Shown here piece after piece: positions 1 through 40,893 of a stretch of 40,893 bases of DNA. Position 1 is the first letter of the stretch. Every line of letters starts with the position of its first letter. The position numbers and the translations under genes were made by a program. The notes under the pieces were generated by a model. That model worked only from the letters and a program-made list of their open reading frames with translations, did no database searches and had not been told where the DNA came from. Origin of the DNA: a virus; the IMG/VR virus record IMGVR_UViG_3300032401_000027, positions 1 to 40,893 of that record, one strand, 5' to 3'.

Positions 1-522
1 GCTGAAAGTAATGGTGTTTCAGATTCTTTATGGTGTTTACGTGTTTTAGATGAGAAATACTTAAAAGAAAGGTGTTACTTAATGGCCGATATAGTTGAAA
101 GTGTAGCTTATTTGTATACTAAAGACGCTAAAGTGGAAGAATGTATAAAAGTAATTAAAGAATATGGTGCAGGTTTAATCACTATAGAGGAATTAAATAA
201 AAAAAGGAGTACTGTTTATCCTGATGCTTCTGCTGTTTATGCTTCTGCTGATGCTTCTGCTGTTTATGCTTCTGCTTATGCTGCTGTTGATGCTGTTGTT
301 GATGTTTATACTTATACTGCTGTTGATGCTTCTACTAAAGCTGTTGATGCTTCTTCTGCTTCTGCTTCTGCTTTTGCTGCTGTTTATGCTTCTGCTTCTG
401 CTTCTGCTTTTGCTGCTGTTTATGCTTCTGCTTCTGCTGATGCTTATGCTTTATCTGCTACTTCTGCTGCTGCTGTTGAAAGAGAAAAGCAAAAAGCATT
501 GATAAAGAAATATTTAGGGTAA
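1..522 (+). CDS. Low-complexity Ser/Ala/Tyr/Val/Asp phage protein (5' end outside window)
   Basis: The frame is open from base 1, so the ATG at 82 (preceded by AAAGGTG) may be internal and the gene probably begins left of the window. The N-terminal part (DSLWCLRVLD, then a Cys-containing helix and GLITIEELNKKR) matches, from memory, the head of a widespread phage family. In that family a small helical domain is followed by an Ala/Tyr/Asp-rich tract and a basic tail. Here the tract (about bases 220-470) is built from GCTTCTGCT-like units coding ASA, VYA, VDA and FAA. The tail is EREKQKALIKKYLG. Function is unknown; the repeat tract could expand or contract by slippage. Family placement is an inference from layout. 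Confidence 0.65.
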   Translation, partial: AESNGVSDSLWCLRVLDEKYLKERCYLMADIVESVAYLYTKDAKVEECIKVIKEYGAGLITIEELNKKRSTVYPDASAVYASADASAVYASAYAAVDAVVDVYTYTAVDASTKAVDASSASASAFAAVYASASASAFAAVYASASADAYALSATSAAAVEREKQKALIKKYLG

Positions 523-574
523 AGTGCCATTTTCACTACTATTACATATATAATTTAAAGGAAGATTAAAGAAA

Positions 575-775
575 ATGACTAAAATAAATAAATTACTAAA
601 TTGGGTAAAATGTTTAATTATTATCTGTACAATATCAATAATTGCTGGTATGGTTATAGGGCATAAACTAGGTGTTGAAAGTGTTTGCACTCAATTAGAA
701 TACTATAAAACACCAAAAGAAACAGTATTACCTTGTTTTAAACAAGATAAAGAAATTATAACAAACGAGGAATAA
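575..775 (+). CDS. Small single-pass membrane protein
   Basis: A 66-residue protein with a short basic N-terminus (KINKLLNWVK), one hydrophobic segment at about residues 13-32, and a polar C-terminal tail with two Cys. A good ribosome site (AAAGGAAG) lies upstream. By the positive-inside rule the N-terminus is probably cytoplasmic. Its last codons contain the ribosome binding site of the next gene (GAGGA), so the two are probably translationally coupled. No family recognised. Confidence 0.6.
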   Translation: MTKINKLLNWVKCLIIICTISIIAGMVIGHKLGVESVCTQLEYYKTPKETVLPCFKQDKEIITNEE

Positions 776-780
776 AAAAA

Positions 781-1131
781 ATGAGTGGAAAAATATGGCT
801 TCAAGAGCAAAAAGCTAAAGGAATTGCTAACCCTTACACAAAAATTTATGTAATAGATAAAAAAACAGATAAAATAGTATTAGAAGATAAAAATATCTCT
901 GATGTAGAACACAATAAGAAAATAAAAGAAATAGAAGATTCTTGTAAGAATCCTAGAAAGGATTATATTTTTATAGAACTAGGACAAAGTCCCCATACAG
1001 ACGTGGAACTAATAAAGAAATACAGTTTATGGGAAGAACATTCTAAATTAAAGCGGTATTGGATTAACGACGCTATTTCTCATTATATGAACGAACTAAA
1101 AAAGTACCCAAGAATAACAAACGAGGAATAA
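781..1131 (+). CDS. Hypothetical protein, 116 aa
   Basis: A soluble, Lys/Glu-rich protein. The N-terminal half looks like a beta-rich fold (TKIYVIDKKTDKIVLED) and the C-terminal half is helical. It starts 5 bp after the preceding stop, using a GAGGA site inside the upstream gene. Its own 3' end repeats the same 20-bp junction sequence found at the end of the upstream gene, and both proteins end in ITNEE. No family recognised. Confidence 0.6.
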   Translation: MSGKIWLQEQKAKGIANPYTKIYVIDKKTDKIVLEDKNISDVEHNKKIKEIEDSCKNPRKDYIFIELGQSPHTDVELIKKYSLWEEHSKLKRYWINDAISHYMNELKKYPRITNEE

Positions 1132-1137
1132 AAGAAA

Positions 1138-1338
1138 ATGAGTAAAGAAAAAGAAATATTAAACATTGACAATGAAGAAAAAGGAATGTTAAATGTTGAC
1201 TATGAAGAAACAGCAGATGATATTAAACTACAATCTATTATTGACTTAGAAAAAGAAAGATTAAATAGTAAAAATAATATCTTTACAATTAAGAAAAGAA
1301 GGTTTATAAATGTTAATACATCAAGTAAGGCAACTTAA
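1138..1338 (+). CDS. Hypothetical acidic small protein, 66 aa
   Basis: Acidic N-terminal two thirds (ILNIDNEEKGMLNVDYEE holds two similar N-x-D-x-E-E segments) followed by a basic end (IKKRRF). It is expressed from the GAGGA site embedded in the end of the previous gene. Its 3' end overlaps the start of the next small membrane protein by 29 bases. No family recognised. Confidence 0.5.
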   Translation: MSKEKEILNIDNEEKGMLNVDYEETADDIKLQSIIDLEKERLNSKNNIFTIKKRRFINVNTSSKAT

Positions 1339-1486
1339 ATATACAAAATGTTATTGTTTTGCTTGTATAAAGTTAAGAAAGCAAATATACATACAAAAAG
1401 TTAATAGTAGAATAAACACTTGTGTATTGTTTGTTTTTGTAACCTTATATGCTGGTTTTATTTGTTTAATGTTAATTAGAGGTTAA
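1310..1486 (+). CDS. Small membrane protein with CxCxxC motif, 58 aa
   Basis: This short frame starts at ATG 1310 with AAGAAGG 8-10 bases upstream and ends at TAA 1486, four bases before the next start. It has a basic N-terminus, a CYCFAC motif (C-x-C-x-x-C, residues 14-19) and one C-terminal hydrophobic segment (about residues 38-55). The next-but-one gene at 1969 has the same arrangement, CSCQGC followed by a transmembrane helix, which supports this being a real gene. The Cys could bind zinc or iron. Function unknown. Confidence 0.5.
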   Translation: MLIHQVRQLKYTKCYCFACIKLRKQIYIQKVNSRINTCVLFVFVTLYAGFICLMLIRG

Positions 1487-1489
1487 AAA

Positions 1490-1966
1490 ATGACTATAGA
1501 AAATTATGTAAAAGCTAAAAATACTGTTATTACAGTTTATAATAGTTTAGTACCAGAATTAATAAATTACTTTAATAATAATGTAGTAAAAAGCAAAGTT
1601 AATGGAAATTTATTTAAGAAAGATTTAGATGCTATAAACGCTATTATAAAACCATACCTTAATGAAAGTATAATAATTACTCTTAGGGGGAGGGAGGATA
1701 ATTTTAAACGTAGAAGAGTACATATAAAAACATCCGATAACAATTCTGGATATTATTATCATGCTGCAATACCTATGGAAGGCTGGTATTTAGATAATAA
1801 GGACTTTAAGCCTATGGAGTATGTAACAAAAGAAATAGTATTAAAATGGATTGAAGAAAAAGATGCAATAGAACAAGAACTAGCTGAATTATATAAAAAT
1901 ATCAAAGAAATAAAAACTACAAGGTTAAATGTAATACAAGATAAATTAGATATACCAAGGTGTTAA
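1490..1966 (+). CDS. Hypothetical protein, 158 aa
   Basis: Helical N-terminus, a central beta-like segment (IIITLRGREDNFKRRRVHIKT, with a cluster of Arg) and a long Glu/Lys-rich C-terminal helix likely to form a coiled coil (about residues 112-150). The Arg cluster could contact nucleic acid, which is a guess. It starts three bases after the 58-aa gene. Its stop region (AAGG at 1957-1960) supplies the ribosome site for the next gene. No family recognised. Confidence 0.6.
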   Translation: MTIENYVKAKNTVITVYNSLVPELINYFNNNVVKSKVNGNLFKKDLDAINAIIKPYLNESIIITLRGREDNFKRRRVHIKTSDNNSGYYYHAAIPMEGWYLDNKDFKPMEYVTKEIVLKWIEEKDAIEQELAELYKNIKEIKTTRLNVIQDKLDIPRC

Positions 1967-1968
1967 AA

Positions 1969-2202
1969 ATGGGTAACGTTTATTATAAGAATTGTAGTTG
2001 CCAAGGCTGTTACAATTGGAGAGTAAAGTTTACTCACAAGAAAAAGAGAAAATTACCCATGTTTAAAATTGCAATTTTTTGGTTTATAATCGGATTTTTA
2101 CTAATGTCTGTTTATTTAGAAACTAGAAGCACTAATGAGAATTACTTAAGTGATAGTTTTTCTTCACTTTACAATTTACAAAATACTACAATAATTAGTT
2201 AA
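1969..2202 (+). CDS. Small membrane protein with CxCxxC motif, 77 aa
   Basis: A longer frame begins at GTG 1960, but ATG 1969 is preferred because AAGG at 1957-1960 sits at the correct distance from it. The protein has a CSCQGC cysteine cluster near the N-terminus, a strongly basic stretch (KKKRK), a hydrophobic helix (FKIAIFWFIIGFLLMSVYL) and a polar tail. The layout resembles the 58-aa protein at 1310. Function unknown; a membrane-tethered metal-binding protein is plausible. Confidence 0.55.
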   Translation: MGNVYYKNCSCQGCYNWRVKFTHKKKRKLPMFKIAIFWFIIGFLLMSVYLETRSTNENYLSDSFSSLYNLQNTTIIS

Positions 2203-2292
2203 TAAATTACAAAAACTTAACTAAAACACTTAAGAAAAATAATTACATCTAAAGATTTTACTATAATTAAACTAAAATAACAATTAAACCTA

Positions 2293-2321
2293 TTGACAAT
2301 AGATAAAATATAAGGTAAATT
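2293..2321 (+). promoter_or_regulatory. Sigma70-like promoter
   Basis: TTGACA at 2293-2298, 17-bp spacer, TAAATT at 2316-2321. It sits in the 184-bp AT-rich gap in front of the DIP1984-like gene. The -35 is perfect and the -10 matches at 4 of 6 positions. Confidence 0.55.
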
Positions 2322-2386
2322 GTAATAACAAGATAAATACATAAAATTAACTAACTGTTTGATTTAACTTAATAAAGGTTTATAAA

Positions 2387-2905
2387 ATGAAAATAATTGA
2401 AGCATTAAAAGAACTACCATTAATTGAAAAGAAAATAATAAAAAATAATGAGCTACTACAAAAATATAGCTCTTATGCTTCCCATATGGGAAGTGAATTT
2501 AAAACAGAAAAAGAACAAACAGCAAAGGTAAATTCTATTATACAGTCAAATGAGGATTTAGTCAATAGATATTTACAACTTAAACGTATTTTAAGTTTAA
2601 CTAATGCAACTATTGAAGTTGAGATTAATAATATTAAATTGACTTTAATAGAATGGTTAACGTATAAAAATACTTGTTATAAACTTCTAATAGATACTTT
2701 TAATAATTTAAATATTGGAAATGCTGAATCACAACTAATGAAAAATAAACCTAACATTAAAGAAGGTGACAATTTAGGCGTAGTTAGGTGTTATGTAGAA
2801 AAAGATAGGTTATCAGCTAAAGAAAAGATACAAGATACTATGGATAAAATAGATGCTACACTAGAAATAGTTAATGCTACTACTGATTTAATAGAGGATA
2901 TATAA
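2387..2905 (+). CDS. DIP1984-like protein, 172 aa
   Basis: Helical protein whose layout recalls the DIP1984 (septicolysin-like) family. It has an N-terminal helix (IIEALKELPLIEKKI), then a long helix followed by a TNATIEVE turn, a WLTYKNTCYKLL helix, a beta-like stretch near GVVRCYVEK, and a final coiled coil (about 140-172). Such proteins occur in bacteria and phages with no firmly known role. It follows a promoter at 2293 and a good AAAGG site. Assignment is by pattern memory only. Confidence 0.45.
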   Translation: MKIIEALKELPLIEKKIIKNNELLQKYSSYASHMGSEFKTEKEQTAKVNSIIQSNEDLVNRYLQLKRILSLTNATIEVEINNIKLTLIEWLTYKNTCYKLLIDTFNNLNIGNAESQLMKNKPNIKEGDNLGVVRCYVEKDRLSAKEKIQDTMDKIDATLEIVNATTDLIEDI

Positions 2906-2938
2906 GAATACATAATGCTACTAGTCACATACGTTAAA

Positions 2939-3030
2939 AAGGGGCTAACGTGGAAAACTAATCACTTATACCACAACTTTAGTAGTATTATGTTTTGGCA
3001 TGGTATTAAGTTAATAAGTGAAAGCCCCTT
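2939..3030 (+). ncRNA. Structured RNA-like element with nested stems
   Basis: AAGGGGCT (2939-2946) pairs perfectly with AGCCCCTT (3023-3030). Inside it, TCACTTAT (2962-2969) pairs perfectly with ATAAGTGA (3014-3021). The GC-rich outer stem stands out in a very AT-rich intergenic stretch. There is no T-run after it as in a terminator, and it does not fold as a standard tRNA because no T arm sits beside the outer stem. It could be a small RNA or a 5' leader structure of the 44-aa gene at 3055. Confidence 0.4.
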
Positions 3031-3054
3031 AAATTTTAAATAAAGGTTATATAA

Positions 3055-3189
3055 ATGGAAAATTCAACAACTAAAGAACTTTTAGAGAGAGTTTTACCTT
3101 TTCTTGAGCAAGTAAGAACTGATATGTCGTATTATTTCTCATGGTTAGCTAATGGTAGAAGAAGCCAAAAGGAAAACAAGACATATTAA
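3055..3189 (+). CDS. Small hypothetical protein, 44 aa
   Basis: Short frame with ATG at 3055 and an AAAGG site in front. The product begins MENSTTKELLERVLPFLEQV and ends in a basic tail with RRSQKENK. It is probably one amphipathic helix plus an aromatic patch (MSYYFSWL). It directly follows the paired RNA element. The start context matches other genes here, which supports it; size limits certainty. Confidence 0.4.
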   Translation: MENSTTKELLERVLPFLEQVRTDMSYYFSWLANGRRSQKENKTY

Positions 3190-3233
3190 AGATATTAATA
3201 AACTAATTAATCAAATAAAAGCTAAAATAACTG

Positions 3234-3262
3234 TTGACTGACTAAAGATAGTTTGTTAAAAT
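3234..3262 (+). promoter_or_regulatory. Sigma70-like promoter
   Basis: TTGACT (3234-3239), 17-bp spacer, TAAAAT (3257-3262); five of six consensus bases in each box. The -10 overlaps the left arm of the inverted repeat, so a transcript would begin inside that repeat and run into the control region. Confidence 0.6.
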
Positions 3263-3293
3263 CAATTTAAAGGCACTTTTTAAGCCCATACAG
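3260..3293 (+). repeat. Inverted repeat, left arm (IR-L)
   Basis: Reverse complement of 8380-8413: 28 consecutive identical bases (3260-3287 versus 8386-8413), then one mismatch and five more matches (33 of 34). A few more bases match at the other edge if one indel is allowed. The two arms bracket about 5.1 kb. Each arm is itself an imperfect palindrome (GGC ... GCC around a T-run). Confidence 0.9.
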
Positions 3294-3473
3294 CAATAAG
3301 TTTAAGGTTTAGGTAGTTTCATATCAAAACTTACTTAAAGTAGCTTAGAAGGCTTTAAAATTAATAAAGTACATATATAACGTAAATTAGAAAATTAAGG
3401 CGTTATAAGTAACGTTAAACTTATATTAAAACAGTAATGAGTTTTGAACTCTCATAACGTAACCTTAGTGGTT

Positions 3474-3543
3474 AGTTTTAAGTTTTAAGTTTTAAGATTT
3501 AAGTATTATTTATTTAAGTTTTAAGGTTTAAGATATAAGTTTA
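3474..3543 (+). repeat. AT-rich 7-bp iterons (AGTTTTA type)
   Basis: Five tandem units at 3474-3508 (AGTTTTA three times, AGATTTA, AGTATTA). After an 8-bp gap come AGTTTTA, AGGTTTA, AGATATA and AGTTTA at 3517-3542. Phased AT-rich repeats of this kind are seen at DNA-unwinding elements of origins and at protein-binding arrays. Confidence 0.75.
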
Positions 3544-3885
3544 AAGAAAATCCAGATTAATGGTTAAGTCACCTTAGGCAACTTATAACCACTGGCTGTT
3601 ATGTATGTACAAAATAACTATTATTAGTGTAATTATAATTAATAGTAGCGTGCTTACATAAGTATTATGTAGCGGATGACTCGGACTGTTAACCCTCTTG
3701 GGTAACCTCTTAGGATGTGAAAAGCTGGTTATTAGTGATACTCTAAGGCTAACCTTACTTAGTGTATAATAGTTTAAATAATTATAGTTACACTTACAAT
3801 ATTTATTTTTAAGAGGGAAATTATAGTGGTTTTTCATTAACTAAAAATATTAGAGTAGTAAACAAAAGAAAAAAGAGGTTTCCAT

Positions 3886-4212
3886 ATGACATTAAGTAGT
3901 ATAATAGGACTAAACAAGTCTTACTGGGATTTAAAAAAGTTATTATCTGCTGTTTCAGATAAAAAAGAAGTTGGGAGGTATGCTTTAGATTTAATTGCTT
4001 TTCAACAAGATAAACTAACAAAAATAAAGAGTTCTTATGAGCCTTATGAAGAAGATTTTTTAGATTCTTTAGAATATGGAAAAGAAGTTGTAGTAGCTGC
4101 TTATGAAGTTCAAGTAGTGCAAGATGCTAATATATCTAAATTTGAAAAGAGTTTAGATAATACTATCCAATACTTAGTAGAAGAAAAAGAAGGAGAATTA
4201 TTAAATGACTGA
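3886..4212 (+). CDS. Hypothetical protein, 108 aa
   Basis: First gene inside the inverted-repeat cassette. It is an all-helical, acidic protein with an SYEPYEEDFLDSLEYGKE segment and a charged C-terminus. Ribosome site AGAGG lies in front of ATG 3886. It overlaps the next gene by 8 bases, implying coupled translation. No family recognised. Confidence 0.6.
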   Translation: MTLSSIIGLNKSYWDLKKLLSAVSDKKEVGRYALDLIAFQQDKLTKIKSSYEPYEEDFLDSLEYGKEVVVAAYEVQVVQDANISKFEKSLDNTIQYLVEEKEGELLND

Positions 4213-4798
4213 TGTTACTTTTGAAGAGTATTTATTAAAAAAATACGATATAAACCAGATAGAAGAAAAAGAAAATAAACAAAGAGTTTTAAGAAATAGT
4301 AGCTTTAGAGTAAGTTCTAAAGGGTTTAAAGAATTTTTCTTAACTGCACTTTTACTACGAAAAAAGGATTCAGAATCTTATATAAATGACATAAAACGTT
4401 CTACTGTAGAAATAGATTATTTATCTCATTACAACTATCTAAAAAAAAATACAACCGATAAAAAAACTCTTTTTGAATACCTCTTACGACAAGGAATAAG
4501 CCCCCTTGATGACGAGTACAATGCTCTTATCCATTGGAAAAAAGAAATTAATAACACAAACATATTTTTGCGTGAATTACAAAATTTAACAAAAGATTCA
4601 ATTGTATTAGAAATTAAAGAGAGTTTAATATTAAGTGATGTAATGGTAACCCTTTTAAAAAGATACTATCAAACTTTATTAAATGATTTTATAAATAATA
4701 AACAACTAATAACATCTATTAAAGATGATATAAAGAAATTTGATATGGTTATTAAATATGATAAAAGATTAATTAATTGTAAAATAATAACTATTTAA
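4205..4798 (+). CDS. Hypothetical protein, 197 aa
   Basis: Lys/Glu/Asn-rich, predominantly helical, without signal or transmembrane segments. A strong GAAGGAG site precedes the start, which overlaps the 108-aa gene. The end of the gene faces a near-consensus promoter on the opposite strand (4835-4863) that would transcribe it antisense. No family recognised. Confidence 0.6.
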   Translation: MTDVTFEEYLLKKYDINQIEEKENKQRVLRNSSFRVSSKGFKEFFLTALLLRKKDSESYINDIKRSTVEIDYLSHYNYLKKNTTDKKTLFEYLLRQGISPLDDEYNALIHWKKEINNTNIFLRELQNLTKDSIVLEIKESLILSDVMVTLLKRYYQTLLNDFINNKQLITSIKDDIKKFDMVIKYDKRLINCKIITI

Positions 4799-4834
4799 TA
4801 ATAAACTATTAACTAATCTAAATAATATGTATAT

Positions 4835-4863
4835 ATTATAACATATTTTTAGGTAAAAGTCAA
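4835..4863 (-). promoter_or_regulatory. Leftward near-consensus promoter, antisense to upstream genes
   Basis: Read on the minus strand: TTGACT (4863-4858), 17-bp spacer, TATAAT (4840-4835), with an extended -10 (TGTTATAAT). No leftward gene follows; the transcript would run antisense through the 197-aa and 108-aa genes towards the control region. Confidence 0.55.
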
Positions 4864-4908
4864 TAGAAATTTATTTGCTTTAAAATACAATAACTTAAAG
4901 GTTTAATT

Positions 4909-6372
4909 ATGGTTAAAAAACTTGATAAAATTTATATAAGAGAAAGGATAGACTTTTTAAACACCTTAAAACGTAGGGGAAGTACTCAACTCGTTTCAAA
5001 AGTAGGGGATACTCAAAAAGGTATAGATTATTTTAATGAATTAAAGATACATTTTAGAAAACAAGGGTATTCTAATACACAAACAAAAAGAATGTTAGGG
5101 GTTTTGTTAGGAGAAAAAAAACTTATTACCTCTGCACTTGTTAAACGTAAACTAACCCCTTGTGTGTTTAGAAAAGATATGTTAAGTACATATAAGAAAT
5201 ATTACCCTATTTACTTAACTGCTTTACACCCTGCAAACTATTTTACTACTTTAACAAAACTTTCAAAAGATAATACATTACTCTTTGATGGGCTTAAATT
5301 TAGTATAAGAGAGCATATAGTCCCAACAGGCAACATACATTATAAATTGTATGATGATTTAGGGCTAGAAATAAGAAAGAATGTATTACATAGTTATAGT
5401 ACAAGAATACAAGAATTTATACAGGATTTAAAATATAAAACAGAAGATGAAAAAGGTTTAATAAGTAGTCCATTAGATTTTGATTTACAGATGTTAAAAA
5501 TACCTAAAATAGATAAAACTTTATATTTAGGTATAGAATTAGAAGTAGGTAGGAGATATAATTCACCTCATGATTTAGTTTCTAATGTGATAAAGGATTT
5601 AAACCCTAACAGAATAGAAAAAGGTACTTATGAATTTGCTTTTATAAAAAGTGATTCTTCTATCCCAATTGAAGTTTTTGGTTTTGAGATTGTATCAGCA
5701 CCAGCTACACTAGCTTATCATTCTACTGCTTGGAATAGATTTTTTGAAAATAGTGCAAACTATTTAAGAAGCTATACAATAGAGAAATGCGGGATGCACA
5801 TTCATTTGTCAAGAGATGCTTTTGGTGCGGATAAATGTAGCTCTAAATTACATCAAGGGAAATTTGTAAGGTTTTATAATATGGCTTCTAATAAGAAATT
5901 TTTAGAAATGATTGCTGGAAGAGTACAAAATAATTACTGTATTACTCAAGACTCTAAAAAAATCACTAAAGTAGTAAAAGTACAAAAAACTAATAATAAA
6001 AAAGAGCTTCTACTTTTAGGACAAGGGGAAGAAAGAAATGTTGCTGTTAATTTGTTAAATACTACTACTTTAGAGGTTAGAATTTTTAAAGGTAATTGTA
6101 AAAAAGAAGGATTCTTTAAAAATATAGAGTTTGTACATTCAACTTTCTATTTTACTTTACAAAGTGGTGTTTCAGAAAAATCTTTAAACTATGAAACTTA
6201 TTTAAAATGGTTAAAAGAGCCTTCGCAAAAAGGCACTTATCCTAACTTACTTAAATGGTTAGTAGCAAGGGAAGAAATAGAGGTTAAACATATTAATTTA
6301 ACTAATAAAATTAATAGAAAAACTAATGGTAAACAAAGCTTATTAAAAGATTATATACAATCAGTAGCATAA
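4909..6372 (+). CDS. Amidoligase-like enzyme (Amidoligase_2 family)
   Basis: The C-terminal two thirds carry the signature of the putative amidoligase family, COOH-NH2 ligases with a glutamine-synthetase-like fold: GIELE at 208-212, KCGMHIHLS at 293-301 (H297, H299), and a VNLLNTTTLEVRIFKGN strand with E389 and R391. Members are predicted to join a carboxylate to an amine using ATP. The first 200 residues are helical and unrecognised. The gene sits 13 bp before a class II glutamine amidotransferase, a pairing described for this family. The pair probably makes or consumes an amide on a small molecule, peptide or wall component; the substrate cannot be read here. Start supported by AAAGG. Confidence 0.75.
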   Translation: MVKKLDKIYIRERIDFLNTLKRRGSTQLVSKVGDTQKGIDYFNELKIHFRKQGYSNTQTKRMLGVLLGEKKLITSALVKRKLTPCVFRKDMLSTYKKYYPIYLTALHPANYFTTLTKLSKDNTLLFDGLKFSIREHIVPTGNIHYKLYDDLGLEIRKNVLHSYSTRIQEFIQDLKYKTEDEKGLISSPLDFDLQMLKIPKIDKTLYLGIELEVGRRYNSPHDLVSNVIKDLNPNRIEKGTYEFAFIKSDSSIPIEVFGFEIVSAPATLAYHSTAWNRFFENSANYLRSYTIEKCGMHIHLSRDAFGADKCSSKLHQGKFVRFYNMASNKKFLEMIAGRVQNNYCITQDSKKITKVVKVQKTNNKKELLLLGQGEERNVAVNLLNTTTLEVRIFKGNCKKEGFFKNIEFVHSTFYFTLQSGVSEKSLNYETYLKWLKEPSQKGTYPNLLKWLVAREEIEVKHINLTNKINRKTNGKQSLLKDYIQSVA

Positions 6373-6385
6373 AGGATAAAAAATT

Positions 6386-7390
6386 ATGTGTTTAATTCTC
6401 CAACTAAATAAAGAAAGTCAAATAACAGAAGAACAATTTAAAAAGAATTTAGAAAAAAATTCTGATGGCACTGGAATAATGTTTGCTAATAACAATAAAA
6501 TTATTGTTAAACGTGAAATAGATTCTAAAGATAAGCAAGTAAGTTTGTTTACTAAATATGTTAAAGCTGTAACTGAAACAAAGTCTTTGAATGAAGTTTT
6601 TATACATTCACGGTTTGCCACGCATGGCAAAAAAGATTTATTAAATTGTCATCCTTATGAAGTTTTAGCAGGTAATACTAAACAACCCGAACTTTATTGT
6701 ATGCACAATGGAATAATTGGCACTGTTGATTTAGTAGAAAAAGATAAGTCTGATACATTTAATTTTTTAAAGTATTATGTTAAACCTTTGTTAGAAGGAA
6801 GAATTAATTTATTACAAAATTCACACTTTCAACAAATGCTTAGTAAATATATCGGTATTGTAAGTAAACTTGTTTTTCTTGATTCCACAGGTTTAACTAC
6901 TTTTATTCATAAAGAACAAGGTACTATTTACAAAGGTTGTTGGATAAGTAACACTAACAGCGGTATAAGTACAGCAGATGATAGTAGACAAACTAATAGT
7001 TATAATAATTACAGTTACTTTAATAATATAAAAAAAGAGGAGACTACGAAGAGTTCAGTGAGTATTATTTCTATGAGTTCTACTAAAGATGTTACACCTA
7101 TTAAAAGGGATTTAAATGTCTTTGAAGAAAAAAAAGACCCTGATGCAGAAGTATCCGCCCAATGTGTTACTTCACATAAAGAACCGAACACAAATTGGTT
7201 TGATGAAGAAATGGGAGAAGAAGTAGAAATTGAAGCAATTACCATAGCTAATAGTATCCCTTTAGTTTGTACCGCATTATCTTTAATGGATGATAAAGAC
7301 ATACATAAGTTTACTTTAGAAAATCCAATATTAGCTGCTGAATGTTTAAGCCATTTAATTTCTAACAGAGAAATAACTTTTAAAGTCTGA
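6386..7390 (+). CDS. Class II glutamine amidotransferase-like (Ntn hydrolase)
   Basis: Begins Met-Cys, so Met removal would expose the catalytic N-terminal Cys. Further class II hallmarks are HSRFATHG (74-81) and MHNGIIG (106-112), as in GlmS/PurF/YafJ-type glutaminase domains that release ammonia from glutamine. The glutaminase domain spans about residues 1-200. The remaining 130 residues begin with a Ser/Asn-rich linker (about 200-240) and end in an acidic helical segment without a recognised synthetase domain, so the acceptor enzyme is probably the adjacent amidoligase. Ribosome site AAAGGA. Confidence in fold is high; partner and product are inferred. Confidence 0.8.
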   Translation: MCLILQLNKESQITEEQFKKNLEKNSDGTGIMFANNNKIIVKREIDSKDKQVSLFTKYVKAVTETKSLNEVFIHSRFATHGKKDLLNCHPYEVLAGNTKQPELYCMHNGIIGTVDLVEKDKSDTFNFLKYYVKPLLEGRINLLQNSHFQQMLSKYIGIVSKLVFLDSTGLTTFIHKEQGTIYKGCWISNTNSGISTADDSRQTNSYNNYSYFNNIKKEETTKSSVSIISMSSTKDVTPIKRDLNVFEEKKDPDAEVSAQCVTSHKEPNTNWFDEEMGEEVEIEAITIANSIPLVCTALSLMDDKDIHKFTLENPILAAECLSHLISNREITFKV

Positions 7391-7405
7391 ATTGGAGAGA
7401 GTATT

Positions 7406-7528
7406 ATGCCTTTATCAGAAGAGGAGGACTTTAAATTGTTATGCCCCACTTTCATAGAGTTGGAGCAAGAGGAAGAGGAAAGTATTTATTACACTTACTC
7501 TAAATTAAACGAAACTTATCAAGAATAG
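7406..7528 (+). CDS. Small acidic protein, 40 aa
   Basis: Short frame 15 bp after the amidotransferase, with TTGGAGAG in front of ATG 7406. The product is very acidic (EEEDF, ELEQEEEE) with a YYTY patch. It closes the presumed amidoligase operon. It could be a regulator or a DNA mimic, but size and lack of family make this a guess. Confidence 0.45.
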   Translation: MPLSEEEDFKLLCPTFIELEQEEEESIYYTYSKLNETYQE

Positions 7529-7546
7529 TAAAGTAGTGTAAACATA

Positions 7547-7576
7547 TTGACATATTAAGAATTTATGACTTAATAT
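7547..7576 (+). promoter_or_regulatory. Sigma70-like promoter P1
   Basis: TTGACA (7547-7552), 18-bp spacer, TAATAT (7571-7576). It lies upstream of a tetrapeptide minigene (ATG at 7612) with a GGAGG site, and of the stronger promoter P2. Confidence 0.45.
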
Positions 7577-7627
7577 TATTATTTATAAGTTTAATTAATG
7601 GAGGTTATAAAAATGATTAAAACATAG

Positions 7628-7656
7628 TTGACATTCTAATTAATTTGTAGTATAAT
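7628..7656 (+). promoter_or_regulatory. Consensus sigma70 promoter P2
   Basis: Perfect TTGACA (7628-7633), 17-bp spacer, perfect TATAAT (7651-7656). It drives the 174-aa coiled-coil gene at 7709, which has its own terminator, so that gene is a one-gene transcription unit. Confidence 0.85.
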
Positions 7657-7708
7657 AAACTTGTTAGGTAACTAACATTTAATTTAAATTAAATAAAGGT
7701 AATATAAT

Positions 7709-8233
7709 ATGTTTAAAAAAGTAAAACAAGAAGCTGTAAATGTTCAAGATGCCGTTTCAATTAAAGTAGTGTTTGATGATATGGTGACAAGTGGCTTACA
7801 AAACAAAGCAAGTGTTGTATTAGGTGACTTTGTTCGTAAAGACACTGAAAGACAAATAGCTATTGCAAAATTGAAAAATGACATTAAAGAAGTAGAAAAA
7901 ACTATTCTAACTTTTGAAGATGAAATTAAAAAAGAAGAAAGTAAACTTGAAAAAGCAGAAAAAGTATCTAATCAAGCAGGTATTGCAAGAACAATTGCAA
8001 TTCTTAAAGCTGATATTGCTAAATTTAAAGTTGATATTGATGTACTTAATGCTAAAATCGTTAATCTTGAAACTTTAAGAAGTGCAGCAGCAACTAAAAG
8101 AGATTCATTTATAGTAGCTTTTGATGAAAATCCTTTTGATGCACTAGCTAACACTGATTTAGTTAGAGAAGGGCTAAACATTGAACAAGTAAAATTTAAC
8201 AAAGACACACTAAACATTCTTAACGCTGAATAA
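7709..8233 (+). CDS. Coiled-coil protein, 174 aa, own promoter and terminator
   Basis: Long heptad-rich central region (about residues 45-130: KLKNDIKEVEKTILTFEDEI and following) flanked by short globular ends. The tail (FDENPFDALANTDLVREGLN) is less charged. A perfect promoter and a strong terminator immediately flank it, suggesting high, independent expression. It uses AAAGG before ATG 7709. No family recognised. It might be a structural or host-interacting protein; nothing in the sequence decides. Confidence 0.65.
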   Translation: MFKKVKQEAVNVQDAVSIKVVFDDMVTSGLQNKASVVLGDFVRKDTERQIAIAKLKNDIKEVEKTILTFEDEIKKEESKLEKAEKVSNQAGIARTIAILKADIAKFKVDIDVLNAKIVNLETLRSAAATKRDSFIVAFDENPFDALANTDLVREGLNIEQVKFNKDTLNILNAE

Positions 8234-8259
8234 TTTAGAAGTTAATTTAACAATTTTAG

Positions 8260-8296
8260 AGGTTACTTACATTAGTGAGTAACCTTTTTTGTTTTA
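8260..8296 (+). terminator. Rho-independent terminator
   Basis: An 11-bp stem, AGGTTACTTAC (8260-8270) with GTGAGTAACCT (8275-8285), loop ATTA and one G-T pair, followed by a T-run (8285-8290). It ends the coiled-coil gene and lies just inside the right inverted-repeat arm. Confidence 0.9.
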
Positions 8297-8379
8297 TACA
8301 ATTTAATTTAATTCTAACCTATCTTATAATCATTTCTTCCCCTTCCCATACATCACACTAGCTAAAATATCATTTTCTT

Positions 8380-8413
8380 CTGTACGGGCTTAAAAAGTGC
8401 CTTTAAATTGATT
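8380..8413 (-). repeat. Inverted repeat, right arm (IR-R)
   Basis: Reverse complement of 3260-3293 (33 of 34 bases). It lies between the terminator at 8260-8296 and the promoter at 8447, so the accessory cassette ends here and the nucleotide-metabolism operon begins after it. Confidence 0.9.
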
Positions 8414-8446
8414 TAACTATTTATTAACAATATTAATACATTGTTG

Positions 8447-8475
8447 TTGACATTTATGCAACACTATGTTATAAT
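8447..8475 (+). promoter_or_regulatory. Consensus extended -10 sigma70 promoter
   Basis: TTGACA (8447-8452), 17-bp spacer, TATAAT (8470-8475), preceded by TGT as in extended -10 promoters. It is probably the main promoter of the rightward DNA-metabolism genes from 8507 onward. Confidence 0.85.
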
Positions 8476-8506
8476 GTGTACATGTTAATCAAACTATTAA
8501 GACACT

Positions 8507-8797
8507 ATGAAAGTTATAAACTTTGAAAAAGAGCTTAAAAAAAGAAATAAGCAAATAAAAATCAAGCAACAAGAAGAAACAAAAACAATACTATATGAAG
8601 GTGACTTTATCTATAATGAAGATAAGGTTAATGTTGTTATTGATTCAGATACTAATCAAGCTGTTTTAGATTTATATGATGTTAAAACAGACACTAAATA
8701 TGCAACTCTTGAAGTAGATACTTTTACTTTATTCTTAATATCTAATGCCTTTCTCACTCTTTATTTTGCTTTAGAAAACGAATACTCAATTCATTAA
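8507..8797 (+). CDS. Hypothetical protein, 96 aa
   Basis: First gene after the strong promoter. The predicted start gives a leader of only about 25 bases without a purine-rich ribosome site, unlike almost every other gene here. The N-terminus is very basic (KELKKRNKQIKIKQQ), the middle is beta-like (VNVVIDSDTNQAVLDLYDV) and the C-terminal half is hydrophobic (FTLFLISNAFLTLYFAL). It lies eight bases before nrdA. No family recognised. Confidence 0.6.
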   Translation: MKVINFEKELKKRNKQIKIKQQEETKTILYEGDFIYNEDKVNVVIDSDTNQAVLDLYDVKTDTKYATLEVDTFTLFLISNAFLTLYFALENEYSIH

Positions 8798-8805
8798 AGG
8801 TAATT

Positions 8806-10539
8806 ATGTCAATACAAATAAACAAAGAAGCTAATAGATTATTCACTAAAATAGGAAAAGAAACTTTAAAGGATAGGTATTTACTGCCTAATGAAGATTT
8901 TCAAGACATGTTTAAAAGAGTATCAGAAGCCTTTGCAGATGATGAAGAACATGCACAAAGACTTTATGACTATATGTCAAATCATTGGTTTATGCCTGCT
9001 ACACCAATATTATCTAATGGAGGTACTAATAGAGGTTTACCTATTAGCTGTTATCTACAATATGTAGAAGATTCTATTACTGATATTATAGACAACTGGA
9101 AAGAGTCTAGTTTACTTAGTTGCAGGGGAGGCGGATTAGGTATTTACTACGGTGATGTAAGGAGTGTAGGGGAAAGAGTAGGGATAGTTGGTAACACTTG
9201 CGGTGTGATTCCTTTCATGAAAGTAAACGATTCTTTAGCTTTAGCAATTTCACAAGGCAACTTGAGGCGTGGTAGTGCAGCCTGTTATTTGCCAATATGG
9301 CATGGTGACATAGAAGAGTTTTTAGAAATTAGAAAAGCTTCAGGAGGAGACCCTAACAGGAAAGCATTAAACTTACATCAAGGTGTTTGTATAGATGACA
9401 AGTTTATGGAAGCAGTAGAACAAGGTTTAAATTATGATTTAATAAGTCCTAGTACAGGGGCAGTTATTAAGACTGTAAAAGCTAGGGATTTATGGATTAA
9501 ATTACTTACTTTAAGGTTAGAAACAGGAGAGCCTTATATTGTTTGGATTGATAGATTAAGGGAAGCTACACCTAAACACCATAAGAAGTTAGGTTTGTAT
9601 CCTGTACAATCAAATTTATGCTCCGAAATAACTTTACCAACTACTAAAGAAAGGACTGCTGTTTGCTGTTTATCTAGTGTTAATTTAGAATATTGGGATT
9701 CTTGGAAAGACAATACTTTGTTTATAGAAGATATAATGAGGTTTTTAGACAATGTTTTAACTTCATTTATTAAAAATGCCCCACTGTCTTTTGGTAAGGC
9801 AATTACAAGTGCAGTTAATGAAAGGAGTGTTGGCTTGGGTGCTATGGGTTTTCATAGTTTATTGCAATCTAAGTTAATCCCTTTTGATAGTGCTGTAGCT
9901 AAGTCATTAAACATTAATATTTTTAAAAACATTAAAACAAAAGTAGAGCAGATTAATGGTAAATTAGCTCGTGAAAAAGGAGCTTGCCCTGATGCCCAGA
10001 AAAACAATGAGGAGAAAAGATTTAGTTATACAATGGCTATTGCACCTAATGCAAGTATAAGCGTTATTGCTGGTAGTGTTTCACCAGGTATTGAACCTTA
10101 CCCTGCTAATATTTTTAACCATAAGTCTTTGTCAGGTACATTTATGATTAAAAATAAATTCCTTGACAACCATATAAAAGAACTGTATAATGATAAGTAC
10201 GATGAAATATGGAAAGAAATTATTAATAATGAAGGAAGTATTCAAACAATAGAAGTGTTTAGTAAAGAAATAAAAGAAGTATTTAAGACTGCCTTTGAAA
10301 TAGACCAAAGATACCTTATTACTCATACTGCTGATAGACAGCCTTTCATAGACCAAGCACAAAGTTTAAACATATTCTTACCTTCTACTATTGATAAAAA
10401 GTCTTTACATAATATTCATATGGATGCTTGGAAGTTAGGTTTAAAGACTATGTATTACTTGCGTAGTAAATCTATTAGAAGAGCAGAGAAAGTAAGCTTA
10501 ACTATTAGTAATATAGACGAGTGTCTTTCATGTAATTAA
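8806..10539 (+). CDS. nrdA: Class I ribonucleoside-diphosphate reductase, alpha subunit
   Basis: Reduces ribonucleoside diphosphates to deoxy forms using the radical supplied by NrdB. Key residues are visible: redox Cys in PISCYLQ (C82) and in AVCCLSSVNL (C288), the N-x-C-x-E active site (N270, C272, E274), the paired tyrosines of the radical path in TMYYLRS (Y550-Y551), and the C-terminal redox pair CLSCN (C573, C576). At 577 residues it is shorter than the E. coli enzyme (about 760). It starts directly in the catalytic region, so the N-terminal ATP-cone is absent and dATP feedback is probably lost. Start supported by AAAGG; nrdB lies about 340 bp downstream. Confidence 0.95.
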   Translation: MSIQINKEANRLFTKIGKETLKDRYLLPNEDFQDMFKRVSEAFADDEEHAQRLYDYMSNHWFMPATPILSNGGTNRGLPISCYLQYVEDSITDIIDNWKESSLLSCRGGGLGIYYGDVRSVGERVGIVGNTCGVIPFMKVNDSLALAISQGNLRRGSAACYLPIWHGDIEEFLEIRKASGGDPNRKALNLHQGVCIDDKFMEAVEQGLNYDLISPSTGAVIKTVKARDLWIKLLTLRLETGEPYIVWIDRLREATPKHHKKLGLYPVQSNLCSEITLPTTKERTAVCCLSSVNLEYWDSWKDNTLFIEDIMRFLDNVLTSFIKNAPLSFGKAITSAVNERSVGLGAMGFHSLLQSKLIPFDSAVAKSLNINIFKNIKTKVEQINGKLAREKGACPDAQKNNEEKRFSYTMAIAPNASISVIAGSVSPGIEPYPANIFNHKSLSGTFMIKNKFLDNHIKELYNDKYDEIWKEIINNEGSIQTIEVFSKEIKEVFKTAFEIDQRYLITHTADRQPFIDQAQSLNIFLPSTIDKKSLHNIHMDAWKLGLKTMYYLRSKSIRRAEKVSLTISNIDECLSCN

Positions 10540-10577
10540 GGAAATAAATACGACTAAAAAATCAATATAATAAATCT

Positions 10578-10610
10578 AAAAGGGTGGGTAACTGCCCTTT
10601 TGTTTTCTTT
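10578..10610 (+). terminator. Probable terminator after nrdA
   Basis: AAAAGGG (10578-10584) pairs with CCCTTTT (10595-10601) around a 10-base loop, followed by GTTTTCTTT. It could reduce read-through from nrdA into the downstream genes. The stem has only three G-C pairs, so partial termination is likely. Confidence 0.55.
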
Positions 10611-10622
10611 AAAGGAAAAGAT

Positions 10623-10901
10623 ATGACAGAAAATATATTTAGATGGAGAGATACAGAAGAAGAGAAACCCCCTTTAATGGCTTTTGGAAAATCTCACGAA
10701 GTTATAGGGCTAGATAAATACAGAAATAGAAAAATTTATGTGTATATTAGGGGTGAATGGTTTTATTCTACTAACTATAGTAGCCAACCTGTTGAACCTC
10801 CTGTTAAATGGCACTATTTACCTATGAGACCTTTTTTAACAAGAGATGAAAACCATAACCTATTAGAGATAAAAGATGAGTCTAACAGAACAACAACTTA
10901 G
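10623..10901 (+). CDS. DUF551-like small protein, 92 aa
   Basis: The frame is open from ATG 10584, but that lies in the terminator stem. ATG 10623 has AAAGGA at the right distance and is preferred. The pattern FRWRDTEEEKPP ... GEWFYST ... VKWHYLPMRP resembles the DUF551 family of small phage proteins (W, PP, then WxxLP). Role unknown. It overlaps nrdB by 26 bases, so it is probably cotranscribed. Confidence 0.55.
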   Translation: MTENIFRWRDTEEEKPPLMAFGKSHEVIGLDKYRNRKIYVYIRGEWFYSTNYSSQPVEPPVKWHYLPMRPFLTRDENHNLLEIKDESNRTTT

Positions 10902-11835
10902 TTTCAAACCTTTCACCTATCCATGGTGCTTTCAAGCTTACCAAGAACAACAAAAGGTTCATTGGTTGCCAGAAGAGGTACCTATGGCAGATGATGTAAA
11001 GGATTATAATAAACTAACAAATGAAGAAAAAGCTTTATTAGATAATATTTTATGTTTCTTTACTCAAGCTGATATAGATGTAGCTGGTTCTTATTATGAT
11101 TTATTTATACCTCATTTTAAAAACACAGAAGTAAGAATGATGTTAGGTTCTTTTGCTAACATGGAAGCTATCCATATAGATGCTTATTCTACTTTAGTTG
11201 AAACACTAGGAATGGGAGATAAAACCTTTAGTGCTTTCATGGAATATAAAGAAATGAAAGATAAACATGATTACTTAAAACAATTTAGAATGGATAAGCC
11301 TTGGTTAGTGGCACAGTCTTTAGCAGCTATATCAGCTTTTGGTGAAGGTTTACAATTGTTTGCTTCTTTTGCTATGCTTATGAACTTCCAAAGGTTTAAT
11401 AAGATGAAAGGAATGGGGCAGATAGTTACATGGTCTTTAAGAGATGAATCCTTACATGTAGAAAGCATGATTAGGTTATTCAAAGTTTACTTAAAAGAAC
11501 ATGAGAATATAATTAACCCTGAATTACTAGAAAAAGATATTAGAAATATTTGTAATGATGTAATTAGTCATGAAGATAAGTTTATTGATTTAGCTTTTAT
11601 GTTAGGAGGAGTAAAAGGTTTAACCTCTCTTGATATGAAACAATATATTAGGTATATAGCAGGGGCTAGACTTAATCAACTAGGATACCAGCATGATTTA
11701 CCTACTGTTAATCCTTTAGACTGGATGAATAACTTACTCGCTTTACCTGAACATGCTAACTTCTTTGAAGTTAGAGCTACAGAGTATAGCAAAGCATCTA
11801 CTACAGGTAATTGGGGAGATGTGTTTAACGATTAA
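10876..11835 (+). CDS. nrdB: Class I ribonucleotide reductase, beta (radical) subunit
   Basis: Di-iron tyrosyl-radical subunit partnering NrdA. Iron ligands and radical residue are in place: D66, E97 and H100 in MEAIHIDAY, the radical tyrosine Y104, E157 in GEGLQLF, and E191/H194 in RDESLHVES. Spacing D66-E97 (31) and E157-E191 (34) equals that of E. coli NrdB. At 319 residues it is compact for the family. The presence of the tyrosine argues for a classical class Ia-type radical rather than a Tyr-less variant. The start lies inside the preceding gene. Confidence 0.95.
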   Translation: MSLTEQQLSFKPFTYPWCFQAYQEQQKVHWLPEEVPMADDVKDYNKLTNEEKALLDNILCFFTQADIDVAGSYYDLFIPHFKNTEVRMMLGSFANMEAIHIDAYSTLVETLGMGDKTFSAFMEYKEMKDKHDYLKQFRMDKPWLVAQSLAAISAFGEGLQLFASFAMLMNFQRFNKMKGMGQIVTWSLRDESLHVESMIRLFKVYLKEHENIINPELLEKDIRNICNDVISHEDKFIDLAFMLGGVKGLTSLDMKQYIRYIAGARLNQLGYQHDLPTVNPLDWMNNLLALPEHANFFEVRATEYSKASTTGNWGDVFND

Positions 11836-11853
11836 TTTTAAAGGGATTAAAAG

Positions 11854-13386
11854 ATGGAAGCACACCAACCCTGCCCTGATTGTAACTCTAGTGATGGTTT
11901 AACTATATACGAAGATGGGTCTTACTGTTTTGTTTGTGAAACTAAGAAAGGTAAAAGAAGTATGTCTACATTAAGTAAGGGTAAGTCTATTGGTTTTAGA
12001 GACAGAAACATAAGCACTTCTACAATAGTTAAGTTTGGTGTAACAGCAGAAGGAACTTCTAACGAAATAACTAAACACTACTACCCTTATACTAACTTGA
12101 AAGGCGAGCATATAGCTAATAAAGTTAGAATACTCCCTAAGACTTTTACAGCAGAAGGTAAGATGGGAAGTAATGTAGCTTTGTTTGGACAAAACATATT
12201 TCCTAAAGGGACTGGACGGTCTATAACTATCTATGAAGGGGAATTAGATGCTATGGCAGGGTATGAGCTAACAGGTAGTTTATTCCCTTCTGTATCGCTT
12301 CCTAATGGCTCTTCAAGTGCAGAAGCAGCAATTAAAGCTAACCTAGAATACTTAGAGTCTTTCGATAAAGTAGTTCTTTGTTTTGATAATGATGAACCAG
12401 GTAGGAAAGCAGTAGAAAAAGTAGTGGGGTTGTTTAGTGTAGGTAAGTGTAAGATAATGCACTTAGACCATAAAGATGCTTGTGAATACTTAATACTAAA
12501 CAAACATGCAGAGTTTAAGAAAGCTTGGTTTAAAGCTGAACAATGGATGCCAGAAGATATAGTTTGCTCTAACCAAATGTTAGAAAGGATACAGAGTAAA
12601 AAGAAAGTAGAGTCAATTGAGTATCCTTGGTTAGGTTTAAATGAAATGACTTATGGTATTCGTAAAGGTGAATTAGTTATGTTCACAGCTAAAACAGGTA
12701 GAGGTAAGACACAGTTTCTTAGAGAGATAGAGTACCATATACATAAACAAAAACCAGATAGTAAGATAGGTACATTATTCTTAGAAGAACAACCAGAAGA
12801 ATCTGCAGAAGGTTTAATGAGTATTCATGCTAATAAACCTTTTCATTTACCTGATACAGAGTTTACTACAGAAGAACACACTAAAGCTTTTAATGAAGTG
12901 TTAGGTAAAGGAAACTTTTACTTCTATGAAAACTTTGGTGAAGCAGATATAACTAGACTTATTAATAGAATAAGGTATTATGTTAAAGGTTTAGATTGTG
13001 AGTATATTATCTTAGACCATCTATCTATTATTGTTTCAGGACAAACTAATGGTGATGATAGAAGTGCTTTAGATGAAATAACAACTAAATTAAAAGCCTT
13101 GACAGTTGAGTTAAATGTTGCTATAATAGGTGTAGTACATTTAAATAGACAAGGACAAATAAGAGGAAGTGCTGGAGTAGAACAGCTTAGTAATACAGTT
13201 ATACATTTAGAAAGAGATGTAGAAAATGAAGACCCTCTTATTAGAAATATTACTAAAGTAACTGTATGGAAGAATAGATTTGCAGGTAAAACAGGGGTAG
13301 CTGGTTACTTAGCTTATGTGCCTAAGACTGGCAGAATTATTGAATGTCCTCCACCTGATAATGCTGATGAATTTTTTAAAGAGTGA
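11854..13386 (+). CDS. Primase-helicase (T7 gp4-like)
   Basis: Bifunctional replisome protein. An N-terminal zinc motif (C7, C10, C25, C28) recognises primase sites. The TOPRIM primase core shows YEGELDA (E128, D132) and CFDNDEPG (D178, D180). The RecA-like helicase shows AKTGRGKT (279-286), LFLEEQPEES, the Walker B-like EYIILDHLSI (D388) and AIIGVVHLNRQG. At 510 residues it is near T7 gp4 (566). The Walker A motif begins with Ala rather than Gly, as in DnaB-type helicases. It would unwind DNA and lay primers for the polymerase encoded 0.9 kb downstream. AAAGGG supports the start. Confidence 0.93.
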   Translation: MEAHQPCPDCNSSDGLTIYEDGSYCFVCETKKGKRSMSTLSKGKSIGFRDRNISTSTIVKFGVTAEGTSNEITKHYYPYTNLKGEHIANKVRILPKTFTAEGKMGSNVALFGQNIFPKGTGRSITIYEGELDAMAGYELTGSLFPSVSLPNGSSSAEAAIKANLEYLESFDKVVLCFDNDEPGRKAVEKVVGLFSVGKCKIMHLDHKDACEYLILNKHAEFKKAWFKAEQWMPEDIVCSNQMLERIQSKKKVESIEYPWLGLNEMTYGIRKGELVMFTAKTGRGKTQFLREIEYHIHKQKPDSKIGTLFLEEQPEESAEGLMSIHANKPFHLPDTEFTTEEHTKAFNEVLGKGNFYFYENFGEADITRLINRIRYYVKGLDCEYIILDHLSIIVSGQTNGDDRSALDEITTKLKALTVELNVAIIGVVHLNRQGQIRGSAGVEQLSNTVIHLERDVENEDPLIRNITKVTVWKNRFAGKTGVAGYLAYVPKTGRIIECPPPDNADEFFKE

Positions 13387-13393
13387 GGTTAAA

Positions 13394-13600
13394 ATGAAAA
13401 TACTAGAATTAATTAGAGAAATAAAAACACTACATCCTGAACTAAGGGTAGGACAAATAATTGATAATGCCCTTGCTACTGTGGCAAGACCTAACACAGA
13501 CATAGACATATTTTATATAGCTGATATTACTTTAGAAGCAGGTTTAGAAATGACACTAAAGACTATTAAAGAAGATGAACCTAAAAAGAAACTCACATAA
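13394..13600 (+). CDS. Small hypothetical protein, 68 aa
   Basis: ATG 13394 (GAGG seven bases upstream) is preferred over the longer frame from 13316, which overlaps the helicase. The sequence (MKILELIREIKTLHPELRVGQIIDNAL ... DIFYIADITL) fits a small helical family common beside phage replication genes, with the LRxGQ and FYI core. Function unknown. Confidence 0.6.
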   Translation: MKILELIREIKTLHPELRVGQIIDNALATVARPNTDIDIFYIADITLEAGLEMTLKTIKEDEPKKKLT

Positions 13601-13614
13601 CGGAGCAGGGTATT

Positions 13615-13815
13615 ATGTTAATTAAAAATAAAGCACAATGTAAAAGATGTAAATATATAATTGAGTCTAAACATAGACGTGATTTTGTTACTTGTAAATG
13701 TGGTTCTATATCTATTGTTGGTGGATTAGATTACCGAAGAGAAATAGGAGACCTACATAACTTTGAAGACCTTTCAGAGTATAAACTTTTAGAAGGAGAA
13801 ACAAATGCCAACTAA
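13615..13815 (+). CDS. Zinc-ribbon protein (DUF7695-like), 66 aa
   Basis: Two Cys pairs (CKRCKYIIESK and CKCGSI) form a likely zinc ribbon, followed by VGGLDYRREIG. This C-x-x-C ... C-x-C-G ... GGxxYxRR pattern matches small phage proteins grouped as DUF7695. Its role is unknown; zinc ribbons next to polymerase genes often bind nucleic acid. It overlaps the next gene by 11 bases. Confidence 0.65.
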   Translation: MLIKNKAQCKRCKYIIESKHRRDFVTCKCGSISIVGGLDYRREIGDLHNFEDLSEYKLLEGETNAN

Positions 13816-14287
13816 CCCATATGACTATTTATCTATACAGGAATCTCCACCTGATTACATGGGGGATACTACATCAAGTTCTTCACATACTCTTTACTCA
13901 ACACCAGCTACATTGAATTATGTAGGGGCTTATAACACAAGTAGACCTTCATCAACTGTTGGAATGTCAGTTGATGAAACTATTGTAAATCAAAGTGCTG
14001 TTAGTAACTGGGGTTCTTATGAAAGGTTTGTAATAGGTTTGCCTTTTGAAGCTGTCCCTCTACCTAAAAAGAAAAAATCTATGAGTAATCCAGATTCTTA
14101 CCACTGTGATGTCCAAGCGTTCCCGGAGGATAAAAAAAAAGGATACTGGAGGCTTACTATAAAGTTTGATGAAGCTCTTCTGTATGAAGAGGCGTTTCCT
14201 TCTATGACAGAACTAGAAGATAAATTACATGAAGTTCTAGGACACTTAATAAAAACTGGAAAAAGATTAGAAGAAGGTGGTTTATGA
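13805..14287 (+). CDS. Hypothetical protein, 160 aa
   Basis: The N-terminal 60 residues are Ser/Thr/Tyr/Pro-rich and look disordered. Then comes KKKKS, and a C-terminal small domain with a YWRLTIKFDEALLYEEAFP beta segment and a final helix (LEDKLHEVLGHLIKTGKR). It ends in an ATGA overlap with the DNA polymerase, so the two are coupled. Possibly a replisome accessory; no family recognised. Confidence 0.6.
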   Translation: MPTNPYDYLSIQESPPDYMGDTTSSSSHTLYSTPATLNYVGAYNTSRPSSTVGMSVDETIVNQSAVSNWGSYERFVIGLPFEAVPLPKKKKSMSNPDSYHCDVQAFPEDKKKGYWRLTIKFDEALLYEEAFPSMTELEDKLHEVLGHLIKTGKRLEEGGL

Positions 14288-16098
14288 AAGTTATTATAGA
14301 TATAGAAGCAGACAGTTTAACACCTACTAAAATCTGGTGTATTGTTTGTTTAGATATATCTACAAATAACTTACATGAATTTTATGGAGAAACTTTAAAA
14401 GACTTTAAAGATTTTTCTAAACAGGTAGAGAAGTTTATAGCACATAATGGAATTTGTTATGATATTCCAGTGTTAAATAGACTTTTAGATTGTGACATTA
14501 AACTAAGTAAAGTTGTGGATACTTTAATATTGTCTAGGTTGTTTAATGTCACTAGAACAGGAGGTCATAGTTTACGAAACTTTGGTCAGTTATTTAGATT
14601 TCCTAAGCAAGAGTTTGAAGACTTTAGTAAGTTTAGTGTAGAGATGCTAAAGTATTGTAGACAGGATGTTCTATTAACTAAAAAAGTATATGACTTCCTG
14701 TTAGTTGAAGGAGAAGGGTTTAGTCCAGATTGTATTCAGATTGAACATTCTATACAACACATTTTACAGAAGCAAAAAGAGAATGGGTTTTATTTAGACC
14801 AAGAGAAAGCTTTAAAACTTAGAGAAGATTGTTTATCTCTAATGAAAGAAATAGAGTTTGAAGTAGAACAAACTTTTAAACCTAAGATTTCATTAGTTAG
14901 AACTGTTAAGCCTAAGTATAAAGCTAATGGTACTATGTCAACTGTAGGACTAAATAGATTTGAGAACCCTTTAGAAGCAGTAGGTGGAGAGTTTAGTCTT
15001 ATTCAATACACTCCATTTAATATGTCTTCTCCTAAGCAAGTTGTAGAAAGAATGTATGGATATGGTTGGAAACCTGTAGTGTTTAATAACCCTTCTCCTA
15101 CTATGAAGAAGCAAGGAATTAAAAGAGGCTCTCCTAAAGTTTGTGTAGAGAACATTAATACGTTACCTGATACAGCCCCTAAAGCAGCTAAACGTATAGG
15201 GACTTATCTAATGTGTTCTAATAGAGCAAACTTAGTAGAACAATGGTTTAGTTCTTTAGGTTCGGATGGAAGAGTACATGGTGATGTTATAGGTTTAGGA
15301 GCTAATACACATCGTATGGCTCACATTAGACCTAACATGGGTAATGTACCTTCATTAACTTTAGATGATGATGGTCACCCTAAGCTAGGTTTAGAAGGTA
15401 GGTTTGGTTTTGAATGTAGAGATTGTTTTACAGTCAAAGACCCTACTAATAGAACTTTAATTGGTGTAGATGCTAAAGCTATTCAACTTAGAATCCTAGC
15501 ACATTATGTAAACAATAAAGAGTTTACAGATGCTATGATAAATGGGGATATACATCAGTTTAATAGAGAAGCTTTAGGGCTAGGTTCTGTTACTAATGGA
15601 AGAGCTATAGCTAAGACCTTCATCTATGCGTTCCTTTTAGGTGCTGGAGACCCTAAATTAGGTTCTATAGTAGGAGGTACTAAATGGGACGGAATTGCTC
15701 TTAGAGCCAAGTTTATGGACAGTGTAACAGGGTTAAAAGAAATTAAACTACAGAATGAAAGAGATGCTAAGAGAGGTTACTTTAAAGGTTTAGATGGAAG
15801 GAAACTTCCTATTAAATCGGCTCACTTTGCTTTATCTTCTTACTTGCAAGGAGGTGAGGCTGTGATAATGAAAGCTGCTTATATTGAATGGTACAATAAA
15901 ATATTAAAACAAAAACTAGATGCTAAAGGTGTAGCTATCGTACATGATGAATTTCAGATAGATAGTTTAAAGTCAGATGCAGAAGAAGTTAGTAAGATAG
16001 TTGTACAATCAATAAGAAATACTACTAAAACATTTAAACTAAACTGTCCTATGGATGGTGAATCTAAATTAGGTTTAACTTGGGCAGGGACACATTAG
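14284..16098 (+). CDS. Family A DNA polymerase with 3'-5' exonuclease (T7-like)
   Basis: Replicative polymerase. The exonuclease domain is intact: DIEAD (D6, E8), NGICYD (N55, D60) and YCRQD (Y124, D128). Polymerase motif A is GVDAKAIQLRILAHY (D396). Motif B is RAIAKTFIYAFLLGAG (R440, K444, Y448). Motif C is VHDEFQ (H554, D555, E556). The residue equivalent to E. coli Phe762 is Tyr (Y448), the T7-like state, which is linked to lytic phages. Length 604 is shorter than T7 gp5 (704), mainly between the exonuclease and fingers. The start overlaps the preceding stop (ATGA). Confidence 0.96.
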   Translation: MKVIIDIEADSLTPTKIWCIVCLDISTNNLHEFYGETLKDFKDFSKQVEKFIAHNGICYDIPVLNRLLDCDIKLSKVVDTLILSRLFNVTRTGGHSLRNFGQLFRFPKQEFEDFSKFSVEMLKYCRQDVLLTKKVYDFLLVEGEGFSPDCIQIEHSIQHILQKQKENGFYLDQEKALKLREDCLSLMKEIEFEVEQTFKPKISLVRTVKPKYKANGTMSTVGLNRFENPLEAVGGEFSLIQYTPFNMSSPKQVVERMYGYGWKPVVFNNPSPTMKKQGIKRGSPKVCVENINTLPDTAPKAAKRIGTYLMCSNRANLVEQWFSSLGSDGRVHGDVIGLGANTHRMAHIRPNMGNVPSLTLDDDGHPKLGLEGRFGFECRDCFTVKDPTNRTLIGVDAKAIQLRILAHYVNNKEFTDAMINGDIHQFNREALGLGSVTNGRAIAKTFIYAFLLGAGDPKLGSIVGGTKWDGIALRAKFMDSVTGLKEIKLQNERDAKRGYFKGLDGRKLPIKSAHFALSSYLQGGEAVIMKAAYIEWYNKILKQKLDAKGVAIVHDEFQIDSLKSDAEEVSKIVVQSIRNTTKTFKLNCPMDGESKLGLTWAGTH

Positions 16099-16101
16099 TA
16101 A

Positions 16102-16299
16102 ATGAAATTAATAGTCATATTATTATTACTAACTGCCTGTGATTTTCCTAATAGAGGGGATGATGTTAGTTATGCTTCATACGATTATGCCTATGAAGTC
16201 GCTAAACATGAATGTGAAAGTAAAGCTAACCAAAGTCTGTATGATTGTTTAAAAGAAATGGATTTTGATAATAATGATTTAATAATAAAAGAAGAATAA
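16102..16299 (+). CDS. Small predicted lipoprotein, 65 aa
   Basis: MKLIVILLLLTAC: a short hydrophobic signal ending in a lipobox (L-T-A-C, Cys at residue 13). A polar, acidic 52-residue mature part follows, with two more Cys (CESKANQSLYDC). It starts three bases after the polymerase stop. An early-region phage lipoprotein could act in superinfection exclusion, as T5 Llp does, or as a spanin-like protein; context favours the former weakly. The lipobox implies a host that processes lipoproteins. Confidence 0.65.
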   Translation: MKLIVILLLLTACDFPNRGDDVSYASYDYAYEVAKHECESKANQSLYDCLKEMDFDNNDLIIKEE

Positions 16300-16322
16300 G
16301 AATCCCTTTCGAGGGTTGATTA

Positions 16323-16425
16323 GGGTGGTGTCGTATTAATTTAAATGATGCTAGCGAAAATAGAACCCGATTAAGTTAGAGTCGGAGGTAAGGGTTTAAG
16401 TCCCTTATACGATTTAACACCACCC
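16323..16425 (+). ncRNA. tRNA-like structured RNA with extended closing helix
   Basis: GGGTGGTG (16323-16330) pairs with CACCACCC (16418-16425), and the next six bases (16331-16336) pair with 16407-16412 across a 5-base bulge. Inside is a T-arm lookalike (AAGGG, loop TTTAAGT, CCCTT at 16390-16406) directly beside the acceptor-like stem, as in tRNA. There is also a CCGATT/AGTCGG hairpin with loop AAGTTAG. That loop lacks U33, and the region between acceptor and hairpin is 30 bases, too long for a normal D arm. There is no CCA end. Confidence 0.45.
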
Positions 16426-16433
16426 TTTAACAT

Positions 16434-16517
16434 GGGCAATTATACAGCTAAAGACGCTGTTCGGACTGTAAATCCGCTGTGAAAACTGGATAGGAGCGTT
16501 ACCTATATTGCCCACCA
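16434..16517 (+). tRNA. tRNA(Tyr)-like, anticodon GUA, unusual D and T loops
   Basis: A complete cloverleaf. Acceptor GGGCAAT (16434-16440) pairs with ATTGCCC (16507-16513), then A and encoded CCA (16515-16517). D stem ACAGC/GCTGT; anticodon stem CGGA/TCCG with loop CTGTAAA (GTA at 16468-16470, Tyr); a 13-base variable region; T stem ATAGG/CCTAT. The D loop (TAAAGAC) has no GG pair, and the T loop (AGCGTTA) lacks the T-T-C-R-A pattern, so the usual elbow contacts are absent. It is either a divergent tRNA or a tRNA mimic. Confidence 0.65.
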
Positions 16518-16544
16518 AAAAAAAATGAGGAGTTAAGAAAGAAG

Positions 16545-16573
16545 TTGACATTAGACTAAACTTACTATATAAT
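16545..16573 (+). promoter_or_regulatory. Consensus sigma70 promoter
   Basis: Perfect TTGACA (16545-16550), 17-bp spacer, perfect TATAAT (16568-16573). It lies 28 bases after the tRNA-like CCA end and drives the SSB gene and probably the genes down to 20481. Confidence 0.88.
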
Positions 16574-16617
16574 ACTAAAATAAACAAACCTAAATTTAAA
16601 TTAAAGGAGACTACACA

Positions 16618-17094
16618 ATGGCAATAATTAGAGGAAAGGCTTACTGGACACACATAGCTGCACCTAACAATAAAGGTAAATTCCCTTCAAATAAATATGA
16701 AATAGTAATACAAGAACTAGACCCTAAATCTATAGCAGTTATTAAAGAGTTAGGTATGGGTAAGTATATTAAACCTATTGCCCCTGAAAACCCAGCTAAA
16801 GGTTTTAAAGTTAAACTAAAAAATAAGAATAGACCTTTGATGGTTAATACTAAGAAAGTACCTTACCCAGAAGATACATTAGTAGGTAATGGTAGTCAGG
16901 TTATTTGTCAAATAGGTACTTACACAAGTGAATGGGGTACATTTATTAACTGGACTAAGATGATGGTTGAGAAACTTGTAGAGTTTCAAGACGATAGTAA
17001 TTGGGAAGAGTTTGAAGAAGAAGGTGTTGTAGATGCAGATGATAGTAATCCTTTTCATGGATTAGAAGATGATAAGTTTGCAGCTATTGATTAA
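16618..17094 (+). CDS. Single-stranded DNA-binding protein (T7 gp2.5-like)
   Basis: Begins MAIIRGKAYWTHIAAPNNKGKFPSNKYEI-like; the short tract through FPSNKYEI and the later VICQIGTYTSEWGTFINWTKMMVEKLVEF strand match phage gp2.5-type OB-fold SSBs. The last 35 residues are strongly acidic (EEFEEEGVVDADDSN ... LEDDKFAAID), as expected for the tail that recruits polymerase and helicase. It has its own perfect promoter and an AAAGGAG site, consistent with high demand for SSB. The family is called by layout and charge pattern, not by a catalytic signature. Confidence 0.8.
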   Translation: MAIIRGKAYWTHIAAPNNKGKFPSNKYEIVIQELDPKSIAVIKELGMGKYIKPIAPENPAKGFKVKLKNKNRPLMVNTKKVPYPEDTLVGNGSQVICQIGTYTSEWGTFINWTKMMVEKLVEFQDDSNWEEFEEEGVVDADDSNPFHGLEDDKFAAID

Positions 17095-17110
17095 TTTTAT
17101 AGGTTTAATT

Positions 17111-17290
17111 ATGTCTAACACTCCAATATTTTTATTTACTACTTGTGTTCTAGCAGGTCTTCTATATTGTTTTGCTATTTGGATGATATTAACGGCTAGT
17201 GAAAACACCTATTTAAAGAAACAGAAAGAACTATACTATAGTTGTTTTAAAGATAATTTAACATTAAAAGATTGCCTAGTAAAGGAATAG
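17111..17290 (+). CDS. Small membrane protein, 59 aa
   Basis: ATG 17111 (AGG upstream) is preferred to the longer frame from 17069, which overlaps the SSB. One hydrophobic helix (about residues 6-27, FLFTTCVLAGLLYCFAIWMIL), then a polar tail with two Cys (YYSCFKDNLTLKDCLVKE). Its topology and Cys-spaced tail recall the mature part of the lipoprotein at 16102. No family recognised; the product is likely in the inner membrane. Confidence 0.55.
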   Translation: MSNTPIFLFTTCVLAGLLYCFAIWMILTASENTYLKKQKELYYSCFKDNLTLKDCLVKE

Positions 17291-17292
17291 TA

Positions 17293-18144
17293 ATGAAAAC
17301 CATTGACACTTTAGTAGAAGATATTTATTCTATCTTTGATACAGGTATTGAAATCCCTGATGTTCTAATTGAAGAACTTGGTAACAATATTTCAAAGACT
17401 ATCAAAGAGAGACTATTGTCTTATAAAACAAAGAAAGAGTCTTACCTTAGACCTAGTAACTTAGGTAAAAAAGATAGACAACTTTACTATGAATTAAATA
17501 ATTATAAACAAGAAGAACTGATACCTTCTACTAAAATCAAGTTTTTATATGGTGATATATTAGAGCAATTACTTTTAATGTTTGTTAAACTATCTGGACA
17601 TACAGTTACAGGTGAACAAGATAAACTAAGTATTGATGGAGTAGAAGGAAGTAGAGATTGTGTTATTGATGGTGTAACTATAGACATTAAATCTGCTTCC
17701 TCTTATTCATTTAATAAGTTTGTAGATGGGAGTATTAGGACTAATGATGCCTTTGGTTACATTACACAATTAAGTTATTACACTCAAGGAGATACTAATA
17801 CTAACCAAGATGAAGCTGCTTTCTTAGTAATTGATAAAGTTACTGGTAAGATTTGTTTATCTAAGATTGATTTCTTAGATATAGTCGATGTTAAAGAAAG
17901 AATAAAAGAAATTAGAAAGTCTACTAATAACCTTAATGAGCCTCCTCCTAAGTGTTATGAGGATGTTGCTGTAGGTACATCAGGTAACAGAAAGTTATCT
18001 ATGATGTGCTTCTATTGCCCTTTTAAAGAAGAGTGTTGGAAAGATAGTAATGATGGTAAAGGTTTAAGAAAGTTTAAATATTCTACAGGCATTGAATACT
18101 TTACTCATGTAGAAAAAGAACCTAAAGTTGAGGAAATAATATGA
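17293..18144 (+). CDS. PD-(D/E)XK exonuclease
   Basis: ATG 17293 with AAAGGA upstream is the likely start (283 residues). The nuclease core shows GDILEQ (E91), GSRD (D122) and IDIKSAS (D131, K133), the order of Cas4/RecB-type PD-(D/E)XK enzymes. A C-terminal Cys cluster (MMCFYCPFKEECW plus an earlier PPKC) may hold a metal or Fe-S centre, although no N-terminal Cys partner is evident. In this position it probably does the job of T7 gp6, degrading host DNA and removing primers. It overlaps the next gene by 4 bases. Confidence 0.8.
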   Translation: MKTIDTLVEDIYSIFDTGIEIPDVLIEELGNNISKTIKERLLSYKTKKESYLRPSNLGKKDRQLYYELNNYKQEELIPSTKIKFLYGDILEQLLLMFVKLSGHTVTGEQDKLSIDGVEGSRDCVIDGVTIDIKSASSYSFNKFVDGSIRTNDAFGYITQLSYYTQGDTNTNQDEAAFLVIDKVTGKICLSKIDFLDIVDVKERIKEIRKSTNNLNEPPPKCYEDVAVGTSGNRKLSMMCFYCPFKEECWKDSNDGKGLRKFKYSTGIEYFTHVEKEPKVEEII

Positions 18145-18344
18145 TACAAAAAAATATTAATGAAGACATAAGTGTAATAGTCAGTGAATCTGATGGGTGG
18201 TTTATGGCTACAAGTCCACAGATGCCTGAATTAATTATCTGTAATAGAGATATTAATGTGCTTCATAAAATAATGCCAGAATGTATAAAAATTCTATATA
18301 AAGTTAATCATTGTAAAGATGTAAATGTTGAAGAGATAATATGA
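18141..18344 (+). CDS. HicB-like / DUF1902-like small protein, 67 aa
   Basis: ISVIVSESDGWFMATSPQMPELIICNRDINVLHKIM resembles the HicB/DUF1902 fold: beta strands, an A-x-S-P-x-x-P-x-L segment, then a helix. No HicA toxin and no DNA-binding domain accompany it, so it is an orphan domain rather than a toxin-antitoxin pair. It is linked to both neighbours by ATGA overlaps within the nuclease operon. Confidence 0.5.
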   Translation: MIQKNINEDISVIVSESDGWFMATSPQMPELIICNRDINVLHKIMPECIKILYKVNHCKDVNVEEII

Positions 18345-18685
18345 TACCAAGTTCAGCTAAACAGAAGGGCAGAAAGTTTCAGCAATTTATTAGGGACTTA
18401 ATTCTTAAATACTTTAAGGAATTAGAACCAGATGATTGTAGAAGTACAAGTATGGGAGCAGGAGGCGAAGATGTACTATTATCCCCTAGAGCTAGGAAGC
18501 TGTTACCTATTTCTATTGAATGTAAACACAGAAAATCTTTTTCAGTATATTCTATTTATGAACAAGCACAAAGTAACGCTGGAAAATATGAACCAGTTGT
18601 TTTCCTAAAAGGTAATCATAAACAACCATTAGCAATAGTTGATGCGGAATACTTAATTAAATTAATGAGAAAAGTAAATGAATAA
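18341..18685 (+). CDS. Holliday-junction-resolvase-like nuclease, 114 aa
   Basis: Small PD-(D/E)XK nuclease. An N-terminal KGRKFQQFIRDLI helix, GGED (D44), IECKHRK (E60, K62) and a downstream Gln-containing helix (YEQAQSNAGK) follow the Hjc/VRR-type layout. It would resolve branched DNA during replication and packaging, the task of T7 gp3. Coupled by overlaps to the genes on both sides. Confidence 0.7.
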   Translation: MIPSSAKQKGRKFQQFIRDLILKYFKELEPDDCRSTSMGAGGEDVLLSPRARKLLPISIECKHRKSFSVYSIYEQAQSNAGKYEPVVFLKGNHKQPLAIVDAEYLIKLMRKVNE

Positions 18686-19463
18686 AATACATTTAGTAAT
18701 TCCAGATAGTCATGCTAAACCTAATGTTTCTAATAATAGGTTTGATTTATTAGGGAGGTTAATAGTAGATTTAAAACCAGATGTTATTATAAACATAGGT
18801 GACATGGCAGATATGGAATCTTTATGTATGTACGATGTAGGTAAAAAATCATTTGAAGGTAGAAGATACAAGAAAGATATTGAAGCTGTTATAGATGCTC
18901 AAGAGAAAATGTTTTATTATTTAAATGAATATAATGATAAACAAAGAAGACTAAAACAAAAACAATACAAACCTGAATTACATTTCTGTTTAGGTAACCA
19001 TGAAGAAAGAATTAATAGAGTTGTAGAATTACAACCACAGTTAGAAGAAACAATAAGTATAAAGGATTTAAGATATGAGGAATTTGGTTGGACACTACAT
19101 CCATTTAAGTCACCTGTGGCTATTGATGGTATTTTATACAGTCATTACTTCACCTCTGGTATTATGGGGAAAGCTATCTCTTCTGTACACACGGCTTACA
19201 CCTTACTTCAAAAGAAACACCAAAGCTGCACCCAAGGACACTCACACCTCTTAGACTATTGTACATTAACTACAGGTGAAGGTAAGAAGTTACAAGGGTT
19301 ATCTTGTGGAAGTTTCTTAGAGAAAGACCAGTTTGAAAGTTATGCTGGCGTAGAGTCTAATCAAATGTGGTGGAGAGGCTTAATAGTAAAACATATAACT
19401 ACTAATGGTTATGATTTAGAAACAATATCAATAGAAAGATTAGAGGAGATTTATGGAAATTGA
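18678..19463 (+). CDS. Calcineurin-like metallophosphoesterase
   Basis: Classic metal-binding motifs in order: IPDSH (D10, H12), NIGDMAD (G41, D42), LGNHEER (about residue 111) and a late GHSH (about residue 197). Length 261 suits a single-domain enzyme. Such phosphoesterases are common in marine podoviruses near nucleases; the substrate (DNA end, nucleotide or phosphoprotein) is not set by sequence. It overlaps the resolvase and the next gene by 8 and 11 bases. Confidence 0.88.
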   Translation: MNKIHLVIPDSHAKPNVSNNRFDLLGRLIVDLKPDVIINIGDMADMESLCMYDVGKKSFEGRRYKKDIEAVIDAQEKMFYYLNEYNDKQRRLKQKQYKPELHFCLGNHEERINRVVELQPQLEETISIKDLRYEEFGWTLHPFKSPVAIDGILYSHYFTSGIMGKAISSVHTAYTLLQKKHQSCTQGHSHLLDYCTLTTGEGKKLQGLSCGSFLEKDQFESYAGVESNQMWWRGLIVKHITTNGYDLETISIERLEEIYGN

Positions 19464-19644
19464 CAGAATAATAGAAGACCTAGAAGAGCAAATAGCTCTA
19501 GGTAAAAGTATAAAAGAAGAAGTAGATGTTTTGTTTCTTACAAGGAGGGACTATGATACTTATAGAAAATATATAGATAGCCTACCTGCTCCTAGAGTAA
19601 GCGGTAAGTATAAAGGAATTAAAATAGAGATAATGAAATTATGA
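19453..19644 (+). CDS. Hypothetical protein, 63 aa
   Basis: An N-terminal acidic helix (IDRIIEDLEEQIALGKSIKEEVDVL) followed by a short TRRDYDTYRKYIDSLPAPRV segment and a small beta end. It overlaps the phosphoesterase and thyX (4 bases), hence cotranslated. No family recognised. Confidence 0.6.
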   Translation: MEIDRIIEDLEEQIALGKSIKEEVDVLFLTRRDYDTYRKYIDSLPAPRVSGKYKGIKIEIMKL

Positions 19645-20267
19645 AAGTAGAATATGTAGACCACTTAGGAAATGATTTATCTGTAGTTAATGCAGCTAGA
19701 GTTTCCTTTAGTAAAGTATCAGAAACATTAGAAGAGAAAGATGAGAAGCTAATTAAATACTTAGCTAAACATAAACACTGGACTCCTTTTGCTCATACAG
19801 CTATTACACTTAGAATCACTGCCCCGATTCCTATAAGGACTCAATGCTTTAAACACAAGCAAGGTTTTGTAGAGAATGAAGTAAGTAGAAGGTATGTGTC
19901 TTATACTCCAGAAGTGTTTAACCCTGTATGGAGACATAGTAGTAGAAATAAGAAACAAGGTTCTTCAGGTAAGATGGAAGGTACTAGACTTGTTCAAGAA
20001 ATATATGATGAGTCTGTAGAGAAAGCTATAGAAGCTTATATTCTTTTAATTGGTTTTGGAGTATGTGAGGAACAAGCTAGGTTTGTTTTACCTCAAGGTG
20101 TTTATACTGAGTGGGTATGGACAGGTTCTCTAGCTGCTTATGCTAGGTTCTATTCTTTAAGGTCTAAAGAAGATGCACAATTAGAAATACAAGAATTAGC
20201 AAAACAAATAGGAGATATAATTAAACTTTTATTTCCTGTATCATGGGAGGCACTAACAAATGAGTAA
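19641..20267 (+). CDS. thyX: Flavin-dependent thymidylate synthase
   Basis: Makes dTMP from dUMP with FAD, NADPH and methylene-tetrahydrofolate. The ThyX signature appears at residues 71-84 as KHKQGFVENEVSRR; the usual RHR is KHK here, while N79, E80, S82 and R84 are kept. The C-terminal EEQARFVLPQGVYTEWVWTGSL block is typical. Length 208 is normal. Together with nrdA/nrdB it supplies deoxynucleotides for an AT-rich genome. It ends in an overlap with the MazG-like gene. Confidence 0.95.
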   Translation: MKVEYVDHLGNDLSVVNAARVSFSKVSETLEEKDEKLIKYLAKHKHWTPFAHTAITLRITAPIPIRTQCFKHKQGFVENEVSRRYVSYTPEVFNPVWRHSSRNKKQGSSGKMEGTRLVQEIYDESVEKAIEAYILLIGFGVCEEQARFVLPQGVYTEWVWTGSLAAYARFYSLRSKEDAQLEIQELAKQIGDIIKLLFPVSWEALTNE

Positions 20268-20481
20268 ACAACTAGAACTATTTGAAACTATTCAATTACC
20301 TGAATGTCCTATTGCAGGGGAGTTAATGAAAACAGTTAAAGCTAGAGCAGATAAAGGTATGGAAACCTATGAAACTACTCTAGCTGGTAATCCTGCTTCT
20401 ACTAAAGAATGGATAGACCATACTATAGAAGAGTTATTAGATGCTGCTAATTACCTTTTGCGGTTGAAGAAGAATCTTTAA
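20260..20481 (+). CDS. MazG-like nucleotide pyrophosphohydrolase domain, 73 aa
   Basis: Short helical protein with KGMETYETTLAGNPASTKEWIDHTIEELLDAANYLLRL. The EEL-x-D helix fits all-alpha NTP pyrophosphatase (MazG-like) proteins found in phages. It could trim dUTP or ppGpp, but the assignment rests on one helix. Its 3' end overlaps the end of the leftward internal virion protein by 35 bases. Confidence 0.5.
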   Translation: MSKQLELFETIQLPECPIAGELMKTVKARADKGMETYETTLAGNPASTKEWIDHTIEELLDAANYLLRLKKNL

Positions 20482-22153
20482 TCCCTAATAAATATTTTTT
20501 ATAAGCTTCAAAAGATACAGCCCTATTAGAGTGATACGGAAAAAAGGTTTCTAAATCTCTTAATAGGGCATCAGCTACTGGATTACCTGCCTTATTAGTA
20601 GCTTCATTATAGTTTAAATTTTTTATTCCTATCTTACTAAATATAGTTTCTACATACTGTATTCTCTCATCAGCAATCTTCTGTAGCTTACCAGATGTCA
20701 TACTATCCTGATTTAGTTTAACTAAAGCGTTCTTCATTTGAGGTCTATTAAAAAGATTAGAAAACTTCACAATATCTTCTTCCCCATTTCCTAAATCATT
20801 AGAAGCTTTAACCAGCACTCCTAAAGAGTTAGTGATACCCACTCTATGTTCAGGAGTAGTAGTGTCAAAGGCTTTTAAACCTTCCTTCAAAGTAGCTTCT
20901 GCTGCTTTAAATACTCCTTTTTGTTCTTTAGGGCTAAATGAATCAAAAGGCTTACCATAAGCAATAGCTTGTGTACTACTATTTAGCAACTGACTATAAG
21001 TAGGTTTTTCACTTTCTCCTGTGTAATCAGTAGTAATAGAAGTTAAAGTTCCACTTGTTGTAAAATCTACTTCTGCTGTATTTAAACCCTCAGAGTCAAA
21101 AGCTATTTTATCAAAAGGTATCCCTGAATTACTTGCAACATAAACAATAGGGTATGCCTTAGCGATAGTCATCTCCCCTTTACTCTGTATAACACTAACA
21201 TTCTTTGAAAGCCTACTTGCTAAATCTTTATCCCCTGTGAATAATTTAGTGAATTTATCCGCTTGGTTTCTAAACTTAGCTTCAAAGTAATCTGCGTCAG
21301 CAGAAGTAAGACCAGCATCTAGAGCTTCTTTCCTTAACTGCATAGCAGAATCTTCAGTACCTTTAATTACAGATTCGTTAAGCATTTGTTCTTCAACTGT
21401 GGTTGCTTTACCTTGGTTGACAGTAGAGGTAAACTCGCCTATTCGGTTTTGTAATACACCTAACTTTTGTTCAGCAAAATTTTCATAGACATGTTTCTCA
21501 AATTCAGTTCTTCTAGCCTCTACTCTTCCCCCCTTATCTACATTGTTAAGTTCTCTTATCTTTAGTTGTTGAGTTAAAGCATCACTTCTTAGTTGATTCT
21601 TTTGGTTAATTAAGCTTATAGTGTATTGTCTTTCTTGCTCTTTTGCACCAAACTCCATCATAGCATCTTGGTCAAAAGTACCATCAGCTTTTCTAGGGGC
21701 AAATCCAGATTGAGCAGCACTATTTATAAACATCTGCTTAGCTTGAGACTGTCTATTCCTTTCTTCTTCAGAATTATACCTAGATGCAGCGTCTATTTGT
21801 GCATTAGCATCAGTACCCCTAATAGTTATACCAATGTTTCTAACTTCAGGGGCTAAGTCTGGGTAAGCTGTGACAACAGAAGTTATATACGCACCATCCC
21901 TTATATCCCCTTCACTAGGCTTTAATGTACCCTGAACAATAGCTTGTTGAGTCTTAGCCATTTGAGCCGCAACCCCTTTAAGCACTTTATTTTGTTGATA
22001 GTCTTTATACTCTGCTGCACCTAACTTAGATAGGGCAGAAACAGCATTGATAGCGGTAGCTAGACCATTGTCTACAGGGTCTCCAGCAACTTGTTTAAAT
22101 ACTTGTTGTGAAGCTTGCGGTGTATCTAGTTGGGTTTGAAATATATTACTCAT
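20447..22153 (-). CDS. Internal virion / ejection protein, 568 aa
   Basis: Last gene of the leftward virion operon. It is mostly helical, Gln/Ala/Lys-rich with long amphipathic stretches (AKQMFINSAAQSGFA, LKIRELNNVDKGGRVEARR) and no enzyme motif. It starts 8 bases before the stop of the 1633-aa gene. Position and composition match ejection proteins of T7-like phages (gp15/gp16 region), but no specific homology is recognised. There is no visible terminator after it; it runs 35 bp into the end of the opposing MazG-like gene. Confidence 0.6.
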   Translation of the reverse strand: MSNIFQTQLDTPQASQQVFKQVAGDPVDNGLATAINAVSALSKLGAAEYKDYQQNKVLKGVAAQMAKTQQAIVQGTLKPSEGDIRDGAYITSVVTAYPDLAPEVRNIGITIRGTDANAQIDAASRYNSEEERNRQSQAKQMFINSAAQSGFAPRKADGTFDQDAMMEFGAKEQERQYTISLINQKNQLRSDALTQQLKIRELNNVDKGGRVEARRTEFEKHVYENFAEQKLGVLQNRIGEFTSTVNQGKATTVEEQMLNESVIKGTEDSAMQLRKEALDAGLTSADADYFEAKFRNQADKFTKLFTGDKDLASRLSKNVSVIQSKGEMTIAKAYPIVYVASNSGIPFDKIAFDSEGLNTAEVDFTTSGTLTSITTDYTGESEKPTYSQLLNSSTQAIAYGKPFDSFSPKEQKGVFKAAEATLKEGLKAFDTTTPEHRVGITNSLGVLVKASNDLGNGEEDIVKFSNLFNRPQMKNALVKLNQDSMTSGKLQKIADERIQYVETIFSKIGIKNLNYNEATNKAGNPVADALLRDLETFFPYHSNRAVSFEAYKKYLLGIKDSSSTAKGN

Positions 22154-25100
22154 TAAATTTCCTCTCTTTTTTTCTTCTCTCTTCTAATGTTTCTTCTCCA
22201 TACTCTTCTTGTGAAGTTTTAGAAAAGAATTTCTTTTTCTTTAATCTATCTCTTATCTCTTCTTTATGAGGGGTGTTCAATAATCTTTTAGCTAAAGTAA
22301 TAAGAGCATCGTGGTGTATTCTACCTGCTTCAGTAGAAGTATCCACCTTCTTTGCCTTTTGTCTTAGTTCAAAGATAGCTTTAGCAGTTTTATCAAATAC
22401 TTTACTTTGACTCTTTAGTAAACCATAGTTATTATAAACAGCCATTTCCTTTGTAGTTTTAAAACCAAACATAGTAGTTAAAGCTTCTGACTTAGTCATG
22501 CCTTCTACTAAAGGAACTTCTGATTTAGAGTATAAAGTACCAGTATTAAAGGCATGATACCCTCTCATAGTATTAGTCCAGCCAGTAGATATTTTAGACA
22601 TCTCTACTAAAGCTTCTCTAGTTAAAGGTACTACTAAATCTGGTGTATAAAACACTTGAGAGATAAACATGATAGCGTTATCACTACTATCCCATACTTG
22701 AGAAGCCTTAGCTCCTAAAGCACCTGTAGCCCAATCTATGAGTTTTGTATCTTCACTTGTCATAGTAGCAAATACAGAACCAATACCTCTAGGGTCAATA
22801 GAATTAGAAATATCTATTATACTTTCACCATCTGCATCTGAAAACAAATAGTTAGTAGCACCATTTTCTAGTAACTGAATAGTCTTCTTATCTTCTACAC
22901 CTAACTTACCTTTAGCCCATTCAGTGTACATATTAGTACCTGTACCAAAAGCAACTGTAGTAGCTGTCCAGAACTTAGCTTTCTCAGCAACACTTCTTTT
23001 CTGTCCTACAGTCATAGCTTGGAAAGACTTCCAGAAGAAGTTCTTAAACCTCATTATAACACCAGAGACTTCATTCTTAGATAGATTACTTTGAAGGGAA
23101 GACTTCATATTAAAACTAAGCTTATCAGCTTCTCTTATAATCCAACCAGCAGCTTTCGCATCGTTAATCTTAGGAGTACCATAGAGTTCTTTATACCTTA
23201 AATAAGCCACTCTAAACACAGTGTTCTGGTTTAACATCTCACCTGTTTCCATAGCGATAGTTGACTTGTCAATAGCTTTATCAATTAAATCAAATGCCCA
23301 CCCACTTTTACCTGTTGCAAGTTTTTGTTTAGCCATATCTATATGGGATTGATGAATTGAAATATATCCTGTTTTTTCTTTAAAGGCTATATAGCTTTCA
23401 AACTCCTTACCATTGTCAAACCCAAGTAGATTCATTAATGGTTTGTTCTTACTTAAAGCTTTAGGGATACTTTTATCTATATGTCCTAAAGAAGTAAACA
23501 TAGAACTACCCATTGACTGTAGAGCTTTTACAGGGTCTTGTATAGCAGTAGTAACAAAACCACCAATGCCTTGTGTAAAGAATTGAGAAGCATTTAAGCC
23601 AAATTGGGTAGTGTATAGGAAGTTGTTTGCCTTTTGCAAAGCATTAAAGTCAGCAGCATTAGTAACTTTTTTAGCTAGTTTAGATTCTATTAATTCACCT
23701 TTGTCATTATAAACAGCAGGTTCAATAGATAGATTATTATGGTCTAAGTATTGTACTAACTTCTCTATATTTCTATCTTTAATTTTAGATAAGGTAGACT
23801 TATACCCTAAGCCTCTTTGCATTGCTTGTAAGGTAGTTATTAGTCCTTGATAGTTAGGGTCTGCCTTACCTAAGATATTAGGTGTTAAAGCATCTTCTCC
23901 TGCTGTAAATATCATTTCAGGACTAGAGTCCCTATACTCTGGTTTTAATACCTTAAGAGCTTTAGCAGTAGCAGTAAATTGATTAGCTATCCTTTTAGTG
24001 TAATCCCCAGCTAGACCATAGTTAATAATAGAACCAATAGATTTCTCTATAGCTTCTTGAGGGTCTAATACTTTAGCATACTTCTCTTGAGGGTTTAGAA
24101 GCCTTTCTCCTCTTGAGGCAAACTTTTTCTTTTTATTAGTAGTTAGCCAAGAAGATGCACCTGTATGGTTCTCATCAATGTAAGATGAGTTAGCAGTGTT
24201 GTAAGCTAAAGGTATCTCTTTATCACCTCTAACTTCCAAAGCGTGTTTAAGACCAAACATGCCCTCGTCTACAGCCTTAGTCATATTATCTAAATCAACT
24301 AAAGCTGTTTGACTTATAATGTCTTCTGCTTCTTCTTGGGTTAACTGTTTACCTTTATTAGAATAGATAAACGTACCATCTTTATTGATACCTTTAACAG
24401 GATAGTAAGTAATCCTACCGCCTTCTTCTCCAAGTTCATTCAAGCTTCTATAGGCATTTCTAGCATTCTCTAATTTAGATGTATGGGCTACTAACTCTCT
24501 TCTGTTTTCAGAAGTATAGTGAGTTAAAGGGTTTTCGTTAATAGTAGAACCATCGTTTGCTTTAGATGTTTTAGCTTGTTTACTAAACCACTTCCCTTTA
24601 TAAACAACCCTACCACCAGCTCTATAATTAACTTGGAAAGGGTCTAAAGGGTTAGCTTTAAAGTCACTAGGTTTTACTAATAGATATTTGATTACCTCCT
24701 TTGTGTCTTCTACTTGGGTTGTATCTTCTAATTGAATTACTTTATAATCTTTGTATTCTTCTAATAGGTTTGAACTTCTTAATTCTCCTTTATTAAATAT
24801 CTTCTTATCTGAAGGTGAGTAAACTCTAAAAGAATCAGTAGCTGTTAAGGTAGGTTTTACTATACCATTACCACTGTATTCAAAGTCAGTTAGTCTGATA
24901 TTAATCTCTTCCATACCCATAGTAGCTTTACGGGCAAACTCATTATAGTTTTCTAAAGCATATTGAGTATCATTAATTTCTCTGTAAGCTTTGTAACTAT
25001 CCCAAGCTTTATCAGAGTTAACTCCATCTCCAAGCCAATTTTTCTTGCTAAGTCTATTATAATGAGTATCAAACTCATCTCTATTAAACCAAACACCAGT

Positions 25101-27047
25101 TCTACCTTTCTCATCTGCAACAGCATCTCTACCTATAGCAGCTATGTCATTAACGATACCTAAGTCTTCTTTAGATACTTGTTTAACATATCTTGTAAGT
25201 AATGGGTTTATTATTTGGTTTCTTATAACATCTCTTGCGTTATCTGCAATACCTATATCTTCTAATAGATGGTCAGGTAAGAACTCTGCTGGTTCTGTTA
25301 TAAACCTAGTTAATTCATTCTTAGCTAGGATACTTGTAGAACCAAAGTCTATAGGTGAAGTGAATCCAGTTTCAGTCACTACTTTCTTGTGTACAGGGTA
25401 ATACATACCTGTATCTGTTTTAACTATCTCTACTTCTAAACCTTCAGTTTGATTCTTAGCTATCTGTTCTGATTTATAACCCAAGCCTTTACCTTTAGTA
25501 CCTAGATAAATATTAGCTGTATGAACTCCATTCTCTTGAGTTATTCTTATATCAGCAACACTATGCTCTGGGTATAAACCTATTATCTCTTCTTTAGTTT
25601 TGTTTATAGCAGAAGTTAATTCATCTCCTTGTAGTCTACCTACACCAAAGGTTATTCCTCTGATTTGTTCTACTACTTTACTAGCTTTAATTTGTGCATC
25701 TCTAATTGAAACAGCACCAGATAAACCCACATCAGGTTTTATATCTAAAGGAGTTTTAAGTATAGTAGGAGTAGCAGCTTCTACAGCATCATCTGTTTTA
25801 GTCATCTCTTTCATTAGAGGATGAATATTAACATCATCTGCTAATACTTCTCTAGCTACAGCAGCAGCTCCTTCTGTATCACCTAGACTATCCATCATCT
25901 TAATAGGGTCTTCAGATATTTTCTTATAAGGGGCTACTTTAGATTTTAAAGCTTTTAAACCTCTATAACCTTTAATTAAACCAAAGATTACACCTTCACC
26001 TGCTACGTTTAAAGCAGTAGATTCTATAGCTTGTTTAGCTTTATTTTCCCAAGGACTATCTTCATTTCTATCTGCTAACCACTGGGTTACTGGTGTCTTT
26101 GTACTAGGGAACTTTTCTATCATTAAGTCTACAGCAGACTCTGTACCTCTAAATATAGAAATATCAGCTAGTACCCCAGCAGAGGCAAACCTTAAAGCAT
26201 TTAAGCTAAGAGAAGTAGCTTTAGGTATCTTAGTAACTATGCTAGCCATACCCAATGTAAAGGCAGATATAGTCTCAGCTACATCACCTACTACACCTGT
26301 TTTAAATTGAGGTAACGTATCTTTGTTTACTTGGTTCATTACAGCTTTTCTTAATGCTATACCATCACCATCTTGAGCTATTAAGTCCCAATAAGCTTTA
26401 GGTAATAGTTCATTAATGTTATCTGCAATACCTTCTAAGGCAGCAGGAACTCCATTAGCTACTCCTTTAAGAACATCTGTACCTATGTTACCACCATTTG
26501 AGTTAGCAGAGTAAGCTAAGTCTACCCAAATATCAGCAGCTTTATCAAAGAAACCTAATTGTTCTTCTTCATCTATCTTTTTACTAACTAACATCTGTGA
26601 AGATAGTAAAGCTTGTTTGTTATCTAGTAATTCAGAATCACTGTTTAGGTTATCATTTCTAAATGTATCTAAAGCATTAAACTCAATAGAGTCTGGGAGT
26701 AAATTCTCTTGAGATTGTTTAGCAACATTTAAAGCCCCTTCAGCTAAAACACTATCACCATTAGCTACTCCTTCTGCAAACAAACCCCTTTGAGCTTTTA
26801 CATTGTTTAGTTGTTCAATAGCAGCTAAATTATCTCTAATCTCATTCTCTTTACCTGCATCAATAGCAGTTTTATTGTTTTGAAATAGAGTGCTAAAGTC
26901 TGTATCAGACTCAGGTGAAAGGTTTTGTTTAGCTAAGCTTGCTTCTATAGCTGTTCTTTTATTCTGTAATTCAGAATTAGTTCTAGTAGGCTCTGGAGAT
27001 AATGAAAAACCTTGAGAAGGAGTATCATCTGAAAGTGAAAATGACAT
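22146..27047 (-). CDS. Very large internal virion protein, 1633 aa
   Basis: Longest gene of the window, in the T7 gp16 slot after a gp14-like protein. It starts MSFSLSDDTPSQGFSL and continues with a Gln/Asn/Glu-rich helical region. A hydrophobic patch follows near residues 190-300 (KGVANGVPAALEGIADNI, VAETISAFTLGMASIVT), then a long mixed region. The end is highly charged (RDRLKKKKFF, ERRKKERKF). No transglycosylase E-S/G-x-M-Q signature or HExxH peptidase site was seen by eye, unlike T7 gp16. Likely role: ejected with DNA to form or line the channel across the envelope. Its start overlaps the preceding stop by one base. Confidence 0.7.
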   Translation of the reverse strand: MSFSLSDDTPSQGFSLSPEPTRTNSELQNKRTAIEASLAKQNLSPESDTDFSTLFQNNKTAIDAGKENEIRDNLAAIEQLNNVKAQRGLFAEGVANGDSVLAEGALNVAKQSQENLLPDSIEFNALDTFRNDNLNSDSELLDNKQALLSSQMLVSKKIDEEEQLGFFDKAADIWVDLAYSANSNGGNIGTDVLKGVANGVPAALEGIADNINELLPKAYWDLIAQDGDGIALRKAVMNQVNKDTLPQFKTGVVGDVAETISAFTLGMASIVTKIPKATSLSLNALRFASAGVLADISIFRGTESAVDLMIEKFPSTKTPVTQWLADRNEDSPWENKAKQAIESTALNVAGEGVIFGLIKGYRGLKALKSKVAPYKKISEDPIKMMDSLGDTEGAAAVAREVLADDVNIHPLMKEMTKTDDAVEAATPTILKTPLDIKPDVGLSGAVSIRDAQIKASKVVEQIRGITFGVGRLQGDELTSAINKTKEEIIGLYPEHSVADIRITQENGVHTANIYLGTKGKGLGYKSEQIAKNQTEGLEVEIVKTDTGMYYPVHKKVVTETGFTSPIDFGSTSILAKNELTRFITEPAEFLPDHLLEDIGIADNARDVIRNQIINPLLTRYVKQVSKEDLGIVNDIAAIGRDAVADEKGRTGVWFNRDEFDTHYNRLSKKNWLGDGVNSDKAWDSYKAYREINDTQYALENYNEFARKATMGMEEINIRLTDFEYSGNGIVKPTLTATDSFRVYSPSDKKIFNKGELRSSNLLEEYKDYKVIQLEDTTQVEDTKEVIKYLLVKPSDFKANPLDPFQVNYRAGGRVVYKGKWFSKQAKTSKANDGSTINENPLTHYTSENRRELVAHTSKLENARNAYRSLNELGEEGGRITYYPVKGINKDGTFIYSNKGKQLTQEEAEDIISQTALVDLDNMTKAVDEGMFGLKHALEVRGDKEIPLAYNTANSSYIDENHTGASSWLTTNKKKKFASRGERLLNPQEKYAKVLDPQEAIEKSIGSIINYGLAGDYTKRIANQFTATAKALKVLKPEYRDSSPEMIFTAGEDALTPNILGKADPNYQGLITTLQAMQRGLGYKSTLSKIKDRNIEKLVQYLDHNNLSIEPAVYNDKGELIESKLAKKVTNAADFNALQKANNFLYTTQFGLNASQFFTQGIGGFVTTAIQDPVKALQSMGSSMFTSLGHIDKSIPKALSKNKPLMNLLGFDNGKEFESYIAFKEKTGYISIHQSHIDMAKQKLATGKSGWAFDLIDKAIDKSTIAMETGEMLNQNTVFRVAYLRYKELYGTPKINDAKAAGWIIREADKLSFNMKSSLQSNLSKNEVSGVIMRFKNFFWKSFQAMTVGQKRSVAEKAKFWTATTVAFGTGTNMYTEWAKGKLGVEDKKTIQLLENGATNYLFSDADGESIIDISNSIDPRGIGSVFATMTSEDTKLIDWATGALGAKASQVWDSSDNAIMFISQVFYTPDLVVPLTREALVEMSKISTGWTNTMRGYHAFNTGTLYSKSEVPLVEGMTKSEALTTMFGFKTTKEMAVYNNYGLLKSQSKVFDKTAKAIFELRQKAKKVDTSTEAGRIHHDALITLAKRLLNTPHKEEIRDRLKKKKFFSKTSQEEYGEETLEERRKKERKFNE

Positions 27048-27604
27048 TATGCTGTTCCTGTAGCTTTCTTATTAAAGGCATCAAATCCACCTGCACCTGA
27101 GAATATAGTTGTACCTAGACCAGCTACAGAAGAACCTATATTAGCAGAAGAAGTATATTTATTAGCTCTGCTTTCAAATATAGAGGCATCCACTAAAGCT
27201 CTATTAGCTACATCAGTTAATCCTGTTTGTGTATCTAAGAAAGATAAGTTAGATGCACCTTGAGAGCCTAGAGAGCTTACAGAGCCTTGTTCTCTACTTG
27301 AGCCACCACCTGCACCACTGGCAACACCAGCTTGTATAGTAGCACTCCTAGCCAATCTATTACTCTTAATAGCCTCTCTTCTAGCTCTAGCTTGTTGTAG
27401 TTCTTGTTGTTTAGCTTGAGCAGCTACAGCCCTTCTTGAAGCGTCAGTAGATTTTGCTTGTTCTTTTTGAGCCTTATTAGCTTTGTTAGCAGAATAGAGT
27501 GTACCCCCTACTGCTGCTGTTGCACCTACTACTGCTGCTGTAGCTGTGATAGCTGCAGAATAAGTTGTTGCAAACGCTACTATTGCTGTTGTTATTGCAC
27601 CCAT
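27047..27604 (-). CDS. Internal virion protein (gp14-like), 185 aa
   Basis: N-terminal hydrophobic, Ala/Thr-rich segment (ITTAIVAFATTYSAAITATAAVVGATAAVGGTLYS, about residues 3-37) suited to crossing a membrane. A Gln/Ala/Arg coiled coil follows (AQAKQQELQQARARREA), then a Gly/Ser-rich tail. This layout is typical of podovirus gp14-type core proteins that are ejected into the outer membrane. It lies directly after the GNAT gene and before the giant protein. Confidence 0.75.
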   Translation of the reverse strand: MGAITTAIVAFATTYSAAITATAAVVGATAAVGGTLYSANKANKAQKEQAKSTDASRRAVAAQAKQQELQQARARREAIKSNRLARSATIQAGVASGAGGGSSREQGSVSSLGSQGASNLSFLDTQTGLTDVANRALVDASIFESRANKYTSSANIGSSVAGLGTTIFSGAGGFDAFNKKATGTA

Positions 27605-28050
27605 TAAATTACCTTCCTATAACTATTTTCCATAAGAGTGTATCCTTTACTTTTATAAACTCTATCTAATACTTTAGACCCTAAGTCTTCCATAGAACAC
27701 ATTACAATCATATTAGCATCATTGGTCTTTGCCCATATTTCAAAAGCATTAAATAAAGGTTTACCAACTTTACCTCTAAAAGCAGGTAATACCCACCATG
27801 CAAATTCATTAGCAATCTTAAAGTTCTTATTAGTATAATGTGGACTAATCCCACCTGCTATTGAACCTTTAATACCATCTTCATCATAAACTAAAACAGT
27901 AGCGTTTGTACTATGAATTAAATTTAGAATCCAAATCTTTAAATCATTTTCATTAAAAGGGATACTTTCATTAATTTTAGATTCTTTTAGAAACTCAACA
28001 CTCATTAAATAAAGTATTTCTAAATCATTTATTGTAGCTTCTCTAATCAT
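27604..28050 (-). CDS. GNAT-fold acetyltransferase-like protein, 148 aa
   Basis: IREATINDLEILYLMSVEFL is a standard GNAT start. A VLVYDEDGIKGSIAGGI strand and AWWVLPAFRGKVGKPLFNAFE follow; the R-G-K-V-G-K loop is a degenerate acetyl-CoA pyrophosphate site (usual Q/RxxGxG/A). Its position between tail tubular B and the gp14-like protein equals that of T7 gp13, which is likewise of this fold, so it may be a structural or assembly protein rather than an enzyme. One-base overlaps on both sides. Confidence 0.75.
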   Translation of the reverse strand: MIREATINDLEILYLMSVEFLKESKINESIPFNENDLKIWILNLIHSTNATVLVYDEDGIKGSIAGGISPHYTNKNFKIANEFAWWVLPAFRGKVGKPLFNAFEIWAKTNDANMIVMCSMEDLGSKVLDRVYKSKGYTLMENSYRKVI

Positions 28051-30266
28051 TATGGTCTAGTCTCCCCTGTCATCATAATCCCCCAACCAAGTAAATTAAA
28101 ATCTTTACCTGATTCACTATAGAACTTTAAGCTTAATGATTCTCCAAACCCTCTTAGTTTGTTTTTAGTTATTATAACAGGAAACCCACTATCAAAGCCT
28201 AAGTCACCTAAAACAGGTAAAGGGTTTTGTCTAAACCTATACACTTGTTGAGCAGCACTCCACTTGTTTGAATTAACACTATCTGACCATTGCCATTGGG
28301 CTTGTAGAAAACAAGAAGAAGGATTTTGTAGAATGTAATCTCCATCCCCTGTTAATTCCCAAGCATCTTCAGTTCTTTTAAAGTAAGTATTAATATAAAC
28401 TATTTGTTTATCTCTCATTATATCTTCTGATAAATCATAACCAGTAACAATATAAGAAGAGAAATCTACTCCTACACCATCAGAAGTTTCCCAATCAAAG
28501 AAGCTTCTACTATTTAATTCAGAGAAAGTATAACTAGAGAAACTACCTGAAGGGATTAAAGTTAAGAATTTTAAAAATGTATTAGTTCCCCCAGTAGTAA
28601 TTACAAGGTCAGTTAAAGATACCCCAGAGTCTGTTACTGTTAAAGCACCATCTGTTACTACTTCATTAGTAGTTATTATATTAAGGTTTGAAGTATTAAA
28701 TAAACTTGCTGGGTAAGGAGTGTTAGAAGCTAACTCACTAAACTTCCAAGGGTAGAAACTACCTAACCTTAAATCAAATAATAAAGCTCTATCAAATTGG
28801 TTTAAGTTAGTCCCAGTATCATCTTCTTTGTATAACCAAACGACTGTTTTACTTGCTCTATCATATTGTGCTTGTGCATTTAATTTAGCTGTAGCAGTAA
28901 TGTTACTATCATAGAAAGTTTGAATAGTAGATTCAGTTAAATTCTTAACACTCAAGTTCTTAGCTATACTGTTTACTTCTAAAGTATAAATACCTTGATT
29001 AGACCACCAGATAGGGATTCCTTCTACTTCTGTTAAAGAATCACCAGAGATACAATTAACTTTACTTACATCTAATACATCATAAGAAGCAGCAGTAAAG
29101 CCAGTATCAGTACCTGTTATAGCCCAGATACCATTGTCAGCAAATACAACTAGAAACCTATCTAAAGGTACAAGTTTTTTAATAGTACCTATTTGAGGAA
29201 TACTTATAACTCCTCCATCTGCATCTGCTAGTATAGAATCATTCTCAGAAGTAGGGTCTGCTGTTTGATGACAGTAACCTACATTCTCAAAACTATCAAA
29301 TAAGATTTGAGAGAAGTAAAGGTTAGAACCAACACTTGAACCTTGTACACCTGAGTAGAAAACTCTCCCTGAAAAGAAGGCTACCGACTCAGGTCTGTTA
29401 AGGACAGATTCAACTGTAATACCTGAAACACCAGAAACTGTACTTCTGTCTTTAAAGAAAGCATTAAGAATAAATCTTCCTCTAGGTGCTGGAGTATTAC
29501 CAAAGTCTTGCTTAGATAATAAAGTAGGACTAAAGTTTTCATCTGTATCTTTACCAATAAACCAAATCTGGTTATTAGAAGGATACTTAGATTGAGAACT
29601 ATAGTAAGTAGTTATTAAACTTGTACTAACTCCTGGAGGGTTAACCCAACCTTGATTCTTTAAATTGTACTCATGTGCTGTAGACAATGATGTAGGATTC
29701 TCATCAACTGCTAAACCATCACTTAACCCATTAAAGTCTCTAACCTCTACAGTAATCTCTGTAGTAGAAATAGTATCAGTTACAGAATCGTAAGTAATAT
29801 AGAAAGGGTTTACTTTCTTAGAAACAACAAAGCAGATACCCTTACCAGAGGCGATAGAAACTTTTTCTGTCTCTGCTCCTGATTGCCCTGGAGCTAGATA
29901 AGTAGTTAAATCTGCTGTAAAGCTTTTCTCACCAGCACTTACTGAACTTTCACCTAGGTCATGGAAGTATAGTGTACTTCCTATTTGTATTACAAGAAAG
30001 TTTAGATTCCCATCACCTCCTACTGCTTCCCAAGTATGTGTACTTACTGCCGTAGTACCAATATTACTACTATCAAAAGTATTAGTAGACAAAGCATAAT
30101 CAGTTTCATAGTCAATCCCTAACCTTCTTTGTCTATTACCTTTAATAGTAGGTATGCAATTTAGTTCATCTAAAGAAGCATTTTCTGGAAATGTTAAAGC
30201 TTCGGCTTCTGTTATCAAGCCTTTAGTAAAGTTTACATACTTTTTTACAGTAGTATTTCTAGCCAT
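28050..30266 (-). CDS. Tail tubular protein B-like (nozzle), 738 aa
   Basis: Begins MARNTTVKKYVNFTKGLITEAEALTFPENASLDELNCIP, a recurrent start (N-F-x-K-G-L-x-T-E) of podovirus tail tube B proteins. The body is beta-rich, consistent with a beta-propeller nozzle. Length (738) is close to T7 gp12 (794). It follows tail tubular A and an 88-aa protein, as expected for tail assembly. It would form the end of the short tail and contact the host surface. Confidence 0.82.
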   Translation of the reverse strand: MARNTTVKKYVNFTKGLITEAEALTFPENASLDELNCIPTIKGNRQRRLGIDYETDYALSTNTFDSSNIGTTAVSTHTWEAVGGDGNLNFLVIQIGSTLYFHDLGESSVSAGEKSFTADLTTYLAPGQSGAETEKVSIASGKGICFVVSKKVNPFYITYDSVTDTISTTEITVEVRDFNGLSDGLAVDENPTSLSTAHEYNLKNQGWVNPPGVSTSLITTYYSSQSKYPSNNQIWFIGKDTDENFSPTLLSKQDFGNTPAPRGRFILNAFFKDRSTVSGVSGITVESVLNRPESVAFFSGRVFYSGVQGSSVGSNLYFSQILFDSFENVGYCHQTADPTSENDSILADADGGVISIPQIGTIKKLVPLDRFLVVFADNGIWAITGTDTGFTAASYDVLDVSKVNCISGDSLTEVEGIPIWWSNQGIYTLEVNSIAKNLSVKNLTESTIQTFYDSNITATAKLNAQAQYDRASKTVVWLYKEDDTGTNLNQFDRALLFDLRLGSFYPWKFSELASNTPYPASLFNTSNLNIITTNEVVTDGALTVTDSGVSLTDLVITTGGTNTFLKFLTLIPSGSFSSYTFSELNSRSFFDWETSDGVGVDFSSYIVTGYDLSEDIMRDKQIVYINTYFKRTEDAWELTGDGDYILQNPSSCFLQAQWQWSDSVNSNKWSAAQQVYRFRQNPLPVLGDLGFDSGFPVIITKNKLRGFGESLSLKFYSESGKDFNLLGWGIMMTGETRP

Positions 30267-30532
30267 TATTTAACTTTTTTATCTTTTGTGTTTACAGTTT
30301 CTTCTTCTTCAACTTCTTCTTTCTGTCTTTCATTAATACTTTTAATCCAATTAAGGATAGCTGCACTAGCTAAAGACCTACTAGTAAACTTCTGCCCTTT
30401 TAAATGTTCGGGTAAGTTAGTACCATGTGGGTGTATAGTGTATAAGCCATATTGACCATCAGGGATTACTTCTATCTTCTTTCCCTTTGGGGTTTCATAC
30501 ATTTCATATTTTATATAATTGTTTTCATTCAT
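30266..30532 (-). CDS. Small hypothetical protein between tail tube genes, 88 aa
   Basis: Soluble protein with a beta-like start (YEMYETPKGKKIEVIPDGQYGLYTI), a helix (SRSLASAAILNWIKSINERQ) and a strongly charged end (EEVEEEETVNTKDKKVK). It is wedged between tail tubular A and B with one-base overlaps, so it is made with them; it may be a tail chaperone or minor virion part. No family recognised. Confidence 0.6.
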   Translation of the reverse strand: MNENNYIKYEMYETPKGKKIEVIPDGQYGLYTIHPHGTNLPEHLKGQKFTSRSLASAAILNWIKSINERQKEEVEEEETVNTKDKKVK

Positions 30533-31290
30533 TATCTTTTTCTTCCAAAGTCTGGGGTTGATTTAGTATTTGCTGCTTTAACTCTATGCCTTTTATTTTG
30601 TAAGTTATTCTGATGTCTCTTAGCTATTTGTTCTATCTTAGGGTTACTTGCTTGTGTGGCATTAATAAATGCTAAACTTTTAGCTTCTGCTAACAGTAAT
30701 GGAAACAAGTCAGAATCTAAATCAGGTACAAAACTATTACTAGCTGTCCAAGTAGGTTCAATAGTAACTAAAGCTAAAGTTCTACCAGCAGTTAAAGTAG
30801 ATTCTTCTGCTGAATTATAAGAATCAAACACTAAGTATTCATCATCAAAAGAAGTGAAGAACTCTGGAAATTTATCATTTCTAATTAGTAAAGATACATT
30901 AGAGAAATCTACTACAGTAGTTACGTTAGTAGCGGCAGAATTATTACCTAGTATTTCTTGTAAAAAGTCAGAAGGAGTTTTATAGTCAATTGTAGTGTAT
31001 TGAATATTAGTATCAGTAGAAGTTCTTACATCATACTTTAACCACTTAACTCTTTTTACATCAGTAGGGATTAACATATAATTAGGTTTAGCCGAACTAC
31101 CTAAAGCAGTTAGTTGTTTTAAACCTTCATGCTCAGGGATACTTTTATCTGAAATTATATCAAAGTAAACAGTTTTAATTGTTTGGGCTACTTGTTGAGC
31201 TTCTATAGTATCAGTAATAGAATTAACACTATCGCTGTTTAAGTCAGATAGAATATCTTGAACCATTTCTAAGAGAGTTAATTTAGGCAT
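30532..31290 (-). CDS. Tail tubular protein A-like (adaptor/gatekeeper), 252 aa
   Basis: LTLLEMVQDILSDLNSDSVNSITDTIEAQQVAQTIKTVYFDII matches the N-terminal helical region of gp11-type adaptors. Other features are PTDVKRVKWLKYD and a basic C-terminal helix (RHQNNLQNKRHRVKAAN). Length resembles T7 gp11 (196) plus an insertion. It would form the ring joining portal and nozzle. Confidence 0.82.
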   Translation of the reverse strand: MPKLTLLEMVQDILSDLNSDSVNSITDTIEAQQVAQTIKTVYFDIISDKSIPEHEGLKQLTALGSSAKPNYMLIPTDVKRVKWLKYDVRTSTDTNIQYTTIDYKTPSDFLQEILGNNSAATNVTTVVDFSNVSLLIRNDKFPEFFTSFDDEYLVFDSYNSAEESTLTAGRTLALVTIEPTWTASNSFVPDLDSDLFPLLLAEAKSLAFINATQASNPKIEQIAKRHQNNLQNKRHRVKAANTKSTPDFGRKR

Positions 31291-31295
31291 ATTAA

Positions 31296-31760
31296 TTACA
31301 CATTTATTACAAAAGTTATTGTAGCATTAACAGTATTAGTAGAACCACCATCACTTATAATTTCTATAGCCTGTCCTGCTGTTAAAGTTCTAGCAGCAGT
31401 AGGAGTTGAACTATCAATATCCCCAGCAGCAGAACCTGAGTGAGTAAGGGTTATGTTACCGTTTGTAACAGCTATACCAGCTATCTCAAAAGACATAACA
31501 GTATTAGCAGTTGCTATTGCACCATGTAACACTGAATAAATCTTTGAGATAGTTCCAGCAATAGGACAAACAACCCATTGACTGGAAGCAGTAGAAACAT
31601 CCGTAAAGGTGTAGGTTAAAGTTATTTTATTTAAATTATTAATTGCAGTAAAAGAGCCTGAACCAGCTCCATCTGCCACATACACAGTACCAGAAGAAGC
31701 TGAGTAAGCTCCTTTAGGTTCATGAATATTAGTTGGTGAAACATCTCTATGTTCAGGCAT
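31296..31760 (-). CDS. Head fibre/decoration-like protein, 154 aa
   Basis: Starts MPEHRDVSPTNIHEPKGA, a motif I associate with phage capsid-attached fibre or decoration proteins. It continues as a Ser/Thr/Ala/Gly-rich beta sandwich (WVVCPIAGTISKIYSVLHGAI, TLTAGQAIEIISDGG). It resembles its neighbour at 31776 in the C-terminal half (TLTAGQA, TVNATITFVINV), so the two may share one domain. Likely exposed on the virion. Confidence 0.6.
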   Translation of the reverse strand: MPEHRDVSPTNIHEPKGAYSASSGTVYVADGAGSGSFTAINNLNKITLTYTFTDVSTASSQWVVCPIAGTISKIYSVLHGAIATANTVMSFEIAGIAVTNGNITLTHSGSAAGDIDSSTPTAARTLTAGQAIEIISDGGSTNTVNATITFVINV

Positions 31761-31775
31761 CTTTCTTTCCTTTAA

Positions 31776-32636
31776 TTATACTTTAACTACAAGTAAGTTA
31801 AAGATTATTGTACCATTTACTGCGGTTGCAGCAGTAGCATTTGTAAGACTTACTGTAATAGTGTTAGTAGTACATACAGCTTGTAGAACAATACTTTGAG
31901 TAGTATTTGTACCACCAGCTAAAGTAGCAAATACTAAATCAGTTGCAGTAATACCTGTGTAAGTAATCGTTGCAACGTGAGTAGCCTGTCCTGCTGTTGT
32001 TAATGCAGCAGTAGTTACTTGTGCTGATAATGTAGTCATTGTACCAGTTGAAGTTCCACCTGTACCTGTTAAAGTTCTAGCAGCGTTACCTCCACCTACC
32101 ACAAATGAACCACTAGCACCAGGGTCTCTAATTGAAAGAACTCTTGAAGCTACTGGTGCAACTGCATTTATTGTTGTAGTATTAGTTGTACCAAGTACAA
32201 GTTGATTGGTAGTTTTTGCTATAGATAACTCACTTGCAGCACCAGCAATACCTACATCACCTGTAAGGGTAATTGCACCTGTGATACCCACAGTTGTGGA
32301 GTCTAAGGCTAATGAAGCAGCACCAGCATCATACGCTATTGCATCACCAGAAGTTAATTTCTTTACTGTAAAATCAGTGTCTAAAGATGTACTATTGAAT
32401 ATAGTTGTACCAGCACCTGTACATGTAATCGGGCCGACTCCAGACAAAGCGTTAGTAGTATCTGCTATAATTAAACCAGAGTTTTGTAAAATACCAGTTG
32501 TTCCGTTAAACCTAGCAATAGCATTGTCTGTAGAACTAATTGTGTCCAACAAAACTACTCCATTACTATCTTGAAATTCAGAAGCCTTAATAGCAAGACC
32601 ACTAAAATCCATTACATTTCCGCCTGTTAAAGCCAT
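31776..32636 (-). CDS. Virion fibre/spike-like repetitive protein, 286 aa
   Basis: The frame is open from 32669, but ATG 32636 has AAAGGAG upstream and gives the usual MALTGGNV start. The body is Thr/Ala/Gly-rich with repeated short beta turns (ITLTGDVGIAGAAS, TLTGTGGTSTGTM), as in trimeric fibres with beta-helical shafts. The C-terminus (NGTIIFNLLVVKV) parallels the end of the 154-aa neighbour. Probably a capsid-bound fibre, or a tail fibre part. Confidence 0.6.
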   Translation of the reverse strand: MALTGGNVMDFSGLAIKASEFQDSNGVVLLDTISSTDNAIARFNGTTGILQNSGLIIADTTNALSGVGPITCTGAGTTIFNSTSLDTDFTVKKLTSGDAIAYDAGAASLALDSTTVGITGAITLTGDVGIAGAASELSIAKTTNQLVLGTTNTTTINAVAPVASRVLSIRDPGASGSFVVGGGNAARTLTGTGGTSTGTMTTLSAQVTTAALTTAGQATHVATITYTGITATDLVFATLAGGTNTTQSIVLQAVCTTNTITVSLTNATAATAVNGTIIFNLLVVKV

Positions 32637-32683
32637 ATATTTCTCCTTTAAGAAGGGAGTATATTTCAACTCCCTCTAATTAA

Positions 32684-33190
32684 TTAGCTTGGTGTTGGTG
32701 CAAAGTATTGAATTACCAATTTACCTTTACCAGTAGTGAAGGTGACAGTGTTTACACCATAAGAAGGGTAAGCATCGTCAGTCAGCAATACTGCACCACT
32801 TGAATCAGCTATTAAAGCTCCATCACAAGCTACTACTTTACCAATAGTATCAAGGGCAGATTCTGCAATTGTAGCATCAATACCATCATAGTCAAGTTCA
32901 GTACCATCATATTTAAGAAATCCTAAATCGAGTGTAGCAGAACCACCTGAATCAAAAGCCTCTGTAACTGTTAAAGTCGCAGAAGTAATTGATGCACCAG
33001 CAGGTATAAAAGTGGCAGGTACTGTTTCAAAGAAGTCATCAGCTACTGTGTACGCATTAAGATATGCCTTATCAATATCAATAACTATCGTTTTATAAGC
33101 ACCTGCTTGAGTAGGACTTCCTACCATTTGTGTAGTACCTTGTTCAGTACCATACATAATATTAAGTCCATCAGAGTTATTCCAAACCAT
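32684..33190 (-). CDS. Putative capsid decoration protein, 168 aa
   Basis: Located directly after the major capsid gene. Beta-rich with Thr/Ala/Asp content (ASITSATLTVTEAFDSGGSATLDLGFLKYDG) and no Cys-rich or enzymatic motif. Ends in VTFTTGKGKLVIQYFAPTPS. The position after the capsid gene favours a head decoration or stabilising protein; the family is not firmly recognised. Confidence 0.6.
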   Translation of the reverse strand: MVWNNSDGLNIMYGTEQGTTQMVGSPTQAGAYKTIVIDIDKAYLNAYTVADDFFETVPATFIPAGASITSATLTVTEAFDSGGSATLDLGFLKYDGTELDYDGIDATIAESALDTIGKVVACDGALIADSSGAVLLTDDAYPSYGVNTVTFTTGKGKLVIQYFAPTPS

Positions 33191-33206
33191 TATTCATTCT
33201 CCTTTA

Positions 33207-34145
33207 TTAAACTTGGTCAGTGTCAGTAAGCACAACAACAAGATTTTCAGGACGGAATAATTTAGTTCCATAACGAGCAGTTGTTAAAAACTCATCCCTT
33301 TGATAATCTTTATTACGTTCACTTTCTACTCTAGGTTGTTGTCTCCAAGCTCCTACAAATGGTAATACATCTGAAGCAGCAGAAAAGAACATATTAGCCT
33401 TTCCAGCAGCAGTAGTTAAACCACTGATAGTTTCATTTGCATCAGCAAGGTAGTTACTTGTATAAACGTCAAAGCCATAGATGTTTACAATAAATTTCAT
33501 ACCAGTAGAAATACCAGTAGAAACAATACCTTCCCATCTAGGGTTGAAAGACATGTTAGTAATGTTAGACAATGTACTTAGAGCGTACTCTACAGAAGGG
33601 TCTACAATTGCTACCAAGTTTGTCATTGGTACATTTGCTTTTGTTAAGGCAAAGCGAGCCTTAGCAAAGTCTTCTACAGCGATTGTTTCATTTGTACCAG
33701 TACCTACAAACCTATGTGCTGCACCATTGATAGTGTTAGCATTAGCAGCTGTTTGAGATGCAGACAAAGCCATTACATTAGTCTCAAAGTGAGTCATAAT
33801 AGCTCTAGCCTGTTTAGGCACAAAAGAAGAAACAAGCTCATTCATATAGAAAGTATCTTGTTTGTATTTATCTGTAATGTAAGTAGCAGAAGATAGATAC
33901 TCGTTAATGGTAAACGTAAAGTTACCAGTATCCATTGCTCTGTATTTAACAGATTGGTCTTCTACATAGTTGTCAACAGTTGCTTGACCAATAGAAGGGA
34001 TGTTAATAGTATCGCCATCAGGGAAATCTGATAACATTCTAATGTATTTAGTTGCTTGGAGTTCATCCTCCAAAATCATTTTCAACTCATTTGACCAGAC
34101 ATTCGACCTAGTCAGATGGTCTATTCCAGTTGTAAAACCAGTCAT
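33207..34145 (-). CDS. Major capsid protein (HK97 fold), 312 aa
   Basis: Lies after the scaffold gene, as in T7. Visible features are an N-terminal arm and E-loop region (FPDGDTINIPSIGQATVDNYVEDQSVKYRAM), a spine helix (SSFVPKQARAIMTHFETNVMAL), P-domain sequence with VAIVDPSVEYALSTL, and a C-terminal block ARYGTKLFRPENLVVVLTD typical of phage capsids. Length 312 is close to T7 gp10A (345). About 400 copies would form the shell. Confidence 0.85.
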   Translation of the reverse strand: MTGFTTGIDHLTRSNVWSNELKMILEDELQATKYIRMLSDFPDGDTINIPSIGQATVDNYVEDQSVKYRAMDTGNFTFTINEYLSSATYITDKYKQDTFYMNELVSSFVPKQARAIMTHFETNVMALSASQTAANANTINGAAHRFVGTGTNETIAVEDFAKARFALTKANVPMTNLVAIVDPSVEYALSTLSNITNMSFNPRWEGIVSTGISTGMKFIVNIYGFDVYTSNYLADANETISGLTTAAGKANMFFSAASDVLPFVGAWRQQPRVESERNKDYQRDEFLTTARYGTKLFRPENLVVVLTDTDQV

Positions 34146-34160
34146 TTTAACCTCTTTTTA

Positions 34161-34895
34161 TTATGCTTTGTAAATACCCTTAGTAGCATAATCCATAATT
34201 TCAGTTTGTACTTTAGCAGACATATATTTACTAGGGTTAGTTCGATACATCTCTCTGTAGTACTCTACTGTACCAACAGACAAACCAGACTTAAATTCTG
34301 TCTGACCATCAGTATTTTTAGTACCTTGAATTATAGGATTATTCTGTGGGTTAGATTTTTGTTCATCAACACCAATTACTTTTAAAAACGCAGATGGACT
34401 TTTAGCAGCAGTAGACATTAAAAATTCAATACCTAAACCTAATTCAATTGATTTTTGTTTTAGAAAATCTTGAGCTTTTTCTAAACCTCCAAGTTTTTGA
34501 ACTAGAGTATCATTAGCTTTTTTAATATTAGTTGTTGCTTCATCTTGTGTTTTTGTTTTAGTTAAAGTATCTTGAACTATCCTTTGAATTTCATCAGTAG
34601 TTAGAGGTTCTACAGTGGTCTTTGTGTTCTCTTTCTCTTTAGATTCTAAAAGTTTATTGAAGACTTCATCTGCGTTGACTGTCTTTTCCCTAAGGTTTCT
34701 ATTCTCAGCTTCTAACTTTGCTATGTGTTCATCTTTATAATTAACAGAAGCAGCTAGAGCTTCAACAGTTTTGAATTTTTTAGATTCCCCTACAAGCTCT
34801 GCAACAGTCCCTGTAAGTTCGTTCTTAGGTTCAACTGAAGTATTTGTCGGTTCAGTTTTAATTACGTCAGTAAATACATTGTCTGTATCTGTCAT
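34161..34895 (-). CDS. Scaffolding protein, 244 aa
   Basis: Highly charged, helical, with a disordered acidic N-terminus and a long coiled coil (about residues 45-130), a KLGGLEKAQDFLKQKSIELGLG segment and a C-terminal basic helix. Position between portal and major capsid is diagnostic. It would guide procapsid assembly and leave before packaging ends. Confidence 0.8.
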   Translation of the reverse strand: MTDTDNVFTDVIKTEPTNTSVEPKNELTGTVAELVGESKKFKTVEALAASVNYKDEHIAKLEAENRNLREKTVNADEVFNKLLESKEKENTKTTVEPLTTDEIQRIVQDTLTKTKTQDEATTNIKKANDTLVQKLGGLEKAQDFLKQKSIELGLGIEFLMSTAAKSPSAFLKVIGVDEQKSNPQNNPIIQGTKNTDGQTEFKSGLSVGTVEYYREMYRTNPSKYMSAKVQTEIMDYATKGIYKA

Positions 34896-34897
34896 TT

Positions 34898-35155
34898 TTA
34901 GTCCTCTTTTATTGCTAATAAATTTATAAAGCTTTGTAAAGCTCTCTTATAACCATTTTTATCAGCTTGTTGATATGCCCAGTTTGGTGAACTGTATTCG
35001 TCAAAAGAACTTCTGTTTTTTTCATTCAGTTCTCTCTCAAGAATTTCTTTTAGAAGATTAAGAGTATATGTATTAGAAACTAAAGTTCTTTTAATCTCTT
35101 CTCTTTCTTCTTTATTCTTTGCGTGTTTTAACCAAGTAACATCTAATCTTGACAT
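34898..35155 (-). CDS. Small hypothetical protein, 85 aa
   Basis: Helical, charged protein (KHAKNKEEREEIKRTLVSN ... KEILERELNEKNR) with a C-terminal ANxx/YKRAL segment. It sits between portal and scaffold with one-base overlap to the portal. In many podoviruses a short gene in this slot is made with the portal; function unknown. Confidence 0.6.
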   Translation of the reverse strand: MSRLDVTWLKHAKNKEEREEIKRTLVSNTYTLNLLKEILERELNEKNRSSFDEYSSPNWAYQQADKNGYKRALQSFINLLAIKED

Positions 35156-36936
35156 TAGATTTGCTCCGCAGGGTTAATGCCAGCAGGTGTAGCAGCTTCT
35201 ATTTCTAATTGTTCAGAAGCAGTTTGGATTAATCTTTGAGTTTCAGTTTGTTCCATAACTCTTATATTTTCAGAAACAAGTTTATACTTTTCTATATCCA
35301 TTGCTTTTTCTAGTAACTCTGCTATTTTTAAACCACTAATATGAGTAGTTACAGCAGGGTCTTGACCAATTGCAGAACCCATTAGAGTTGTTAGGTTTTG
35401 TATTAGGTTAGCCTTTCTAGCAAAGTGTGATGCACCTGTAGCTCTTATTTTACCAGAGATTTTTAAATCTTCTTTAGTTACAGATGTAAATGTAATAACA
35501 TCCATTTCAGAATCTAACGTTCTAATTAAATCAGACTCTGTTATATTACGTTTATTAATCTCTAATAGAAGATTAATCAATGGTTCTATGCCCATTTCTT
35601 CTAAGTAACTTACTTTATTTAGAAACACCCTAGAAGTATTGTTCTCTAATACCTGTACTTCAAATGCTGTCTTTTCACCAGGAGTTCTAAACCCCATTGC
35701 CTGTTTAGGTGCTCCAGCCATTTCTTCCATCTTTTGTTCTAATTGAAGAATCTCTGTATTAGCATTTAAAGCAGTAACATCAGGGTGCATAAACTCTACA
35801 TCACCTTCATCACCTACATAGATTCTTTCATTAGGAGCGTATTCAAAATCATCTACGTTACCTTTTATTTTAAACACAGGAAATGCAATTAAATCAAATA
35901 CGTCTGCCTTTAAATTCTCTAAATGGTCTATCCTATACTGCATACCTACTAGGTTAGCTAGAGGTGACATAGCATAAAGGTTATCAGGTCTTAACCTCCA
36001 ACCTACATGTATAATATCATTCTTTAACCAACTAGGTTTTTTCTTATTAGAAATTACATAACTTCTATCAACTACAGTTATAACTCTATCTTTGTATAAA
36101 ATGTCTTTATCAATATCGTAGATAGTGCCAATGAATTGTAGAACTTCTACTAAACCTGAACTATAGTATTCTTGTAGAGTACCAAACCCATCTACTTGAA
36201 ACGCATCTACTTTATCTTTATTTTCTATACTACCATCAGAGTATTGTTTACGAATATGGATAGACCTACCCATAACATATTCTAACATTAGTGTATCTTC
36301 TTCTGTAACAGACTCATTCTCTACAGCAGCCTTTAACTCTCCGATAGACATTAAGCTTCTAATGATTTTAGGAGTAGATTCAAACTCATTAGCTACAGGG
36401 TTAAACACAATATCTAAAGGACTTATCCTTAATGGTTTAGCACCTATAAAAGTAGTCGTAACTTCCCCAGCTTCATTCTCAACTGTATCATGTACCCATT
36501 TACCAGTACAAAATAGATTACCATAATCAATAAAATCATAAACTAACTTAGAGGTAAAAGCCCTAAACTTTACTTGTTTAAGTTTATTCTGCATGTAAGA
36601 AGTTATTACTTTTCTTTTCTCAGCAGCTTCTGAATCTTCATCATCACCCTCCCAAGTAAGCCAATCAGAACTTGGAAATAAGGCAGCCATATAGTTAGCA
36701 TGTAAGTTGTCTCTAATCTGACAAAGTTTTGGAAGTGTAGTAGAATTTTTCCAAGGTAAGGTTTTATTACTTGTAGTGCTAGTATCAGTTGCAAATACAT
36801 AGTTCCTTATCTCTTTAACTTCTTCTAACCATTTAATTCTTTGTTGATTCCAAGAAGTAAAGTTGTTAGAAATAACTTTTGCTAAAGCATCTCTACCATC
36901 ATTTATCACTTCAAAATCTAATGTTGTTCCAACCAT
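35155..36936 (-). CDS. Portal protein (head-tail connector), 593 aa
   Basis: Large T7-type portal. Recognisable parts are KTLPWKNSTTLPKLCQIRDNLHANYMAALFPSSDW near residues 60-95, a NLYAMSPLANLVGMQYRIDHLENLKADVFDL stem region, and FRTPGEKTAFEVQVLENNTSRVF. The length is close to T7 gp8 (536). It forms the ring through which DNA enters and leaves. Its start overlaps the terminase stop (TAATG), so both are coupled. Confidence 0.88.
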   Translation of the reverse strand: MVGTTLDFEVINDGRDALAKVISNNFTSWNQQRIKWLEEVKEIRNYVFATDTSTTSNKTLPWKNSTTLPKLCQIRDNLHANYMAALFPSSDWLTWEGDDEDSEAAEKRKVITSYMQNKLKQVKFRAFTSKLVYDFIDYGNLFCTGKWVHDTVENEAGEVTTTFIGAKPLRISPLDIVFNPVANEFESTPKIIRSLMSIGELKAAVENESVTEEDTLMLEYVMGRSIHIRKQYSDGSIENKDKVDAFQVDGFGTLQEYYSSGLVEVLQFIGTIYDIDKDILYKDRVITVVDRSYVISNKKKPSWLKNDIIHVGWRLRPDNLYAMSPLANLVGMQYRIDHLENLKADVFDLIAFPVFKIKGNVDDFEYAPNERIYVGDEGDVEFMHPDVTALNANTEILQLEQKMEEMAGAPKQAMGFRTPGEKTAFEVQVLENNTSRVFLNKVSYLEEMGIEPLINLLLEINKRNITESDLIRTLDSEMDVITFTSVTKEDLKISGKIRATGASHFARKANLIQNLTTLMGSAIGQDPAVTTHISGLKIAELLEKAMDIEKYKLVSENIRVMEQTETQRLIQTASEQLEIEAATPAGINPAEQI

Positions 36937-38498
36937 TAACCTACAACCCCTCCAAATCTTCCTGTACTATATATAATATTACTAGAAGTTTTTCTATTTT
37001 TATGCCCAGTAGGCGGTACTGCAATCTCTATTGCAGAAGCTAAAGCATCTTTAACATCATCATGTGGTGGATGTTCTACTACTAATTCATCTTCGAGTAT
37101 TTGACAGTTACCTTCTTTATAATGGAAGATACTTAAGTTCTCATACCTTGGGTTTAAAATAGCTTTCATTCTTTCTTCTTTGTTTCCAGAATGTCTATGA
37201 GGTGAGTGTTCATCAATGCTTAAAGATAAACCATTTACTCTTATATAACTATTCTTTAACTCCTGAACTATAGCATTTTGAGCTGAAGTTATTTCTGCTC
37301 TTAATTTCCTAAAGTCCCACTTAACGTGCATGTTCAGGATATGTTCAAAGTATTCTTTAATAGATTCAGTTTTAAATCTATCAATATCTAAGATATAAAT
37401 TATACCATTAGAGTCAAGCCCTATAATTACTAATGCTGTATAGTCTGCCCTTTTATTTAAAGAATAAGCAAAGTCAATTGCAGCAAATACATTCAATCTA
37501 TTTTGTTTATAATACCAATAAGAACCTTCTCTTCTTAAATGTACTTTATCATAGTATTGAAATAAGTTTCTTTTTATACCTGACTTTTCAGGGTCATTAG
37601 GGTCATTATAGTATTGTGCTCTAAACTGAGTCTTATCTAAGTATTTAGCTTTCTTTCTAGCTAATTCTTCTCTATTGAAACCAAACCACTTACCATCAGT
37701 TCTTTGTTGTCTAGCCCATAGAAATTCACCAGAACCATCGCCATTACTTTCTACTTGTTTTTGGAATACTTCATAAACATTTTCAGTGTCAACAACTTCA
37801 CCTTCTTTACTAAAGATGTCTTCCGCCATTCCTATCAAATCATTGTACAAATCTTTAGGGTGATACCTAGTACCTACTACCCACTCTTGTGCACCTGTAG
37901 ACTCAATAGAAGCTAATAAAGAGTATTGGCTTTTTACTTTACTTCTACCTTCTTCTGTATAAGCATTTTCAGGTACAACCACATCATCTAAAACAGCAAC
38001 ATCACAGTGTAAACCTGTAAGGGAAGTTGTTAAACCCCCAGTAAAGATGGTAGGGTCACGAACACCTTCTTCTTTACGTTTAGGGTGGTCAATAGATATT
38101 TCACTATTAGTCCACTTCTCTCTTTTACCTTCTTCTGGGTTAATTAATTCTGACCAGTAATACCTAACTTTGTCTGAAGTTAGAATATCTTTAATCATCT
38201 TTAATTGTTTCTCTGCTAAGTTACTTGTTGCAGAGATATATAGTATCCTAACATCAGGGGTTTTAATAACCCACCAAGCTACCCTATAAGCTATCATAGC
38301 AGACTTTTGATGGTCTCTAGGTAGTAGCGTTAATTGACAGCTTTTCTTCTCTTGTCTAGTCCACCAGCTTAATAGCTCACAATGCACACTACCTAACATT
38401 CTATTAGGGGAAACAAGTCTTATGAAAAACTCTAAGTCATTCTCAGCAGCTTGGCGTGTTTCTAATTTCTTTTGTTCTAATTTACTTAGCGGTCTCAT
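36936..38498 (-). CDS. terL: Terminase large subunit
   Basis: DNA-packaging motor. The ATPase Walker A-like motif LLPRDHQKS (about residues 58-66), Walker B CDVAVLDD (165-172) and the adenine/coupling ISATSN (88-93) are present. The C-terminal nuclease begins at AAIDFAYSLNKRADYTALVIIG, with Asp in the expected first catalytic place. It resembles T7 gp19/DNA maturase B in size (520 versus 586). It begins 17 bp inside the small terminase-like gene. Confidence 0.92.
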   Translation of the reverse strand: MRPLSKLEQKKLETRQAAENDLEFFIRLVSPNRMLGSVHCELLSWWTRQEKKSCQLTLLPRDHQKSAMIAYRVAWWVIKTPDVRILYISATSNLAEKQLKMIKDILTSDKVRYYWSELINPEEGKREKWTNSEISIDHPKRKEEGVRDPTIFTGGLTTSLTGLHCDVAVLDDVVVPENAYTEEGRSKVKSQYSLLASIESTGAQEWVVGTRYHPKDLYNDLIGMAEDIFSKEGEVVDTENVYEVFQKQVESNGDGSGEFLWARQQRTDGKWFGFNREELARKKAKYLDKTQFRAQYYNDPNDPEKSGIKRNLFQYYDKVHLRREGSYWYYKQNRLNVFAAIDFAYSLNKRADYTALVIIGLDSNGIIYILDIDRFKTESIKEYFEHILNMHVKWDFRKLRAEITSAQNAIVQELKNSYIRVNGLSLSIDEHSPHRHSGNKEERMKAILNPRYENLSIFHYKEGNCQILEDELVVEHPPHDDVKDALASAIEIAVPPTGHKNRKTSSNIIYSTGRFGGVVG

Positions 38499-39003
38499 AC
38501 ATCTTCAATAATTCAAAATCAGAGTTGACTGCGTCAGATACTCTTTCATTTAGTTTATGGTGTCTTTCTTTTTCTTCCTTAGAAGGTCTGCCTCTTTTTT
38601 GTTCCCACTCTTTATTAATTAAGAACTTAGTGGCATCTTTAGATTTAGAATCATCCCCTTGAGAAAACTCTATCATACGTTTGATACCTTCACATTTTAA
38701 TTTAACTTCTAACTCTTCTTCCCATTCTTGTAAGTGTAATTGAAACCATTGTAAACCGCAAAGCTTTTTCCAATGTTCCCAACCACCTAGTAACTGTGTA
38801 GCTACTTTATATCCTGTAGGGTCTTGAAAGTTTAAGTAGGCTTTTTTAATAGAAGGTAATCCTTCATAGTCATCATCTTTTAAAGTATATAAAGGTTTCA
38901 TACCAGCAAACTCTTTATAGGATTCCCTAAATAATGCTTGAGTATGCCATCTACCTTGTTTATCTTTAAACTTTATATTATCTGAATTAAAACTATTTTC
39001 CAT
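38482..39003 (-). CDS. Putative small terminase subunit, 173 aa
   Basis: Lies just upstream of terL and overlaps it by 17 bases. Helical, with aromatic DNA-binding-like region (GGWEHWKKLCGLQWFQLHLQEWEEEL) and a basic Gly-Arg-Pro-Ser-Lys segment (RGRPSKEEKERHHK) common in terminase small subunits of marine podoviruses. The assignment is mainly by position and this AT-hook-like stretch. Confidence 0.6.
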   Translation of the reverse strand: MENSFNSDNIKFKDKQGRWHTQALFRESYKEFAGMKPLYTLKDDDYEGLPSIKKAYLNFQDPTGYKVATQLLGGWEHWKKLCGLQWFQLHLQEWEEELEVKLKCEGIKRMIEFSQGDDSKSKDATKFLINKEWEQKRGRPSKEEKERHHKLNERVSDAVNSDFELLKMYETAK

Positions 39004-39433
39004 ATTTCAGTTGCCCATATTTAACTACTGCAAAGTGAGTCCAAGCTCTACGCCATATAGGCATACCATCTTCTTTTGCTATCGCTCTAAACATATCATC
39101 TCCTATACGTCTGTACTCTACAGGTAACGCTCCAGCATCTACGGCATTACAAATAAAATCATGAAAGGCAGAAGCTCTGATTATACTAGGTGTATTAATC
39201 GCACCTGTTGCCAAATCCCACTCAAAACCTTTATCTAAAACAATAGTTTTATCTAGGTGTATGCAACCCCCTTTAAATAGAAACTTAACACCGTGAGGAG
39301 GTTTTATATTACTTTTATAATGTCTTTCTCTTAGTAAAGTTGCACGAATTAAAGAGGGGCTACCATTTACAGGTTTCAACCATTGCCAACAGTAGTCAAT
39401 ACCACCATCTAAAAATCTATCTGGGTATTTCAT
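38993..39433 (-). CDS. DUF1353 family protein, 146 aa
   Basis: DKGFEWDLATGAINTPSIIRASAFHDFICNAV matches DUF1353, a phage family with an invariant FxxDxA and HD pair. Proteins of this family often lie beside endolysin or tail genes; a metal-dependent hydrolase role is suspected but unproven. Here it sits next to an M15 peptidase and overlaps the small terminase-like gene by 11 bases. Confidence 0.75.
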   Translation of the reverse strand: MKYPDRFLDGGIDYCWQWLKPVNGSPSLIRATLLRERHYKSNIKPPHGVKFLFKGGCIHLDKTIVLDKGFEWDLATGAINTPSIIRASAFHDFICNAVDAGALPVEYRRIGDDMFRAIAKEDGMPIWRRAWTHFAVVKYGQLKYGK

Positions 39434-39435
39434 AA

Positions 39436-39801
39436 TTAACCTATTAATTCAAAGTGTGGGTAATCTCTCATCTTCCAATCACCGCCCCACTGTATCTTTA
39501 CATTCTTCTGTAGAGCTATTTTTTTAACTATAACAGCAAGTTCTTTAAACCTTTCTAAATCATTCCAATCTATTGGATAAGGGGCTATATCAACAGCTTT
39601 AGAAGGTAATGTATTATGTTTAGATTTAGGAAACTTTAACTTACTAAACCCATCTTTAAACGCTTTGTTTTGCTCTTCTTCTCCACGATGTCCACATAAA
39701 ACAACAAAGTCATATTCTTTAATAACTTCTTTAAACAAGTCTATTAATTGTGGGTTACAAGTATTTAATTTTTCTAGTGATTTTTTACTAAAACTAGGCA
39801 T
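39436..39801 (-). CDS. M15-type peptidase, probable endolysin
   Basis: Zinc peptidase of the VanY/L-alanyl-D-glutamate peptidase type. SKHNTLPSKAVDIAPY carries H62 and D71 (S-x-H-xxxxxx-A-x-D), and YPHFELIG carries the third ligand H116. A conserved GGDW precedes it. At 121 residues it is a single catalytic domain without a wall-binding module or signal peptide, so it needs a holin to reach the wall. Overlaps the upstream 69-aa gene by 8 bases. Confidence 0.88.
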   Translation of the reverse strand: MPSFSKKSLEKLNTCNPQLIDLFKEVIKEYDFVVLCGHRGEEEQNKAFKDGFSKLKFPKSKHNTLPSKAVDIAPYPIDWNDLERFKELAVIVKKIALQKNVKIQWGGDWKMRDYPHFELIG

Positions 39802-40003
39802 TTAATAATTCCTTTTTAGCTTGTTCTAATAACCAAAGAACAGAACCTCCATTTGCTTTATTAGAAGAAAAATAAAACTCACCTTCTTTATCATAACCTA
39901 TGACTACAACTTCTTCTAGTTCTGCATTTGTAGCCCCATCTAAAACTCTTTCAACAGGGATATCTAATCTTGTTACAACGTTTAATAAAACAACATCACC
40001 CAA
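39794..40003 (-). CDS. Small hypothetical protein, 69 aa
   Basis: IPVERVLDGATNAELEEVVVIGYDKEGEFYFSSNKANGGSVLWLLEQAKKELLNA matches a small protein seen often in marine phages near lysis or terminase genes, with DRVLxGA and GxxYFxSxxAxGxVLWLLE-type motifs. Function unknown. Placed between the coiled-coil/TM protein and the M15 peptidase. Confidence 0.65.
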   Translation of the reverse strand: MGDVVLLNVVTRLDIPVERVLDGATNAELEEVVVIGYDKEGEFYFSSNKANGGSVLWLLEQAKKELLNA

Positions 40004-40007
40004 TTAA

Positions 40008-40358
40008 CTACCACCAAAAGTATATTGTATTTAAGAATTTTAGAAATGGAATTAAACTAATTAAAATAGCAGAGGCTGTAGGAATTAACCATAGAGCTGT
40101 TTTTACTACTAACCTAAAATCACTTATAGCCTTTGTATTTTCATTTGTAGCTTCAGCACTTAAACCAGTGGCACTTACTAAATCACTAATAGACTTCTCA
40201 ATAGTTTGAAGTATTCCTTGGTGATTATGTATAATATTAGCATGGTCATGCTTAGTCTTTCTTAATTCTTTTACTTCAGTATCTATACCATCAAGTCTTT
40301 TAGAGTGAGCCTCTATAGCCCCTTTTAATTCTCCTACATCTTTTTCTGTATCACTCAT
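40008..40358 (-). CDS. Coiled-coil protein with C-terminal membrane segment (holin/XhlA-like)
   Basis: ATG 40358 (MSDTEKDVGEL) is preferred over the longer frame, because it lies two bases after the upstream stop and avoids overlap. The first 75 residues form a coiled coil (ELKGAIEAHSKRLDGIDTEV), and the last 30 are hydrophobic (TALWLIPTASAILISLIPFLKFL). This XhlA-like layout, two genes upstream of the endolysin, suggests a holin or holin partner. No classical holin family is matched. Confidence 0.55.
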   Translation of the reverse strand: MSDTEKDVGELKGAIEAHSKRLDGIDTEVKELRKTKHDHANIIHNHQGILQTIEKSISDLVSATGLSAEATNENTKAISDFRLVVKTALWLIPTASAILISLIPFLKFLNTIYFWW

Positions 40359-40359
40359 A

Positions 40360-40893
40360 CTATATATGCTCCCACCTACCACGCCAGCCAACAACATCGT
40401 TATTACTAACTCCCTCTCCTGTAGATTTTACAGTAATTGTGGCAGTCTCGGTTAATGTTAAATTTGCTTCTATAGCGGCTTCTGTAACCACTGCGACAGT
40501 TCCAATTGTTGTGTATGTCTTCAATGTACCTGAAGCTCTTTGAGTGCTTACACCAGTGCGTATAATACCAAATTCAGCTTTCCAGACTCCAAGCACACTA
40601 AGAGGCAATACTAACGTTGCAAGAAGGGTCGCACCAGCTCGTATTCTTACTGTTTTTACATTGGCGTTATTAGCAGTGTACCCCCCAAAAGAATAACTGA
40701 TTCCTCTCCCTGTGACATTAAACTGGTTAGCAACATGAGTGACAGACGTTAAGTCGTCCTCCCCAGCTCCAACAGTACCGTAAGAAGTATAATCACTTCC
40801 TAAGTAGCCTGTTAAAGCAGCTACAGAAGCCCCTGCTGTAAAGAAACATGTTGTTCCAAGTAAAGCATAAGGGGAGTTTGCAGATATAGCCGT
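40360..40893 (-). CDS. Tail-fibre/virion protein, C-terminal beta domain (5' end outside window)
   Basis: The frame is open to the right edge; the TTG at 40608 is internal. The C-terminal domain (ANNANVKTVRIRAGATLLATL ... VWKAEFGIIRTGVSTQRASG ... NLTLTETATITVKSTGEGVSNNDVVGWRGRWEHI) is the small beta sandwich often found at the end of phage tail or receptor-binding proteins. The rest of the protein and its promoter lie beyond 40893. It is the first gene of the leftward set visible here. Confidence 0.7.
   Translation of the reverse strand, partial: TAISANSPYALLGTTCFFTAGASVAALTGYLGSDYTSYGTVGAGEDDLTSVTHVANQFNVTGRGISYSFGGYTANNANVKTVRIRAGATLLATLVLPLSVLGVWKAEFGIIRTGVSTQRASGTLKTYTTIGTVAVVTEAAIEANLTLTETATITVKSTGEGVSNNDVVGWRGRWEHI

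Follow-up and report, generated by a model that had tools for sequence, protein, structure and literature searches.

Among the systems closest to the locus described here, the context of the amidoligase family was reportedly set out in Iyer 2009, where peptide-modifying roles are said to have been predicted. For the amidoligase and class II glutamine amidotransferase (GATase) genes of phages phiEco32 and RIO-1, the published guess is modification of peptidoglycan precursors and superinfection exclusion (PMC5498523; PMC10580990), whereas for the pair of mycobacteriophage Marvin an idea centred on secondary metabolites has been put forward (PMC10580990). The same source reports pairs of the type found in phages MEP401 and MEP402 from over 30 genomes of related viruses, in connection with the Zobellviridae (PMC10580990). 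No substrate, product or activity is reported for any member in the published descriptions consulted.

The window analysed here is the whole stretch of 40,893 bp of an IMG/VR virus record; it has 32% GC, and exact repeats of 20-399 bp are absent from its ends. The sequence-only reading had pointed out two adjacent genes separated by 13 bp on the + strand, and their coordinates, lengths, strand and gap (6373-6385) proved to be exact. The features needed for the discussion are the following:

4909-6372, + strand: predicted amidoligase of 487 aa, a glutamine-synthetase-like carboxylate-amine ligase of the Amidoligase_2 type (profile, homologues, Foldseek)
4909-5508, + strand: variable N-terminal region of the amidoligase, residues 1-200, mostly with low pLDDT (AlphaFold; CxxC comparison)
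5518-6273, + strand: glutamine synthetase (GS)-like catalytic domain, residues 204-455 (residue columns in 76 homologues; AlphaFold pLDDT mostly 75-98)
6373-6385, + strand: intergenic gap of 13 bp with an AGGA-type ribosome-binding sequence (sequence)
6386-7390, + strand: predicted class II (Ntn) glutamine amidotransferase/glutaminase of 334 aa (profile, Foldseek, invariant residues)
6386-6979, + strand: GATase II core, residues 1-198 (AlphaFold pLDDT mostly above 90)
6980-7390, + strand: C-terminal extension of the GATase, comprising a linker modelled as disordered at about 202-287, then a short bundle of helices at 284-327 (AlphaFold)
7628, 8447, 10163, 13099 and 16545, + strand: sigma-70 promoters without mismatch (TTGACA-17-TATAAT), all five on the rightward arm

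Scans of IMG/VR with the window amidoligase or GATase as single proteins returned no relative, and alignment-based scans were therefore required. In phage records, tblastn revealed the adjacent pair in the Methylophilales phages MEP401 and MEP402, podovirus ctgrD200 and mycobacteriophage Marvin, and alignments of these proteins were used for IMG/VR scans giving 80 loci per bait. Among 168 sequences searched, profiles iterated over these loci detected the amidoligase in 164 and the GATase in 154. With leave-one-out profiles made from 85 representative phage pairs, the window being excluded, both proteins were recovered (E=1.7e-57 for the amidoligase and 2.2e-50 for the GATase) and no match was obtained in reversed or shuffled window ORFs; the motifs of the window are therefore not due to chance. 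The proposal that profile searches would detect both families held for these leave-one-out profiles, but it failed for Pfam and NCBIfam, where the 487-aa protein had no match at E<1 and the 334-aa protein remained below the GATase_4 cut-off of 23 (7.8e-4, 18.9 bits), with GlmS models at about 1e-5. The GATase of ctgrD200 passes that cut-off with 26.7 bits.

The product of 4909-6372 is a glutamine-synthetase-fold amidoligase with intact catalytic residues, its activity being predicted from sequence and model. The motifs that first drew attention to this gene are present as GIELE (208-212), CGMHIH (294-299) and LEVRIF (388-393), and the catalytic domain comprises, besides GIELE, D249-S251, E260, GxHxH (295-299), R338, N381 and ExRxF (389-393). 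Misalignment of the catalytic residues had been named as a possible flaw; E210, E212, D249, E260, E389 and R391, as well as H297, align and are invariant in 76/76 sequences. The Amidoligase_2 model PF12224 is matched by 62 of the 76 aligned homologues (E<=0.01), and its cut-off is exceeded by relatives at three loci (L004, L006 and L007), while a search of the whole record up to E=10 found no PF12224 match in the window; the window protein has diverged too far for PF12224 itself to recognise it. In PHROGs it falls in an unnamed phage family (8e-22). When its AlphaFold model was compared with the PDB by Foldseek, 49 of the 50 matches listed belonged to the GS superfamily (best 1.2e-6), including glutamine synthetase, gamma-glutamylmethylamide synthetase (GmaS), YbdK, Dop and glutamate-cysteine ligase (GCL), and the sole other entry was HMG-CoA reductase at low probability. 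The best match in the viral structure library BFVD was annotated as 'Amidoligase enzyme' (5.5e-17). At least one CxxC lies N-terminal of the catalytic domain in 64/76 homologues, whereas the window protein has none.

The product of 6386-7390 is a class II glutamine amidotransferase of the Ntn fold with its residues intact, and here too the activity is a prediction. The expected motifs were found as MC (residues 1-2), HSRFATHG (74-81) and MHNGIIG (106-112). The predicted nucleophile is Cys2, N-terminal after removal of Met. C2, R76, N108 and D123 align without exception in 74/74 sequences, which again disposes of the feared misalignment, and N108-G109 is conserved. By the alignment with GlmS made here, these four residues correspond to its catalytic and glutamine-binding residues. 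The protein falls in an unnamed PHROGs family (1.9e-6), the family profile matches GlmS in the PDB at 1.7e-12, and the Foldseek matches of the model include the glutaminase domain of GFAT/GlmS (about 5e-7) and PurF. C-terminal tails are also present on relatives, with a median of 110 aa and varied sequence. Whole-chain TM-scores are low for both models (about 0.25-0.45), which is in keeping with the uncertainty of the N-terminal and C-terminal regions, so the fold claim rests on the catalytic domains.

The two genes are inherited together as a pair and are nearly inseparable. Among viral loci with room on both sides, the GATase accompanies the amidoligase used as bait in 68/72, and the four loci lacking it all come from one C. 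difficile phage group; with the GATase as bait, the amidoligase is found in 76/76 loci with room. The amidoligase precedes the GATase in 60/68 and 72/76 of these pairs, and most gaps range from -10 to +42 bp; the short gaps and the prevailing order suggest translational coupling. No ORF fusing the two proteins appeared among the loci examined for pairing. Patristic distances in the two trees are correlated (r=0.60; 0/2000 permutations equal, the highest being 0.26), with a value inflated by phage relatedness and physical linkage; since shared ancestry and linkage contribute, the correlation speaks for co-inheritance and not for contact, and it could reflect a common pathway without a shared complex. 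The near-obligate linkage and the tree correlation uphold the idea of a functional pairing of amidoligase and glutaminase.

Related to this, two loci (L008 and L009) hold the closest relatives of both window proteins, and no relative of the window terminase was found in their records. Conversely, Celeribacter phage P12053L and the Lentibacter phages, to whose terminases that of the window is 63% identical, were absent from the amidoligase matches in phage records. On these grounds the pair moves between phage backbones.

Some loci depart from the usual arrangement. In the C. difficile phage group (L006:5683-6795; L065, L066, L068 and L074) the amidoligase is kept with no GATase nearby, and therefore the ligase fold is not always GATase-dependent. 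Two Amidoligase_2-like ORFs lie near one GATase at four loci (L012, L013, L120 and L148). In a Bifidobacterium phage (L172:2676-4079) the annotated start of the GATase omits the MC start, and the ORF 5' of it is a weak amidoligase match which, as annotated, resembles a C-terminal fragment.

With regard to the wider module, the amidoligases and GATases of phiEco32, LUZ24 and RIO-1 are recognised by the profiles (1e-8 to 1e-13), and the ATP-grasp gene of the phiEco32/RIO-1 cassette lies near the pair in 21 of 88 representative loci. An ATP-grasp gene also accompanies the amidoligase and the GATase in Rhizobium phage RHph_N3_13, and L009 also carries PF14395 (COOH-NH2_lig) and PF06094 (GGACT) genes. 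Phage C75C1 (L173:4001-4897) encodes a GATase joined in one protein with a gamma-glutamyl cyclotransferase domain, with an amidoligase upstream; the fusion is annotated as cyclotransferase only. ATP-grasp, COOH-NH2 ligase and gamma-glutamyl cyclotransferase had no match in the window, whose record may be incomplete, and a search there for a cyclotransferase, an ATP-grasp or a further ligase that might have been overlooked was equally negative. Of the module, the window has the minimal two-gene core.

The pair stands in the rightward arm, followed by genes for ribonucleotide reductase (RNR), primase-helicase, DNA polymerase, Cas4-like exonuclease, RusA, metallophosphoesterase and thymidylate synthase, whereas the structural genes run leftward. 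The terminases closest to that of the window are those of SIO1/cobavirus phages, and no integrase was found among the window ORFs scanned; for these two reasons the lytic lifestyle assumed from the sequence is plausible. The source phage is probably a marine Zobellviridae-like podovirus. Sigma-70 sites with at most one mismatch number 7 against 0.84 expected, a count reached in 0/100 shuffles. Two of the five perfect promoters are located inside ORFs (RNR alpha and primase-helicase), and a terminator-like 13-pair stem followed by a T run is found at 8258-8287, just 3' of the 174-aa gene (7709-8233). As the pair precedes the genes for nucleotide metabolism and replication, its products would probably be made early.

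Like the identity of both families and their functional pairing, the broad proposal that the two genes form amides is supported, and the reading that we favour, with some reservation, is a two-subunit glutamine-dependent carboxylate amidotransferase. In this scheme the glutaminase would hydrolyse glutamine via Cys2, the ammonia would pass to the amidoligase, and the latter, using ATP and Mg2+, would convert a carboxylate into an acyl phosphate and then into a primary amide. Points against this reading are that no amidoligase-GATase fusion was seen and that the C. difficile phage group keeps its amidoligase with no GATase close by. Amidation of wall precursors driven by a class II GATase has a precedent in AsnB/LtsA, which act on meso-DAP. 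The likeliest single target, proposed only tentatively, is a cytoplasmic cell-wall precursor, so that the envelope would be altered after infection; the carboxylate would be that of D-Glu or meso-DAP in UDP-MurNAc-peptide or lipid II. The main alternative target with the same chemistry is a free host metabolite.

The strongest rival, although improbable, is a scheme similar to that of EgtA/EgtC, in which the GS-fold enzyme would gamma-glutamylate an amine, or join two substrates, and the GATase-fold protein would act as a hydrolase taking the gamma-glutamyl group off again at a later stage, with no donation of ammonia. The GS fold does include the gamma-glutamyl ligases YbdK, GCL and GmaS, EgtC structures appear lower among the Foldseek matches of the GATase (about 1.4e-3), and the co-occurrence of cyclotransferases with the pair, one of them fused to the GATase, favours this scheme a little. 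Nevertheless, in profile and fold the matches of the GATase to the true glutaminases GlmS and PurF are better by several orders of magnitude, and the window lacks a cyclotransferase. The pair might instead amidate or tag a polypeptide of the phage or of its host, perhaps a small protein encoded alongside, as would agree with the prediction reportedly made in Iyer 2009 and with the presence of Dop, a GS-fold enzyme acting on Pup, among the fold matches. This is a less probable explanation still, given that the pair has no conserved small protein beside it. The acidic 40-aa protein and the helical neighbours had been suggested as substrate or carrier, and this suggestion was rejected: in about 167 related loci no relative was found for the 40-aa protein, for those of 108 aa and 197 aa encoded upstream or for the 174-aa protein encoded downstream, nor do the 197-aa and 174-aa proteins have one in 50,697 phage records. 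The Pfam matches of these small neighbours are all below cut-off and were taken as chance, and the short ORFs 3' of the GATase in MEP401 and MEP402 seem, by eye, unrelated to the 40-aa protein.

It is quite unlikely that the pair acts as a helper of nitrogen metabolism, raising the nitrogen assimilation of the host as has been claimed for phage ZRK32. Growth effects are described, at whole-phage level, for a phage with amidoligase, GATase, cyclotransferase and glutathione synthase genes (PMC10945688), but the glutaminase consumes glutamine and therefore no net nitrogen is gained. The lowest probability of all, a very small one, is given to modification of DNA bases or nucleotide precursors through amidation. 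Genes for RNR and thymidylate synthase are indeed nearby; such nucleotide-metabolism genes, however, are common in marine podoviruses without the pair. Besides, no base-hydroxylating, 7-deazaguanine, kinase or glycosyl gene for DNA modification was found among the window ORFs scanned, which speaks against the earlier mention of a DNA base precursor as target.

Returning to the amidotransferase reading, a possible though rather doubtful extension of it is that a phage-borne, ammonia-donating GS-type amidotransferase produces an undescribed primary amide on a host metabolite or a precursor of the host envelope. The core of two genes would then suffice, and ATP-grasp, COOH-NH2 ligase and cyclotransferase would be optional additions to one mobile pathway. 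The two-gene form separates core amidation from the accessory ligases and is therefore the simplest version in which to seek the product. Phages that infect marine methylotrophs, pseudomonads, mycobacteria or rhizobia have such pairs, as do many uncultured viruses, and some copies, that of the window included, are missed or barely detected by standard models.

Pairs of this kind have already been described (Iyer 2009, phiEco32, Marvin, OM43 phages). The pair of MEP401 and MEP402 (OM43/Methylophilales, Zobellviridae) resembles that of the window in genes, order, strand, adjacency and a place close to the beginning of the rightward arm, with identities of 27% for the amidoligase and about 30% for the GATase; however, the MEP amidoligases have an N-terminal CxxC zinc-ribbon-like region that the window protein lacks, and the neighbouring genes differ. 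The phiEco32/LUZ24/RIO-1 cassette contains homologous amidoligase and GATase genes and shares one mobile module with the window pair, which is likewise adjacent and on one strand, but the full cassette is absent: COOH-NH2 ligase, ATP-grasp and gamma-glutamyl cyclotransferase are added in the former and all three are missing from the window. In Marvin (cluster S), gp105-gp106 are an adjacent amidoligase and GATase as in the window, although identities are 24% and 21%, the phage is of another type and both its proteins have zinc-ribbon-like cysteines. Fold and catalytic residues are those common to PF12224 Amidoligase_2 and to the GlmS/PurF glutaminase domain. What is new here is a divergent member, below Pfam detection for the amidoligase and without the usual zinc-ribbon region, to which the counts showing near-obligate linkage, together with the fusion of GATase and cyclotransferase, add something useful though modest.
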